Shown: positions 1-64,000 of the stretch, one piece after another
Position numbering within the stretch: position 1 is the first letter of the stretch
How the letters are laid out: each line of letters starts with the position of its first letter
Assembly (NCBI RefSeq): GCF_003814555.1
Contig: NZ_RKQN01000001.1
Location: 1,156,566 to 1,220,565, forward strand
Direction of reading: 5' to 3'
Source: Vulcaniibacterium tengchongense
GTDB lineage: Bacteria; Pseudomonadota; Gammaproteobacteria; Xanthomonadales; Xanthomonadaceae
DNA: 64,000 bases
The notes under the pieces: model-generated
What the model was told of the DNA's origin: nothing
Databases searched by the model: none
What the model saw: only the letters and a program-made list of their open reading frames with translations
Translations under genes and position numbers: made by a program

Positions 1-57
1 GGTGGCGATCAGTACGGCTCGGACATCGCCTTCGAGGAGGTGCCCGCGATTCCTTGA
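1..57 (+). CDS. 3' end of an unidentified gene
   Basis: Only the last 18 codons and the TGA stop are inside the window. The visible tail reads GGDQYGSDIAFEEVPAIP. The acidic stretch with an aromatic near the end faintly recalls single-stranded-DNA-binding protein tails, but that is too little to name the gene. It is followed at once by a strong hairpin and then by a phage/island-type DNA methyltransferase, so it probably belongs to the same mobile element. Confidence 0.45.
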   Translation, partial: GGDQYGSDIAFEEVPAIP

Positions 58-64
58 GTAACAG

Positions 65-100
65 GGCGACGAGCCGGTGCGGCAACACCGGCTCGTCGCC
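65..100 (+). terminator. strong stem-loop after the first partial gene
   Basis: A perfect 15-bp stem (65-79 with 86-100) closes a six-base loop, CGGCAA. It starts seven bases after the upstream stop codon. There is no T run behind it, so it is a terminator-like or mRNA-stabilising hairpin rather than a textbook intrinsic terminator. Confidence 0.5.
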
Positions 101-198
101 TCCACCCACGCGATCAGCCGCGTGCTTTCGGCCAAGGCCCTGCATCCTCCGCGGAGGAGCAGAGATTCTGGCCAGCACACATCGCACAGACTGAGACC

Positions 199-975
199 GT
201 GCCCAAGACCGACACTCTGTTTCCTTGGCCGGGCGGGAAAACCCGGCTCCTGCAGCACTTGCTGCCCCTGCTCTCTGACAACTCGCATACGACATACGTC
301 GAGGCCTTCGCCGGCGGCGCGGCGCTTCTGTTCGCCCGTGAGCCAGCCAAGGTCGAGATCCTCAACGACACGCACGGCGAGTTGGTCCGGTTGTACCGCG
401 TGGTCGCCAACCACCTCGACGAGTTCGTGCGCCAATTTCGCTGGGCACTGACTAGCCGCGAGATGTTCCGTTGGGCGAAGCTCCAGGATCCAGATACGCT
501 CACGGATATCCAGCGCGCAGCCCGGTTCTTCTACCTTCAACGGCTTGCCTGGGGTGGCAAAGTCGCCGGTCAGAACTTTGGCGCCAGCCGCGATCGGCCG
601 GCGCGGATCAATCTGCTCCGGCTAGAAGAGGAGCTGAGCAATGCCCATCTGCGGCTTCACCGTGTCGTCGTTGAGAACTTGTCCTGGCAACAGTGCCTGG
701 CCAAGTACGACGGGCCGAAGACCCTCTTCTTCCTCGATCCGCCTTACTGGCAAACGGAGGGCTACGGCGGCGACTTCGGCATCGAGGAGTACCAGCAGCT
801 CGCCGAGGCCGTCGCCAAGCTGAAGGGTCAAGCCATCCTGACCATAAACGATCACCCCGACATGCGGCGGCTGTTCGACCGGTTTCCTGGGCAGACCGTG
901 CCGATCCGCTACACGATCGGCGGCGGAGGCGGCGCTCAGCGGCGCGAGCGGATCTATACCCGCCTGCGAACCTGA
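199..975 (+). CDS. D12-class N6-adenine DNA methyltransferase
   Basis: Transfers a methyl group from S-adenosylmethionine to adenine N6 in DNA (Dam/MT-alpha, D12 class). The SAM-binding start FPWPGGKTR is at residues 8-16, the FxGG-type motif EAFAGGAALLF at 35-45, and the catalytic DPPY at 180-183. At 258 residues it has normal length. The start is GTG at 199 because no upstream ATG keeps these motifs in frame; the ribosome site is weak. No restriction endonuclease is visible, so it looks like an orphan enzyme of the kind carried by phages and islands. Base composition is lower in GC than the chromosomal genes from 2.1 kb onward, consistent with transfer. Confidence 0.9.
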   Translation: MPKTDTLFPWPGGKTRLLQHLLPLLSDNSHTTYVEAFAGGAALLFAREPAKVEILNDTHGELVRLYRVVANHLDEFVRQFRWALTSREMFRWAKLQDPDTLTDIQRAARFFYLQRLAWGGKVAGQNFGASRDRPARINLLRLEEELSNAHLRLHRVVVENLSWQQCLAKYDGPKTLFFLDPPYWQTEGYGGDFGIEEYQQLAEAVAKLKGQAILTINDHPDMRRLFDRFPGQTVPIRYTIGGGGGAQRRERIYTRLRT

Positions 976-1042
976 CCGACCACGTTGACTGGCGCCAATT
1001 GCTGGCCCACCCTCCGGCCATCTTCACGATGGTCGGAGGGGT

Positions 1043-1636
1043 ATGAAGAGGGTCGCGAGTTCAACTTGGCTCAGTCCTGAAGGTCCCTGGTACTTCAGTG
1101 CCTGTGCCTGGTCGGAGGGAGGCGGCTGGCAGCCCGAACACTGGTGGCGGTATGCGCACGGATTCAAGGCGGCTGGAGATCGCATCGTGGCGTCCGTGCT
1201 TGATGGGCGCCGCGGCGAGCTGGACCTTCTGTTGATGCCGACCTTGTACCTGTACCGGCACTACATCGAACTGGCCTGCAAGGCGGCGATTCGGGACATG
1301 TACACGCTTCGGGGCAAGCGGCCTCAGGTGAAGGCGAAGCACAGCTTGGAAGGCAGGTGGAAGCTGGCCTTTCAGTTGGTAGAGGAGTTGACGTGGGAAG
1401 TACCGGCATTTCCTGAGGCCGACCGCTTCGTTCATGAGTTGCAGCGCCACGATCCCGTATCGGAGGCTTTCCGCTACCCAGAGACGAAACATGGGGCCCG
1501 CACCGCGCCTGAACTTCGGTGGGTCAACTTCCGGCGGCTGGCGGATGGGATCGAGCACGTCCACGAGGCGGTGACGTATCTTGAAGGCTCGATCGACTAC
1601 CTCAAGGCGCACGGAGTCGAGGGTGCTGGACCGTAG
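1043..1636 (+). CDS. HEPN-like protein of unknown function
   Basis: A 197-residue soluble protein starting at ATG 1043, with GGAGG just upstream. I do not recognise a named family. The arrangement YLYRHYIELACKAAI (residues 69-83), then KHSLEGRW (99-106) and FRYPE later, recalls all-helical HEPN-type proteins of defence and toxin systems, including an R-x6-H spacing at R93/H100. It lies 67 bp after the DNA methyltransferase on the same strand and shares its lower GC, so the two may be one cargo unit. Whether it is a nuclease cannot be judged from sequence alone. The 231 bases after it (1637-1867) hold no convincing gene. Confidence 0.55.
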   Translation: MKRVASSTWLSPEGPWYFSACAWSEGGGWQPEHWWRYAHGFKAAGDRIVASVLDGRRGELDLLLMPTLYLYRHYIELACKAAIRDMYTLRGKRPQVKAKHSLEGRWKLAFQLVEELTWEVPAFPEADRFVHELQRHDPVSEAFRYPETKHGARTAPELRWVNFRRLADGIEHVHEAVTYLEGSIDYLKAHGVEGAGP

Positions 1637-1867
1637 GGAAAGTCTTACGACGCGGTGCGGTCATCGCCGACTGTTTCAACCCGGCCGGCAGGTCACGATG
1701 ACCATGCCCCGGATGCCAGGCCGCGGACGGGCTGCCAGGATGGTGGCTGCAACGTCAGTAGGGAGGCTGCGCCGGCACCGGGGCGCCTTTTCGCGGCAGG
1801 CCTTCGAGGGGCGGCTCGGGTCCGGTTACAGAGGCTTCAACGCGCCTTTACAATCCGGCCTGACGCT

Positions 1868-1914
1868 TGCGCAAGCCAGCTGTCGCCGATGCGCAAACCA
1901 GCTGTCGCCTTACA
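1868..1914. repeat. probable right end of a transposable element
   Basis: Two direct repeats of 20 bp, 1868-1887 and 1890-1909, differ at one base and are spaced 22 bp apart. They are followed by TTACA, so the end reads ACA at 1912-1914 (TGT on the other strand). Host DUF488 coding sequence starts exactly at 1915. Termini TGT/ACA with repeated subterminal sites are known for Tn7/Tn5053-type transposons, and TG/CA termini with repeats for IS21-family elements; both use Mu/TnsB/IstA-like DDE transposases. No transposase gene is visible in the 1.9 kb inside the window, so the family is undecided. Confidence 0.65.
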
Positions 1915-2084
1915 CCCGCCTCGGCCAGCGCCGCGCGCATCGTCTCGCCCGAGAACTGCGGATGGCGGCGCGAGCCGGCGAAGCGGCGCACGTCGGCCAG
2001 GGTGCGGATCCCGGCTTCGGCGAGCATGCCGAGAAAAGCCTGCCAGTCGCGGGTGGAGTGGCCGATGGTCCAGAGCGTGGGCAT
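1915..2084 (-). pseudogene. 5' fragment of a DUF488 gene, cut by the element end
   Basis: The first 57 codons of a DUF488-family protein start at ATG 2084: TLWTIGHSTRDWQAFL is at residues 3-18, then DVRRFAGSRRHPQFS, the typical N-terminal half. The similarity stops at ALAEAG, where the family expects a conserved YxxLPxLGG-type segment. Instead the frame runs into the transposon-end repeats and stops at 1848. The remaining two thirds of the gene is absent, so this is a broken remnant and marks the insertion site of the element on the left. Confidence 0.8.
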
Positions 2085-2096
2085 GCCCGCAGGATA
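2085..2096 (-). promoter_or_regulatory. putative leaderless promoter box of the DUF488 remnant
   Basis: TATCCT (2091-2096) stands six bases before the ATG at 2084, so transcription could start on the start codon. No clear -35 box is visible. The same spacing recurs at several genes in this window. Confidence 0.35.
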
Positions 2097-2148
2097 GTGC
2101 GTCGCCGTCGCGGCAAATGAGAACGGCTCTCGATTGCCGCCGATTCGC

Positions 2149-2154
2149 TACAAT
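2149..2154 (+). promoter_or_regulatory. putative -10 box of fpr
   Basis: TACAAT lies in a short AT-richer patch. The first ATG (2159) begins only four bases later, so transcription would start at or just inside it. This favours the second ATG (2186) as the real fpr start, unless the mRNA is leaderless from 2159. No good -35 match is seen. Confidence 0.4.
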
Positions 2155-2185
2155 ATCGATGGTTTCCGACTCTCCCCTCCCCCGC

Positions 2186-2980
2186 ATGTCCTCCGCGTTT
2201 GGCACCGAGACGGTGCTGGATGTCCGTCACTGGACGGACGACTACTTCAGCTTCACCACCACCCGCGACGACGGCTTCCGCTTCGACAACGGCCAGTTCG
2301 TGATGATCGGCCTGGAGGTGGACGGCAGGCCGCTGCTGCGCGCGTATTCGATCGCCAGCGCGAACTGGGAGGAACAGCTGGAGTTCTTCAGCATCAAGGT
2401 GCCCAACGGGCCGCTGACCTCGCGGCTGAAGTCGATCCGGCCGGGCGACACCGTGCTGATCGGGCGCAAGCCGACCGGCACCCTGCTGATCCACGACCTG
2501 CATCCGGGCCGCAACCTGTACCTGCTCGGCACCGGCACCGGCCTGGCGCCGTGGCTGGCGATCGTCAAGGATCCGGAGACCTACGAACGCTTCGAGCGCG
2601 TGATCCTCTGCCACGGCGTGCGCAACGCCAAGGACCTCGCCTACCGCGACTACTTCGTCAACGAGCTGCCGCGGCACGAGTTCCTCGGCGAGCAGATCGC
2701 GGCCAAGCTGCGCTATTACCCGGCGGTGACGCGCGAGCCGTTCGAGTTCCAGGGCCGCGACCACCGCGGCCGCCTGACCGAGCTGATGGAGAGCGGGCGG
2801 ATGATGGAGCAGCTCGGCCTGGAGCCGCTGGACCCGGCGCACGACCGAGCGATGATCTGCGGCAGCCCGCAGATGCTGGCCGACTTCCGTGCCCTGCTCG
2901 ACGCCCGCGGCTTCGCCGCCGCGCCGCGCATCGGCGTGCCGGGGCACTACGTGTTCGAGCGCGCGTTCGTCGAGAAGTGA
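2186..2980 (+). CDS. fpr: ferredoxin--NADP(+) reductase
   Basis: FAD-dependent enzyme that exchanges electrons between NADPH and ferredoxin or flavodoxin in the cytoplasm, supporting oxidative-stress and Fe-S functions. The FAD-binding RAYS is at residues 52-55 and the NADP-binding GTGTGLAP at 115-122; the C terminus YVFERAFVEK is typical of bacterial Fpr. The chosen start gives 264 residues beginning MSSAFG, which I recall as the Xanthomonas start; ATG 2159 in frame would add nine residues. It stands alone, divergent from the DUF488 remnant and convergent with the peroxidase gene. A GC-rich stem (2989-2998 with 3001-3010) follows the stop. Confidence 0.92.
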   Translation: MSSAFGTETVLDVRHWTDDYFSFTTTRDDGFRFDNGQFVMIGLEVDGRPLLRAYSIASANWEEQLEFFSIKVPNGPLTSRLKSIRPGDTVLIGRKPTGTLLIHDLHPGRNLYLLGTGTGLAPWLAIVKDPETYERFERVILCHGVRNAKDLAYRDYFVNELPRHEFLGEQIAAKLRYYPAVTREPFEFQGRDHRGRLTELMESGRMMEQLGLEPLDPAHDRAMICGSPQMLADFRALLDARGFAAAPRIGVPGHYVFERAFVEK

Positions 2981-3090
2981 ACCGCGTCGCCGGCGGCGCC
3001 CGCCGCCGGCACCCGCGAGGGCACCGGGCCCTCGATCGGCAGGAGCCGGAGGGCGTGCCAGCGCCGCCCCCGACGAGGCCGCGGATGCGC

Positions 3091-3573
3091 TCAGCCCAGC
3101 GCCGCCTCGATGTCGCGGGCGAGCGATTCGGGCTTGTCGGTGGGCGCGTAGCGCTTGAGTGGGCGGCCGTCGCGGCCGACCAGGAACTTGGTGAAGTTCC
3201 ATTTGATCGCGTCGATGCCGAGCAGCCCGCCCTTCTCCTGCTTCAGCCATTTCCACAGCGGATGCGCGCCGTCGCCGTTGACCTCGACCTTGGCGAACAT
3301 CGGGAAGGTCACGTCGTAGCGGAGCGAGCAGAAGTTCTTGATCTCGGCCTCGTCGCCCGGTTCCTGGTGGCCGAACTGGTCGCAGGGAAAGCCGAGCACG
3401 GCGAAGCCGCGGTCGCGGTAGTCGCGCCAGAGCTTTTCCAGACCCGCGTACTGCGGGGTGAAGCCGCACTGCGAGGCGACGTTGACGATCAGCAGCGCCT
3501 GGCCGCGGAACTCGTCCAGCGAGCGCGGGCGGCCGTCGATGTCGGTGGCGGCGAAGTCGTAGGCGGTGCGCAT
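3091..3573 (-). CDS. glutathione peroxidase
   Basis: Reduces hydrogen peroxide and organic peroxides with a thiol cofactor (glutathione or thioredoxin). The protein has 160 residues, the usual bacterial size. The active-site cysteine is C36 in NVASQCGFTPQY, and the family signature GFPCDQFGHQEPG is at 61-73. A KWNFTKFLV segment supplies the catalytic Trp/Asn. It has Cys, not selenocysteine, at the active site. The ATG at 3573 starts directly with the family's N terminus and no signal peptide, so it is cytoplasmic. Confidence 0.93.
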   Translation of the reverse strand: MRTAYDFAATDIDGRPRSLDEFRGQALLIVNVASQCGFTPQYAGLEKLWRDYRDRGFAVLGFPCDQFGHQEPGDEAEIKNFCSLRYDVTFPMFAKVEVNGDGAHPLWKWLKQEKGGLLGIDAIKWNFTKFLVGRDGRPLKRYAPTDKPESLARDIEAALG

Positions 3574-3698
3574 GGCCGGCCTTCCGTGCAGGGCGATGGC
3601 GCGAGCATAGCGCAGCGGCGCGTGGCCGGCGGCAAGGAGGCGAAAGACGAGGAACGCGGAACGGGTACCGTCGCCGCCCCGCGTCCGCCGCACGAAGC

Positions 3699-3722
3699 AA
3701 CGGCGGCCCGCGGGCCGCCGTT
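3699..3722 (-). terminator. perfect palindrome after the TonB receptor gene
   Basis: A 24-base perfect inverted repeat (3699-3710 with 3711-3722) lies 49 bases past the stop of the receptor gene that ends at 3771. It would fold into a very stable GC-rich hairpin in the mRNA. No T run follows, so it may protect or terminate the transcript only weakly. Confidence 0.4.
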
Positions 3723-3770
3723 CGACGCGTCCGCCACCCCGCTTTCCCGCCGGCGGGGAGGACGCCGGGA

Positions 3771-6104
3771 TCAGAACGCGGCCTTGAACTCCAGGCCGAC
3801 CACGCGCGGCTCGTTGATGAAGCCGGTCAGGTTGTTGAAGTCGATGCCGCCGACCACCTGCACCTCGTCGGTGATGTTGCGGCCGAACAGCGCCAGGTCG
3901 TACTTGCCGTAGTCCCAGTTGTAGCCCACGCGCAGGCCGCCCTCGAGCAGCGACTTGCCGGTGAACTCCGTGGACTCGTACAGGAAGAAGTTCACCTCGC
4001 TGCGGTAGGCCCAGTCGGTGTAGACGTAGAACTCGGCGCCCTCGCCGACCGGGAGGCCCCAGCGCGCGGTCAGGTTGTGCGTCCACTTCGGCGCCTGCGG
4101 CAGCGGATTGCCGTCGATGTAGTAGCGCCCGGTCGGCAGGCCGGTGACCGGGTCCAGCACCGGCCGGTTGGTGACGGTGCAGGCCACGCAGCCCGCCACG
4201 ATCAGGTCGCTGTCCTGGATCTCGGTGTCGTTGTAGCTGCTGCCCAGCGTGACCAGCAGGGAGTCGGTCAGGTAGGCCGTGAGGTCCAGTTCGAAGCCCT
4301 GGCCGATGGTCTTGTCGGCGTTGAGCAGGATGTTGGCGTTGGACTGCCCGCCCACCGCGGTGAGCTGCTGGTCCTCGACCTCGTAGCGGTAGACGCTGAA
4401 GCCCAGGCGCGCGCGGTTGTCCCACAGGTCGGCCTTGACCCCGACCTCGCCCATGATCGAGGTCTCCGGGCCCGCCACCGACTTGGCGTTGAACGCGCTG
4501 GCGCTCTGGATGCTGCTGCCGCGGTAGCCGGTGGCCACGCGGGCGTAGACGTTGACGTCGTCGTTGACCTGGTAGACCGCGGACAGATCCCAGCTCAGCT
4601 TCTTGTCCTCGGGCGAGGCGGTCAGGTCGCCGTCGGGCTCGGCCGCGGCCAGGTCGGCGAGGGTGCAGCGCGCCGGCGGCGGCAGGATGCCGAGGGTCGG
4701 GCCGATGCACGGCGCGAAGGCGTTGTTCCAGTACTCCTCGACCTCCAGTTCCTTCTCGTCGACGGTGTAGCGCAGGCCGCCGCGCAGTTCCAGGCGGTCG
4801 GTGGCCTGCCAGGTCGCCGCGGCGAACACCGCCCAGGAGTCGTTGGTCTGGTTGATCCGCTGGTAGCCGTCCTGGACGCCGCCGTTGAGCGAGTCGTAGC
4901 TGAAGCTCTCGACGTCGTAGTCCTCCTTGAACAGGAACAGGCCGGCCTGCCAGTCGAACGCGGTGCCGGTGTCGGACTCGATGCGCAACTCCTGCGTCCA
5001 CTGCGAATGCTGCGGGATGCCGTCGGCGGTTTCGGACGCGAACGGGATCACGCCCGGGCCGGCCGGCGTGCCGCCGTCGATGTCGCCGCGGCTGTAGGTC
5101 TCGACCGACTCGTAGCCGGTGATCGAGAACAGCCGGTACCGGCCGAAGTCCCAGCGCAGGCGTGCATTGGCGCCCTTGCTGTCGAGCTCGGAATAGTTCA
5201 GGCCGTCGAGCGAGACCTCGTCCTCGTCGAAGCCGGCGGCCAGGTCGTTGCTGCCCGGCCGGATCACGTTGGCGCGGAACAGGCGCGCGGTGCCGTTGAG
5301 GTGCCGCGCGTGGGCGTTGAGCAGGGCCTCGAAGCCGTCGCCTTCGTACAGGAACTGCACGCGGCCGGCGGACTCGTCGTAGCCCTCGAAGCCGTCGTTC
5401 GGGCCCGGATAGCGGTTCTCGACCCAGTTGTCGCGGCGCTGGAACAGGCCGGACGCGCGCGCCGACCAGTTTCCGCCGATGCCGCCGCCGATCGCGCCCT
5501 CGAAGTTCCACATGTCGTCGCTGCCGTAGCCGAGCTTGGCGTAGCCGTCCAGTTCCTGCGAGGGGCGCACGGACTCGAACTTGACCACGCCGGCCGGGCT
5601 GTTGCGGCCGAACAGCGAGCCCTGCGGCCCGCGCAGCACCTCGATCTGGGCCAGGTCGAACACCGGGAAGCCCTTCAGGATCGGGTTCTCCTGCACGACG
5701 TCGTCGTACACCAGCGATACCGGCTGGCTGGTGTTGAGGCGGAAGTCGGTGTTGCCGTAGCCGCGGATGTAGAAGCGCGGGAAGGCGCGGCCGAACGAGG
5801 ATTCGATGTTCAGGCTGGGCACGCGACCGGAGAGGAAGCGGATGTCGGTGCCGGAGGAGCCGAGCACGTCGAGCGTTTCGCCGCTGAGCGTGCTGATCGA
5901 CACGGGGACGTCCTGGATGTTCTCGACCTTGCGCTGCGCGGTGACCTGCACCGCATCCAGCGTGGCGGCGGTATCGGTCGGGGCGGCGGGATCCTGGGCG
6001 GGCGCCGGATCCTGGGCGAACGCGGCCTGCGTCGGCAGCAGGAGCGCGATCGCGGCGGCGAGGGCATGGCGGGAAAGCTTGCGGGCAAGCGGCTGGACGG
6101 GCAT
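3771..6104 (-). CDS. TonB-dependent outer-membrane receptor
   Basis: A 22-stranded outer-membrane barrel with N-terminal plug, importing a ligand with energy from TonB/ExbBD. The protein has 777 residues: signal peptide to about AFA (29), TonB-box-like LDAVQVTA near 48-55, and a plug with the RGPQGSLFGRNSPAG motif. It ends in an aromatic (F) as outer-membrane barrels do. The substrate is not evident. The plug style (VPVSIS, RGYGNTDFR, VYDDVV) is that of the large Sphingomonas/Xanthomonas receptor families rather than classical siderophore receptors. The next gene upstream is an amidohydrolase on the same strand, 299 bp away, in a gap with no other gene. Confidence 0.93.
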   Translation of the reverse strand: MPVQPLARKLSRHALAAAIALLLPTQAAFAQDPAPAQDPAAPTDTAATLDAVQVTAQRKVENIQDVPVSISTLSGETLDVLGSSGTDIRFLSGRVPSLNIESSFGRAFPRFYIRGYGNTDFRLNTSQPVSLVYDDVVQENPILKGFPVFDLAQIEVLRGPQGSLFGRNSPAGVVKFESVRPSQELDGYAKLGYGSDDMWNFEGAIGGGIGGNWSARASGLFQRRDNWVENRYPGPNDGFEGYDESAGRVQFLYEGDGFEALLNAHARHLNGTARLFRANVIRPGSNDLAAGFDEDEVSLDGLNYSELDSKGANARLRWDFGRYRLFSITGYESVETYSRGDIDGGTPAGPGVIPFASETADGIPQHSQWTQELRIESDTGTAFDWQAGLFLFKEDYDVESFSYDSLNGGVQDGYQRINQTNDSWAVFAAATWQATDRLELRGGLRYTVDEKELEVEEYWNNAFAPCIGPTLGILPPPARCTLADLAAAEPDGDLTASPEDKKLSWDLSAVYQVNDDVNVYARVATGYRGSSIQSASAFNAKSVAGPETSIMGEVGVKADLWDNRARLGFSVYRYEVEDQQLTAVGGQSNANILLNADKTIGQGFELDLTAYLTDSLLVTLGSSYNDTEIQDSDLIVAGCVACTVTNRPVLDPVTGLPTGRYYIDGNPLPQAPKWTHNLTARWGLPVGEGAEFYVYTDWAYRSEVNFFLYESTEFTGKSLLEGGLRVGYNWDYGKYDLALFGRNITDEVQVVGGIDFNNLTGFINEPRVVGLEFKAAF

Positions 6105-6403
6105 GGGCGGTCTCGATGGGGGCGGCGTGCCCGCTCATGCGAACGGGCGCCGGGGGTTCGAAGGCCGACGCGCCGGCAAGCCCCTCTCCGACATGCTGGC
6201 GCGGCGATTCAAGGTCTGGGGTCGTCCCTTGACGACCCGGGCGCGGTCCCACCGCGCCTACCGGCTGCTCGGATGCAGGCGAATGTTACCAGAAGGTTAA
6301 AGCCGGCCGCTTTCTTTGCCGCCCGCGTCCGGGCGGCTTGCGCGGCGCGGCCGGAGCCGCCCGCCGGCCGCGCCGCTCCGTCGGCGGACGCGGCCTCGTG
6401 CGC

Positions 6404-8452
6404 TCAGCGCGCGGCGCCGACCTTCACCGGGGCCACGAACGGCTCGATGCCCAGCGCCTCGTGGATCTCGCTCGGGTAGTAGGCGGTGTCGCCCTTGATC
6501 ACCAGCGCGACCTTGCGGATGTCGGAGATGTCCGCGGTCGGGTCGCCGTCGATCAGCACCAGGTCGGCGCGCTTGCCCGGCGCGATCGAGCCGCGCTCGT
6601 CCAGGGTGCGGCTGTACTTGGCGCCGTTCCAGGTCGCCACCTGCAGCACCTGCGCCGGCGTCAGCCCGGCCTGCACGTAGAGTTCCAGCTCGCGCTGCAG
6701 GGTGAACCCGGGCAGCTCGTCGGTGCCGGCGACCAGCGGCACGCCGGCCCGGTAGGCGCGGCCGACGAACTCGACCAGCTTGGCGAAGGAGCGGTCGTAC
6801 CTGGCCGCGGTGGCGTCGTCGGGGATGTTCATCTCCGCGGCCTTGCGCTGGCGCTGCACGTCCGGCGGCAGATGGTCGGCCACCGCGGCCACGATCGGCG
6901 ACATCTCGCCGTCGCGCTGGTGCAGGAACTCGAACGTGGCCAGGGTCGGGTCGATCGCGACCTGCTTGCCCGCGAGCGAGGCGATGAAGTCCTGCACCGG
7001 CTTGCCGTCCAGGTCCAGGTCCGCGGTCCTGTCCGCGACCAGGTAGAAGCGCGCCAGGGTGCGGGTGTCGGTCTTGTCGTCGACGAAGAAGTTCAGCATC
7101 AGCTGGTTGACGTGCTGGAGCTCGTCGAAGCCGGCGTCCACCGCGTCCTGCGCGCGCAGGAACGCGGGCACGTGGCCGCTGACCCGCAGGCCCTTGGCGT
7201 GCGCGTAGGCGACGGTGTCCTTGAGCAGGTCCTTGGGGAACGAGTTGTAGATCTTGATCTGCGGATAGCCGTGCTCGGCGTACCAGTCGACCGCCTTCTT
7301 CGCTTCGTCCAGGGTCTTGACCACGAAGCCGTTGCGCGCCGAGAACGGGCTTTCGCCCTCGATGAAGCCGGCCGGGACCACGTCCGGCGACATCAGCGTG
7401 CCGGCCTCGATCTCCTTCAGCATCTGCTGCAGGGTGGCGTTGTCGTTGCCCATGTCGCGCACCGTGGTCACGCCGCTGGCGAGGTTGAGCCCGCCGTCCC
7501 AGCGGCCGACATGGCCGTGCATGTCGAACAGCCCCGGCAGCAGCACCCGGCCGCCGGCCTCGACCACCTGGTCGGCCGCGCCGCCCTGCCCCGCCGGCGC
7601 CACCGAGACGATGCGCCCGTCGCGGACCAGCACGTCGCTGGCCGGCCCCAGCCGGGCGTGCTCGCTGTCGAACACGCGCGCGTTGCGGATCAGCGTGGCG
7701 CCGGCGAGCCGGTGGCCCAGGCGCCTGGCCAGGTCGGCGAGCACCTCGCCCTCGGCCTGCTTCTGCCGGGTCTCCAGCGCGTTCGCGTCCGCCTGGCAAC
7801 CGTCCTCGATCAGCTGCAGGAAACCGGGGTAGATGTACGCGAACAGGCGCGGCGAAGCGTCGGCGGTGGCCCAGGCGAAGGTCGGGGTCAGGCCGATCCC
7901 GGTCATCGCCATCAGGTGCACCTCGCGCGGCTTGCCGCCGCAGTGCACCTGCGCCTGCGCGACCTTGCGCGCGGTCAGGGCGCCGCTGGGGATCAGCGGC
8001 AGCTTGCCGTCCGGGCGCCGGCCCAGCGCGCCGAGCGCGACCGAGAACGCCGCCGGCGCCCCGCCCAGCGGCGTGTACAGCGCGGTGCCGGCGACGTCGA
8101 CCGCGCCGGCGTCGGCGGTGGTCTTCCATTCCGCCTTCGTGCCCTTGCGCTCGAAGCGCTCGTCGACCTTGGCACCGAAGGTGGACGTGCCCTGCACGCG
8201 GTAGCGCCGGTAGGTGCCGTCCTCGGCGAGGACGTACTCCTCCTTCAGTTCCGGCCCGCGGCCGTTGTCCTTGAAGATGAACTCGACCCGGGTCACGCCG
8301 TCGTCGCCGCGGGTCACGGTCTGGTGCCCCGCCTGCTTGCCGCCGTCGACCAGGGCCACATAACGGATCGTCTCCGCCGCCAGCGCGTCCGCCGCGCCCA
8401 GCGCCAGCGCCACCAGCCCCGCGTACCCCGCCGCCCTGCCTCTGCGCGTCAT
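6404..8452 (-). CDS. secreted metal-dependent amidohydrolase with extra N-terminal domain
   Basis: A 682-residue exported protein. A signal peptide (about residues 1-27) is followed by about 220 residues of a separate, mostly beta-looking domain I cannot name, then an amidohydrolase-superfamily barrel of the imidazolonepropionase/prolidase-like type. Metal ligands visible are HGH (H312, H314), a lysine in IKIYNS, histidines in SGHVPA and LQHVN, and aspartate in GTDELPG. Its C-terminal LDERGSIAPGKRADLVLIDG is characteristic. The substrate is unknown. The ATG at 8452 is chosen because GGAGAG precedes it and it opens directly into the signal peptide. It is divergent from the M3 peptidase gene. 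Confidence 0.88.
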   Translation of the reverse strand: MTRRGRAAGYAGLVALALGAADALAAETIRYVALVDGGKQAGHQTVTRGDDGVTRVEFIFKDNGRGPELKEEYVLAEDGTYRRYRVQGTSTFGAKVDERFERKGTKAEWKTTADAGAVDVAGTALYTPLGGAPAAFSVALGALGRRPDGKLPLIPSGALTARKVAQAQVHCGGKPREVHLMAMTGIGLTPTFAWATADASPRLFAYIYPGFLQLIEDGCQADANALETRQKQAEGEVLADLARRLGHRLAGATLIRNARVFDSEHARLGPASDVLVRDGRIVSVAPAGQGGAADQVVEAGGRVLLPGLFDMHGHVGRWDGGLNLASGVTTVRDMGNDNATLQQMLKEIEAGTLMSPDVVPAGFIEGESPFSARNGFVVKTLDEAKKAVDWYAEHGYPQIKIYNSFPKDLLKDTVAYAHAKGLRVSGHVPAFLRAQDAVDAGFDELQHVNQLMLNFFVDDKTDTRTLARFYLVADRTADLDLDGKPVQDFIASLAGKQVAIDPTLATFEFLHQRDGEMSPIVAAVADHLPPDVQRQRKAAEMNIPDDATAARYDRSFAKLVEFVGRAYRAGVPLVAGTDELPGFTLQRELELYVQAGLTPAQVLQVATWNGAKYSRTLDERGSIAPGKRADLVLIDGDPTADISDIRKVALVIKGDTAYYPSEIHEALGIEPFVAPVKVGAAR

Positions 8453-8604
8453 TTCGCTCTCTCCCGGTCGCCGCGCCCGGGGGGCGCGTTCGCGCCGAGT
8501 GTAGCGGCGCGGGCCGCCCCGCGGCGTCACCATGTCTTTCGTCATGGGCCGGTCCGGCACGCATCCGGTAGGCTTCGGGGTTCCTTCCGACGAGTCCGTG
8601 TCCG

Positions 8605-10824
8605 ATGAAGCATCCTCTCGTGCTGGCGCTGGCCGTGGCATTGAGCGCGACCGCCCCCACCTACGCCCAGTCCCCCGCCAAAGCAGACAAAGCCGTGAGC
8701 GCGCAGCCCCAAGCCGCCAATCCGTTCTTCAGCGACAGCCCGCTGCCCCTGCACTACCCGCAGTTCGACAAGATCAAGGACAGCGATTTCGCCCCCGCCT
8801 TCGACGCCGGCATGGCCGAGCAGCTGAAGGAGATCGACGCGATCGCGGACAACCCCGAGCCGCCGACCTTCGACAACACCATCCTGGCGATGGAGAAGTC
8901 CGGCCGCACCCTGTCGCGCGCGGTCACCGTGTTCTTCAACCTGGTCGGCACCGACACCAACCCGACCCGCGAGAAGCTGCAGGCCGAGTACGCGCCGAAG
9001 TTCTCCGCCCATCGCGACGCGATCAACCTCAACGGCAAGCTGTTCGCGCGGGTCAAGGCGCTGTACGAGAAGCGCGATTCGCTCGGCCTCGACGCCCAGG
9101 GCGTGCGCCTGGTCGAGCGCTACTACACCGACTTCGTCCGCGCCGGCGCCAACCTGTCCGACGCCGACAAGGCCAGGCTGAAGCAGATCAACTCCGAACT
9201 GGCCGCGCTGGGCACCAAGTTCAGCCAGAACGTGCTGGCCGAGGTCAACGCCTCCGCGGTCGTGGTCGACAGCCGCGAGGAGCTGGACGGCCTGTCCGAC
9301 GAGCAGATCGCCGCCGCGGCCGAAGCGGCCAAGCAGCGCAAGCTCGAAGGCAAGTACGTCATCACCCTGCTCAACACCACCGGCCAGCCGCCGCTGGCGC
9401 AGCTGGCCAACCGCGCCCTGCGCGAACGCATCTACAAGGCCTCGATCGCGCGCGGCAGCCGCGGCAACGAGTTCGACAACACCGGCATCGTCGCCCGGGT
9501 CACCAAGCTGCGCGCCGAGCGCGCCAAGCTGATGGGCTACCCGAACTACGCCGCCTACGTGCTCGAGGACGAGACCGCCAAGACCCCGCAGGCGGTCAAC
9601 GCCATGCTCGGCCAGCTCGCCCCGGCCGCGGTCGCCAACGCCAAGCGCGAGGCCGCCGACCTGCAGGCGATGATCGACGCCGAGCAGAAGGCCAAGGGCG
9701 AGCCGACCTTCAAGCTGGAGCCCTGGGACTGGGCGTTCTACACCGAGAAGGTGCGCCAGGCCAAGTACAGCTTCGACGAGTCGCAGCTCAAGCCTTACTT
9801 CGAGATGAAGAACGTGCTCGAGAACGGCGTGTTCTACGCCGCCGGGCAGCTCTACGGCCTGAAGTTCAAGGAGCGCACGGACCTGCCGAAGTACCACCCG
9901 GACACCTGGGTGTACGACGTGTTCAACGAGGACGGCTCGCAGCTGGCGATCTTCATCTTCGATCCGTACGCGCGCCCGTCCAAGCGCGGCGGCGCGTGGA
10001 TGAACTCGTACGTCGAGCAGTCGGAGCTGTTCGGCTTCAAGCCGGTGGTCGCCAACCACCTCAACGTTCCCAAGCCGTCGGAAGGCAAGCCGACGCTGCT
10101 GACCTGGGACGAGGTCACCACGGCGTTCCACGAGTTCGGCCACGCCCTGCACGGCATGTTCTCGAACGTGAAGTATCCGTACTTCGCCGGCACCAGCGTG
10201 CCGCGCGACTTCGTCGAGTACCCGTCGCAGGTCAACGAGATGTGGGCCGACTGGCCGTCGATCCTGGCCAACTACGCCAAGCACTACCAGACCGGCGCGC
10301 CGATGCCGAAGGAGCTGCTGGACAAGGTGCTGGCGGCGTCCAAGTTCAACCAGGGCTTCGCCACCACCGAGTACCTCGGCGCGGCCATGCTCGACCAGAA
10401 CTGGCACCAGGCCACCGCCGGGCAGCTGCCGGACGCATCCGGGGTGATGGCGTTCGAGGCCGCGGCGCTGAAGAAGGACGGCGTGGACTTCTACGCGGTG
10501 CCGCCGCGCTACCGCACGCCGTACTTCAGCCACATCATGGGCGGCTACGCGGCCGGCTACTACGCCTACATCTGGTCCGAGGTGCTGGACGCGAACTCGC
10601 AGCAGTGGTTCAAGCAGCACGGCGGCCTGACCCGCAAGAACGGCGACCACTTCCGCCAGACCCTGTTGTCGCAGGGCGGCAGCGCCGACGCCCTGCAGCT
10701 GTTCCGCGACTTCGCCGGGCACGAGCCGAAGATCGAGCCGTTGCTGGAGAAGCGCGGCCTGACCATGCCGGCGTCGGACAGCGCCAACCCGGCCGAGCCG
10801 CCGAAGGCGAAGAAGGCCAAGTAG
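8605..10824 (+). CDS. M3-family peptidyl-dipeptidase (Dcp-like)
   Basis: A zinc metallopeptidase that removes dipeptides or cleaves short peptides. The protein has 739 residues. The N terminus MKHPLVLALAVALSATAPTYA is a signal peptide, so it acts in the periplasm. The zinc motif HEFGH is at residues 509-513, within FHEFGHALHGMF, the M3 signature, and the length suits Dcp. The C-terminal tail PPKAKKAK is lysine-rich. The UAG stop is followed by a near-copy of the last codons ending in UAA 12 bases later. A strong terminator lies downstream. Confidence 0.92.
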   Translation: MKHPLVLALAVALSATAPTYAQSPAKADKAVSAQPQAANPFFSDSPLPLHYPQFDKIKDSDFAPAFDAGMAEQLKEIDAIADNPEPPTFDNTILAMEKSGRTLSRAVTVFFNLVGTDTNPTREKLQAEYAPKFSAHRDAINLNGKLFARVKALYEKRDSLGLDAQGVRLVERYYTDFVRAGANLSDADKARLKQINSELAALGTKFSQNVLAEVNASAVVVDSREELDGLSDEQIAAAAEAAKQRKLEGKYVITLLNTTGQPPLAQLANRALRERIYKASIARGSRGNEFDNTGIVARVTKLRAERAKLMGYPNYAAYVLEDETAKTPQAVNAMLGQLAPAAVANAKREAADLQAMIDAEQKAKGEPTFKLEPWDWAFYTEKVRQAKYSFDESQLKPYFEMKNVLENGVFYAAGQLYGLKFKERTDLPKYHPDTWVYDVFNEDGSQLAIFIFDPYARPSKRGGAWMNSYVEQSELFGFKPVVANHLNVPKPSEGKPTLLTWDEVTTAFHEFGHALHGMFSNVKYPYFAGTSVPRDFVEYPSQVNEMWADWPSILANYAKHYQTGAPMPKELLDKVLAASKFNQGFATTEYLGAAMLDQNWHQATAGQLPDASGVMAFEAAALKKDGVDFYAVPPRYRTPYFSHIMGGYAAGYYAYIWSEVLDANSQQWFKQHGGLTRKNGDHFRQTLLSQGGSADALQLFRDFAGHEPKIEPLLEKRGLTMPASDSANPAEPPKAKKAK

Positions 10825-10856
10825 AAGAAGGCTAAGTAAGCGCGCACCGCCGCACC

Positions 10857-10892
10857 GAAGCCGCCCGGGAAACCGGGCGGCTTCTTTTTTTT
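10857..10892 (+). terminator. strong intrinsic terminator after the M3 peptidase gene
   Basis: A 12-bp perfect stem (10857-10868 with 10873-10884), loop GAAA and eight consecutive T. It ends the peptidase transcript and insulates it from the convergent halogenase operon. Confidence 0.95.
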
Positions 10893-10951
10893 GGGACGCC
10901 GCTTGCCTGGCCGTCGGGCGCCGCATCGGCGGCGCGGGGCCGCCGGCGCGG

Positions 10952-12469
10952 TCAGGCCGGCAGCGCGCGCGCCGCGCCCCACACCGCCGCGTCGGCGCGG
11001 CAATAGCCCTCGAGGAAGGCCTGCTGCGACGGCATGGTCTCGACCGGGCGCGCCGCCGACCGGCGTAGGCCGTCGAGCAGCCGCCGCAGGTCCTCGTCGG
11101 CCAGGCCGCGCGCCAGCGGATGATGCTGTTCCGGCACGATCCCCTGGCCCAGCATCACGTGCGTCCAGGAATCGACCCGGAACAGCTCGTTCGCGCCCTG
11201 CCAGGCGTGGGCGCGCTCGCGCCAGGCGCGCAGGCGGATCGCCAGCGATTCGGGCGGCGCCGTCTCCCGGCACTGCCGCCACATCGGCTCGTCGCGCCGG
11301 TTGGCGTGGTAGTGCAGGATGATGAAGTCGCGCACGTGCTCCATCTCGACGCGGCCGAGCTCGTTGTAGCGCTCCACCAGCGCCGGTGCGATGCCGTCGA
11401 GCGGGAACAGTTCCAGCAGCCGCACCATCGCGGTCATGGCCAGATGGATGCTGGTCGATTCCAGCGGCTCGATGAAGCCGCTGGCCAGGCCCAGCGCGAC
11501 CACGTTCTTGTTCCAGGCCTTCAGCCGGCGTCCGGTGCGGAACGGCACCAGCCAGGGCTCGCGGATCGGCGGCGCGCCGACGTCGCGCAGCAGCTTGGCG
11601 CGCGCCTCGTCGTCGCTCATGTGCCGGCTGGAGAACACCAGGCCGCAACCCACCCGGTGCTGCAGCGGGATGTGCCAGCGCCAGCCGGCCTCGTGCGCGA
11701 TCGCGCGGGTGTACGGCACCGGCGGACCGATCGACTCGGTCTGCACCGCGACCGCGCGGTCGCAGGGCAGCCATCGGTTCCAGTCCTCGTAGCCGGTCTG
11801 CAGCGTCTGCTCGATCAGCAGGCCGCGGAAGCCGGTGCAGTCGATGAACAGGTCGCCCTCGATCGCCTGCCCGTCCTCCAGCACCAGCGCGGCGACGTGG
11901 CCGTTCTCCGGATGCTGGCGGACCTCGCGGATCCTGCCCTCGACCCGCCTGAGCCCGTGCGCCTCGGCGCGGCGGCGCAGGAAGCGCGCGTAGAGGCCGG
12001 CATCGAGGTGATAGGCGTAGTTGACCTGCGGCTGCGGCAGCAGCGCGAAGCGGTCCGCGCGCGAGGCCACCGTCTCCAGGCAGTAGTCGCCCAGCTCGGA
12101 CCGCATGCCGCGGCGCAGGCTGTCCAGCCAGAAATGGTGGAAGGCGCAGACCAGCGTGCTCTGCCCGGTGATGCCGAAGGGATGGAAGTAGCGGTCGCCC
12201 GGGCGGCGCCAGTCCTCGAACGAGATCGACAGCTTGAAGGTGCCGGCGACCGCGCGCAGGAACTCCTGCTCGTCGATCTGCAGGAGGCGGTGGAAGTTGC
12301 GGATCGGCGGCACCGTCGACTCGCCCACGCCGACGGTGCCGATCTGCTCGGACTCCACCAGGGTGATGTCGAGCAGGTCGCGGAACTGGTGCGCCAGCGC
12401 GGCGCCGGCCACCCAGCCCGCGGTGCCGCCGCCGGCGATCACGACCTTGCGTATCCTGCCCTCGCTCAT
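10952..12469 (-). CDS. flavin-dependent (tryptophan-type) halogenase
   Basis: FADH2-dependent enzyme that makes a hypohalous acid and passes the halogen to an aromatic carbon, classically an indole ring. The protein has 505 residues. The FAD motif GGGTAGW is at 13-19; the family signature WRWHIP is at 263-268. The two catalytic residues are present: K79 in TFKLS (same number as in PrnA) and glutamate E337 in PLESTSIH. It needs a separate flavin reductase, which is not in the operon. It is last in the receptor-sapC-cupin-halogenase cluster, 46 bp after the cupin gene. From family knowledge, Xanthomonas relatives in such clusters brominate simple indoles in vitro; the natural substrate is unknown. 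Confidence 0.92.
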   Translation of the reverse strand: MSEGRIRKVVIAGGGTAGWVAGAALAHQFRDLLDITLVESEQIGTVGVGESTVPPIRNFHRLLQIDEQEFLRAVAGTFKLSISFEDWRRPGDRYFHPFGITGQSTLVCAFHHFWLDSLRRGMRSELGDYCLETVASRADRFALLPQPQVNYAYHLDAGLYARFLRRRAEAHGLRRVEGRIREVRQHPENGHVAALVLEDGQAIEGDLFIDCTGFRGLLIEQTLQTGYEDWNRWLPCDRAVAVQTESIGPPVPYTRAIAHEAGWRWHIPLQHRVGCGLVFSSRHMSDDEARAKLLRDVGAPPIREPWLVPFRTGRRLKAWNKNVVALGLASGFIEPLESTSIHLAMTAMVRLLELFPLDGIAPALVERYNELGRVEMEHVRDFIILHYHANRRDEPMWRQCRETAPPESLAIRLRAWRERAHAWQGANELFRVDSWTHVMLGQGIVPEQHHPLARGLADEDLRRLLDGLRRSAARPVETMPSQQAFLEGYCRADAAVWGAARALPA

Positions 12470-12515
12470 GGCCCCCTCCTCTCGTGCGTTGCCGCCCGCG
12501 GGCGCAGCCGCGGGA

Positions 12516-13538
12516 TCACCGGTTGAGCTTGCCGATCAGCATCGCGCGCAGCTGCCGCGCGAGCGTTTCGTCCATCGGCCCGAGCACGTTGCGCGCCTGT
12601 GGCGGCAGGTGCTCGCCGGCGCGTTCGGCCGGGCCGAACACGTAGTAGTCGAAGATCGCGCGCCAGGCGCGCTTCTCGCGTTCCGGCCGGTCGCGCAGCG
12701 TCCACAGCGCGTGGTACAGCGCCTGCATCGGCGACGGGATGTACGCCGGCGCGCTGCTCCACCAGTAGTTGACCAGCACGTTGAACGGCTCCAGCCCCTG
12801 CACGTGATGCCACCACAGGCTGGGGATGAAGAGCGCGTCGCCCGGCTCGAGCACCGCGGTCCGCGCCGCGGCGAGCGCGTCGCGGAAACGCGGATACCGC
12901 GCGAGATCGGGCGCGTCGAAATCGACGATGCTGATGGCCTGCCCGCCCGGGGTCGGCTCCAGCGGGCCGGGATAGAGGTTGCCGATCTGCTCCGGCGGGA
13001 ACAGGGTGAAGCGGCGCCACCCGGCCGCGCAGCAGGCGATGTTGTTCAGCGCGTCGTAGTGGCACGAAGCGACCACGCGGTTGCCGATCCAGATGCTCGG
13101 CGGCGCGTGCACGCCGTGCGCGGCCAGGTCCAGGTCGTTGTGCGCGCGCAGCCCGGGGAACCGCGTGTCCACCAGCAGCGAGGCGACGTACCAGGTCGGC
13201 GGCGCCGCATCGCCGGCGTGCGCGGCGATGGCCTCGAGCACCTCGTCCAGGCCGCTGCGGCGCACCTCGCAGTTCAACGCGGTGTAGTCGGCGTCGTAGA
13301 ACGGCCGTCCGCCGATCCCGGGGCCGCCGTAGGAATACGGCACCGGCTGGCCGTTGTAGAAGCCGCGCAGGTAGTCCATCGCCTCGCGCATGCCGCCGCG
13401 CGCGGCGCGTACCAGGCCCCAGTCCCGCGCCAGTCCCCGCAGCACCACCGGCTCGCCGCCGTCGAGCAGCTCGGCCAGGGGCAGCGCGTCGGGCCGGCAG
13501 CCCTCGCGTTCGCGCACGCCTGGTCCCGCCTCGCCCAT
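12516..13538 (-). CDS. cupin-8/JmjC-like Fe(II)-2-oxoglutarate oxygenase
   Basis: Probable hydroxylase of 340 residues. The iron-binding H-x-D is H160/D162 in CHYDALNN, and the distal histidine is H244 or H245 in LWWHHVQG. The segment GDALFIPSLWWHH matches cupin-8 (JmjC/FIH-like) proteins. Relatives hydroxylate protein side chains or small molecules; the substrate here is not known. It lies between sapC (four-base gap) and the halogenase gene, so the three are almost certainly one transcript. The conserved trio suggests joint work on a substrate brought in by the receptor, or on a shared protein, which is inference. Confidence 0.85.
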   Translation of the reverse strand: MGEAGPGVREREGCRPDALPLAELLDGGEPVVLRGLARDWGLVRAARGGMREAMDYLRGFYNGQPVPYSYGGPGIGGRPFYDADYTALNCEVRRSGLDEVLEAIAAHAGDAAPPTWYVASLLVDTRFPGLRAHNDLDLAAHGVHAPPSIWIGNRVVASCHYDALNNIACCAAGWRRFTLFPPEQIGNLYPGPLEPTPGGQAISIVDFDAPDLARYPRFRDALAAARTAVLEPGDALFIPSLWWHHVQGLEPFNVLVNYWWSSAPAYIPSPMQALYHALWTLRDRPEREKRAWRAIFDYYVFGPAERAGEHLPPQARNVLGPMDETLARQLRAMLIGKLNR

Positions 13539-13542
13539 GCCG

Positions 13543-14292
13543 TTACGCCGCCGCGGCCTCGCCCTGCTGGCGCAGGCGCCGCTGCTTCTCGGCCATCAGC
13601 CGGCGCATGTTCTGCATCGACGCCAGCACCAGGTAGGCGCCCTCGAGATAGCCGGCGCGGTGCAGGCGATGCAGCGTCTCGGCGTCGAGCGCGGCCAGCC
13701 GCTCGCGGTCGATGCCGTGCAGCCCGGCCAGGTCGACCCGGCGCTGCGCGTCGAGCTGCACCTGCAGGTCCAGCGGCTGGATCAGGCCGGCCGCCTCGAA
13801 CGCGGCGAACATCGCCGGCGCCGCCTCGACGCCGTCGCGCAAGCCGCGCAGCACGCCGATCACGTGCTCGAGGTAGGCGCTGTGGCCGCCTTGCGGCAGG
13901 AACACCGGCTCGCCCTCGCCGCGGCCGATGCGCGGGTGCTCCATGTCGACGTGGATCACCGGTTCCCGGCGAAGCTCGCCGTCCACCGTGCGTTCCTGGA
14001 AACCGATCAGGAACGGCCCGCGCGCGACGTAGCCCGGCAGGTAGCGGGCGTTCCAGCGCTCGCCCTGCAGGAACAGGTTTTCCTTCGCCTCGAAGCCGAG
14101 CAGCGCCACCGCTTGCCATTCGCCGCCGTCGCCTCCGCGGCGGAAGAAGATCGGGTATTCGCGCTGCAGCTCGGCGAATTCGGTCGGCACCGCGGGGATC
14201 AGCCCCACTTCGTCGCCGTATTCGCGGCCGAAGCGGGTGATCACGCGCAGGTCCCTGTGCGCCACGTTGTTCAGCAGTTCGTATCGGGCCAT
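13543..14292 (-). CDS. SapC family protein
   Basis: A 249-residue protein of the SapC family (named after a Campylobacter S-layer locus; biochemical role unknown). ATG 14292 begins MARYELLNNVAHRDLRV, the typical start; the FLIGFQER and HVDMEHPR stretches and the C-terminal MQNMRRLMAEKQRR also fit. No signal peptide is seen. It follows the receptor gene after a 163-base gap holding an intrinsic terminator, and is nearly fused to the cupin gene. In Xanthomonas and Caulobacter relatives SapC recurs beside TonB receptors and halogenases in carbohydrate-uptake loci. Confidence 0.88.
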   Translation of the reverse strand: MARYELLNNVAHRDLRVITRFGREYGDEVGLIPAVPTEFAELQREYPIFFRRGGDGGEWQAVALLGFEAKENLFLQGERWNARYLPGYVARGPFLIGFQERTVDGELRREPVIHVDMEHPRIGRGEGEPVFLPQGGHSAYLEHVIGVLRGLRDGVEAAPAMFAAFEAAGLIQPLDLQVQLDAQRRVDLAGLHGIDRERLAALDAETLHRLHRAGYLEGAYLVLASMQNMRRLMAEKQRRLRQQGEAAAA

Positions 14293-14380
14293 CGCGGTTC
14301 CATGGAGGATCGGGCGGGCGCGCGTCCTGATGGTCGCGCGGCGCCGCCACGCCCGCAAGCGCCTGCGCCGCGGGCGCCGC

Positions 14381-14414
14381 AAAGAAAGGGGACCGCTGCC
14401 CGCGCAGCGGTCCC
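14381..14414 (-). terminator. intrinsic terminator between receptor and sapC
   Basis: Read on the minus strand: an 11-bp perfect stem (14404-14414 with 14389-14399), four-base loop, then TTTCTTT (14381-14387). It lies 41 bases beyond the receptor stop codon and 89 bases before the sapC start, so most transcripts would end after the receptor and only read-through would reach sapC-cupin-halogenase, unless an internal promoter exists. Confidence 0.8.
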
Positions 14415-14455
14415 GGTCCGCAATGCCGGCGAGAGGGACCGGCACGGCAAGGGGG

Positions 14456-17400
14456 TCAGAACCTGTAGCGCACGCCGAGCATGTAGCGCGGGCTCTGGTC
14501 GATCAGCCTGATGATCTGCTTCTCGGAGCGGCCGTGCCAGCGCACGTCCTCGCCGGTCAGGTTGATCGCCTCCAGCCCCACCGACCAGTGGTCGTTGAAC
14601 GCGTAGTTCACGCTCAGGTCCCACTGCTCGTATTCCTCGACGTAGTGCGGGTTGCGGTTGGAGCCGTTCTGGTTGGCGAGGATCAGGTACTCGTCGCGCC
14701 AGTTCCATGCCAGGCGGGCGGACCAGCCGTGCTTCTCGTACATCAGCATCACGTTGGCGGTGTCGCTCAGGCCCAGCAGCGCGAACTGGTCGGCCAGCGA
14801 GGCGTTGTCGAAGCCGACGTCGCCGTTGACCACGGTGTAGTTCGCGAACACGCCGAAGCCGCTGTCGCCGAAGAAGTACTGGCCGCCGATCTCCCAGCCG
14901 CGCAGCTTGGCCTTGTTCTGGTTGATCGGCCGCTCCACGTCGAACAGGTACAGCGGGTCGTCCGCCTCGCCGTACAGGTCGTAGGCGTTCTCCATCGCCA
15001 GCACCTGGGTGTCGGTGCCGTTGTAGGCCGCCAGTCCGCCGGTCGCCGCCTCGTTGCGGTACATGGCCAAAGCCGTGAACAGCGCGGTGTCGTTGGCCGA
15101 GCACCCCGCCTCGACGTCGCCGCCGGCCGCGGTGACCTGGCTCACGCAGGCCTGGCTCTGCAGGAACGCCAGCGCCGCCTGCGCGTCGGGGCCGGAGGTC
15201 GGGTCGGTGAGGCCGTAGAGGTTCTCGCGCACTACGGTGGTGCCGATGAAGTTGTCGACCGATTTGTTCCAGAACGTCACCGAGACGTAGCTCGCATCGG
15301 CGAAGTACCACTCCAGCGCGAGGTCGAGGTTGTCCGACTCCAGCGGCTCCAGCCCCGGGTTCTGCGCGTCGCCGTCGGCGCGGGTGGACGGGTTGACCAG
15401 GATCGAACCGGTGGGCTGGTTCGGGTTGGGCCCCGCGTACAGGTTGCCGTAGGGCGGACGCGCGATGGTCTTGCTGAAGGACGCGCGCCCCTTGAGCTCG
15501 TCGGTGATGTCGATGCTGAAATCGAGGTTCGGCAGCACGTAGCTGTAGTCCGCCTTCTCGCTGAACGGCTGCACCTCTTCGGAGCGGATGATGCGGAAGT
15601 CGTTGTTGGCCTGCCACTCGATCGCGCTGGGGATGGCCACCGCCGAGGTCGACACCACGTCGGTCCTCTCGTAGCGCACGCCGACGCGCGTGTTGGTGGG
15701 CATGCCGCCGAGCTCGCCCTGCAGCTCGACCTGCAGGTAGATCGCGTCGGTGTCCTCCTCGATGCGGTTGTCGGCGGCCAGCTGCGGGTTGACCCGCGTG
15801 CTGACGCCGTACTGCGCCGCCGCCCACTGCGCGAGCGCGTTGGCGTTGCCGCGCCAGGCCCCCGGCGCGGCGCCGGCGGTGCTCCAGTCGTCGAACAGGC
15901 CGATGATGCTGACCGGCGTGAGCAGGTCGACCATGCCGGGCTCCTCGCCGGCGTTGGCCACGCTCCAGTCGCCCAGCGCGGCGTACATCTCGGTGGCCTG
16001 CCGGCGGCGCATGGTCATGCGCGAGGAATCCACGCCGAACTGGAAGCGGCCGTCGTCGAAGTCCCAGGTGCCGTCGATGCGGCCCTGCTTGATCTCGGTG
16101 ACCTGCGTCTGCGCGTTGATGCGCAGCACCTGCGAGCCGAGCTGCTCCGGCGGGAAGTCCGGATTGACCACGCCGTTGGTGCCGGCCACCGCGTCCGCCG
16201 CGGTCGGGTACCAGGTGCGCGCGCCGATCGGCAGGCCGTTGTTGAACCACAGCTCCTGCGCCCAGTTGCCGCCGCAGTACGGGCCGGTCTCGCAGTTGTT
16301 GGTGCCGGCGAAGCTGAAGTAGGTGGATCCGCCGCCGGTGAGCGGGTCGTTCGGCCGGCTGCTCGACTTGGTGTTGTGCGCGTCGAAGGCCAGGCTGAAG
16401 CGGTCGCTGACGTTCCAGACCGCGTTGAGGCCGATCGAGTCGAGCTTGTACTTCTGCTCGTTGCGCTGCTGCTCGAAGCCGAAGTCCTTGGCGCCGACGA
16501 TGTCGCGCAGGTAGACCGGCGTGGCCACCTCCTGCCCGGTGTCGAACTCCAGGTGGGTGAAGCTGTTGGCGCGCTGCAGCCAGATGCCCTGCTCGCCGCG
16601 GTCCTCGCTGATCTCGTTGGTCGAGTAGGTGTAGTCCAGGGTCAGCGTGACGCTGTCGGTCGGCGCGAACTGCAGCACCGCCTGGCCGTTGATGCGCTCG
16701 CGCTCGAAGTCGGCGAAGGCGTAGCGCAGGTCGTTGGGCATGCCGTACAGCTGCCCGATCTGCGGCGCGTTGGTCACCGTGGCGCCCGGGCGCAGCGCCG
16801 CCTCGGTGCCGGTCCACGGCTGGATGTTCCAGGCGTTCTCGGTGGCCTGCACCGAGCCGCCGTGACGCTTCTGGTAGCTCGCGCTCAGGCCCACGCCGAA
16901 GGTCTTGTCGGCGTTGGTATAGCTGAAGATGCCGGAGACCTCGGGCGTGATCTCGGAGTCGAACGGCTGCGACTCGTCGGACACCGCCTTGACGCCGGCG
17001 CTGGCGACGATGCCGGTGTGGTTGAACGGCCGGTCGGTCTGGATGTTGATGGTCGCGCCGATGCCGCCGCTGGGCACGTTCGCCTGCCCGGTCTTGTACA
17101 CCTCGAGGCTGCTGATCGCCTCGGACGCGAGCTGGGCGAAGTTGAACGCACGGGTGCCGCCGTCGACGCCGCCGATCGGCACCTGGCCGGGCGCGCCGAA
17201 CGCGTCCGCGCCGGGGATCTGCCGGCCGTTGAGCGTGACCATGTTGAACTGCGGGCCGAAGCCGCGCGCGGTGACCTGCGCGCCCTCGCCGTCGCGGCGC
17301 TCGATCGAGATGCCGGTGATGCGCTGCAGCGACTCGGCGAGGTTGGTGTCCGGGAACTTGCCGATGTCCTCGGCGCTGATCGCGTCGACCACGCCGGCCG

Positions 17401-17599
17401 AATCGCGCTTGATGCCCATCGACTGTTCGAGGCTGTTGCGCAGGCCGCTGACCACGATGCGGTCCAGCGTGGTCGCCTCGTCGGGCGTCTGCGCCCCTTG
17501 CGCCTGCGCATCCTGGGCGTAGGCGGGATTGATGACGATCGCGCCGCCGACGATGACGAACATCGCCTTCGACTTGAGCTTCGTGAGCCTGCGCTTCAT
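14456..17599 (-). CDS. TonB-dependent receptor, Xanthomonas/Caulobacter type
   Basis: Large outer-membrane importer of 1047 residues, the size of the TIGR01782 Xanth-Caul group, which often serves carbohydrate uptake. Signal peptide to about AYA (28), TonB box LDRIVVSGLRNSL near 45-57, plug with AEDIGKFPDTNLAESLQRITG and the RGFGPQFNMVTLNGRQ motif, C-terminal GVRYRF. ATG 17599 is preferred: GGGAGG stands seven to nine bases upstream and the protein opens into the signal peptide. Upstream lie a small overlapping ORF, a hairpin leader and a LacI-type operator. The receptor heads the halogenase cluster. Confidence 0.95.
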   Translation of the reverse strand: MKRRLTKLKSKAMFVIVGGAIVINPAYAQDAQAQGAQTPDEATTLDRIVVSGLRNSLEQSMGIKRDSAGVVDAISAEDIGKFPDTNLAESLQRITGISIERRDGEGAQVTARGFGPQFNMVTLNGRQIPGADAFGAPGQVPIGGVDGGTRAFNFAQLASEAISSLEVYKTGQANVPSGGIGATINIQTDRPFNHTGIVASAGVKAVSDESQPFDSEITPEVSGIFSYTNADKTFGVGLSASYQKRHGGSVQATENAWNIQPWTGTEAALRPGATVTNAPQIGQLYGMPNDLRYAFADFERERINGQAVLQFAPTDSVTLTLDYTYSTNEISEDRGEQGIWLQRANSFTHLEFDTGQEVATPVYLRDIVGAKDFGFEQQRNEQKYKLDSIGLNAVWNVSDRFSLAFDAHNTKSSSRPNDPLTGGGSTYFSFAGTNNCETGPYCGGNWAQELWFNNGLPIGARTWYPTAADAVAGTNGVVNPDFPPEQLGSQVLRINAQTQVTEIKQGRIDGTWDFDDGRFQFGVDSSRMTMRRRQATEMYAALGDWSVANAGEEPGMVDLLTPVSIIGLFDDWSTAGAAPGAWRGNANALAQWAAAQYGVSTRVNPQLAADNRIEEDTDAIYLQVELQGELGGMPTNTRVGVRYERTDVVSTSAVAIPSAIEWQANNDFRIIRSEEVQPFSEKADYSYVLPNLDFSIDITDELKGRASFSKTIARPPYGNLYAGPNPNQPTGSILVNPSTRADGDAQNPGLEPLESDNLDLALEWYFADASYVSVTFWNKSVDNFIGTTVVRENLYGLTDPTSGPDAQAALAFLQSQACVSQVTAAGGDVEAGCSANDTALFTALAMYRNEAATGGLAAYNGTDTQVLAMENAYDLYGEADDPLYLFDVERPINQNKAKLRGWEIGGQYFFGDSGFGVFANYTVVNGDVGFDNASLADQFALLGLSDTANVMLMYEKHGWSARLAWNWRDEYLILANQNGSNRNPHYVEEYEQWDLSVNYAFNDHWSVGLEAINLTGEDVRWHGRSEKQIIRLIDQSPRYMLGVRYRF

Positions 17600-17688
17600 G
17601 GACGCGCCTCCCGCCGCCGCGACGCGGCCTCGCCCCGCCCGGCCGCCGCGGCGCGCCTCCCGGTACACCGACATCCGCACCCGTTCAT
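17596..17688 (-). CDS. possible 30-residue leader peptide (uORF) of the receptor gene
   Basis: ATG 17688 follows a purine-rich GAGGGAGGG ribosome site seven to eight bases upstream. The frame encodes [20 protein letters not shown] followed by ten Arg/Ala/Glu-rich residues. Its TGA overlaps the receptor ATG in an ATGA arrangement, so the two could be translationally coupled. Three cysteines among the first eight residues stand out. In GC-rich DNA such short frames arise by chance, so this is only a candidate. Confidence 0.3.
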   Translation of the reverse strand: MNGCGCRCTGRRAAAAGRGEAASRRREARP

Positions 17689-18098
17689 TCGCCCACCCTC
17701 CCTCTCTCGTTGCGATGACGTATCCCCTCGCGGGGTCTCGCGGGCCGCAGCCCGGGTCGGCCGGGCTGCGCCTCACTCCCTGTCGCTCGCCGGTTGCCGG
17801 CGGCTCGATGCCTGTGGCGCGGCGGCGCTGCCCCGAATGTCCGGCGCTGTCATGCAGCGGGCGATCGATTCGGACACCGTCTTGTTAGCGTTAACATCAG
17901 ATAGCACGGCCGATTCCGCAAAGTCACTCTGCAGTGCAGCAGAAAACGTATTCGCTTGGTTGCAGCCGCAACGATCGCGAACCGGCCGGCGCCGCGGGGC
18001 TCGCCACCGGCGCCTTGGCAGCGCTTGCCGGCCCTTTGCCGCGCCCTTCCTCCGGCGAGAAGGCGGCCGAACTCGCGGCAGCCCGCCGGCGGCAGGCG
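17689..18098. other. gene-free control region of the halogenase locus
   Basis: No gene is convincing between the leader ORF and the lipase terminator. The stretch holds a 9-bp hairpin (17747-17755 with 17761-17769), a LacI-type operator at 17883-17896, and an unusually AT-rich patch around 17875-17955, the likely promoter zone for the receptor. A start there would give a leader of roughly 280 bases. The remainder, to 18098, shows nothing identifiable. Confidence 0.6.
17883..17896. promoter_or_regulatory. LacI-family-type operator
   Basis: TGTTAGCGTTAACA has perfect five-base arms TGTTA/TAACA around a central CG, the layout bound by LacI/GalR repressors. It is the clearest palindrome in the gap upstream of the receptor gene. 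No LacI-type regulator gene is in the window, so the repressor must be encoded elsewhere. Confidence 0.55.
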
Positions 18099-18130
18099 CG
18101 GCGTCCTCCCGTGGGGAACGGAGGACGCCG
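18099..18130 (-). terminator. hairpin after the lipase gene
   Basis: An 11-bp perfect stem (18120-18130 with 18099-18109) with a ten-base loop starts eight bases past the lipase stop. No T run follows on the minus strand. Confidence 0.5.
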
Positions 18131-18137
18131 CCCGGCG

Positions 18138-18839
18138 TCACTGGATCAGGTCGGCCTGGCGCCGCGCGGTGTAGGCGAGCAGGCCGAAATGGCCGTAGGC
18201 GCCGGTGTCGCTGGCGTTCTCGTTCCAGATCGAGGACGAATGCACGCCGCCGACCGTGCACACCCCGGTCGCGCAGACCACCTGGTCGCTCCACGACTTG
18301 ATCGAATACACCCGCGCGCCGAAGCGCCGGCCGTGCAGCGCGTCCAGGAACGGGCTCGACACCGACAGGCCCCAATGGCCGCAGGTGGTGGTGGCCACGT
18401 GGTAGGGATAGGTGCCGCAACTCCACAGGCCACGGAACGCGCCGGCGATGCCGACGAAGGCGTCGACGTACCCGGCGAGGCCATGGTCGGCGATCTGCTT
18501 GGCCGCGAGGGTGGCGCCCATCGAATGGCCGATCACGTCGATGCGGCCGGTGCAGGACGTCGCGACGGCGTCGACCAGCGCCTCGAGCACCGGCGCCTCC
18601 TCGCTGCCGCTGTGGTCGTTGCACGCGGCGCAGGCCTTGTTGCCCCAGTCCGGGCGGAAGATCTCGCCGGCGGCGTAGCCGCGCGCGATCAGCTCGGCAT
18701 GGGTATTGGCGAAGTCGGCGGGCTGGCCGGCGTTGCCGTGCACCAGCACCACCGCATCGCGGCAGGCCGCCCAGGCCGATGGCGAAGCGAAGCACGCGAT
18801 CAGCGCCAGCACCGCGATCCGGAAGTTCCGCACTTCCAT
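18138..18839 (-). CDS. secreted class-2 lipase/esterase
   Basis: Alpha/beta hydrolase of 233 residues, Lipase_2 (EstA/LipA-like) type, cleaving short to medium acyl esters outside the cytoplasm. The signal peptide ends near SAWA (24). The oxyanion-hole HGNAG is at 34-38 and the nucleophile serine is S106 in GHSMG. Cysteine pairs and a C-terminal histidine in YGHFGLL complete the picture of a small disulfide-stabilised enzyme. ATG 18839 has GGAGGGG upstream. Between it and the next gene (18840-19079) nothing is recognised. Confidence 0.88.
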   Translation of the reverse strand: MEVRNFRIAVLALIACFASPSAWAACRDAVVLVHGNAGQPADFANTHAELIARGYAAGEIFRPDWGNKACAACNDHSGSEEAPVLEALVDAVATSCTGRIDVIGHSMGATLAAKQIADHGLAGYVDAFVGIAGAFRGLWSCGTYPYHVATTTCGHWGLSVSSPFLDALHGRRFGARVYSIKSWSDQVVCATGVCTVGGVHSSSIWNENASDTGAYGHFGLLAYTARRQADLIQ

Positions 18840-19079
18840 GACGCCCCTCCGTATATGCCGCGCAAGCCGCGGCGCTGCGACCGTAGCGCCACGGCGGCGC
18901 GAGGACCGTTGTACGAAAGGACGACCCTGTGCCAGGGAAGTCGCTGCTGCCGGCCGCCTCTTGGGCCGCGGATCGACGCGGACCGGGCGGAAACGCCGCG
19001 GATCCGCGGCTGGGCAGGACAACCTCGCCCGCCCTCCGCGGGCGGCGCGTCCTGCGCCGCCCGCGACCGCCGCCGAGCC

Positions 19080-20402
19080 TCAGTCGCGCGCGTCCAGCGG
19101 CCGGCTCAGATCGAGGAAGATGTCGCGCGCGGCCACGCCCTGGTCGGGGTGGTCGATGAAGAAGCCCTGCACGCCGAGGCCGTACAGCTGCACCGCCTCG
19201 GCGATCACCGATTGCGGCACGCCGCCGGGCGTCTGCGCCAGATAGGGCTCTTCCGCGCGCAGCGTATACGGGTGCACCTGCAGGCCGGCCTGCAGCGCCC
19301 AGCCGAGCATCGGATGCACCCGGCCGGTGCCCTGTTCGGCGAGCTCGGCGCGGCCGTCGCCATTGGCGTCGATCTGGTCCGCGAGCGGCGCGCGCGGCAG
19401 CAGGCTGCCCTTCCACGGGCCGATGCCGGCGGCGTAGTTCGCCTTCAGCCACTGCAGCGCGGGCTCGGTGGCGAAGGCGCCGTAGCGGGCGTCTTCGTCC
19501 AGTCCGCCCGGCACCAGCGCGTGCAGGCCGCCGTACAGCGCGGCCATGTCCGCGCCCCGGCGGGCGTTGTAGACCACGTCGTAGGGCCCGGCCTCGAGCA
19601 GGTCGTCGTAGAGCTGCACCAGCGGCAGGTCGACGCCCGCGGCCGGCATCAGCTTCTTCTTCAGTTCGATCAGGTTCTCGATCTCGAAGCTCTGGATGTA
19701 GACCCGGCGCGGATCGGTGAAGCCCTCGGCGACCAGGGTTTCGACCAGCTTGGCGCCGAGCGAGACGCCGATCGGCCGCCCGTCCAGGCGCCGGCCTTCC
19801 TTGGCGAAATAGGTCGGATGCTTGGTCTCGGGGTAGATCCCGATGTGGCGGCCGTTGCGGCGGCTCTCCTGCTTCACCAGGCGGATCACCTCGGCCAGCG
19901 TCGGGATCCCGTAGCGGCCGTCGTAGCGGGCGTTGCCGGGGCGGATCGCCGGGATGCGTTCCCTCGCGCGCAGCGTCTTCAGCTCGGCCAGGGTGAAGTC
20001 CTCGGTGAACCAGCCGGTGATCGGCGCGCCGTCCACGGTCTTGGTGGTGCGGCGGCCGGCGAACTCCGGGCGCGAAGCCACGTCGGTGGTGCCGGAGATC
20101 TCGTTCTCGTGGCGCGCGACCAGCACGCTGTCCTTGGTCGCGACCAGATCCGGCTCGACGAAGTCGGCGCCCTGGCGGATCGCTAGGCGGTAGGCCTCGA
20201 GCGTGTGCTCGGGGCGGTAGCCGCTGGCGCCGCGGTGCGCGATCACGATCAGGCCGCGGTGGTCGCGGCCGTGCCGGTCGGCGGAGCGCGCCGGCTCGCT
20301 CATGGCCGGTTGCGCGCACGCGCCGGCGGCGAGGGCCAGCCCGGCGGCGGCGGCGAGGCCGCGCAGGCGCGCGGCAAGGGCGGCGGGGCGTCGCGGGTGC
20401 AT
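19080..20402 (-). CDS. glpQ: glycerophosphodiester phosphodiesterase
   Basis: Hydrolyses glycerophosphodiesters to glycerol-3-phosphate and an alcohol, in the periplasm. The protein has 440 residues. An N-terminal export signal ends near LAAGACAQ (a weak lipobox at C29). The catalytic start is HRGASGYRPEHT at 56-67, with EPD at 83-85 and H98, all diagnostic of the GDPD family; DHPDQG lies near the C terminus. The loop DANGDGRAELAE (345-356) matches an EF-hand calcium loop. AAGGAA lies upstream of ATG 20402. Symbol given by family; E. coli GlpQ is shorter (358 residues). Confidence 0.9.
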   Translation of the reverse strand: MHPRRPAALAARLRGLAAAAGLALAAGACAQPAMSEPARSADRHGRDHRGLIVIAHRGASGYRPEHTLEAYRLAIRQGADFVEPDLVATKDSVLVARHENEISGTTDVASRPEFAGRRTTKTVDGAPITGWFTEDFTLAELKTLRARERIPAIRPGNARYDGRYGIPTLAEVIRLVKQESRRNGRHIGIYPETKHPTYFAKEGRRLDGRPIGVSLGAKLVETLVAEGFTDPRRVYIQSFEIENLIELKKKLMPAAGVDLPLVQLYDDLLEAGPYDVVYNARRGADMAALYGGLHALVPGGLDEDARYGAFATEPALQWLKANYAAGIGPWKGSLLPRAPLADQIDANGDGRAELAEQGTGRVHPMLGWALQAGLQVHPYTLRAEEPYLAQTPGGVPQSVIAEAVQLYGLGVQGFFIDHPDQGVAARDIFLDLSRPLDARD

Positions 20403-20501
20403 GCGGGATTCCTTGCGTTTGGCCTGGAACAACGCCGACGCCCCTGCCCGCCGGCACTCGCATCCTCGCCCGGCAATGTTGCGGCCGCTTGACCGGCTGC
20501 C

Positions 20502-21422
20502 TCAGCGCGGATCGGGATGCGACACCGTTCGCACCCCGAGCAGCTCCGCCAGCTTCTGCGCGTCGAACGGCGCGTGCACCTTGGCGTCGTTGTCGAAATA
20601 GCAGTACACGTCGCGGGGCCGCGCGGCGAGCGCCGCGTCGTCGATGCGGCGGGCGTCGTCCGGCTGCGCGCCGGCCCGCCAGGCGTCGATGCGCCGCGCC
20701 CATTCGCGCAGCGCCTCGTCGGTGTAGCCGCTGGCGTAGAGCTCCTGGTCGCCGTGCAGGCGCAGGTACAGGAAATCGGCGGTGACCTCCTCGACGAAAG
20801 GCCAGCGGCCTGCGGTGTCGGCGACCACCAGGGCGATGCCGTGCTCGCGCAGCTGCGCGGCGAACCCGGGCACGCAGAAGCTGGCGTGGCGCACCTCCAC
20901 CGCATGCCGCAGCGGCCGTGGTTCGTCGATCGACAGCACGGTGCGGCCCTTCATCCGCGCCACGTCGCGGCGCCGCGCCAGGCGCAGCGCCTGCCCGGTG
21001 TCGTGCGGCAGCAGGCGGAAGAAGGCCTCCATGCGTTCCGGGTCGTAACGGAAACTCGGCGGGAACTGCCACAGGAACGGGCCCAGCTTCGGCCCCAGCG
21101 CCAGCAATCCGGAAGCGAAGAAGCTGGCCAGCGGCGTCTCGATCCCGCGCAGGCGCAGCCGGTGGGTGATGTAGCGGCTGCCCTTGATCGCGAACACGAA
21201 GTCGTCCGGCGTTTCGTCATGCCAGCGGCGGTAGCTCTCCGGCCGCTGCAGCGAGTAGAAGGTACCGTTGATCTCGATGCTGGCGAACACGCGCGAGGCG
21301 AATTCCAGTTCGCGCCGCTGCGCCAGGTCCTCGGGGTAGAACACGCCGCGCCAGGGCGCGTAGCGCCAGCCGGAGATGCCGATCCGGACCCTGCCCCGGC
21401 GCTGCCGCCGCGTCGCGCTCAT
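20502..21422 (-). CDS. DUF72 family protein
   Basis: A 306-residue TIM-barrel-like protein of the DUF72 (YecE) family, of unknown biochemical role. Starts RVRIGISGWRYAPWRGVFYP, then FASIEINGTFYSLQRPESYRRW and FAIKGSRYITH, the family's hallmark blocks; YCYFDND near the C terminus is also conserved. Its ATG overlaps the TGA of the uracil-DNA glycosylase gene in an ATGA, so they are translationally coupled. DUF72 genes recur beside DNA-repair genes in some bacteria, which hints at a nucleic-acid role but proves none. Confidence 0.88.
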   Translation of the reverse strand: MSATRRQRRGRVRIGISGWRYAPWRGVFYPEDLAQRRELEFASRVFASIEINGTFYSLQRPESYRRWHDETPDDFVFAIKGSRYITHRLRLRGIETPLASFFASGLLALGPKLGPFLWQFPPSFRYDPERMEAFFRLLPHDTGQALRLARRRDVARMKGRTVLSIDEPRPLRHAVEVRHASFCVPGFAAQLREHGIALVVADTAGRWPFVEEVTADFLYLRLHGDQELYASGYTDEALREWARRIDAWRAGAQPDDARRIDDAALAARPRDVYCYFDNDAKVHAPFDAQKLAELLGVRTVSHPDPR

Positions 21423-22096
21423 TCCGGCCGCACCTTCAGCAGCAGCGACAGGTCGTCGACGAAGTGGGCATAGGCCTCGCGGCGCGCCTCGTCGCCGCGC
21501 TGGCGCAGTACCCACGAGGGGTGCACGGTGGCGAAGGCGCGCGTGCCGTCCGGCAGCGTCTGCCAGGTGCCGCGCTGCTGCATCAGCCGGAACTTGTTGC
21601 CGAACACCGCGCGCGCGGCGATCGCGCCGAGGCAGACGACGATGTCGGGGCGCACCGTGGCCAGCTCCCGCTCGAGCCAGATCCGGCACGCGGCGCGCTC
21701 GGACGGGTCCGGGCTGCGGTGCAGGCGCACGCGGCCGCGGCGTTCGAACTTGAAGTGCTTGACCGCGTTGGTGACGTAGAACCGGGCGCGCTCCAGGCCG
21801 AGCTCGGCGAGGGCGCGATCGAACACCCGGCCGGCGGGGCCGACGAAAGGCCGGCCCGCGAGATCCTCGGCATCGCCGGGCTGCTCGCCGACGAACAGCA
21901 CGCGCGCGTCCTCCGGCCCTTCGCCGAACACCGTCTGCGTGGCCGGCTTCCACAACGGGCAGCGGCGGCAGCCGGCGGCGGCGGCGCGCAGGGCGGCGAG
22001 GCTGTCGTCCTCGGGCACCGGCGCTTCGCCCTCGGCTACGACGACGCGCTTGCGCACCCGCTTGGCGGCCTTCTTGGCGGGCCTGCGCGTGGCCAA
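21419..22096 (-). CDS. UdgX-type uracil-DNA glycosylase
   Basis: Family-4-like uracil-DNA glycosylase of the UdgX branch, which binds uracil-DNA covalently. The protein has 225 residues: lysine/arginine-rich tail, first iron-sulfur cysteines C43 and C46, GEQPGD at 70-75, FVGPAGR, NAVKHFKFERRG at 110-121, then the UdgX loop. That loop, KRRIH in characterised members, reads RVRLH here (122-126); the nucleophile histidine (H126) and central arginine are kept. The TTG at 22096 is chosen because GGAGGAG lies four bases upstream; ATG 22135 in frame is the alternative. Last four bases overlap DUF72. Confidence 0.85.
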   Translation of the reverse strand: MATRRPAKKAAKRVRKRVVVAEGEAPVPEDDSLAALRAAAAGCRRCPLWKPATQTVFGEGPEDARVLFVGEQPGDAEDLAGRPFVGPAGRVFDRALAELGLERARFYVTNAVKHFKFERRGRVRLHRSPDPSERAACRIWLERELATVRPDIVVCLGAIAARAVFGNKFRLMQQRGTWQTLPDGTRAFATVHPSWVLRQRGDEARREAYAHFVDDLSLLLKVRPE

Positions 22097-22340
22097 TCGG
22101 CTCCTCCGTTGCGGTTCCGCCCGGATGATCCGCATCGACCGGTCAAGGCCGCTTGAAGACGGCCGTGACGCGCGCCGTCGTTCCGGCGCGGGAAGGCCCC
22201 TCCGGCTGCGCGGTCTACGCGGGCGGATGCGGAGCGTGGCGCCGGATTCGGGCGCCACCTCGTCGAGCCGGGCGCGCCGCCGCGACCGCTGCCGCCGGGC
22301 GCTTCCCGCCGGCGGCGCGTCGCGGCGGAACGGCAGCGCG

Positions 22341-25300
22341 TCAGTCGACGGAGGCGGCGTTCGGCGCCGATTGCAGCTCGGGCTCGCGCAGCAGCAGGCG
22401 ATGCGCGGTGCGCTCGTCCTCGCTGGACAGCGCGGACAGCAGCTCGGTCTGCCCCGCGACGCGCTTGGCCACCGGCACGCCGTCGCGGTACAGCAGGCGC
22501 GCGCCCGGCAGGCGCGGCACCTTGTCGCCGGGCAGCAGGGTGCCGGCCAGGTTGAGCGGATCGGCCGCGGACACGCAGACCCAGGCGCCGTCGCGTCCGC
22601 GCTGCCGGATCTGGCGCAACAGGCCGACCGCTTCGGGCAACGCGAACTGCTCGCCGGTCAGGCCGGCGATGAAGCGGCCGCCGCGGATCTCGCCCCGCGC
22701 CTCCAGCCGGTGGTAGACGCGCAGCAGCTCGCGCCACGGCGGCAGCCAGGCGGCCTCGCGCTCGAGCAGGCGCCAGCACACCACGCCGTAGCGGCGCAGC
22801 AGCACGCGCGCGACGTGCTCGACGTCCTCCGCCGCCGGCTTCGCGTTCTGCGCGGCCGGGCGCCGGATCAGCGCCCAGCGGCCGGCATCCTCGATCCCGA
22901 ACAGCGCCGCACGGCGGCGGCGGCCGCGCTGCGCGTTGCGCTTGGAACCCGGGACCAGCAGCGCGCGCAGGCCGGCGAAGCTGTCGCAGTGCACCCGCCC
23001 GCGCGCCACCAGCTCGGCCAGCGCATCCTCCAGCTCGGCGCGCAGCAGGTGCGCGCCGCCGGCGAGCTCGTCGAAGAACGAAGCACCGTGCTCGGCCAAG
23101 TAGTCGGCCACGCGTTGCGCGCGCGAGGACAGCGCCTCGTCGGCCACCGCCGGCGGCGCCAGCCGCGTCCACGCCGACGCGTGCCGCCGCGGCAGCAGCA
23201 CGATCGGCGCGGCGCGCAGCGCGGTCGTGCCGCCGCCGCCCTCGCCGGTGCTGCCGCGCAGGCGCGTCCACAGCGTGCGGCCGGCGGTGCAGAGGTCGTC
23301 GAGCCAGGTGATCGAGTAGTCGGCGACGCGCGCCGGCAGCAGTTCGGCTTCCCAGGCCGCGGCCGGCGCTTCGTAGCCCTCCAGCTGCGCGAGCACGCCG
23401 GCCAGCGCGTCGGGCCCGTTGACCCGGGCGGCCGCCGCGACGCGCTGCCAGTCGAACAGGAAGCGCATGAAGTCGCGCGGCTCGACCGGTTCGATCTCGC
23501 GGCGCAGCTGCCTGAGGGTGTAGCGGTGGATGCGTGCGAGCAGGCGGCGCTCGCACCATTCGGGCGCGGCCCCCTGCAGGCCGGGCGTGAAGCGGCCTTG
23601 CATGGCGTAGCCCTCGCCCTGCAGCCGCAGCAGCGCCATCTCGACCTCGTCGCGCGGCAACGCGAGCGTCTCCGCCAGCGCCTGCGCCGTGGTCGGGCCG
23701 AGGCCGGTCAGGCGCGAGCGCACCAGCTCGACCGCAGCGTCCTCGCGCGTCCACGGCTGGGCGGCGTATTCGGCCGGCGCCGCGACCGGCGGCTGCAGCG
23801 CGGCGCCGGGAAACAGCGCCTGCAACTGCGGCAGGCGCTCGGCGGCGGCCCACAGCGTCGCGGCGGGCGAGCCGTCGGCCCGCGCGACCCGCAGCGCGGT
23901 CGCGCGGTGGTCCTTCGCCAGCCGCCGCAGGTGCTCGCCCCAGGCGTTCGCCTCGGCTTCGTCGGCGGCGACGCAGCCCAGGCCCATCAGCGCCTCGTGC
24001 ATCTCGTCGGCATTGCCGACCTGCGGCCAGGCCTCCTCGCGCACCGCCTCGATCGCGGCCGGATCCAGCCGGCCGAGATCGTCCGCGCTCTGCGGGTCGC
24101 CGTAGCGGCGGCTCTGCACCGCCTGGGTGCGCCGCTCCTCCAGGGGCGCGTCGTCGAGGAAGGCGTAGGGCTGCGCGGTCAGCACCTCCGCCGCGAACGG
24201 CGACGGCGCGGTCAGGTCGCGCGCGACCACCCGCACCTCGCCCGCCTCCATCGCCCGCAGCAGGCGCAGCCAGCCGTCGACGTCCATCGCCTCGCGCAGG
24301 CAGTCGTGCAGGGTCTGCGCGACCAGCGGATGGTCGGGGATCTGGCGCTCGCCGACGATGTTCTCCAGGCATGCGACCTGGTCCGGGAACACCGTCGCCA
24401 GCAGGTCCTCCGACTTCATCCGCTGCAGCTGCGCCGGCACCTTCTTGCCGCCGACGAAGCGCGGCAGCGCCAGCGCGGTGGTCGCCACCCAGCGCCAGCG
24501 CGCGCCGAACAGCGGCGCGTCCAGCAGCGCCTGCACCAGCACGTGCTCGGCCGAACTCGAATGCAGGTAGCGCGCGACCTCCTCCAGCGGGAAGCTGTGG
24601 CTGGTCGACAGCGACAGCACGATCGCGTCCTCGGTCGCGGCCGCCTGCAGCTCGAAGTTGAACTGGCGGCAGAAGCGCTTGCGCAGGGCCAGGCCCCAGG
24701 CGCGGTTGATGCGGCTGCCGTAGGGCGTGTGGATGACCAGTTGGGTGCCGCCGGATTCGTCGAAGAAGCGCTCCAGCACCAGGGTGTTCTGGCTCGGCAT
24801 CGCGCCGAGCGCTGCCAGGCCGCCGCCGAGGTACTCGACGATCTGGCGCGCGGCCTCCGGCGACAGTTGCAGCGCTTGCACCAGCCAGGCGATCGTCGCC
24901 TCGCACGCCGGCCCGTCCGGCCGGGCCGTGAGCCGCGCCGCCACCTCCTCGCGCAACCGCGAGACCGAATGCGACAGTTCGTCGGTGCGTCCCGGCGCCT
25001 CGCCGAGCCAGAACGGGATGTTCGGCGGCTGGCCCTGCGCGTCCTCGACCAGCACCTTCCCCGGCTCGACGCGCTGGATGCGGTAGCTGGCGTTGCCGAG
25101 CTGGAAGATGTCGCCGGCCAGGCTCTCGACCGCGAAGTCCTCGTTGACGCTGCCGATGTAGGTGGCTTCGGGCTGCACCACCACCGCGTAGTCGGCGGTG
25201 TCGGGAATGGTGCCGCCGGCCATCAGCGCGGTGGTGCGCCCGCCCTTGCGCCCGCGCAGGCGGCGGTTGACCGCGTCGCGGTGCAGGTAGCCGGCGCGGA

Positions 25301-26828
25301 TGCCGCGGCGCGTGGTGAAGCCCTCGGCCAGCATCCGCACCACCGCGTCGTAGTCCTCGCGGCGCAAGCGCGCGTACGGCCAGGCGCGGCGCGACCAGTC
25401 GTACAGCGCGTCCTCGTCCCACTCGCGGCACGACACCTCGGCCACGATCTGCTGCGCCAGCACGTCGAGCGGCGCCTCGGGCACGATCAGCGCATCGAGC
25501 TCGCCGCGCCGCACGCTGTCGAGCAGCGCCGCGCACTCGACCAGCTCGTCGCGGGTCTGCGGGAACAGCCGCCCCTTCGGCACGCCGCCGACGTGGTGGC
25601 CGGAACGCCCGACCCGCTGCAGGAACGCGGCGATCGAGCGCGGCGAGCCCAGTTGGCACACCAGGTCGACGTCGCCGATGTCGATGCCCAGCTCCAGCGA
25701 CGCGGTCGCCACCAGCACGCGCAACTGGCCGCGCTTGAGCTTCTGCTCCGCGTCCAGGCGCAGCTCCTTCGAGAGGCTGCCGTGGTGCGCGGCCACCGCC
25801 GCCTTGCCCAGGCGCTCGCCGAGATGGTGCGCGGCGCGTTCGGCCATGCGCCGGGTGTTGACGAACACCAGCGTGGTGCGGTGCTGCTCGACCAGTTCGA
25901 CCAGGCGCGTGTAGACCTGGTCCCACTGGTCGTGCGACATCACCGCGCTCAGCGGCGTCGGCGGCAGCTCCAGGGCGAGGTCGCGCTCGCGGGTGTAGCC
26001 GATGTCGATGATCGCGCAGTCGGGGACGGCGTCGGGCTGCTCCGCGGGTGCCCCGGCGCCGGCGGCATGGGGCGCGCGGGGCCCCTCTCCCGCCTGCCCG
26101 AGACGGTCCGGGCAAGGGCTCGCCCCGCCCGCGCCACCTCCCGTCCCGACCAGGAACCGCGCCACCGTCTCGATCGGCTTCTGCGTGGCCGACAGGCCGA
26201 TCCGGACCAGGCGCCGCTCGCACAGCGCCTCCAGCCGCTCCAGCGACAGCGCCAGGTGGCTGCCGCGCTTGCTCGCCGCCACCGCGTGGATCTCGTCGAC
26301 GATGACCTCGCGCACGCTGCCCAGCATCGCCCGCCCCGACTCGGAGCCGAGCAGCACGTACAGCGACTCGGGCGTGGTCACCAGGATGTGCGGCGGCTTG
26401 CGCCGGCTCGCCGCGCGTTCGGCCTGCGGCGTGTCGCCGGTACGCACCGCGGTGCGGATCTCGACGTCGGGCAGGCCCATCGCCCGCAGCTCCTCGCGGA
26501 TCCCGGCCAGCGGCGCCTCGAGGTTGATGCGGATGTCGTTGGACAGCGCCTTCAGCGGCGAGACGTAGACCACCCGGGTCTCGTCCGGCAACGCCTGCGG
26601 CTGGTCGCCGAACAGGCCGGGGCCGGTGCCCTGCAGGCCCTCGCGGACCAGGTCGTCGATCGCGCTCAGGAACGCGGTCAGGGTCTTGCCCGAGCCGGTC
26701 GGCGCCGCGACCAGGGTGTTGCGGCCGCTGCGGATCGCCGGCCAGGCGCGCGCCTGCGCCTCGGTCGGCGCCGGGAAGGTGCGGCGGAACCAGCGGGCGA
26801 CCGCGGGATGGAAGGCGTCGAGGGGCAT
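22341..26828 (-). CDS. lhr: ATP-dependent helicase Lhr (long form)
   Basis: A 1495-residue superfamily-2 DNA helicase with the Lhr-core and long C-terminal extension, close to E. coli Lhr (1538). Walker A APTGSGKT is at 42-49, motif II DEIH at 178-181, SAT at 213-215, then the second RecA domain with QRVGRSGHH. The winged-helix and C-terminal domains follow, ending PNAASVD. It translocates 3'-5' on single-stranded DNA and unwinds RNA:DNA. A low-complexity stretch at residues 229-268 interrupts the core between motif III and the second RecA domain. The 244-bp gap before the glycosylase gene holds only GC-rich inverted repeats. Confidence 0.93.
26025..26144. other. low-complexity in-frame insert in lhr
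   Basis: About 40 codons rich in Gly, Ala and Pro, containing an imperfect palindrome around GCCCGAGACGGTCCGGGC. The flanking helicase motifs are normal. It has the look of an intergenic REP-like sequence caught in frame. Confidence 0.4.
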
Positions 26829-27092
26829 GGGGAGGCCGATTCTGGGGACCGATTCTGCGACGGCCGGGTCTCAACCGATGAGACGACACCCACAGACAGC
26901 GCTTGCGCGGGCCCCGGCAGCCTGGACTGCCGCCGGCGGCCCGCAGGGGCGTATCCATGGCGAGTCGCGCGAGCCGCTGCCTTCGGTTGCGCTCCGGCAG
27001 CCCGGGGTTGTGCAAAACGGCCCACACGGGTGCCCGGGAGGGTATTCGCGCGTTCAGCAGGCAAACGCCCGGCCGGATGCGAAGATGGGGCC

Positions 27093-27938
27093 ATGTCCGC
27101 CCTGCCCCAAGCCTCGCCCGCGCCGAGCGCGGCCGCCGAACGCCTGGCGGCCTGGCTGGCGCCGTACCGGCGCGTGTTCGTGCTCACCGGCGCCGGCGTC
27201 AGCACCGGCTCCGGCATCCCCGACTACCGCGACGACCGCGGCGAATGGAAACGCGCCCCGCCGGTGACCTACCAGGCCTTCGTCGGCGACCCGCGGGTCC
27301 GCGCCCGCTACTGGGCGCGCAGCTTCGTCGGCTGGCCGCGCATCGCCGAGGCGGCGCCCAACGCCGCGCACCGCGCGCTGGCGCGCTGGGAGGCGCACGG
27401 CCGCCTGTCGCTGCTGCTGACCCAGAACGTAGACGGCCTGCACCAGCGCGCCGGCAGCCGCACCGTGCTGGACCTGCACGGCCGCCTCGACGAGGTCGTC
27501 TGTCTCGGCTGCGGCGAGCGCTTGCCGCGGCCGCTACTGCAGGACTGGTTCGCCGAGGCCAATCCGGACTGGGCCGGCCTGCACGCGGCGGCCGCGCCCG
27601 ACGGCGACGCCGACCTGGACGGCCGCGACTTCGCCGCGTTCCGGGTGCCCGATTGCCTGCGCTGCGGCGGCCTGCTCAAGCCGGACGTGGTGTTCTTCGG
27701 CGAGAACGTGCCGCGCCCGCGGGTCGAGCGGGCCTACGCTGCGCTGCGCGCGTCCGCCGCGCTGCTGGTGGCCGGGTCCTCGCTGATGGTCTATTCCGGC
27801 TACCGCTTCGCCCGCCTCGCGGCCGAGGCAGGCCTGCCGATCGCGATCCTCAACCGCGGCCGCACCCGCGCCGACGAGTTGGCCGCGCTCAAGCTCGAGG
27901 CCGACGCCGGCGACACCCTCGACGCCGCGCTGGCTTGA
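27093..27938 (+). CDS. Sir2-family NAD-dependent protein deacylase
   Basis: Removes acyl groups from lysine using NAD+. The protein has 281 residues. NAD-binding GAGVSTGSGIPDYRD is at 33-47, TQNVDGLHQ at 110-118, catalytic H129 in DLHG, and zinc cysteines C137/C140 and C188/C191. The long spacer between the cysteine pairs (with DGDADLDGRD) and overall pattern resemble the SIRT4-like class II group. It is divergent from lhr across a 264-base gap in which I see no gene or clear operator. Confidence 0.92.
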   Translation: MSALPQASPAPSAAAERLAAWLAPYRRVFVLTGAGVSTGSGIPDYRDDRGEWKRAPPVTYQAFVGDPRVRARYWARSFVGWPRIAEAAPNAAHRALARWEAHGRLSLLLTQNVDGLHQRAGSRTVLDLHGRLDEVVCLGCGERLPRPLLQDWFAEANPDWAGLHAAAAPDGDADLDGRDFAAFRVPDCLRCGGLLKPDVVFFGENVPRPRVERAYAALRASAALLVAGSSLMVYSGYRFARLAAEAGLPIAILNRGRTRADELAALKLEADAGDTLDAALA

Positions 27939-28015
27939 TGGCGCCGCGGATGCGCGCCGGCCGCATCCGCGGCCCAGGCCGGCCCGGCGAAAGTGGAAGT
28001 ACGCAAAGCCGAGGC

Positions 28016-29437
28016 CTACGCCTGCTGCCCTCGCGCCAGCAGGCTGGCGCGCCGCCCGTAGGCCAGGTAGGCGACGATGCCGATCGCGTTCCACACCAGG
28101 AACCACAGCTGCGTGCGCTGCGGCAGGCTCCAGAACAGGTACAGGCAACCGAGGATCGCCACCGGCGCGACGAGCCACGCCCATGGCGTACGGAACACCC
28201 GCGGGCGCGCGGGATCGCGCTTGCGCAGCACCAGCAGGCACAGCGACACCGCGATGAACGCGACCAGGGTGCCGGCGTTGGCCAGCGCGGCGATTTCGTC
28301 CAGGCGCGCGACCCCGGCCAGCGCCGCCACCAGCACCGCGGTGAACAAGGTGATCGCCACCGGCGTGCCGGTGCGCGGGTTCACCTTGGACAGCCCGCGC
28401 GGCAGCAGGCCGTCGCGCGACATCACGAAGAAGATCCGGCTCTGCCCGTAGAGGAAGGCCAGCAGCACCGTCGGCAGCGCGATCACCGCCGCCGCCGCGA
28501 CCACGGTCGCCATCCTGCCCCAGCCCAGTTCGCGCAGGATCAGCGCCAGCGGCTCCGGGCTCTGGCCGAACACCGCGAAGCTCATCGCCCCGACCGCGGC
28601 CAGCGCCACGATCATGTAGATCAGCGTGCAGCCGACCATCGAGCCGACGATGCCGATCGACAGGTCGCGCTCCGGCCGCTTCGTCTCCTCGGCCGCGGTG
28701 GAGATGGCGTCGAAGCCGTAGAAAGCGAAGAAGATGATCGCCGCCGCCGCCATCACCCCGCGCTCGACGTTGTCCGGCCCCATCGACTTGGCGAAGCCGT
28801 ACGGCATGAACGGCTGCAGGTGCGCCGGGTCGAAATGCGGCAGCGCCAGGGCCACGAAAATGCCCAGCGCGACGATCTTCAGCACCACCAGGAAGGCGTT
28901 GAGCGTGGCGCTCTCGCGGGTGCCGGCGATCAGCAGGCCGGCCACCACGAACACGATCAGCACCGCCGGCAGGTTGACCAGGCCGCCGGCGTGCGGGCCG
29001 GCGGTCAGCCATTGCGGCAGGTCCACGCCGATCCCCTTGAGGAAGCCGACCGCGTAGCCGGACCAGCCGACCGCGACCGTGCTGACCACCAGCGAGTACT
29101 CCAGGATCAGGCTCCAGCCGACGAACCAGGCGATCGCCTCGCCCAGCACCGCGTAGCTGTAGGTGTAGGCGCTGCCGGCGGCCGGCATCATCGTCGCCAT
29201 CTCGGCGTAGGACAGCGCCGCGCAGGCGCAGACCAGGCCGGCGACCGCGAACGACAGCAGCACCGCCGGTCCGGCCAGGTTGGCGCCGACGCCGATCAGG
29301 GTGTAGATGCCGGTGCCGACGATGGCGCCGATGCCCAGCGCGATCAGGTGCGGCCAACTCAGCGTCGGCACCAGGCGCCGCCCTTCCTCGTGCGCGGTGA
29401 TCTGGTCGATGTCCTTGCGCCGGAGCCAAGTCTGCAT
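28016..29437 (-). CDS. amino-acid permease, APC/CAT type
   Basis: Inner-membrane amino-acid transporter of 473 residues with about 12 predicted membrane helices. The first helix region GIGAIVGTGIYTLIGV is the APC superfamily's unwound substrate site; FYGFDAIST and the loop SRDGLLPRGLSKVNPRTGTP are typical of the YfnA/cationic amino-acid transporter group. ATG 29437 opens MQTWLRRKDIDQ, the usual start; an ATG at 29482 would add 15 unlikely residues. Substrate specificity is not evident. Convergent with the sirtuin gene. Confidence 0.9.
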   Translation of the reverse strand: MQTWLRRKDIDQITAHEEGRRLVPTLSWPHLIALGIGAIVGTGIYTLIGVGANLAGPAVLLSFAVAGLVCACAALSYAEMATMMPAAGSAYTYSYAVLGEAIAWFVGWSLILEYSLVVSTVAVGWSGYAVGFLKGIGVDLPQWLTAGPHAGGLVNLPAVLIVFVVAGLLIAGTRESATLNAFLVVLKIVALGIFVALALPHFDPAHLQPFMPYGFAKSMGPDNVERGVMAAAAIIFFAFYGFDAISTAAEETKRPERDLSIGIVGSMVGCTLIYMIVALAAVGAMSFAVFGQSPEPLALILRELGWGRMATVVAAAAVIALPTVLLAFLYGQSRIFFVMSRDGLLPRGLSKVNPRTGTPVAITLFTAVLVAALAGVARLDEIAALANAGTLVAFIAVSLCLLVLRKRDPARPRVFRTPWAWLVAPVAILGCLYLFWSLPQRTQLWFLVWNAIGIVAYLAYGRRASLLARGQQA

Positions 29438-29546
29438 GGAAGCCTCGTGTCGAGCGGAACCAAGGGCGCAATAGTGCGCCATCGGCCGCGCCGATGCGAT
29501 GTGCGGCGCGTCTAGGCAGACGGCGCGGAATCGTGTACGCGCGGCG

Positions 29547-30677
29547 TCAGCGCGGCGCCACGTAGCCGCCCGGCACGCCCTTGGGCGAAAGCACCAGCTG
29601 CCAGAGCTGGGCGTGGCGGCAGCGGAAGGTCGCCATCGAGCCGGCCAGGTAGAAGCGCCACATGCGCCGGAAGCGTTCGTCGTAGCGCGGGGGCAGCCGC
29701 TCCCAGGCGGCTTCGACGTTGGCGCGCCAGGCCTGCAGGGTGCGGTCGTAGTCGGTGCCGAAGTTGTGCCAGTCCTCGAGCACGAACAGGCCCTCGCTGG
29801 CGCGCGCGATCTGCGCCGCCGAGGGCAGCATCGAGTTCGGGAAGATGTACTTGCCGATCCACGGGTCGGTGTGGTGGACCGAGCGGTTGGTGCCGATGGT
29901 GTGCAGCAGGAACAGCCCGTCCTCGGCGAGGCAGCGGCGCGCGACCTCGAAGTAGGCGCGGTAGTTCTTGACCCCGACGTGCTCGAACATGCCGATCGAC
30001 AGGATCCGGTCGAAGCGCTCGTCCAGTTCGCGGTAGTCCTGCAGGCGGATCTCCACCGGCAGCCCCGCGCACAGCTCGCGCGCGAACGCCGCCTGCTCGC
30101 GCGAGACGGTCACGCCGACGCCGCTGACGCCGTAGCGCTCGGCGGCGAACTTCAGCGCCTCGCCCCAGCCGCAGCCGATGTCGAGCACGCGCATGCCCGG
30201 CTGCAGGCCGAGCTTCCGGCAGGCCAGGTCGAGCTTGGCCTCCTGGGCGGAATCGAGGTCCTGCAGCGGCGCACCGTCGCGGCCGCGCCAGTAGCCGCAG
30301 CTGTAGACCAGGCGCTTGCCGAGCATGGCCTGGTAGAGGTCGTTGCCGAGGTCGTAGTGGCGCTCGCCGACGGCGAAGCTGCGGCGCCGGCTCTGCAGGT
30401 TGGTCAGCCGGGCGCGCAGGCCGTCCCACAGCACGCCCCAGCCGCGCACCTCGCGGTCGAGCTCGGCCGAAAGCAGGTGGAACAGGAAGCCGTCCAGCGA
30501 CTGCGCGCGCCACCAGCCGTCCATGTACGACTCGCCCAGGCCCAGCGAGCCCTGCGCCAGCACCCGCGCGTAGAAGCGGTCGTCGTCGACCTGCAGGTCC
30601 CAGGGACGCTCGCCGCCGATGCGGACATCGGCCTTGGACAGCAACTGTTCGACACGGCGACGCAAAGCGGCGGACAT
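29547..30677 (-). CDS. cfa: cyclopropane-fatty-acyl-phospholipid synthase
   Basis: SAM-dependent enzyme that adds a methylene across double bonds of membrane phospholipid acyl chains, at the cytoplasmic face. The protein has 376 residues. HYDLGNDLY is at 108-116, the SAM motif LDIGCGWGE at 165-173, MFEHVGVKNY and FPNSMLPS later, all hallmark Cfa segments. Normal length for E. coli-type Cfa. ATG 30677 places the family's N-terminal domain at the start. Isolated gene; a TAGGAT -10-like box lies about 50 bases upstream. Confidence 0.93.
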   Translation of the reverse strand: MSAALRRRVEQLLSKADVRIGGERPWDLQVDDDRFYARVLAQGSLGLGESYMDGWWRAQSLDGFLFHLLSAELDREVRGWGVLWDGLRARLTNLQSRRRSFAVGERHYDLGNDLYQAMLGKRLVYSCGYWRGRDGAPLQDLDSAQEAKLDLACRKLGLQPGMRVLDIGCGWGEALKFAAERYGVSGVGVTVSREQAAFARELCAGLPVEIRLQDYRELDERFDRILSIGMFEHVGVKNYRAYFEVARRCLAEDGLFLLHTIGTNRSVHHTDPWIGKYIFPNSMLPSAAQIARASEGLFVLEDWHNFGTDYDRTLQAWRANVEAAWERLPPRYDERFRRMWRFYLAGSMATFRCRHAQLWQLVLSPKGVPGGYVAPR

Positions 30678-30803
30678 GGCGGCCTCGTTGGCTGGAAGGG
30701 CCCGCCTTGCCCGCGGGCGCGGCGCCATCCTAACCCGCCGGCGCCATCGCCCTCACCGGCGCGGACGGAACGCAGCATCCGGCCGCGCCGTCGGGGCCGG
30801 GCC

Positions 30804-31643
30804 TCAGCCGCCGGCGAACAGCGGCTTGTATTCCGGCGCCAGGTGCGGCAGCAGCACCGCCGCCGGCACTTCCACGGTCTGGGTGCCGTCCGAGTACGGG
30901 CCGACCTGGTACGGCGGGAACACGAAGCGCAGCCCGGCGAGGCGGCCGTCCTGGCCGGCCATCGGCTCGAACAGATCGAAGTTCTGCGGCTGCGGCTCGG
31001 TGCCGTCGTCGATCATGCGGCCGACGTTCTTGACCAGGTCGGCGCGTTCGGCCGGCGCCAGCTCGTCGGCGTCGACGCGCTGCGACAGCGCCGCGTGCAG
31101 TTGCTCGCGCACGTACCGGGAGATCGCTTGCCAGCCGGCCGCGCCGGCGAGCAGGTCCTCGGCCCGCAGCAACCGCTGCTGCGGCACCAGCCAGACGAAA
31201 CGCGCGATCAGCGGCTCGCCGTGCGCGCCGCCGGTGTAGCGGCTGCCGTCGGCGGCGACCGCGACCAGGTTTGGCGTGTCCAGCAGCTGGGTGAAGCTCA
31301 GCGACAGGTCGTACGGCGCCGAGCTCGCGCCGCCCGGCGCGGACCGGCCGCGCGCGGCGTCCAGCAGCTCGGCGCGGGCGGCGTCGGCATAGCGCTTCAG
31401 CTCGGCCGCCAGGCCCGGGTGGCTCGCGGCAGCCGGCACCTGGTAGCTGATGCCGACGATGTAGTCGGGGGTGGATTCGATCACGTCCTTGAGTTCGAGC
31501 CGCGTCGCCTGCGCGCCCGGCGCCGCCGGGGCCTGCGGCGCCGATGCGGGGGCGGCCGGCGCCGGCGCCTCGCGCTTGCACGCGCCCAGCGCCAACGCCA
31601 CGGTGAGCGCCATCAGGAGGGCGCGGCCTTCGGTTCGTCTCAT
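30804..31643 (-). CDS. RsiV-like (DUF3298/DUF4163) lipoprotein
   Basis: A 279-residue exported lipoprotein: the signal ends LALGAC with lipid-acceptor C22, then a Pro/Ala-rich linker to about residue 45. The folded part has the DUF4163/DUF3298 layout known from RsiV and PdaC relatives: YTGGAHGEP in the middle and FVFPPYQVGPYSDGTQTVEVP near the end. Role in Gram-negatives unknown; lysozyme or cell-wall binding is known for RsiV. ATG 31643 is chosen, with an AAGGGA site upstream; a TTG two codons earlier is possible. Confidence 0.82.
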   Translation of the reverse strand: MRRTEGRALLMALTVALALGACKREAPAPAAPASAPQAPAAPGAQATRLELKDVIESTPDYIVGISYQVPAAASHPGLAAELKRYADAARAELLDAARGRSAPGGASSAPYDLSLSFTQLLDTPNLVAVAADGSRYTGGAHGEPLIARFVWLVPQQRLLRAEDLLAGAAGWQAISRYVREQLHAALSQRVDADELAPAERADLVKNVGRMIDDGTEPQPQNFDLFEPMAGQDGRLAGLRFVFPPYQVGPYSDGTQTVEVPAAVLLPHLAPEYKPLFAGG

Positions 31644-31708
31644 GGGCAATCCCTTGTGCTTCCCACCTTCTTATCGTCGCAGGTGTGAGGCCCGGATGCA
31701 CGCCGCGG

Positions 31709-32422
31709 CTACCACTCGCTGCGTTGCGGCAGCAGCCCGCGCAGCTCGGCGTCGGTCAGGTTGCGCCACTGCCCCGGCTTGAGATGGCCGAGCCGGACGT
31801 TGCCGATGCGCACCCGGACCAGCGTCTTCACCCGGTAGCCGAAGTGCGCCGCCATCAGCCGGATCTGCCGGTTCAGGCCCTGCACCAGGACGATGCGGAA
31901 GCCGAACTTGCCGAGCTTGCCGGTCTTGCACGGCAGCGTCGTCTGCCCGTGCACCGGCACGCCGCGGCTCATGCCGCGCAGGAACTCGTCGGTGACCGGA
32001 TGGTTGACGGCCACCAGGTATTCCTTCTCGAGCTTGTTCTCGGCGCGCAGGATCTCGTTGACGATGTCGCCGTTGCTGGTCAGCAGGATCAGGCCCTCGG
32101 AATCCTTGTCGAGCCGGCCGATCGGGAAGATCCGGCGCTCGTGGCCGACGAAGTCGACGATGTTGTCCTTCACCCCGGACTCGGTCGTGCAGACGATCCC
32201 GACCGGCTTGTTCAGCGCGATGTAGACGTGGCGGCGCTGGCCCTTGCCGACCTTGCGCACGCGCAGCGGCTCGCCGTCGACCAGCACCTGGTCGCCTTCG
32301 GCGATCTCGGCGCCGATCCGCGCGCGCAGGCCGTTGACCGTGACCCGGCCCTCGGCGATGAGGCGGTCGGCCTCGCGGCGGGAGCAGAAACCGGTCTCGC
32401 TGATGTGTTTGTTCAGGCGCAT
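31709..32422 (-). CDS. rluF: 23S rRNA pseudouridine(2604) synthase RluF
   Basis: Converts U2604 of 23S rRNA to pseudouridine. The protein has 237 residues. An S4 RNA-binding domain begins [20 protein letters not shown]; the catalytic aspartate is D105 in [10 protein letters not shown] (102-111). The string [10 protein letters not shown] and the short C terminus favour RluF over RluB/RluE. The neighbouring 286 bases upstream to the GNAT gene hold no further gene beyond 32546. Confidence 0.88.
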
Positions 32423-32545
32423 GCGCGTGCCGGCGAGGGCTCGGGGAGGGGCGCGCATGCTGGCACATCGGCGCGCGGGGCGCAGCAGCGCATGCACCGG
32501 CCGGGCCGGCGCCGGATGCCGGCGGGCACGGACGACGGGAGTCCC

Positions 32546-32824
32546 TCAGCCGAGCAGCTGGTTGTACTCCGGGTGCCGCTCCGCCCAGCCGGCGGCATAG
32601 GCGCAGGCCGGACGCACCCGCCAGCCCCGTGCGCGGGCGTGCTCGAACGCCGCCCGCACCAGCTCGCCGGCGATGCCGCGGCCGGCGATCGCGTCCGGCA
32701 CGCCGGTGTGCGCGATCACCATCCGTCCGTCCTCGACCCGGTAGTCGAGCCGGGCCAGTTCGCCGTCGACCGCGATGGCGAACTGGCGGCGCTCGGCGTC
32801 GTGCAGGACCTCGTGTACGGTCAT
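32546..32824 (-). CDS. small GNAT-like acetyltransferase (YjdJ type)
   Basis: A 92-residue protein of the Acetyltransf_CG/NAT_SF_4 group (YjdJ, human GTLF3B relatives), a minimal GNAT fold. Conserved start HDAERRQFAI, central IAHTGVPDAIAGRGIAGELV where GRGIAG is the acetyl-CoA loop, and VRPACAYAAGWAERHPEY with the family's cysteine. Substrate unknown. GGGGAGAG precedes ATG 32824. It lies 32 bp after the histone-H1-like gene on the same strand, so the two probably share a transcript. Confidence 0.85.
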   Translation of the reverse strand: MTVHEVLHDAERRQFAIAVDGELARLDYRVEDGRMVIAHTGVPDAIAGRGIAGELVRAAFEHARARGWRVRPACAYAAGWAERHPEYNQLLG

Positions 32825-32856
32825 GATCGCTCTCCCCGGGTTCGTCCCAGCCTGCC

Positions 32857-33594
32857 TCACCGCGCGTCGCGCTTGCCCTGGTCGTGGTGTTCGCCGGCGC
32901 CGATGCTGCCGTGGATCGCCGGCTTGTTGCTCTCGGCCTCGTGCAGTTCGGTGCGCTGCGCTTCGGCGGTGCGGTCGCCCGCCGGTTCGTCGCGGCCGCC
33001 GCGGCGCCCCTCGAGCTCGCGCCAGGGCGGGGTCTGCCGGTCGCGCTCCTGCTTGGCCGCGAGCAGTTCCTCGGTGTTGGCCAGGGCCTGCTCGGGGGTG
33101 ATGCCGGCGCCCTCGCCGGCCAGCGCGTCCCGTTCCTGCGCCTGCCCGCGCTCGGCGGCGGCCTCGGCGGTGGGCTCGGTGGCGGGCGCCGGCGGTACCT
33201 GGCGCTCGCTCGGCCGGCGCCGCGGGCTGGCCGGGCGAGCGGCGGTCTTGGCCGGCGTCTTCTTCGCTGCGGCCTTCTTGCCCGCCACCTTCTTGCCCGC
33301 CGCCTTCCTGCCGGCGCTCTTCTTCGCCGCCTGCCGGGAGCCGGCGCGCGGGGCGGCGGCCTTCTTGGCCGCGGCCTTCTTGGCGGTGGTCGCCCGGGTC
33401 GAGGTCTGCTTCACGGCTTTCTTGGCGGCCTTCTTCGCAGCGCCCTTGCGCGGGGCGACCCGCGCCGGGGCCGCGGTCTTGCGCGCCGCCTTCCTGGCCG
33501 CCGCGCTCTTGCGCGCGGCCTGGGCGACGCGCTTGTTCGCGGTCTTCTTGCCGGCGGACGTCTTCGCCGCCTTGGCGGTTTTCTTGGTAGCCAC
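32857..33594 (-). CDS. histone-H1-like Lys/Ala-rich nucleoid protein
   Basis: A 245-residue protein. Residues 1-125 are built of Lys/Ala motifs such as AAKKAAKK and GRKAAGKK with little else, as in bacterial histone-H1/AlgP/Hc1-like DNA-binding proteins. The rest is a Glu/Arg-rich, probably disordered tail. It starts with GTG at 33594, with GGAGGT well placed upstream. Such proteins bind DNA without sequence preference and may affect nucleoid packing. The paired GNAT gene downstream offers a possible lysine modifier, which is inference. Repeat-like DNA here reflects the Lys/Ala codons. Confidence 0.8.
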   Translation of the reverse strand: MATKKTAKAAKTSAGKKTANKRVAQAARKSAAARKAARKTAAPARVAPRKGAAKKAAKKAVKQTSTRATTAKKAAAKKAAAPRAGSRQAAKKSAGRKAAGKKVAGKKAAAKKTPAKTAARPASPRRRPSERQVPPAPATEPTAEAAAERGQAQERDALAGEGAGITPEQALANTEELLAAKQERDRQTPPWRELEGRRGGRDEPAGDRTAEAQRTELHEAESNKPAIHGSIGAGEHHDQGKRDAR

Positions 33595-33734
33595 GCGTGA
33601 CCTCCTGGAGGCTGGTTCGAACGGCCCCCTTTATCACGCCGCGCATGCAGAACGGGTGAGCACCGCGGTCGCGGCACCGGAACGTTGCGCCCGGCCCGGC
33701 CGTGCCGCCTCCCGCCGACGCCGGCCCCGCCCTC

Positions 33735-34337
33735 TCAGAAGCCCGGGCTGGCCAGCCGGCGCAGGAACTCGCCGCCCAGCCGCGGCTCCATCAGCAGCAT
33801 GAACAGCACGCCGTAGATCGCCCCGGACAGGTGCGCGTTGTGGTTGATGTTGTCGCCGCCGCGCTTGTCCATCCAGAACGAATAGGCGACGTAGACCACC
33901 GCGTACAGGATCGCCGGCACCGGCACCACCAGCACGATGATCAGCGACCACGGCTGCAGCAGGACGTAGGCGAACAGCACCGCCGACACGGCGCCGGACG
34001 CGCCCAGGCTGCGGTAGTGCGGATCGTGGCGATGGCGCAGGTAGCTCGGCAGGATCGCGACCACGATCGCCGACAGGTAGAACAGCACGAAGCCGAGCGG
34101 CCCGATCAACCCGCCCACCACCGACTCGATCACGCGGCCGAAGAAGAACAGCGTGATCATGTTGAACAGCAGGTGGCCCCAGTCGGCGTGCACCAAGCCG
34201 TGGGTGAGCAGGCGGTCGTACTGCCGCTGCCGGTCGACCGCCGGCGGCCACAGGATCAGCCTCTCGATCAACCGCGGCCGCTGGAACGCCAGCCAGGACA
34301 CCAGCACGGTTACCGCGATCAAAGCCAAGGTCAGCAT
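33735..34337 (-). CDS. rhomboid family intramembrane serine protease
   Basis: A 200-residue inner-membrane protein with about six helices. The catalytic serine is S114 in GASGAVSA and the catalytic histidine is H169 in HNAHLSG; HADWGHLLFNM (50-60) is the conserved second-helix motif. It cleaves membrane proteins within the bilayer; targets unknown. It has the rhomboid core without an extra cytosolic domain. The gap to the histone-like gene (33595-33734) shows nothing. Confidence 0.92.
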   Translation of the reverse strand: MLTLALIAVTVLVSWLAFQRPRLIERLILWPPAVDRQRQYDRLLTHGLVHADWGHLLFNMITLFFFGRVIESVVGGLIGPLGFVLFYLSAIVVAILPSYLRHRHDPHYRSLGASGAVSAVLFAYVLLQPWSLIIVLVVPVPAILYAVVYVAYSFWMDKRGGDNINHNAHLSGAIYGVLFMLLMEPRLGGEFLRRLASPGF

Positions 34338-34461
34338 GCGGAGCCTCGAGGAGTGGGGTTCGGTTGCGCCTGCGGGCGGGAGGGAGAAGCGGCGGCCTTC
34401 CCGAAGGCTTCGCCTCCCCGCCCTGGCGGCGGCGGGCGAAGCGCCCGCGGGCCGGGGCGCG

Positions 34462-36111
34462 CTAGGCGGTGCGGTAGTTGTCCTGCATCGGGTAGACGCG
34501 TGCGTAGAGCGCGAACGCGATCGCGCACACCAGCGCGAACCCGGCGAAGAAGAACATCAGGAAGGCGTTCTCGCTCAGCCCGGTCGCGGCGATGCGCTGG
34601 ATCACCGCCTCGTTGCGCACGGCGACGTTGGTGAGCAGCACCCACAGGTTGCCGAACGTCACCGACAGGTACCACAGCGCCATGATCACGCCCTTCATCG
34701 CCAGCGTCGCCTGGCTGTAGGCGAATTCCAGCGCGGTGGCCGACACCAGCACCTCGCCGAAGGTCAGCAGCACGTACGGCAGCGCCTGCCACGCCAGCGA
34801 GGTCGGCGTGCCGCCGTCGATGTGCAGCTGGATCATGCCCGCGACCACCCACGCGAGCGCCGAGAACGCGATGCCCCAGCCCATGCGCTGCAGCGCGGTC
34901 ACCGCGAACCCCATCCGGCGCAGCACCGGGTACAGGACCAGGTTGTTGAACGGAATGATCAGCATCACCAGCAGCGGGTTGAGCGCCTGCATCTGCGCGG
35001 CCTCCTTCACCAGCCAGCTCGGCCACCACCACAGCTCGTGCGGCACCCGCATCGCCTCGCCTTGCAGCACCCAGGTCGAGGCCTTCTGGTCGAACAGCGA
35101 CCAGAACGGGGTGATCAGGCCGAACACGATCAGGATCCGCAGCACCGCCCGCGCGCTGTTGACCGCGGCGTCGGGATGGCGGCCGCGGGCGCGCTCGAGT
35201 TGCAGGGCGACGCCGATGCCGCCGCAGACGATCAGCACCAGCAGCGCGACGCAGGCGCTCTTGACGAAGTCGAAGGCCTGCGGCCACCAGGCGGCCCCGG
35301 CGCCCGCCAGGTGCATCAGCGCCTGCGCCGCCCATCCGGCCAGGATCGCCGCGGCGGCCACGGCGCCCGCCAGCGCGATCCACCAGCCCGGCCGCCCTTC
35401 GCCCGGGGCCGCGGCGGTCAGCGCGGTGCGCGCGACGTTGCCGAAGGTGTCCGGATCCCGCCCGCGGGTGGGCGGCACGCGCACGTACTTGCCGCGGCCG
35501 AGCCAGAAGATCAGCGTGGCCACGAACATCAGCGCGCCCGGAATGCCGAACGCGACCGCCGGCCCGAACGAACGCAGGAACAGCGGCATCAGCAGCGAGG
35601 CGAAGAAGCTGCCGAAGTTGATGCTCCAGTAGAACGCGTCGAACACGACCTTGGCCTTGTCCTTGTTGGTCTGGTCGAACTGGTCGCCGACGAAGGACAC
35701 CACCAGCGGCTTGATGCCGCCGGAGCCCAGCGCGATCAGGAACAGGCCGAAGTAGAAGCCGGTCAGGTGGTTCTCGAAGATCGCCAGGCAGGCATGGCCG
35801 GCGCAGTAGATCAGCGAGAACCAGAGGATGGTGTTGTACTTGCCGAAGAAGCGGTCGGACAGCCAGCCGCCGAGCAGCGGGAAGAAGTACACGCCGATGA
35901 CGAAGCTGTGGAAGACCTCCTTCGCCATCGCGTCCCGCTCGGCCGCGGGCAGGTAGGCCAGCAGCGCGCTGCTGGCCAGGAACGTCACCAGGATGTTGCG
36001 CATCCCGTAGAAGCTGAAGCGCTCGCAGGCTTCGTTGCCGATGATGTAGGGGATCTGCCGGGGCATCTTGCCCGGCGCGGTGGCGGCGGCTGCGGCTGCG
36101 GTCGTCGTCAT
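34462..36111 (-). CDS. proton-dependent oligopeptide transporter (POT/PTR)
   Basis: Major-facilitator peptide importer of 549 residues with about 14 helices, as in bacterial DtpT/PepT-So types. The hallmark E-x-x-E-R-F-S-F-Y-G is at 27-36 (EACERFSFYG), followed by GSGGIKPLVVSF and DQFDQ and the FYWSINFGSF motif (family FYxxINxG). Imports di- and tripeptides with protons. Ala-rich cytosolic N terminus. Isolated on the minus strand. Confidence 0.93.
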   Translation of the reverse strand: MTTTAAAAAATAPGKMPRQIPYIIGNEACERFSFYGMRNILVTFLASSALLAYLPAAERDAMAKEVFHSFVIGVYFFPLLGGWLSDRFFGKYNTILWFSLIYCAGHACLAIFENHLTGFYFGLFLIALGSGGIKPLVVSFVGDQFDQTNKDKAKVVFDAFYWSINFGSFFASLLMPLFLRSFGPAVAFGIPGALMFVATLIFWLGRGKYVRVPPTRGRDPDTFGNVARTALTAAAPGEGRPGWWIALAGAVAAAAILAGWAAQALMHLAGAGAAWWPQAFDFVKSACVALLVLIVCGGIGVALQLERARGRHPDAAVNSARAVLRILIVFGLITPFWSLFDQKASTWVLQGEAMRVPHELWWWPSWLVKEAAQMQALNPLLVMLIIPFNNLVLYPVLRRMGFAVTALQRMGWGIAFSALAWVVAGMIQLHIDGGTPTSLAWQALPYVLLTFGEVLVSATALEFAYSQATLAMKGVIMALWYLSVTFGNLWVLLTNVAVRNEAVIQRIAATGLSENAFLMFFFAGFALVCAIAFALYARVYPMQDNYRTA

Positions 36112-36293
36112 CTGCGTGGTTTTCCTGCGTTGGCGGGCGTCCTGCCGACTGCGCCCCGGCTTCCGGCCCGGGCAAGCGAAAGGGCAAGACTACCCGATCG
36201 GACCCCGGGCCCGCCCGAGGCACCGGATCCGGCATGGCCGCGAAGATCGCCGGCTCGCGCGGCGGCGTGTCGCGCCTGCGCCCGCGCCGGCGC

Positions 36294-36923
36294 TCAGCGC
36301 CACTCGCTCAGGCCCTCGCGCTCGTACAGTGCGGCGAACGACGGTCGTGCCTTCATCCGCCCGGCCAGCGCCCCCAGGTGCGGCCAGGCGTCGCCCGGGC
36401 GCGGCATCTTGCGGGTCCAGCGCATCAGCATGACGAGGTAGAAGTCGACGGCGCTGACGCGCTCGCCGAGCAGGTAGGGCCCGCGCGCGGCCAAGTGCGC
36501 GTCCAGCCGTTCCCAGGCCGCTTCCACACGCCGGCGCGCCGCCTCGCGCACCGCATCTTCGGGCAGCCCGTGCAGGTCCTGCGGATACCACCACAGCCGC
36601 ATCGGCGACTGCACCGTGTTGGCGAGGTTGAGCAGCCACTGGCAGTACTCGCCGCGCTGCGGGTCGCCCACGGCGGGCGCCAGCCCCGCTTCGGCATGGC
36701 GGTCGGCCAGGTACAGCACCAGCGCCGCCGCTTCGTACAGCGGCCGCCCGTCGGCGATCAAGGTCGGCACCGTGCCGTTGGGGTTCAGCGCCAGATACTC
36801 CGCGCTCTTCTGCTGCCGGGCGTCCATGTCGACCCGCTGCAGCGCGTGAGGCTGGCCCATTTCGATCAGCAGCCAATGGACCACCAGGCTGGCGGCGCCG
36901 GGCGCGTAATAGAGGCGATACAT
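36294..36923 (-). CDS. glutathione S-transferase
   Basis: A 209-residue cytosolic protein with the two GST domains: thioredoxin-like N-terminal part starting MYRLYYAPGAASLVVHWLL, the glutathione-binding NPNGTVPTLIADG and LYEAAALVLYLADRH, then an all-helical C-terminal part. The serine in the first turn suits the beta class. GAGGAG stands upstream of ATG 36923. Substrate not evident. Followed on the other side by a 290-base gap to the M14 gene with no gene seen. Confidence 0.92.
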   Translation of the reverse strand: MYRLYYAPGAASLVVHWLLIEMGQPHALQRVDMDARQQKSAEYLALNPNGTVPTLIADGRPLYEAAALVLYLADRHAEAGLAPAVGDPQRGEYCQWLLNLANTVQSPMRLWWYPQDLHGLPEDAVREAARRRVEAAWERLDAHLAARGPYLLGERVSAVDFYLVMLMRWTRKMPRPGDAWPHLGALAGRMKARPSFAALYEREGLSEWR

Positions 36924-37213
36924 GGGCGGCTCCTCGGGCGGGGCGGGCATGATCGCATGCGGGCGCGGCGCGCCGGCGCGTCGCGGCTCGGCCGTTTCCG
37001 GCCGCGATGGACACGGAAACGGCGGGCGCCGCGGCGCCGTGCAAGGCCGCGAACGGGCGCGGCTGCGCCGCGTTTCCTCCGCCCGTCGCGGCGAGCACGG
37101 CCACGCGGCCGCGAACTGCTGCCAGACGGCGGCGGCAGCGTGACCTTGGACAGGCGGTGCGCCGCGCGCGCTCGGCTACCATGCGCCGACCTCACAGCCG
37201 AGACGCTCGCGCG

Positions 37214-38983
37214 ATGATCCGCCCGCTCCTGCTCGCCGCCCTGATCGCTTCCGCCCTGCCTGCCGCCGCGACCGCCGCGGACCCGGGCCTGACCACCGTC
37301 GCCGAGCGCAGCGGCTTCCTCAGGACCGGCCGCTACGACGAAGTGGTCGCGCTGTGCGCGGCCTTCGCCCAACGCTACCCGCAGGCGGTGCGCTGCGCCG
37401 ACTTCGGCACCACGCCGGAGGGGCGGCCGATGAAGGTGCTGATCGCCTCCACGTCCGGCGCGCTCACCCCGGAGGCGGCCCGGGCCCGGGGCTTGCCGGT
37501 GACGCTGGTCCAGGGCGGCATCCACGCCGGCGAGATCGACGGCAAGGACGCGGGCTTCCTCGCCCTGCGCGAGATGCTCGACGGCCAGGCCGCGCCGGGC
37601 GCGCTGGAGCGGCAGGTGCTGCTGTTCGTGCCGGTGTTCAACGTCGACGGTCACGAGCGGTTCCGGGCCTGGAACCGGCCCAACCAGCGCGGCCCCGAGG
37701 AAATGGGCTGGCGCACCACCGCGCAGAACTACAACCTCAACCGCGACTACGCCAAGGCCGACTCGCCGGAGATGCAGGCGATGCTCGCGCTGGTCGAGGC
37801 CTGGGACCCGCTGGTCTACGTCGACCTGCACGTCACCGACGGCGCCAAGTTCGAGCACGACGTGTCGATCCAGGTCGAGCCGGTGCACGCCGGCGACGAG
37901 CGCCTGCGCCGGGCCGGCACCGCGCTGCGCGACGGCGTGATCGCGCGCCTGGCCAAGCAGGGCTCGCTGCCGCTGCCGTTCTACCCCTCCTTCGTGCAGT
38001 ACGACGACCCGGCGTCCGGCTTCGAGGACGACGTCGCCACGCCGCGCTTCTCGCACGGCTATTTCTTCCTGCGCAACCGCATCGGCATGCTGGTGGAGAC
38101 GCATTCCTGGCGCGACTACCCGCATCGGGTGCGGGTGACCCGCAACACCGTGCTGGCGACGCTGGACCTGGTGGCGCGCCACGGCCGCGCGTGGCTGCGC
38201 CAGGCGCGCGAGGCCGATGCGCGCGCGGCGAAGCTCGGCGGCCAGCCGGTACCGCTGGACTACCAGGCCACCGGGCAGGCCCGCACCATCGCCTTCCGCG
38301 GCTACGCCTACACGCGCACGTCGTCGGAGGTCTCCGGCGCGCTGATGACCCGCTACGACGAGAGCCGGCCGCAGATCTGGCGCGTGCCGCTGCGCGACCG
38401 GATCGTGCCGGCGCTGACCGTCACCGCGCCCAAGGGCGGCTATCTGGTGCCGGCCGCGCATGCGGCCCGGGTCGGCGCCAAGCTCGACCAGCACGGCATC
38501 GGGTACCGCCGCCTCGACGCCGCGCTCGCCGGGGCGCAGGTGGAAGCGTTCCGCGCCGACCAGGCCGAGTTCTCGAACCAGTCCGTCGAAGGCCACCAGC
38601 GCACCACGCTGGCAGGCGCCTGGCGGCGCGAGACGCGCGACGTCAGCGCCGGCGCGCTGTTCGTGCCGATCGCCCAGCCCAAGGCGCGCCTGGCGATGGC
38701 GCTGCTCGAACCGCAGGCGCCGGACGCGCTGGCCGCCTGGGGCGAGTTCAACAACGCCTTCGAGCGCAAGGAGTACATGGAGGACTACGTCGCCGAGGAG
38801 GTCGCGCGCGAGATGCTGCGCGACCCGCAGGTCAAGGCCGAATTCGAGCGCCGGCTGCGGGAGGACCCGGCGTTCGCCAAGGATCCGCAGGCGCGGCTGG
38901 AATTCTTCGCCCGCCGGCACGCGTCCTGGGACGACCGCTACAACCTGTACCCCGTGCTGCGCACCGACGCCGTGCCGCGCTGA
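37214..38983 (+). CDS. secreted M14-family zinc carboxypeptidase
   Basis: A 589-residue exported protein: signal peptide to about ATA (21), then an M14 (carboxypeptidase A-like) catalytic domain. The zinc pair is H104 and E107 in GGIHAGEIDGKD; the third ligand lies in YVDLHVTDG; the general-base glutamate is in GMLVETHSW. The C-terminal 250 residues form an extra domain of the kind found in Xanthomonadales peptidases. It probably trims peptides or peptidoglycan stems in the periplasm; specificity is not evident. ATG 37214 opens directly into the signal peptide. Confidence 0.88.
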   Translation: MIRPLLLAALIASALPAAATAADPGLTTVAERSGFLRTGRYDEVVALCAAFAQRYPQAVRCADFGTTPEGRPMKVLIASTSGALTPEAARARGLPVTLVQGGIHAGEIDGKDAGFLALREMLDGQAAPGALERQVLLFVPVFNVDGHERFRAWNRPNQRGPEEMGWRTTAQNYNLNRDYAKADSPEMQAMLALVEAWDPLVYVDLHVTDGAKFEHDVSIQVEPVHAGDERLRRAGTALRDGVIARLAKQGSLPLPFYPSFVQYDDPASGFEDDVATPRFSHGYFFLRNRIGMLVETHSWRDYPHRVRVTRNTVLATLDLVARHGRAWLRQAREADARAAKLGGQPVPLDYQATGQARTIAFRGYAYTRTSSEVSGALMTRYDESRPQIWRVPLRDRIVPALTVTAPKGGYLVPAAHAARVGAKLDQHGIGYRRLDAALAGAQVEAFRADQAEFSNQSVEGHQRTTLAGAWRRETRDVSAGALFVPIAQPKARLAMALLEPQAPDALAAWGEFNNAFERKEYMEDYVAEEVAREMLRDPQVKAEFERRLREDPAFAKDPQARLEFFARRHASWDDRYNLYPVLRTDAVPR

Positions 38984-39006
38984 CGATCCCTGAACACGCG
39001 CGCGGC

Positions 39007-39018
39007 TAGGCTGCGCGC
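39007..39018 (+). promoter_or_regulatory. putative leaderless promoter box
   Basis: TAGGCT (39007-39012), then six bases (GCGCGC), then the ATG of the MliC-fusion gene. No good -35 box is visible. Confidence 0.4.
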
Positions 39019-39732
39019 ATGGACGCCCGGTTCCGTCGGATGCGGCGCCTGCCGATCGTTGCGTTCGCCTGCGCCGCCGCGCTCGCCGGCTGCCGCACCG
39101 AGCGCGACGGCGGCACGGCGCGGCCGGTGCCGGCCCCGCCGGCAGCAGCGGCGTCCGCGCGCGCCGGCGCGAGCCCCCCGGCTGCGCCCGCCAGCCATTG
39201 GCGATGCGGCGAGCAGCGGGTCCGCGCCGAGTTCGACAACGCAGCCCGGCGCGTGGCCTTGTCCCTGCCCGGCCGCGCCCTGGCCCTGCCGCAGGCGCCC
39301 GCGGCCTCGGGCGCGCGCTACGCCGACGGGCGCGGCAACGAGTTCTGGACCAAGGGCGAGCACGGCACGCTGGCACTGGCCGGCGAAACCGCGCGCGAAT
39401 GCCGGCGCGAGCCGACGCCCCGGGAGGCCGCCGCCGCGCGCGGCGTCGGCTTCCGCGCCGGCGGCAACGAGCCCGGCTGGTACGTCGAAGTGGGACACGG
39501 CGAGGCGCCGGCGCTGCGCGCGGTGCTCGACTACGGCGAGCGCCGGCTCGATCTGCCGCATACCGCCGCGGCCGCGGACGGCCTCGCCGGCACCGCGGCG
39601 GACGGCACCCCGGTGCGGTTGCGGATCGAACGCACGCCCTGCACGGACGCCATGAACGGCCAGCGCTTCCCCGCGCGCGCCGAGCTGCGCGTCGGCGACA
39701 GGACCTACCACGGCTGCGGGGCCTTCCTGTAG
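39019..39732 (+). CDS. lipoprotein fusing MliC and COG3650-type domains
   Basis: A 237-residue predicted lipoprotein: signal ending AALAGC with C25. Residues about 60-128 match MliC, the membrane-bound inhibitor of C-type lysozyme (WRCGEQRV, then SGARYADG and FWTKGEHGTL with the conserved W-T-K-G). Residues about 140-237 match COG3650-type proteins (FRAGGNEPGWYVEV, CTDAMNGQRFPARAEL, YHGCGAFL). It is likely anchored in the outer membrane's inner leaflet, where MliC proteins block host or rival lysozymes. The role of the second domain is unknown. Confidence 0.8.
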   Translation: MDARFRRMRRLPIVAFACAAALAGCRTERDGGTARPVPAPPAAAASARAGASPPAAPASHWRCGEQRVRAEFDNAARRVALSLPGRALALPQAPAASGARYADGRGNEFWTKGEHGTLALAGETARECRREPTPREAAAARGVGFRAGGNEPGWYVEVGHGEAPALRAVLDYGERRLDLPHTAAAADGLAGTAADGTPVRLRIERTPCTDAMNGQRFPARAELRVGDRTYHGCGAFL

Positions 39733-39762
39733 CCGCACCCAAGCGAACGAGAGGACCCGCGC

Positions 39763-40143
39763 ATGCTCGAGATCCTGCCTTCCCCGCCGCACGTGGCCGC
39801 GTTCCACTTCACCGGCACGCTCACCGGCGCCGACTACGACCGCTGCATCGCCGAGCTCGAGGCCCGCCTCGGCGGCTACCGCCGCATCGGCCTGTACGTC
39901 GACCTGACCGGCTTCACCGGCCTCACCGCCGAAGCCCTGGGCAAGGACCTGCGCTACGCGCTGGGCAAGTTCGGCGAGTACCACCGCTTCGCCCGCGGCG
40001 CGGTGATCACCGAACGCGAATGGATGGCGCGGGTGTCGGAGTTCGCCGGCGTGTTCTTCCCGGGCACCGAGATCCGCGCGTTCGCCCCCGGCGAGCGCGC
40101 CGAGGCGATGGCCTGGGCGGCGGACGTGCCGGCGGAGCGCTGA
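39763..40143 (+). CDS. SpoIIAA-like (STAS-related) protein
   Basis: A 126-residue soluble protein of the SpoIIAA-like family: alternate strands and helices with FTGTLTGADYDRCI near the start, VDLTGFTGLTAEAL in the middle and VFFPGTEIRAF near the end. The family is related to STAS anti-sigma antagonists, but the phosphorylatable serine pattern of true SpoIIAA is not evident. Purine-rich GAGAGGA precedes the ATG. It lies 30 bp after the lipoprotein gene on the same strand. Confidence 0.8.
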   Translation: MLEILPSPPHVAAFHFTGTLTGADYDRCIAELEARLGGYRRIGLYVDLTGFTGLTAEALGKDLRYALGKFGEYHRFARGAVITEREWMARVSEFAGVFFPGTEIRAFAPGERAEAMAWAADVPAER

Positions 40144-40286
40144 CCGCCGCGACGCGAGCACGCGCGGCCGCCGCATGCCGGTGGCCCGCGGCCGGATGCC
40201 GCCGAGGCCCCGGCCGGCGCCGCGAGGCCGATCGACCAGGCGCGGGCCGCTCCGCCGCGGCGACGCGCCGCCGCCGGCTCCGGCGG

Positions 40287-40871
40287 TCACCCCAACGGCC
40301 ACTCCCCGAGCAGCGTGTAGGCATTGCGCTGGCCCAGCTCGCTGTGGACCAGCACGAAGCGGTCGACCCGCCAATGCAGCGGCACGATCGGGGTTTCCGG
40401 CAGCGCGCGGCGCGCATCGCGGACCACGGTCAGGTGCGGCGCCAGCGTCCTGTGCCCGGACGCATCGCGCAGCCGTCGCTGCGCCAACGCCTCCCCGAGG
40501 CGCCGCCACAGCGCCTGCAGCGCCGCGTGGTCCGGCGCGCAGCCGAGCCACCAGGGAATCGAGCGGTTGCGGCCGAAACTGCCGGCCCGGTCCAGCACCA
40601 GTTCGAACGCCGGCGCGCGCACCGCATCGCCTGCGGCACGCGCGCCGGCGAGCGCCGATGCCGGCAACTCGCCCGGGAAATCGCCGAGGAACCGCAGGGT
40701 CAGGTGATAGCGCCGCGGATTGAGCAGGCGCCCGTCGTTGCCGTGCCGGCGGCGCAGCTCGGCGGCCACGCCGGCGGCCTGTGCGCGCAACGCGTCGTCG
40801 GGCCACAGGGCGAAGAACAGCCGGTGCAACGGCTGCGGCGCGGGCGCCGGGAACAGGTCGGGTTGCGTCAT
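40287..40871 (-). CDS. thpR: RNA 2',3'-cyclic phosphodiesterase
   Basis: LigT/2H phosphoesterase of 194 residues that opens 2',3'-cyclic phosphate ends of RNA. The two H-x-T motifs are complete: H56-L-T58 in YHLTLRF and H146-L-T148 in PHLTVVR. LHRLFFALWP near the start is the family's first strand. The ATG at 40871 has a TAGACT box six bases upstream, so the mRNA may be leaderless. Confidence 0.9.
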   Translation of the reverse strand: MTQPDLFPAPAPQPLHRLFFALWPDDALRAQAAGVAAELRRRHGNDGRLLNPRRYHLTLRFLGDFPGELPASALAGARAAGDAVRAPAFELVLDRAGSFGRNRSIPWWLGCAPDHAALQALWRRLGEALAQRRLRDASGHRTLAPHLTVVRDARRALPETPIVPLHWRVDRFVLVHSELGQRNAYTLLGEWPLG

Positions 40872-40883
40872 CGGCGCAGTCTA
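40872..40883 (-). promoter_or_regulatory. putative leaderless promoter box of thpR
   Basis: On the minus strand TAGACT (40878-40883), six bases GCGCCG, then ATG. No clear -35 box. Confidence 0.4.
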
Positions 40884-41045
40884 GCGCCTCGCCCTTCCGC
40901 CTCCGCCGCCGGTGCGAGCGCTGCACGGCCCGCCGCATCGATGGTTCCACCTCGCCGCCGTACGCCGCTGCGCGACGGCCGATGCCGCCTTCGTCCGCCT
41001 CGCCCGCGATGCCGCCCCCACCGGATCGCAGGAGCGCGGCCCGAT

Positions 41046-41663
41046 CTACCCGCCTCGCGCGGCGGACCGCAACGGCTGCGGCGGGCGCACCCGGAACGCC
41101 AGGCTGATGCGCGGCCCGACCGCATCGCGGGTCTTGGGTACGCCATGGTCGTAGTGGTACTGCGACAGGTGGCTCATCACCAGCAGGCTGCCGGGCGCCA
41201 GCTCCAGGTGCACCGCCGTGCGCGGCGGCGCCTTGGCGCGGATCGTCATCCGGCGCGGCGCCCCCAACGACAGCACCGCGATCGGCTGGCCCGGCTCGAG
41301 GCCGTGCAGCTTGTCGTTGTGCGGGGCGACGCTGTCGCGGCCGTCGCGGTACAGGTTCAGGCCGGCCGCGTTGAATGGGGCCGGCAGCAGGGAAACGACC
41401 GCGCGCTGCGCCTCGCGCAGCGCCGGCGGCAGATCGGGCGCATCCAGCCGGTAGCCGGCGACCAGGCGCGGCACGTCGACCACGCGGTCGTACATCGGCC
41501 GGCGCTGCGCCTGCCAGGCCACCTGTTCGCGCAGCTCGTCGAACCAACGCGCCGCGAGCGGCTGCGGCACCAGCGCCGGGAAGTAGCGCACGCCGCCCTC
41601 GGCGTCGTCGAAGATCCGTTGCGGCCCGCTTTCGAACAGGCCGCACTGCATTGCCATGCCCAT
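41046..41663 (-). CDS. AlkB-family 2-oxoglutarate/Fe(II) dioxygenase
   Basis: Oxidative demethylase of the AlkB family (alkylated nucleic acids or other substrates), 205 residues. Iron ligands H115-x-D117 in VAPHNDK and H173 in YDHGVPK; the 2-oxoglutarate arginines are R185 and R191 in PRISLAFR. NLYRDGRDSVAPHND is the classic N-x-Y-x7-H-x-D pattern. Similar to the ALKBH2/3-like proteins of Xanthomonads. ATG 41663 is used; in-frame ATGs at 41657 and 41651 are equally possible. Confidence 0.9.
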   Translation of the reverse strand: MGMAMQCGLFESGPQRIFDDAEGGVRYFPALVPQPLAARWFDELREQVAWQAQRRPMYDRVVDVPRLVAGYRLDAPDLPPALREAQRAVVSLLPAPFNAAGLNLYRDGRDSVAPHNDKLHGLEPGQPIAVLSLGAPRRMTIRAKAPPRTAVHLELAPGSLLVMSHLSQYHYDHGVPKTRDAVGPRISLAFRVRPPQPLRSAARGG

Positions 41664-41725
41664 GGCGCCAGCATGCGCGAAACGCGTCGCACCGGCTGCG
41701 CCGCGGCGGCGGCGAGGCTGAACCG

Positions 41726-43609
<1,884 letters not shown>

Positions 43610-43621
43610 CGCGGCATTGTA
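43610..43621 (-). promoter_or_regulatory. putative leaderless promoter box of uup
   Basis: TACAAT (43616-43621 on the minus strand), six bases GCCGCG, then the uup ATG. No convincing -35 box. Confidence 0.45.
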
Positions 43622-43814
43622 CGGCCAACCCCTCCCCGCCCGCCGGCGGCCGGCGTTCTTCGCCACGGGTTTGCGCGGATGCGCGCGGCGGAAGCGATCG
43701 GAGGGAGAACGCGGCGGAGCGATGCATCGCGGCCCGTCGGCGTCTTCGTCCGCGTCGGTCCGCGCAGCGCCGTCGCCGAAAATCGGCCCGCCCGCATGGG
43801 ATGATGAAAACGCC

Positions 43815-44735
43815 ATGAAGCCGACCCTGCGCGCGCTCGCCGCTCCCGCTTCGGCCCAGATCCGCCGCTGGGTGCTAAGCGCCTTCCCGCGCGGCCACAG
43901 CGGCATCGACTACGACCGTCCCGCCGGCGATCCGGGCCTGTTCGGCCCCGACAGCGTCACCTGGCGCATCCACGCCGACTTCCCCGGCATGCTGTCCGGC
44001 GGGTTGTGCGCGCTGATGTTGCAGACCCTGCATCCGCTGGCGCTGGCGGGCGTCTGGGACCATTCGAACTTCCGTGCGGACCTGGTCGGGCGGCTGCGCC
44101 GCACCACCAACTTCGTCGCCGGCACCACCTACGCATCGCGCGCCGAGGCGGAGAAGCTGATCGCCCGGGTCGCCGCGATCCACGCGCAGGTCCGGGGTGC
44201 GGCGCCCGACGGGCGCCCGTACCGCGCCGACGATCCGCGCCTGCTGACCTGGGTGCACGTCACCGAGAGCTACGGCTTCCTCGAAGGCTTCCGCCGCTAC
44301 GCGCCGCTGCCGCTGCCGGCCGGCGCGGCCGACGCCTACTACGCCGAGGTGCGCCGCGTCGCCGAGGCGCTGGGCGCGCGCGAGGTACCGGCCTCCGAGG
44401 CGGAAGTGCGCGACTACTTCGCGCAGGTCCGCGGCGAACTGCGCTACGACCGACGCTCGCGCGAAGTGCTCGACGTGCTGGCGCGGATCCGTCTGCCGGT
44501 GCCGGCCGCCGGCCTGTCGCGCGACCTGTTCCTCGGCGCAGGCGCGGCGCTGCTGCCGGACTGGGCCGGGCCGTTGCTGCGGCGCGGGCCGGGCCGGCGC
44601 TTGCAGGCGGCCGTCGCCGCGCGCACCCTGCGCGCGATCGCGCCGCTGTTCCGGATCGCCCTCGACGACGGCGTCGCCCCGCGCGCGTGCCGGCGCGTGG
44701 CGCGCGACCCCTCGCTGCTGGAACGCTGGCCATAG
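43815..44735 (+). CDS. DUF2236/MpaB-like oxygenase family protein
   Basis: A 306-residue protein of the DUF2236 family (latex-clearing-protein and MpaB-like b-type heme oxygenases). Recognisable blocks: SVTWRIHADFPGMLSGGLCALMLQTLHPLALAGV at the start (given by its parts ADFPGML and LQTLHPLAL), then TTYASRAEAEKLI, HVTESYGFLEGFRRY and, near the C terminus, PDWAGPLL. No signal peptide. The family's function in bacteria is largely unknown. It is convergent with selO, with 18 bases between stop codons. Confidence 0.85.
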   Translation: MKPTLRALAAPASAQIRRWVLSAFPRGHSGIDYDRPAGDPGLFGPDSVTWRIHADFPGMLSGGLCALMLQTLHPLALAGVWDHSNFRADLVGRLRRTTNFVAGTTYASRAEAEKLIARVAAIHAQVRGAAPDGRPYRADDPRLLTWVHVTESYGFLEGFRRYAPLPLPAGAADAYYAEVRRVAEALGAREVPASEAEVRDYFAQVRGELRYDRRSREVLDVLARIRLPVPAAGLSRDLFLGAGAALLPDWAGPLLRRGPGRRLQAAVAARTLRAIAPLFRIALDDGVAPRACRRVARDPSLLERWP

Positions 44736-44753
44736 GCGCTCGGGCCTCGGTCC

Positions 44754-46313
<1,560 letters not shown>

Positions 46314-46453
46314 GGGCGCGGCGGAGGCCTGGGGTCCTTCCGACATGGAGGCGACGCGCCGGCATGCAAGCGGCGCATCGGGCGCAACGGAATCCTCACC
46401 GGCCCGCGCCCGCGATGGCCTAGACTGGCCCGCCCTGCCGAGAGCGCGCGCCC

Positions 46454-46597
46454 ATGGCCAAGCCCAACTATCCCTTCGAGAAGCGCCAGCGCGAACTCGC
46501 CAAGAAAAAGAAGCAGGACGAGAAGCTGGCCCGTCGCCAGGCCGCGCGCGGCGAGGCGCCCGCCCGTCCGCCGGCCTCCGACGCGAACGGCAAGTGA
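46454..46597 (+). CDS. small conserved basic protein, 47 residues
   Basis: Reads [20 protein letters not shown], then [14 protein letters not shown] and a short Pro/Ala tail. I recognise this N-terminal pattern ([20 protein letters not shown]) from short uncharacterised proteins of many proteobacteria. Highly charged, probably one helix. It lies ten bases before the YaiI gene on the same strand and may be coupled to it. Function unknown. Confidence 0.75.
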
Positions 46598-46607
46598 GCG
46601 CGGCGGC

Positions 46608-47072
46608 ATGACCGCCGCATCCGCGCCGCGCATCTGGGTCGACGCGGACGCCTGCCCGGCGCCGATCCGCGAGATCCTGTTCCGCGCCGCCGAACGCACC
46701 GGCGTGCAGGTGCTGCTGGTCGCGAACCAGTGGCTGCGCACGCCGGCCTCGCGCCACGTGCGCGCGATCCAGGTCGCGGGCGGGCCCGATGCGGCCGACG
46801 ACGAGATCGTGCTGCACCTGCGCGCCGGCGACCTGGTGGTCACCCAGGACATCCCGCTCGCGGCGCGGGCGCTGGACAAGGGCGCAGCCGCGCTGGACCC
46901 GCGCGGCGCACCGTTCTCCCGCGACGACATCGGCCAGCGCCTGTCGATGCGCAGCTTCATGGAGGAACTGCGCGGCGCCGGCGTGCAGACCGGCGGGCCG
47001 GCGGCCTTCCACGCGCGCGACCGGCAAGCGTTCGCGGCGCAACTCGACCGCTGGCTCGCGCGCCGGGTCTGA
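46608..47072 (+). CDS. YaiI/YqxD (DUF188) family protein
   Basis: A 154-residue cytosolic protein of the YaiI/YqxD family, a PIN-like fold of unknown function. [16 protein letters not shown] near the start (residues 9-24) is the family's acidic signature; [11 protein letters not shown] and [11 protein letters not shown] also match. It follows the 47-residue gene by ten bases. Its stop is three bases from the stop of the convergent MFS gene. Confidence 0.9.
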
Positions 47073-47075
47073 GCC

Positions 47076-48269
47076 TCAGGCGCGCACGGTGCGCGCGTTC
47101 GCCGCCACCGCCGCCAGGCCTGCCGCGAGCAGCGCGAACGCCCACAGCAGGCCGATCCGATGCGCGACGAAACCGATCAGCGCCGGGCCGACCAGCAGGC
47201 CGGCATAGCCGAGCGTGCTGATCGCCGACACCGCGGCGCTGGCCGGCATCGCGCGTTGGCGGCCCGCGGCGGTGAACAGGATCGGCACCAGGTTCGAGGC
47301 GCCCAGCCCGACCAGGGCGAAGCCGAACAGCGCGACGGGCGCGGCGTCCACGCCGGCGGCCAGGGCGAAGCCGATCGCGGCGCACAGCGCGCCGCCGAGG
47401 AACACGCGGGACGGGCCGAGCCGCTGCACCACGCGGTCGCCGGTCATCCGGCCCAGACTCATCGCGGCCGCGAACGCCGCGTAGCCGACCCCGGCCAGCG
47501 CGGCCGGTACGCCGCGCTCGTCGCGCAGCAACAGCGCGCTCCAGTCCAGCATCGCGCCTTCGGCCAGGAACACGACGAAGCACAAGGCGCCGATCACCGC
47601 CACCGCGCCGCGCGGCAGCGCCGGCAGCAGCCCGCCGTGGCTCTCGCGGTCGCCCTCGCGCAGCAGGCCGGAAGCGGCGTACAGCAGCAGCGCGGCCAGC
47701 GCCACGGCGACCGCGAGCGTCGCCGCCAGCGGCGTCGTCCCCAGCCACAGCAGCGCCGACACCGCGCCCGCGCCGACGATGCCGCCGATGCTGAAATAGC
47801 CGTGGAAGCCCGACATCAGCGCGCGGCCGCGGTCCTTCTCCACCGCCACCGCCTGCAGGTTGATCGCCACGTCGAAGGTGCCGATCGCCGCGCCCAGGCC
47901 GAACAGCGCCAACGCCAGGCCCGGCAGGCTCGACAGCCAGGCCAGCCACGGCAGGACCAGGCACAGCGCCGCGCCGGAGGCGAGGATCACGCGGCGGCAA
48001 CCCGCACGCGCGGCGATGCCGCCGGTCACCGGCATCGCCAGCAGCGATCCGAAGCCCAGCGACAGCAGCAGCAGGCCCAGCGTGGCCTCGTCGATGCCGG
48101 CGCGCGCCTTGGCGTACGGCACCAGCGGCGCCCACGCGCCCATGGCCAGGCCGGCGACCAGGAACACCGCGCGGGTGGCGCGGCGATGGCGCGAGCCGAG
48201 CCTGGGCGCCGCGGCCAGCGGCTCGGATTCGGCGATGGCATGGGCCAGGTCGAGTTCGGGATCGTTCAC
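47076..48269 (-). CDS. MFS transporter
   Basis: A 397-residue inner-membrane carrier with about 12 helices, of the YbjJ/FucP-like group of the major facilitator superfamily: RATRAVFLVAGLAMGAWAPLVP in helix 1, AINLQAVAVEKDRGRALMSGFHGYFSIGG after helix 4 (the HGYFSIGG block is typical). Substrate unknown. GTG 48269 is the likely start; no Shine-Dalgarno is obvious. Upstream to the helicase gene there are 225 bases without a gene. Confidence 0.85.
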   Translation of the reverse strand: MNDPELDLAHAIAESEPLAAAPRLGSRHRRATRAVFLVAGLAMGAWAPLVPYAKARAGIDEATLGLLLLSLGFGSLLAMPVTGGIAARAGCRRVILASGAALCLVLPWLAWLSSLPGLALALFGLGAAIGTFDVAINLQAVAVEKDRGRALMSGFHGYFSIGGIVGAGAVSALLWLGTTPLAATLAVAVALAALLLYAASGLLREGDRESHGGLLPALPRGAVAVIGALCFVVFLAEGAMLDWSALLLRDERGVPAALAGVGYAAFAAAMSLGRMTGDRVVQRLGPSRVFLGGALCAAIGFALAAGVDAAPVALFGFALVGLGASNLVPILFTAAGRQRAMPASAAVSAISTLGYAGLLVGPALIGFVAHRIGLLWAFALLAAGLAAVAANARTVRA

Positions 48270-48441
48270 GGCGGAAGGCACGGCGGAAAAACGGCGGCGG
48301 GGTCGCGCGGCGCCGCGCGAGACGCGAGACGCGATTGTGCGCGAACCCGCATCGCGCCGCCGCATGCGCGCGCCGAACCGCCGCAACGCGCACAACGGCG
48401 CGCGGGCGAACGCGATCCACGGCGCCATCACCGCCAACGGT

Positions 48442-48447
48442 TACACT
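48442..48447 (+). promoter_or_regulatory. putative -10 box of the deaD-type gene
   Basis: TACACT, 47 bases before the ATG, would give a leader of about 41 bases. No strong -35 match is seen. Confidence 0.3.
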
Positions 48448-48494
48448 GTGCGGTCCCGACCGGCGCAGGCCGGCGCTGCCGAAACCCCAGTCCC

Positions 48495-50513
48495 ATGAGC
48501 GCCGAAACGCCCTCTGCCGACGCGACCTCGCCCAAGTTCGCCGACCTGGCCCTGCCCGAAGCGCTGCTGCGGGCGCTGGCCGAAGTCGGCTACGAATCGC
48601 CGTCGCCGATCCAGGCCGCGACCATCCCGCCGCTGCTGCAAGGCCGCGACGTGCTCGGCCAGGCCCAGACCGGCACCGGCAAGACCGCCGCGTTCGCGCT
48701 GCCGGTCCTGGCGCGCATCGACCCGCAGCAGGCCGAGCCGCAGGCGCTGGTGCTGGCGCCGACGCGCGAGCTGGCGATCCAGGTCGCCGAAGCGTTCCAG
48801 AAGTACGCCCATCACCTCCCCGGCTTCCACGTGCTGCCGATCTACGGCGGCCAGAGCTACTACCCGCAGCTGCAGGCGCTCAAGCGCGGCGTGCAGGTGG
48901 TGGTCGGCACGCCGGGGCGGGTGATCGACCATCTCGAGCGCGGCTCGCTGGACCTGTCGCGGCTGCGCTGCCTGGTGCTGGACGAGGCCGACGAGATGCT
49001 GCGCATGGGCTTCATCGACGACGTCGAGACGGTGTTGAAGAAGACCCCGGAGACGCGCCAGGTGGCGCTGTTCTCGGCGACGATGCCGGCGCCGATCAAG
49101 CGCATCGCCCAGACCTACCTGAAGGAGCCGGTCGAGGTCGCGATCAAGGCCAAGACCACCACCGCCGCCAACATCCGCCAGCGCTACTGGGCGGTCAGCG
49201 GCGTGCACAAGCTCGATGCGCTGACCCGGATCCTGGAGGCGGAGCCGTTCGAGGCGATGATCGTGTTCGCCCGCACCAAGCAGGCGACCGAGGAACTGGC
49301 CGAGAAGCTGGCCGCGCGCGGCATCGCCGCCGCCGCGATCAACGGCGACGTGGTCCAGGCGCAGCGCGAGAAGACCATCCAGCAGCTCAAGGACGGCAAG
49401 ATCGACGTGCTGGTCGCCACCGACGTGGCCGCGCGCGGCCTGGACGTGGAGCGCATCAGCCACGTGCTGAACTACGACATCCCCTACGACACCGAGAGCT
49501 ACGTGCACCGGATCGGCCGCACCGGCCGCGCCGGGCGCAAGGGCGAGGCGATCCTGTTCGTGACGCCGCGCGAGCGCGGCATGCTGCGCGCGATCGAGCG
49601 CGCCACGCGCCAGCCGATCGAACCGATGGCGCTGCCCAGCATCGAGAGCGTGAACGAGCAGCGCGTGAACCGCTTCCTCGCGCGGATCGACAGCGCGCTG
49701 GAGAGCGAGGACCTGGGCCAGTTCCGCGGCCTGATCGAACGCTACGAGCGCGAGCGCGACGTGCCCGCCGCGGAGATCGCCGCCGCCCTGGCCAAGCTGG
49801 TCCAAGGCGACATGCCGCTGCTGCTGGACGCGACCGCGGAGAAGCTGCGGCCGCAGCGCGCGCCCGGCTTCGAACGCGCGCCGCCCGACGGCGGCCGCGG
49901 CGAGCGCCGCGATTTCCCGCGCGAACCGCGCCGCGGCGAGCAGCGCCACGAACGCCCGGGCGACCGGCGCTCCCGCGACGCCGGCGGCCCGATGCCGCCG
50001 GCTTCCGACGACACCGCGGCGCGGCCGCCCCACCCGCGCAGGGACGGCGGGCACGGGCAGGCGCTGAACGCTGCCGAGGCGATGTTCGACGACGAGGCGC
50101 CCGCGGCGCGCGAGCGCGAGGCGCGCACGCGCGAACCGCGCCCGCCGCGCGAGTCGCGCGCGCCCGAGGTCGGGATGGAGACCTTCCGCATCGAGGTCGG
50201 CCACGTGCACGGCGTCAAGCCCGGCAACATCGTCGGCGCGATCGCCAACGAGGCCGAACTGGAGAGCCGCTACATCGGCCGCATCGACATCCGCGACGAC
50301 CACAGCCTGATCGACCTGCCCGAAGGCATGCCGCGCGAGGTCATGGAGCACCTCAAGCGCGTGCGCGTGGCGGGCCAGCCGCTGCGGATCAGCCGCGCCG
50401 GCGAGCACGGCCAGCGCCCGCACGGCCGGCACGCCGGGCGCGGCGGCGACGAACGCCGTCCCGGCACGCGCCGCCCGCCGGGCGGCGCGCGCAAGCCGTC
50501 CCGTCCGCGCTGA
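48495..50513 (+). CDS. deaD: DEAD-box RNA helicase (DeaD/CsdA type)
   Basis: ATP-dependent RNA helicase for ribosome assembly and mRNA unfolding, of 672 residues. Walker A AQTGTGKT is at 57-64, DEAD at 163-166, SAT in LFSATM, HRIGRTGRAGRKG in the second RecA domain. A DbpA-type RNA-binding domain follows (about 560-635: FRIEVGHVHGVKPGNIVGAI). Between them lies a long Arg/Gly/Pro/Glu-rich disordered stretch (about 455-555), and a basic RGG-like tail ends the protein. The layout is CsdA-like. Confidence 0.93.
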   Translation: MSAETPSADATSPKFADLALPEALLRALAEVGYESPSPIQAATIPPLLQGRDVLGQAQTGTGKTAAFALPVLARIDPQQAEPQALVLAPTRELAIQVAEAFQKYAHHLPGFHVLPIYGGQSYYPQLQALKRGVQVVVGTPGRVIDHLERGSLDLSRLRCLVLDEADEMLRMGFIDDVETVLKKTPETRQVALFSATMPAPIKRIAQTYLKEPVEVAIKAKTTTAANIRQRYWAVSGVHKLDALTRILEAEPFEAMIVFARTKQATEELAEKLAARGIAAAAINGDVVQAQREKTIQQLKDGKIDVLVATDVAARGLDVERISHVLNYDIPYDTESYVHRIGRTGRAGRKGEAILFVTPRERGMLRAIERATRQPIEPMALPSIESVNEQRVNRFLARIDSALESEDLGQFRGLIERYERERDVPAAEIAAALAKLVQGDMPLLLDATAEKLRPQRAPGFERAPPDGGRGERRDFPREPRRGEQRHERPGDRRSRDAGGPMPPASDDTAARPPHPRRDGGHGQALNAAEAMFDDEAPAAREREARTREPRPPRESRAPEVGMETFRIEVGHVHGVKPGNIVGAIANEAELESRYIGRIDIRDDHSLIDLPEGMPREVMEHLKRVRVAGQPLRISRAGEHGQRPHGRHAGRGGDERRPGTRRPPGGARKPSRPR

Positions 50514-50540
50514 GGCGCCGGCCGTTCCACGCCTCGCCCG

Positions 50541-51404
50541 ATGCACCTGATCCTGTTCAGCGCGATCTGCAGCGTCGCGGTGGCGGCGTTGCTGAAGCTG
50601 GCGCCGCGCTGGCGGCTCGACCTGCCGCAGCTGGTGACCTGGAACTATCTCGCCGCGGGCGCACTGTGCGCCCTGCTGCTGCGGCCTTCCCTCGACGGCC
50701 TGCGCAGCCCGCGGGCGCCCTGGCCGGAGCTGCTGGCGCTGGCGCTGGTGCTGCCGGCGCTGTTCCTGGTGCTCGGTACCTGCGTGCGCCGCGCCGGCAT
50801 CGTCCGCACCGACGTCGCCCAGCGGTTGTCGCTGCTGCTGTCGCTGCTGGCCGCGTTCGCGCTGTTCGGCGAGCGCGCCGACGGCCAGCGCCTGGCCGGA
50901 CTCGCCCTCGGCCTGGCGGCCGTGGCCGGCATCGCCGTGCGCCCGCGCGGCGACGAGGCGCAGGCGCGCGGCGGCTGGCCGCTGCTGCTGGCCGTCTGGG
51001 CCGGCTTCGCCCTGGTCGACGTGCTGTTCAAGCGGCTGGCGCAGGCCGGCACCTCGTCGGTGGCCGCGCTGCAGGTCGCCTTCGCCCTCGCCTTCGCCGG
51101 CATGCTCGCCTGGCAACTGCTGCGGCGGCTGCGCGGGAGCGCCCGCCTGGAGGCGCGCAACTTCGCCGCCGGGCTGCTGCTGGGCGCGCTCAACTTCGGC
51201 AACATCGTCTTCTACGTGCGCGCGCACCAGGCGCTGCCGGGGCATCCGTCGGTGGTGTTCGCGGCGATGAACATCGGCGTGGTGGCGCTCGGCACGCTGG
51301 TCGGCGTGTTCGCGTTCGGCGAGCGGACCGGCCCGTGGAACCGGGTCGCGATCGTGCTGGCGATCGTCGCCATCGCCCTGATCGCCGGCGCCCCGCGCGC
51401 CTGA
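50541..51404 (+). CDS. EamA/DMT-family transporter
   Basis: A 287-residue inner-membrane protein with about ten helices and two EamA-like halves, of the drug/metabolite transporter superfamily. MHLILFSAICSVAVAALLKL is the first helix; the second half begins near WPLLLAVWAGFALVDVLFK. Substrate not evident. It follows the helicase gene by 27 bases on the same strand, possibly by read-through. Downstream is a GC-rich inverted repeat without T run. Confidence 0.82.
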   Translation: MHLILFSAICSVAVAALLKLAPRWRLDLPQLVTWNYLAAGALCALLLRPSLDGLRSPRAPWPELLALALVLPALFLVLGTCVRRAGIVRTDVAQRLSLLLSLLAAFALFGERADGQRLAGLALGLAAVAGIAVRPRGDEAQARGGWPLLLAVWAGFALVDVLFKRLAQAGTSSVAALQVAFALAFAGMLAWQLLRRLRGSARLEARNFAAGLLLGALNFGNIVFYVRAHQALPGHPSVVFAAMNIGVVALGTLVGVFAFGERTGPWNRVAIVLAIVAIALIAGAPRA

Positions 51405-51465
51405 GCGGGCCGCCCGGGGCGGAAAGCGCCGGCCCGGGTCCGGCCGGCGCTCCCGCGGCGTCCGC

Positions 51466-51888
51466 TCAGCGCAGCCGCCGCAGCGCGAAGTACTGCAGTT
51501 CGGCGAACGCCAGCACCGCGGCCGCCTGCGCGATCACGAAGGCGATGCCGAGCGCGTTCGGCGCCAGCCAGCCGCCCGCCAGCGCGGCCACGCTCGCGAC
51601 CACCCAGGCCAGATTGAGCGCGACCACGCAGCGCGCGCCCCAGCGCGGCAGCTCGCGCGCGGCCAGCAGCGCGACCAGCCCGGCCGTGTAGACCAGCAGG
51701 ACGAGGCCGCAACCGCGCAGCACCGCCTCGGGCAGCGCCAGCCGGGCGGCCAGCGGCGCGGCGGCCAGCGCCAGCAGCAGGGCCATCGCTCCGGTGGCCA
51801 GGGCATCGAGCAGAATGGTCCGCCGCAACGGCACGGCTTCGTACCAGCGCGGCCGCGGCGGGGTTCGGGTGGCGTCCAAGGCGTTCAT
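51466..51888 (-). CDS. small membrane protein, four helices
   Basis: A 140-residue protein not assigned to a named family. After a short basic N terminus there are four hydrophobic segments (about 29-50, 55-77, 85-105 and 110-133) and a basic LRRLR end, so it is probably an inner-membrane protein. ATG 51888 has GGAGGAG upstream. It is divergent from the XRE regulator with 119 bases between the starts, so that regulator is a plausible controller. Confidence 0.75.
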   Translation of the reverse strand: MNALDATRTPPRPRWYEAVPLRRTILLDALATGAMALLLALAAAPLAARLALPEAVLRGCGLVLLVYTAGLVALLAARELPRWGARCVVALNLAWVVASVAALAGGWLAPNALGIAFVIAQAAAVLAFAELQYFALRRLR

Positions 51889-51995
51889 GGCGTTCTCCTC
51901 CTGGGTCGGTGTCGTTTCGTGCGGCGCCATCTCAACGCCGCGCCGGCCCGGGGTCCATGACCCGGCAGGTAATGCGCCGGCCTGCGCGGACCGGC

Positions 51996-52007
51996 TATCG
52001 TGCGCAC
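51996..52007 (+). promoter_or_regulatory. putative leaderless promoter box of the XRE regulator gene
   Basis: TATCGT (51996-52001), six bases GCGCAC, then ATG 52008. No clear -35 box. Confidence 0.4.
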
Positions 52008-52796
52008 ATGAACCTGCCCCGCCCCGTCGGCGAGCAGCTGCGCGATTGGCGCCGGCGCCGCCGCCTCACCCAGTTCGACCTGGCCGACCTGGCCGGCATG
52101 TCCACCCGCCACCTCAGCTTCATCGAGACCGGCCGCTCGGTGCCGAGCCGGGCGCTGTTGCTGCGCCTGGCCGAGCGCCTCGAGGTGCCGCTGCGCGAGC
52201 GCAACGCGCTGCTGACCGCCGCCGGCTGGGCGCCGATGTACCGCGAGCGCCCGCTCGACGACCCCGCGATGCGGCAGGCGCGCGCGGCGATCGAGGCGGT
52301 GCTGGCCGGGCACGAGCCCTACCCGGCGCTGGCGGTCGACCGCCATTGGCACCTGCTGTCGGCGAACCGCGCGGTGATGCCGCTGCTCGCGGGCGTCACC
52401 GAGCGCCTGCTGCAGCCGCCGGTCAACGTGCTGCGGCTGAGCCTGCATCCCGAGGGCGCGGCGCCGCGCATCGCCAACCTCGGCGAGTGGCGCGCGCATC
52501 TGCTGCACCGCCTGCGGCAACAGGCCGACGCCACCGGCGACGCCGCGCTGGCCGAACTGCACGCGGAGCTGGCCGCCTATCCGCACGACGGCGACGACGG
52601 CCACGCGCCGGAACCGGGGCCGACCGTGGCGGTGCCGCTGCGCCTGCGCACGCCAGCGGGCGAGCTGTCGTTCATCAGCACCACCACGGTGTTCGGCACG
52701 CCGATGGACATCACCCTGGCCGAACTGGCGATCGAGTCCTTCTTTCCCGCCGACGCCGCCACCGCGGCGGCGTTGCGCGCGCTGCTGGGCGACTGA
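52008..52796 (+). CDS. XRE-family regulator with MmyB-like ligand domain
   Basis: A 262-residue transcription regulator. A helix-turn-helix of the XRE type spans about 9-63 (LTQFDLADLAGMSTRHLSFIE), followed by an MmyB-like ligand-binding domain (about 85-255: YPALAVDRHWHLLSANRAV, then VNVLRLSLHPEG). Members in actinobacteria and proteobacteria bind fatty-acid-like or small ligands and often control a divergent gene, here the four-helix membrane protein. The mRNA appears leaderless. Confidence 0.88.
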   Translation: MNLPRPVGEQLRDWRRRRRLTQFDLADLAGMSTRHLSFIETGRSVPSRALLLRLAERLEVPLRERNALLTAAGWAPMYRERPLDDPAMRQARAAIEAVLAGHEPYPALAVDRHWHLLSANRAVMPLLAGVTERLLQPPVNVLRLSLHPEGAAPRIANLGEWRAHLLHRLRQQADATGDAALAELHAELAAYPHDGDDGHAPEPGPTVAVPLRLRTPAGELSFISTTTVFGTPMDITLAELAIESFFPADAATAAALRALLGD

Positions 52797-52837
52797 GCGG
52801 CCCGGCCGCGGCGCCTTCGGGCGACATTTCACCAAAA

Positions 52838-52883
52838 GGTTGACAATTGCCACGGGCGGGCGGATCATCAACCTCATGGTTGA
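52838..52883. promoter_or_regulatory. putative ArsR operator: three GGTTGA half-sites
   Basis: GGTTGA occurs at 52838-52843 overlapping a TTGACA -35-like hexamer (52840-52845), again inverted at 52868-52873 and direct at 52878-52883. The last two form a perfect six-base palindrome with four-base spacer over the ATG (52876). The regulator could thus block its own promoter and start codon. Confidence 0.5.
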
Positions 52884-53289
52884 ACATGACGATCGCCTCG
52901 ACACCGTGTTCGGCGCCCTCGCCGACCCGACCCGGCGCGCGATGCTCCACCGCCTGGCGCAGCGCGAGCTCAGCGTCGGCGAGCTGGCCGCGCCGTTCGA
53001 CATCTCGCTGGCGGCCGCGTCCAAGCACATCAAGGTGCTGGAACGCGCGGGGCTGGTGAAGCGCGAGATCCGCGGCCGCATCCACCTCTGCCGGCTCGAC
53101 GCGCAGCCGATGCACGCCGGCCTCGAGTGGCTGCGCCACTACGAGCGCTTCTGGAACCGCCGCCTCGACGCCCTCGACGCCCTGCTCCGCGCCGAGGACC
53201 GCGGCGACGGCGGCAGCGCCGCGAAGCGGGCCGCGACGAGGAAGGGCGCGACGCGCAGCGCCAGGCCTGCGCCGCGGAGCCGCCGATGA
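52876..53289 (+). CDS. ArsR-type repressor of an SRPBCC gene pair
   Basis: Winged-helix regulator of 137 residues, of the metal-free ArsR subgroup that pairs with AHSA1/SRPBCC proteins. DTVFGALADPTRRAMLHRLA (residues 8-27) and the recognition helix SLAAASKHIKVLERAGLV fit; FWNRRLDALDALL is typical of this subgroup. The C-terminal Arg/Lys-rich tail is extra. There is no cysteine metal-binding motif. ATG 52876 overlaps a palindrome; an upstream TTG start is unlikely. Confidence 0.88.
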   Translation: MVEHDDRLDTVFGALADPTRRAMLHRLAQRELSVGELAAPFDISLAAASKHIKVLERAGLVKREIRGRIHLCRLDAQPMHAGLEWLRHYERFWNRRLDALDALLRAEDRGDGGSAAKRAATRKGATRSARPAPRSRR

Positions 53290-53518
53290 CGCCGGCCGGC
53301 CGCTACGGCGCGTCAGAGCCGCCGCCGCATGCGCGCGAGGCGAAGGGGCGCTTCGGCCGCGCTTCGGCCGCGCTGCGACCGCGCCGCCGCGCGTGCGCGG
53401 CGCCGGCCGCCGACGCACCGCCCACGCCCCCGCGCACGCCGGATCGCCAGGCGGCCGACCCACGCGGCCGGTCCGCGCACGCTCGCAGTGGCGAGCTCCC
53501 TTCCCCAGGAGACGAACG

Positions 53519-54058
53519 ATGAACGATGCCTACGCCACCCTGACCGCGCCCGACACCCTGCGGATCGAACGACTGCTGCCCGGCCCGATCGAGCGGGTCT
53601 GGCGCTACCTGACCGAACCGCAACTTCGCCGCCAATGGCTGGCGGACGGGCCGATGGAGCTGCGCGTCGGCGGCGAGGTCGAGCTGCAGTTCCACAACGA
53701 CGCGCTCACCGCGAACGACGAGCCGGCGCCGCCGAAATACGCGCCCTACGGCGGGCCGATCGCGATGCGCGGGCACGTCACCGCCTGCGAACCGCCGGCG
53801 CTGCTGGCCTACACCTGGGGCGAAGCGGACGGCGAAGCCTCCGAGGTGCGCTTCGAGCTGCGCGAGCGCGGCGACCAGGTCGCGCTGACGGTGGTCCACG
53901 CCCGCCTGCGCGGCCGCGACATGCGCATCGACGTCGCCAGCGGCTGGCATACGCATCTGGCTCTGCTGATCGACCGGCTGCACGGCCGCGAACCGCGCGG
54001 CTTCTGGCGCACGCTGCGGCAGGTCGAGCCGGAATACGCGTCGCGGCTGCAGGACTGA
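53519..54058 (+). CDS. SRPBCC/AHSA1 domain protein
   Basis: A 179-residue START-like hydrophobic-pocket protein (AHSA1 type). LRIERLLPGPIERVWRYLTEPQLRRQWLA (the parts LPGPIERVWRYLTE and RRQWLADGPMEL) and GEVELQF are the family's pattern; TWGEADGEASEVRFEL is near the middle and GWHTHLALLIDRLHG near the end. AGGAGA lies upstream of ATG 53519. ArsR plus SRPBCC pairs are common; the role is unknown, with ligand binding or detoxification suspected. A 229-base gap separates the two genes. Confidence 0.88.
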   Translation: MNDAYATLTAPDTLRIERLLPGPIERVWRYLTEPQLRRQWLADGPMELRVGGEVELQFHNDALTANDEPAPPKYAPYGGPIAMRGHVTACEPPALLAYTWGEADGEASEVRFELRERGDQVALTVVHARLRGRDMRIDVASGWHTHLALLIDRLHGREPRGFWRTLRQVEPEYASRLQD

Positions 54059-54261
54059 ACTGCGGCGCGGGCGCCGGCCGCGTCTCCGCTGCACCGGCGC
54101 CCGGCGGCGTCCGATTGGCGGCGCGCTTCGGTCGAGCCGCGCCGCGCGCTGCACCAGCACGGCGTCGCCGCCGCGCAGCTCCGCCTCGGCGCCGACGAGA
54201 TGGATCTCGCTGGTGCAGGCGCGCCGCAACCCGGCCCGCACGCTCGCCGACGCCCGGCGGG

Positions 54262-55254
<993 letters not shown>

Positions 55255-55472
55255 GCGGCGGCCTCTGCGACGGATCGACACGCAATGGGGTCGTGCCGGG
55301 CGAACTCCAGCGCCGCACGTCGGGACACAGCGTTGCGCAGCGCAGGCCGCGCGGGCGCTTCTTCGTGGAGGCGGCGCCGGCGCCATGGCAAAGTTGCGCA
55401 GAATGATGGCCGTCGCCGGGCGACCATCGACGCCCCTCGATGCAACCGGTTCTTCCGCCCGCGAGATGCCCC

Positions 55473-55907
55473 ATGACGCCATTGAAACAACCCGAAGACG
55501 CGCTGCAGGCGTTTCAGGACGCCTGGAACCGGCACGACATGCAATCCCTCGGCGCATTGTTCCACCCGGATGCGACATTCGTGAACCGGTTCGGGCATTA
55601 CGTGCGCGGCGTCGAGGCGATCGTGCAGATGCACGCGCCCATCCACGCGACGATCTACAGCGACTCCACGCTGGAGAACGAACCGATCGATCGGGTGCCG
55701 ATCGGCGACGATGCGGCGGTCCTGCATTTCTGGAGCCGCCTGGCCGTCGGCGCGGCCCACCCGGCGGGCCCGCACGTGGTCGACACGTTGATTCTTGCCG
55801 TGCTGACGCGCCGGGCCGGCGAATGGCGAATCCAGGCGCTCGAGAACGTGACCTTGGCCAACCCGCGCACCGGGAAAGCCGTCTTGAGGGACGAGCCGGG
55901 GCGTTGA
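55473..55907 (+). CDS. SnoaL-like/DUF4440 protein
   Basis: A 144-residue protein with the NTF2-like fold (SgcJ/EcaC type): [29 protein letters not shown] at the start (parts [10 protein letters not shown] and [13 protein letters not shown]), [22 protein letters not shown] at the end. Small-molecule binding or isomerase-like functions are known in the fold, none is assigned here. ATG 55473 gives the family's start; an upstream ATG at 55440 would add eleven residues. Confidence 0.85.
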
Positions 55908-56030
55908 TGCGCCTGCGGCGTGGGCCGGTGGCCGCCCCGTTCGTCGGCACCCTTTCACCCCGGAACTGGCAAAGTCGCGCGGTCGTGTCCCGGAGAGTCG
56001 CCCGTGCCGTCCGTCCCGCCCGCCTTCGCC

Positions 56031-56819
56031 ATGTCGTCCGCGCCGCTGCAGGATCGCGTCGTGCTGGTCACCGGCGGCGCCCAGGGCATCGGCCGCGGCA
56101 TCGTCCACGGCGCGCTCGCCGCCGGGGCGCGGGTGCTGATCGGCGACCTCGACGAGGAAGCGGGCCGTGCCTGCCTGCGCGAGCTCGCCGCCGGCGAACG
56201 CCTGCGTTTCGTCGCGCTCGACGTGGGCCGCGAGGCCAGCGTGCGCCGCTTCGTGGGCACCGCGCTGGCGCGGTTCGGCCGGATCGACGGCCTGGTCAAC
56301 AATGCCGGCATCGCCGATCCGCACACCGGACCGCTGCATGCGCTGGCCCTGCGCCAGTGGCGGCGGATGCTCGGCGCGCACCTGGACGGCGCGTTCCTGT
56401 GCTGCAAGCACGCGCTGCCGGCGCTGCGCGCGGCGGCCGCGGGCGGCGCCGCGGCGTCGATCGTCAACATCGCCTCGACCCGCGCGCGGCAGTCGGAACC
56501 CGACACCGAGGCCTATGCCGCGGCCAAGGGCGCGCTGGTCGCGTTCACCCACGCACTGGCGATCAGCGCGGGGCCGCAGGTGCGGGTCAACAGCATCAGC
56601 CCGGGCTGGATCGCGACCGACGCCTGGCGCAAGCCCGGCGCGCGGCGGCGGCCGAAGCTGCGCCCGATCGACCACGCGCAGCATCCGGCCGGGCGGGTCG
56701 GCGCGCCGGAGGACGTGGCCGCGCTCGCGGTATACCTGCTCTCGCCGCCATCCGGGTTCGTCACCGGACAGGACTTCGTGATCGACGGCGGCATGAGCCG
56801 GCGCATGCAATACGCCTGA
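56031..56819 (+). CDS. SDR-family oxidoreductase
   Basis: Short-chain dehydrogenase/reductase of 262 residues. Cofactor motif TGGAQGIG is at 14-21, NNAG at 90-93, catalytic S149, Y162 and K166 (Y-A-A-A-K), and the C-terminal FVIDGGMS. D39 in the second strand (IGDLD) favours NAD(H). Substrate unknown. ATG 56031 begins the typical fold; a 123-base gap precedes it. Confidence 0.9.
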
Positions 56820-56883
56820 GCGGGCGTCGTCCCTTTCCGTCGCGGAACGCACGGCGCGGCGCGGTTCGGCAATACTCCGCGCG

Positions 56884-58101
56884 ATGACGCCACCCGCCCC
56901 GCCCTCCCCCGACCTGCGCGGCGCCGCCGAAGTCTTCCGCGCGTTCCTGCGCCTCGGCCTCACCTCGTTCGGCGGGCCGATCGCGCACCTGGGCTATTTC
57001 CGCGAGGCGTTCGTCGTGCGGCGCGGCTGGCTGGACGAGGCGCGCTTCGCGCAGCTGCTGGCGGTGTGCCAGTTCCTGCCCGGGCCGGCGAGCAGCCAGA
57101 TGGGCTTCGCGATCGGTCTGCTGCGCGCCGGCTGGGGCGGCGCGCTGGCGGCGTTCGCCGGTTTCACCCTGCCCTCGGCCTTGCTGATGCTGGCCTTCGC
57201 CGGCTCCGTCTCGCGGCTGGAGCGCGGCGTCGGCGCGGCGGCGCTGCACGGGCTCAAGCTGGTCGCCGTGGTGGTGGTCGCGCAGGGCGTGGCCGGGATG
57301 GCGCGGCGGATGACGCCGGACCTGCGCCGGGCGGCGATCGCGGCCGCAGCCGCGGGGTCGGTCCTGGGGCTGGGCACCGCCTGGGCGCAACTGGCGGCGA
57401 TCGCGCTCGGCGCGGCGCTGGGCGCGCTGCTGTGCCGACGGGCGCCGGCGCCGGCGGACGCGGGCTTCGCCGTGCCCTACGGCCATGGCCTGGCCTACGC
57501 GCTGCTGGCCGCGGCCCTGCTCGGGTTGCTCGTCGCGCTCTCCGTGCCGCCGGCGCCGCAGGCCACGCCGGCGGCGCTGGCCGCGGCGTTCTATCGCGCC
57601 GGCGCGCTGGTGTTCGGCGGCGGCCACGTGGTGCTGCCGCTGCTGGAGCAGTCGCTGGTCGATCCGGGCTGGCTCGACGCCGGCACTTTCCTCGCCGGCT
57701 ACGGCGCCGCGCAGGCGATGCCGGGGCCGATGTTCACGATCGCGACCTTCCTCGGTGCGCAGACGCCCACCGGCCTGCCCGCGCCGGCCGGCGCGGCGCT
57801 GGCGACGCTGGCGCTGTTCCTGCCCGGCTTCCTGCTCCTGCTCGCGGCGCTGCCGCTGTGGGGCGCCCTGGTCCGGCTGCCGCGCGCGGCGGCGCTGCTG
57901 GCGGGCGTCAACGCCGCAGTGGTCGGGCTGCTCGCCGCCGCGCTGTACGACCCGCTGTGGACCCAGGGTGTGCGCGACCGGACCGACCTCGGCATCGTCG
58001 CCGTCGGCCTGGCGCTGGTGCTGGGGCTGAAGCGCTCGGCGCTGTGGGCGCTCGCCTGGTGCACGGCGGCGAGCGTGGCCACGCATCTGCTGGCGGGCTG
58101 A
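56884..58101 (+). CDS. chrA: chromate transporter ChrA
   Basis: Inner-membrane chromate exporter of 405 residues with two homologous halves, the long-chain ChrA form. The first half has LTSFGGPIAHLGYFREAFV and QLLAVCQFLPGPASSQ; the second has FYRAGALVFGGGHVVLPLLE and GYGAAQAMPGPMFTIATFLG, with the paired G-G and P-G-P motifs. Extrudes chromate with protons and confers resistance. It lies 64 bp after the SDR stop and is convergent with the serine hydrolase, five bases apart. Confidence 0.92.
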   Translation: MTPPAPPSPDLRGAAEVFRAFLRLGLTSFGGPIAHLGYFREAFVVRRGWLDEARFAQLLAVCQFLPGPASSQMGFAIGLLRAGWGGALAAFAGFTLPSALLMLAFAGSVSRLERGVGAAALHGLKLVAVVVVAQGVAGMARRMTPDLRRAAIAAAAAGSVLGLGTAWAQLAAIALGAALGALLCRRAPAPADAGFAVPYGHGLAYALLAAALLGLLVALSVPPAPQATPAALAAAFYRAGALVFGGGHVVLPLLEQSLVDPGWLDAGTFLAGYGAAQAMPGPMFTIATFLGAQTPTGLPAPAGAALATLALFLPGFLLLLAALPLWGALVRLPRAAALLAGVNAAVVGLLAAALYDPLWTQGVRDRTDLGIVAVGLALVLGLKRSALWALAWCTAASVATHLLAG

Positions 58102-58105
58102 GTCG

Positions 58106-59749
58106 CTACGGTTTGGCTTCCGCCACCGGCGTCAGGCGCAGGTCGTGGAAGTCGAAGCTGAAGTCGGTCAGCGGCGACACCGCTTCCATTCGCGCCTCGC
58201 GGACCGCGCCGTCGGGCGTGAGCGCGAAGCTCACGAACGCGTCGGCGTTGAGCCAGCGCTCGTTCCAGCGCACCAGGAAGGTGTCGTGCTGCCAGTGCTC
58301 GAGCCGGCCGACCAGGCTGGGCGTGCGGCCGAAGCGCATGACCAGCGCGTCGCCCTCGTGCGCCACCGCCACCTCGCCGTACCACGGGTCCCGATAGGTG
58401 CCGGCGTAGCGCGCCAGCGGCAGCGAGGGTTCGGAATCGGCGTCGCGGGCCTGCAGGTGCTTGCGCCAGTCCTCGTCGGCCTTCCCGCGCGACTTCGCCA
58501 GCGCCGCGGCATAGGCCGCCGCCCAGTCGGTCTTCGGTGCGCCGAGGTAGGCGTCGAGCGCGCGCAGCGTCACCGCGTTGAACGCGCCGCCGGCTTCGGC
58601 GTTGGTCAGCACGACGATGCCGAGCCCGCGCTCCGGCACCAGCGTCACCCGCGACACCATGCCCGGCCAGCCGCCGGTGTGCCAGACCAGCTTGGCGCCG
58701 CGGTAGTCCGACAGCTGCCAGCCCTCGCCGTAGCCGAGGAAGTTGGGCCGCGCCGGCGCCAGTTCCGGCACCGCCGGCTCGGGAACCGGGATCGGCGTGA
58801 CCACCGACCACATCGCCTGCTGCCGCTTGGCGCTGAACAAGCGCCGCTCGCGTCCGTCCGCGCCGCGGTAGACGCCGCCGGCCAGCTGCATGCGCAACCA
58901 GCGGCTCATGTCGCGCAGGTTCGAATAGATGCCGCCGGCGCCGGACACGTTGCCCCAGGCCATGCGCGGCGCCGGGACGAGCTCGCCGACGAACCCGGCG
59001 CGCGCATAGCCGGTGGCGACCTCGTCGCCGGGGCGCAGCGCGTCGCTGTTGATGCGGGTGTCGCGCATGCCCAGCGGGTCGAAGATGCGCCGCTGCAGGA
59101 ACCGCGCGTAGCTCGTGCCGCTGGCCTGCTCGATCACCAGCTGGGCCACGCCGTAGAGGATGTTGTCGTAGGCGTAGCGCTCGCGGAAGCCGCCGCTCAG
59201 CGGCACGTGCCGGAGCCGGCGCGCCACCTCTTCGGTCGAGTAGTCCGTGCCCGGCCAGTACAGCAGGTCGCCCGCGCCCAGGCCGAGGCCGCTGCGGTGC
59301 GCGAGCAGGTCGCGCACGCGCATCTCCGCGGTGACGTAGGGATCGCTCATGCGGAACCAGGGCAGATGGTCGATCACCCGGTCGTCCAGGCCCAGCTTGC
59401 CTTCGTCGGCGAGGATCGACAGCGCCGCGGCGGTGAAGGCCTTGGTGTTGGAGGCGATCGCGAACAGGGTGCGCGGGCCGACCGGCGCCGGCTTGCCGAG
59501 TTCGCGCACGCCGTAGCCGCGCTCGAGCACGACCTCGCCGTCCTTGACGATCGCCACCGCGATGCCGGGCACCTCGAAGCGGCGGCGCACGTCATCGACG
59601 TAGGCGTCGAAGTCCCGCAGTTGCTCGGGCAGCGTCGCGGCTGCGGACGGCGGCGGACCCGCCGCCTGCGCGCCCGCCGGCCCCGCGCCGCCCAGCAGCA
59701 ACGCCGCGCCCACCGCGGCTCCCCGCATCCATCCGCTCGCCCGTGGCAT
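58106..59749 (-). CDS. secreted beta-lactamase-like serine hydrolase
   Basis: Class C beta-lactamase/DD-peptidase-fold enzyme of 547 residues. Signal peptide to about AGA (27). Active-site S100-x-x-K103 (SNTK), Y194-D-N196, and the KTG-equivalent H357-T-G. A C-terminal DUF3471-like beta domain (about 455-545: LARYAGTYRDPWYGEVAVAH) follows. Such enzymes act as esterases or D-amino-acid peptidases in the periplasm; antibiotic resistance is not implied. CGGAG precedes ATG 59749. Confidence 0.9.
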   Translation of the reverse strand: MPRASGWMRGAAVGAALLLGGAGPAGAQAAGPPPSAAATLPEQLRDFDAYVDDVRRRFEVPGIAVAIVKDGEVVLERGYGVRELGKPAPVGPRTLFAIASNTKAFTAAALSILADEGKLGLDDRVIDHLPWFRMSDPYVTAEMRVRDLLAHRSGLGLGAGDLLYWPGTDYSTEEVARRLRHVPLSGGFRERYAYDNILYGVAQLVIEQASGTSYARFLQRRIFDPLGMRDTRINSDALRPGDEVATGYARAGFVGELVPAPRMAWGNVSGAGGIYSNLRDMSRWLRMQLAGGVYRGADGRERRLFSAKRQQAMWSVVTPIPVPEPAVPELAPARPNFLGYGEGWQLSDYRGAKLVWHTGGWPGMVSRVTLVPERGLGIVVLTNAEAGGAFNAVTLRALDAYLGAPKTDWAAAYAAALAKSRGKADEDWRKHLQARDADSEPSLPLARYAGTYRDPWYGEVAVAHEGDALVMRFGRTPSLVGRLEHWQHDTFLVRWNERWLNADAFVSFALTPDGAVREARMEAVSPLTDFSFDFHDLRLTPVAEAKP

Positions 59750-59967
59750 CCGCACTCCGTTTTTGATCCGGCCGCCGCCGACTGTGCCCGATCGCCGCGC
59801 GCGCGGCACAGGCCGAAGGTCAGGGGCGGCATAATGCCCGGCTTCGCCGCCGCTTCCGCAACGCCTTCGCTCCTTCCGCGCCCACGGGTCGGGCGAGGCG
59901 CGCCGGCCAGGGCGGTCCTTCGGCCATTACCCTCCGCAGCGGAGGACACCGGGTCCGCACCACGCGC

Positions 59968-61233
59968 ATGTCCAGCCCCACGCCCGCCACCGCCCAGCTC
60001 GCCGTCGTCGGCGGCGGCCCCGCCGGCCTGATGGCGGCCGAGGCCGCGCGCGCGGCGGGGGTCGAGGTCGATCTGTTCGAGGGCAAGGGCTCGGTCGGGC
60101 GCAAGTTCCTGATCGCCGGCAAGGGCGGCCTCAATCTCACCCACGGCGAACCGCGCCCGGGGTTCGACGCGCGCTACCGCGAACGCGCGCGCGAGGTCGG
60201 CGCCTGGCTCGACGACTTCGATGCCGGCGCGCTGCGCGAATGGGCCCGCAGCCTGGGCGTGGAGACCTTCGTCGGCAGCTCCGGACGCGTGTTCCCGCTC
60301 GACCGCAAGGCCGCGCCGCTGCTGCGCGGCTGGGTCAGGCGGCTGCGCGACCAGGGCGTGCGCTTCCACGTCCATCACCGCTGGCTTGGCTGGGACGAGG
60401 ACGGCGCGTTGCGCCTGGCCGCGCCCGAAGGCGAGCGCCGCGTTCGCGCCGGGGCGACGGTGCTGGCGCTGGGTGGCGGCAGCTGGCCGCAGCTCGGTTC
60501 CGACGGCGCCTGGCAGGACCTGCTGCGCGCACGCGGGGTCGACGTCGCCCCGCTCGTCCCGGCGAACTGCGGCTTCGACGTCGGCTGGAGCGCGCATTTC
60601 GCCGAACGCCACGCCGGCGCGCCGTTGAAGCCGGTGGTCGCGCACTGGCGCGACGCCGACGGGCGCGAGCGGTCGCTGCAGGGCGAATGCGTCGCCACCG
60701 CCACCGGCGTGGAGGGCAGCCTGGTCTATGCGCTGTCGGCGATGTTGCGCGACGCCATCGCGGCCGCCGGCGAGGCCGTGCTGACGCTGGACCTGGCGCC
60801 GGGCCGCGACGTGGAACGCCTGCAACGCGACCTGGCCAGGCCGCGCAACGGCCGCAGCCTCGGCGAACACCTGCGCCGGCAGACCGGCCTGGGTGCGGCG
60901 AAGGCCGCGCTGCTGCGCGAGGTCTGCGGCGGCGCGGCCCTGCAGGATCCGCAGCGCGCGGCGCAGGCGATCAAGCGCCTGCCCCTGCGCCTGCGGCGGC
61001 CGCGGCCCTTGGCCGAGGCGATCAGCAGCGCCGGCGGCGTACGCCTGGAAGCGCTCGACGAGCGGCTGATGCTGAAGGCGCTGCCGGGCACGTTCTGCGC
61101 CGGCGAGATGCTCGACTGGGAAGCGCCCACCGGCGGCTACCTGCTCACCGCCTGCTACGCCAGCGGCCTGCGCGCCGGCCGCGGCGCCGTGGCCTGGCTG
61201 CGCGGGCACCGATCGGCGCCTGCGAGCGCGTAG
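59968..61233 (+). CDS. HI0933-like/TIGR03862 flavoprotein
   Basis: A 421-residue FAD-dependent protein. The FAD-binding VVGGGPAGLMAAE is at 13-25, followed by GRKFLIAGKGGLNLTH at 45-60, the HI0933/TIGR03862 signature. LALGGGSWPQLGSDG is the second nucleotide block, and FCAGEMLDWEAPTGGYLLTAC the C-terminal one. Function unknown; probable dehydrogenase or tRNA/lipid-related flavoprotein. A CATAAT -10-like box lies near 59830-59835. The 216 bases after it (61234-61449) have no gene. Confidence 0.88.
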   Translation: MSSPTPATAQLAVVGGGPAGLMAAEAARAAGVEVDLFEGKGSVGRKFLIAGKGGLNLTHGEPRPGFDARYRERAREVGAWLDDFDAGALREWARSLGVETFVGSSGRVFPLDRKAAPLLRGWVRRLRDQGVRFHVHHRWLGWDEDGALRLAAPEGERRVRAGATVLALGGGSWPQLGSDGAWQDLLRARGVDVAPLVPANCGFDVGWSAHFAERHAGAPLKPVVAHWRDADGRERSLQGECVATATGVEGSLVYALSAMLRDAIAAAGEAVLTLDLAPGRDVERLQRDLARPRNGRSLGEHLRRQTGLGAAKAALLREVCGGAALQDPQRAAQAIKRLPLRLRRPRPLAEAISSAGGVRLEALDERLMLKALPGTFCAGEMLDWEAPTGGYLLTACYASGLRAGRGAVAWLRGHRSAPASA

Positions 61234-61449
61234 CCGACGCGGCTCGAGCGGGCCCGGCGGGCGCCGCTTGCGCGACGACGGTTCCGCCCGTCCCGCGGCC
61301 CCGGCCCCGGTTGCGCGGCTCGACCGCGCGCGGCCCAGCGCAGGACGGCCCGAGCCTTCCGGGCGAAACCTCCGAAGCCGACGCCGCGGCGAGCGGCTTC
61401 CCGGCCCAAGCGCGGGCACCGGGCGCCGGCCCGCCGGCGCCCCCGCGAC

Positions 61450-62106
61450 CTAGCCGCGCTTGCCCGCGTTCGCGGTTCGGGCGCCGGCCGGCTTGAGGTA
61501 CATCGCGATCGCGCACAGGGCGATGCCGCTGGCCTTCGCCGCCGGCAGGTCGGTGCCCTTCAGGCCCATCAGCCGCACCACCTCGTCGCCGCCTTCCTCG
61601 ACCTTGGCCAGCGCGATGTAGCCGGCGCGGTCGCCGCCGCAGATCGCGTTCGCCGGCGTCGCCGTCGGCGGCGTTTCCTGCAACACCCGGCGCAGTTCGA
61701 CCGGTTGCCCGGCGTCGATCTGCAGCGCCTGCGCATAGGTGGCGCCGGCCGAGTACTCGTCGCTGCCCTTGACGATGGCGACGCGTTCGGTGGTGAAGCT
61801 GGCGCCGTTCTCGCCGCGCAGTTCGGTGTCCTGGATGTCGAGCTTGCCGGTGATCGCGCTCGCCACCGGATTGCCCGGCTCGAACTCGCCCAGCGCCTCG
61901 GCCTTCAGCACCGGCGGCGAGGCGCGCTCGGTCGGGGCGATGTTCACGTCCGGCTGCGGATTGGCCGGCGGCGCCGGCGCGGTGATCCCCGGCGGCGGCG
62001 CGCTGTTGGCCGGGGTCTGCTGCTGGCAGGCGGCGACCAGGGCCGCGAGCAGCAGGGACGATGCCAACGACGACGGCAGACGGCGGGTCTTGCTGGGTTC
62101 GATCAT
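61450..62106 (-). CDS. hypothetical lipoprotein
   Basis: A 218-residue predicted lipoprotein: signal peptide ending LVAAC with lipid-acceptor C27, then a Pro/Ala/Asn linker to about 60. The folded part has no family name I can give; it includes DTELRGENGASFTTERVAIV and CGGDRAGYIALAKV. Similar proteins occur in Xanthomonadales next to trhO, from memory. It lies 46 bp after the trhO stop on the same strand. Function unknown. Confidence 0.78.
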   Translation of the reverse strand: MIEPSKTRRLPSSLASSLLLAALVAACQQQTPANSAPPPGITAPAPPANPQPDVNIAPTERASPPVLKAEALGEFEPGNPVASAITGKLDIQDTELRGENGASFTTERVAIVKGSDEYSAGATYAQALQIDAGQPVELRRVLQETPPTATPANAICGGDRAGYIALAKVEEGGDEVVRLMGLKGTDLPAAKASGIALCAIAMYLKPAGARTANAGKRG

Positions 62107-62152
62107 CGCGTTTCTCGGTAGCGTGAAGGGGAAGCCGCGTCCCGGCGGCGCG

Positions 62153-62893
62153 TCAGGCCGCGTCGTCCAGCAGCGGCTGCAGTTGCGGGTCGAGCGCGAT
62201 CCGCGCATCGAAGACGAAGCAGCGGCCGCGGTAGTGGCGGCCGCCGACCTGCTCGAAATAGCCGAGGATGCCGCCGTCCAGCTGCAGCACGTCGCCGAGG
62301 CCTTCCGCGCGCATCCACAGCGCGGCCTTCTCGCAGCGGATGCCGCCGGTGCAGAAGCCGACCACGGTGGCGTCGCGCAGCGCCTCGCGGTGCGGCTGCA
62401 GCGCGTCGGGCAGGTCGGCGAAATTGTCGATCGGCAGGGTCAGCGCGCCGGCGAAGGTGCCGTAGCCGACCTCCTCGCGGTTGCGCGTATCCAGCAGCAG
62501 CACCGGCCGGCCGGCGTCGTCGTGCCCCTGGTCGAGCCAGCGCGCCAGTTCGCCCGGCGCGACCGCCGGCGCGCGCGCCGCCAGCGGCGAGGCGTTGTCG
62601 CGGCGGAAGCTGATGATCTCCGGCTTGACCTTGACCTTCAGCCGCGCGAACGGCTGCGACCGGCTGCGGCTGTACTTGACCGGCATCGCGGCGAAGCGCG
62701 GATCCTCGCGCAGGCGCGCGAGGAATCCGTGGACGGCCGCGTCCGCGCCGGCGAGGAACAGGTTGAGGCCCTCCGGCGCGATCAGCACGGTGCCGCGCAG
62801 CGCGCCGGCCTCGGCCCAGGCGCGGATCCGGTCGGCGAGCGTCGCGGGCGCTTCGATGGCGACGAAGCGGTAGGCGGCGATGTTCAACGTCAT
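62153..62893 (-). CDS. trhO: tRNA U34 hydroxylase TrhO (rhodanese-like)
   Basis: Oxygen-dependent formation of 5-hydroxyuridine at tRNA position 34 (YceA/TrhO family). The protein has 246 residues. An N-terminal acylphosphatase-like domain (RGTVLIAPEGLNLFLAG) precedes the rhodanese domain with the active cysteine C181 in GFCTGGIRCEKA; LDGGILGYFEQ is the typical end. Its ATG stands six bases after TACAAT, so the mRNA is probably leaderless. Confidence 0.9.
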   Translation of the reverse strand: MTLNIAAYRFVAIEAPATLADRIRAWAEAGALRGTVLIAPEGLNLFLAGADAAVHGFLARLREDPRFAAMPVKYSRSRSQPFARLKVKVKPEIISFRRDNASPLAARAPAVAPGELARWLDQGHDDAGRPVLLLDTRNREEVGYGTFAGALTLPIDNFADLPDALQPHREALRDATVVGFCTGGIRCEKAALWMRAEGLGDVLQLDGGILGYFEQVGGRHYRGRCFVFDARIALDPQLQPLLDDAA

Positions 62894-62905
62894 CGGCGCA
62901 TTGTA
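62894..62905 (-). promoter_or_regulatory. putative leaderless promoter box of trhO
   Basis: TACAAT (62900-62905 on the minus strand), six bases GCGCCG, then ATG 62893. The best -35-like TTGATG is 20 bases upstream, longer than usual. Confidence 0.5.
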
Positions 62906-62927
62906 GGCGCCGTTCGCTAAAAACCCA

Positions 62928-63662
62928 TCAACGCGGTTCGCGTTCCGGGGCGGCCGCGGCGTCGCGCTGCCGCCCCGCCCGGCGCAGCCACAGCGCGGCC
63001 AGCGCCAGCCACAGCCAGATCGCGGCCACCACCGCCTTCTGGCCCAGTCCGCGCGGCAGCTCGCGCCATAGCGCATGCACCCACATCGCCACGAAACACA
63101 GCGCGGCCAGGACGAACGCGGGAACGAAGCGCCCGCGCCAGACCGGATCGGCACGGAAGCGCCAGGCCTGCAGCAGCATCGCCACCGTGGTGCACAGGAA
63201 CGCCGCCTGCGCCGAGACGCTATGCACGAACTGCTCGATGGTCGGCGGCTGCCCGGGCAGGTAGGTGTGCGCGAGCGCGGTGGTGACCAGCGCCGCCGCG
63301 CCGGCGACGAACAGCACGGCCGGCGCGGCGCTGCGCCGTTGCGGCGTCGAGACCGCGTAGCAGCCGAGCCCGAGCGCCGCCAGCGCCAGCGCCAACGCGC
63401 AATACGCCGCCTTGAGCCAGGCGCCGTACGGACCGGCCAGGTAGAAGCTCAGCGGCGCCAGCCGCCACGGCAATTCGGGACGCAGCGCGTGCAGCGCCAG
63501 CACCCCGAGCGCGAACGCGAGCGTGCCCAGCAGCGCGGCGTGGCCGAGCCGGCGCGGCCATGCGCCGCCGCGCCCGGCCGGCGCCGGGTCCGCCGCCGGC
63601 GCGCGGCCGTCCTCGCCAGGCACGTCGCGAGCCGGCCCGCGCCGCAGCGGCGGCGCGGTCAT
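62928..63662 (-). CDS. DUF998-like membrane protein
   Basis: A 244-residue inner-membrane protein with about six helices after a Pro/Ala-rich cytosolic N terminus (about 1-35). The segment LSFYLAGPYGAWLKAAYCAL and HSVSAQAAFLCTTVAMLLQAWRFR match DUF998 proteins, whose function is unknown. It starts seven bases after the autotransporter stop codon, so the two are probably one transcript. Confidence 0.8.
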   Translation of the reverse strand: MTAPPLRRGPARDVPGEDGRAPAADPAPAGRGGAWPRRLGHAALLGTLAFALGVLALHALRPELPWRLAPLSFYLAGPYGAWLKAAYCALALALAALGLGCYAVSTPQRRSAAPAVLFVAGAAALVTTALAHTYLPGQPPTIEQFVHSVSAQAAFLCTTVAMLLQAWRFRADPVWRGRFVPAFVLAALCFVAMWVHALWRELPRGLGQKAVVAAIWLWLALAALWLRRAGRQRDAAAAPEREPR

Positions 63663-63669
63663 GCGGCGC

Positions 63670-64000
63670 TCACCACGCGAACCTCATGCCGAGGTTGCCT
63701 TCCACGCTCTCCCGGTCCTCGCCGGCGTCGTCGAGGTCGACGGTGTAGTCGCCGACCAGATACACGCTGAAATGCGCATTGAAGCGCGCGACCACGCCGC
63801 CACCGAACTCGAACGCGTTGAACGCCTGCTCGCCGACGACCACGTTGCCGTCGAAGTCGAGCCGGTCCTGGCCACCGAAGCCGTGCCAGAGGTTGGCCTT
63901 CAGGTAAGGCTGCAGCAGGCCGCGCGCGCTTTCGTAATGGCCTGCCAGGCGCAGGCCGACGCGGCCGATCAGGGCGTCGTCGCTGTCGAAGGCCACGCCG
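63670..64000 (-). CDS. 3' end of an autotransporter-type outer-membrane gene (partial)
   Basis: The last 110 codons of a gene that runs past the window edge. The visible part is a C-terminal autotransporter beta-barrel: GRVGLRLAGHYESARGLLQPYLKANLWHGFGGQDRLDFDG (parts GLRLAGHYE and LLQPYLKANLWHGF), then alternating hydrophobic strands and the terminal MRFAW, with the aromatic last residue that barrel insertion uses. Passenger and start are outside the window. Seven bases separate it from the DUF998 gene. Confidence 0.82.
   Translation of the reverse strand, partial: GVAFDSDDALIGRVGLRLAGHYESARGLLQPYLKANLWHGFGGQDRLDFDGNVVVGEQAFNAFEFGGGVVARFNAHFSVYLVGDYTVDLDDAGEDRESVEGNLGMRFAW

Follow-up and report, generated by a model that had tools for sequence, protein, structure and literature searches.

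Tandem repeats beside a split DUF488 gene in Vulcaniibacterium tengchongense as the probable right end of a Mu-like prophage

In the genome of V. tengchongense (GCF_003814555.1), a coding sequence of the DUF488 family breaks off directly beside two near-identical direct repeats, which raises the question of what interrupted this gene. The window, i.e. the whole stretch of 64,000 nucleotides analysed here, covers C1:1156566-1220565 of a 1.41-Mb contig (C1, NZ_RKQN01000001.1). It was extended leftwards on the same contig (C1:1060001-1158700, 98.7 kb), and this extension overlaps the window by 2,135 bases at its start. The DUF488 gene was almost certainly interrupted by a Mu-like transposable prophage of 37,169 bp, whose attR end carries the repeats as sites R1 and R2.

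Repeats and termini of the element

The two 20-bp direct repeats are located at 1868-1887 and 1890-1909, are 22 bp apart and share 19 of 20 positions. They are followed by TTACA (1910-1914) and then by DUF488 coding sequence; the junction reads ...GTCGCCTTACA|CCCGCCTCGG. The repeats, their periodicity and the TTACA at the gene boundary were already described in the initial annotation and are confirmed at these positions. On the minus strand, the inner repeat R2 (1868..1887) contains the core CGACAGCTGGCTTGCGC at 1869-1885 and the outer repeat R1 (1890..1909) the core CGACAGCTGGTTTGCGC at 1891-1907; both are putative right-end binding sites of a MuA-type transposase. TTACA, read inward on the minus strand as TGTAA, forms the right terminus of the prophage (1910..1914), and the right copy of a 5-bp target duplication, CCCGC, is found at 1915..1919. 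Taken alone, the repeat pair is only modestly unlikely, since dinucleotide shuffling of the window produced an equally good pair in 2 of 100 cases. Within the 64 kb, only one other place (from 33273, spacing 15) has a 20-nt pair with at least 19/20 identity at a spacing of 15 to 60. A search of the own genome for the pattern GGCGACAGCTGGYTTGCGC, allowing up to two mismatches, recovered R1 and R2 alone, each without mismatch; its backward control likewise gave two matches there. A search for distant DNA matches among plasmids with 1781-1921 as query returned none.

The mirror end was found in the leftward extension. It begins with TGTGACCCGACACCTGG, and the left junction, located left of a phage-like region, reads ...GGATGCCCGC|TGTGACCCGA. 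Identical 5-bp flanks, CCCGC, are present at both ends of the element (left copy L003:1306-1310, C1:1121306-1121310). Since the junctions at both sides carry this sequence, the element is delimited to C1:1121311-1158479 (37,169 bp). As indicated by the contig extension, the ends and the duplication, its right-hand 1,914 bp (1..1914, plus strand) lie in the window, which therefore begins with phage DNA; the other 35,255 bp (C1:1121311-1156565) are situated left of it. Both ends start with TGT. The G+C content of the element is 67.7%, versus 72.2% in the 30 kb to its left and 73.0% in the remaining window. According to the available part of PMC8705779, key features of transposable prophages are a 5- or 6-bp duplication, a length of 36-39 kb and transposition functions. 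All of these are found here, the duplication being 5 bp (CCCGC), the length 37,169 bp and transposition functions being encoded. A mirror end, a short target duplication and a transposase within tens of kilobases had been named initially as things to look for, and each of them is present.

The core CGACANNTGG occurs five times in the 37,169-bp element, always directed inward. The copies at the left end start at bases 8, 125 and 167 from that end, those at the right end at bases 8 and 30, counted inward. The left sites L1 (core CGACACCTGGAGTGATC), L2 (CGACAAATGGATTGCGC) and L3 (CGACACATGGATTGCGC) are more diverged than the right ones and were recovered with looser matching and a shorter core. 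Because the copy number alone is not unusual (5 versus a shuffle mean of 1.5 and a maximum of 6 in 200 shuffles), the argument for the sites rests on their place and direction. Outside the element, three copies are found in the remaining window, and the 61 kb left of the element are free of them. A matrix of the five sites scored these at 21.0 to 25.6 and the next place at 15.9, a separation that is partly circular, the matrix having been trained on the same sites. Apart from R1 and R2, its 20 top-scoring places include none close to the right end, so that a third right-end site is not evident.

The ends of phage Mu have three MuA sites each, with spacing and orientation unequal between the ends, and right ends with two sites each were used in the crystallised Mu complex (available part of PMC3562280). 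The prophage shares with Mu the presence of several sites at both ends, but differs in having three on the left and two on the right, all repeats of one motif. The TG/CA-ended transposing element with tandem subterminal sites that was proposed from the right end is borne out by both ends. In the record of phage Mu, the best right-end register is 22 bp (16/20). For the relatives, the registers, obtained without shuffle control, were best at 22 bp in phage HS6 (13/20) and at 21 bp in phage MuM16-1 (12/20), with a tie of 22 and 33 bp (13/20 each) in a Mizugakiibacter prophage. Since the own left end of the prophage reaches 13/20 at 30, only the value for Mu is above noise.

The interrupted DUF488 gene

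The 5' part of the gene (PF04343) is located at 1915..2084 on the minus strand, within a fragment (1851-2084, minus strand) matching profile positions 2-46 of 121. The 3' part (C1:1120930-1121310) was found directly left of the element on the same contig, where L003:933-1310 matches profile positions 43-119. The initial statement that the gene lacks its far side thus holds for the window, but this part is present in the genome, where it adjoins the left end of the element. Rejoining the flanks with one CCCGC yields an open DUF488 frame of 181 aa.

A search with the 3' part matched 19 of 60 genomes, the own genome included, and gave no match in 41. With the rejoined protein as tblastn query, of which the best piece per locus alone was taken, this piece crosses the junction in 18/18 loci of relatives. 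These pieces extend from query position 1-4 to at least 155 of 181 at 30 to 76% identity, the weaker ones being gapped. CGACANNTGG is present once in three of the 18 loci and absent from 15. Since it occurs at most once per locus, the repeat pair is found in none of these uninterrupted relatives. Another, complete DUF488 match is located on a different contig of the same genome.

Gene content and competing explanations

Gene calling was simple, with approximate starts; errors and omissions among the small ORFs are possible. An ORF across the L003/L002 boundary (C1:1139684-1140325) was left out of the family scans. The first genes encode, in this order, an HTH repressor, a Ner-like regulator, a phrog_2345 regulator, the transposase, a MuB-like ATPase, Gam and GemA. 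Next are genes for a phrog_724 exonuclease-type protein, a holin, an endolysin, a Mu gp27-type small terminase subunit and the large terminase, which matched phrog_2 in PHROGs and nothing in Pfam. They are followed by genes for Portal_Mu, a Mu F-like head protein, the Mu I protease, the gpT capsid and gp36. After these come a tail terminator, a tail tube protein, a tape measure protein and an 831-aa ORF, whose match to tail fibres is weak (E 5.2e-4), and further on a phrog_8917 protein. At the right tip, inside the window, a Dam-like methyltransferase and a 197-aa ORF are encoded. The Mu F-like head protein (L003:18484-19680) carries a C-terminal PBECR2 nuclease-like domain (residues 279-394, E 1.7e-17).

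The transposase (756 aa) matched phrog_310 (E 4.7e-104) and contains rve and Mu-transpos_C domains, as expected from the Mu-like DDE transposase predicted for this element. D302, D361 and E397 are present with D-35-E spacing. E397 is invariant in 7/7 aligned transposases; D302 and D361 are common to the six rows other than Mu, the Mu row being poorly aligned there. The MuB-like ATPase matched phrog_296 (E 7.6e-51).

As hallmarks of Mu-like phages, the available part of PMC8541194 names portal, gp36-like, virion morphogenesis, protease, major head, transposase, Gam, GemA and terminase proteins. These are encoded here, with the F-like one alone identified of the two virion morphogenesis proteins. 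Further hallmarks in the same text are a CI-type repressor, Ner, Mor or late activator C, and a Mup26-like protein. A repressor (phrog_8, phrog_4, HTH_3) and a second regulator (phrog_769 / HTH_35) were identified; we read the latter as Ner-like from its position and HTH type, its families indicating a transcriptional repressor or HTH protein only. The labels Mor/C activator and Mup26-like were not assigned to any of the 40 ORFs compared with PHROGs, a set that excludes some small ORFs. Only HTH families, and no S24 peptidase domain, were found in the repressor (L003:1895-2335, minus strand), which differs in this respect from the S24-containing repressor of MuM16-1 and from the mitomycin-inducible Mu-like phages covered in the available part of PMC8541194. 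By the correlation put forward in that text, mitomycin C may fail to induce the prophage.

By analogy with phage Mu, transposase subunits would bind L1-L3 and R1-R2, and the bound transposase would pair both ends of the element. Nicking beside the terminal CA would then allow the 3' ends to be joined to target DNA with a 5-bp stagger, a step in which the MuB-like ATPase may assist. The target would have been the DUF488 gene, split with CCCGC left on both sides. The ends, the arrangement of the sites, the duplication, the genes, the empty-site frame and a sister element are seen in the sequences themselves. Protein binding and strand transfer are presumed from the likeness to Mu, as is the viability of the phage.

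A different origin had been proposed initially: the repeats would mark a Tn7-like or Tn5053/Tn402-like transposon, whose cargo would be the genes on their left. The five solved-structure matches of the transposase, all to TnsB or TnsAB and none to MuA (best E 3.8e-12), point in this direction, as do the ATPase, which also reaches TniB (PF05621, 25 bits versus a cut-off of 22.4), the TGT at the ends and the 5-bp duplication. Such likeness to TnsB and TniB is to be expected among members of the Mu/Tn7/Tni superfamily. The strongest matches of both proteins are, however, the phage families given above, and the interior harbors phage regulation, lysis, head and tail genes. With phage structural genes inside the element, such a transposon is very improbable and was rejected; the supposed cargo of an undescribed element consists of Mu-like phage genes from repressor to tail.

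Even less probable is an IS21-family element, the other type of end that had been put forward. TG/CA ends with repeated subterminal sites occur in this family and are found here as well, but the transposase reached only 29 bits with the NCBIfam IS21 model (cut-off 160), and an element of 37 kb with phage genes led to the rejection of IS21 on size and gene content. The NCBIfam models for IS481, IS3, ISNCY and IS630 all remained below their cut-offs for the transposase. Equally slight is the probability that a decayed DUF488 gene has a tandem duplication next to it by chance. The two shuffled windows in 100 with a repeat of the same quality would agree with it, but not the mirror end, the target duplication, the rejoined frame or a sister element with similar layout, and the empty-site comparison led us to reject it. 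Evidence excluding a Mu-like prophage was not found. The locus is a clear case of a well-known phenomenon and leaves the understanding of Mu-like phages unchanged; a repeat pair 22 bp apart, ending with CA in a broken gene, can flag the end of a Mu-like prophage from raw sequence.

Relatives and the right tip

The element is contained in IMG/VR as IMGVR_UViG_2786546141_000002, judged to be the same prophage from its transposase, portal and 197-aa ORF (each 100% identical) and from its first and last 100 bases, which match the locus. This automated record covers C1:1121892-1158201 and is 581 bp short on the left and 278 bp on the right; trimmed in this way, it contains neither terminus and none of the five sites. 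For this prophage, the present analysis provides the exact boundaries, along with the target duplication and the likely transposase sites. The closest other transposase is encoded on a metagenome virus contig of 34,161 bp (IMGVR_UViG_3300011710_000032; 61% identity by tblastn, 62% in the alignment), on which the portal is only 29% identical and 786 bp are present upstream of the transposase gene.

A sister prophage of 36,000 bp was found in Mizugakiibacter sediminis (NZ_DF970196.1), with the ends TGTTCCCCGACACATGG and TGTAGCGCGCCATTTGG and the duplication TCGAA; it is apparently identical to UViG_2671180677_000002 of IMG/VR. It resembles the V. tengchongense prophage in transposase (54% in the alignment), portal (64%), a Dam-like gene adjoining the right end, CGACANNTGG sites, TGT ends, the 5-bp length of the duplication and a similar end layout. 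It differs in an outer right site diverged from CGACANNTGG and in the 197-aa ORF, for which the examined stretch gave no match.

In a collection of 50,697 phage records, 26 matched the transposase, each covering no more than 80% of it; the best match was Pseudoalteromonas phage HS6 (NC_070820; 35% over 76%, 34% in the alignment), which has AT-rich ends of other sequence. Escherichia phage Mu (NC_000929; 36,717 bp) has the same order of repressor, early regulator, transposase and transposition protein, the right-end repeat at 22 bp and TG at both ends, but its transposase is only about 20% identical and invertase, Com and Mom genes are located at its right end, where the Dam-like gene is found here. 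Shewanella phage vB_SspS_MuM16-1 (MZ568827), a Mu-like siphovirus according to the available part of PMC8541194, has a similar annotated gene order, a DNA adenine methyltransferase near its right end and TGT ends; its transposase is about 30% identical and its end sequence is different.

Among 149 genomes, the own one included, 32 matched the transposase. Since all matches other than the own were partial and did not exceed 39 bits, this sample contains no close sister. A transposase scan of genome contigs gave one relative, that in Mizugakiibacter, and a scan of viral contigs eight matches, one of them this prophage. Transposase and portal are encoded in opposite directions on one relative contig (G153), no portal match was obtained on another (G154), and the record RS1 begins and ends with other sequence.

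The window starts with the 3' end (1..57, plus strand) of a 190-aa ORF (L002:16050-16622, start approximate), for which no family was matched; a 660-aa ORF upstream of it matches phrog_8917, a family of unknown function. An adenine-N6 DNA methyltransferase of the D12 class, Dam-like, is encoded at 199..975 on the plus strand (PF02086, E 2.4e-23; phrog_56, E 3.2e-85). Homologues of this gene adjoin the right end in the Mizugakiibacter prophage (58%) and in MuM16-1 (55%), as found by tblastn. Between the methyltransferase and the right end, the 197-aa ORF (1043..1636, plus strand) had no match in Pfam, PHROGs, NCBIfam or PADLOC, none in the phage collection at E 0.01, and none by tblastn at E 1e-3 in the right-end stretch of Mizugakiibacter or in MuM16-1. 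In IMG/VR it was found in the same prophage only, and among 99 family genomes three matched, namely the own genome and two with weak matches inside much larger frames. Its structure, modelled from the single sequence, consists of helices only and is of low confidence (mean pLDDT 51.7). The ORF is possibly an accessory gene. None of the four right-end ORFs had a tblastn match in the stretch of a further relative contig (G151).

Tentatively, a lineage of Mu-like phages might comprise this prophage together with its sister in Mizugakiibacter and the relative from the metagenome. Its members would have GC-rich transposase sites, CGACANNTGG with NTTGCGC after it in most cases, and the stretch separating the Dam-like gene from the right tip would be a variable slot. 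The 197-aa ORF in this slot might be an unknown host-takeover or defence gene; we consider this reading as a whole doubtful.

A reverse transcriptase gene is located in the structural block of MuM16-1 (L055:20567-21523), with no such match among the ORFs scanned here; it is discussed as a possible retron-type element in the available part of PMC8541194. A perfect 15-bp inverted repeat with a 6-nt loop (65-100), directly after the ORF ending at 57, looks like a terminator-type hairpin preceding the methyltransferase gene.
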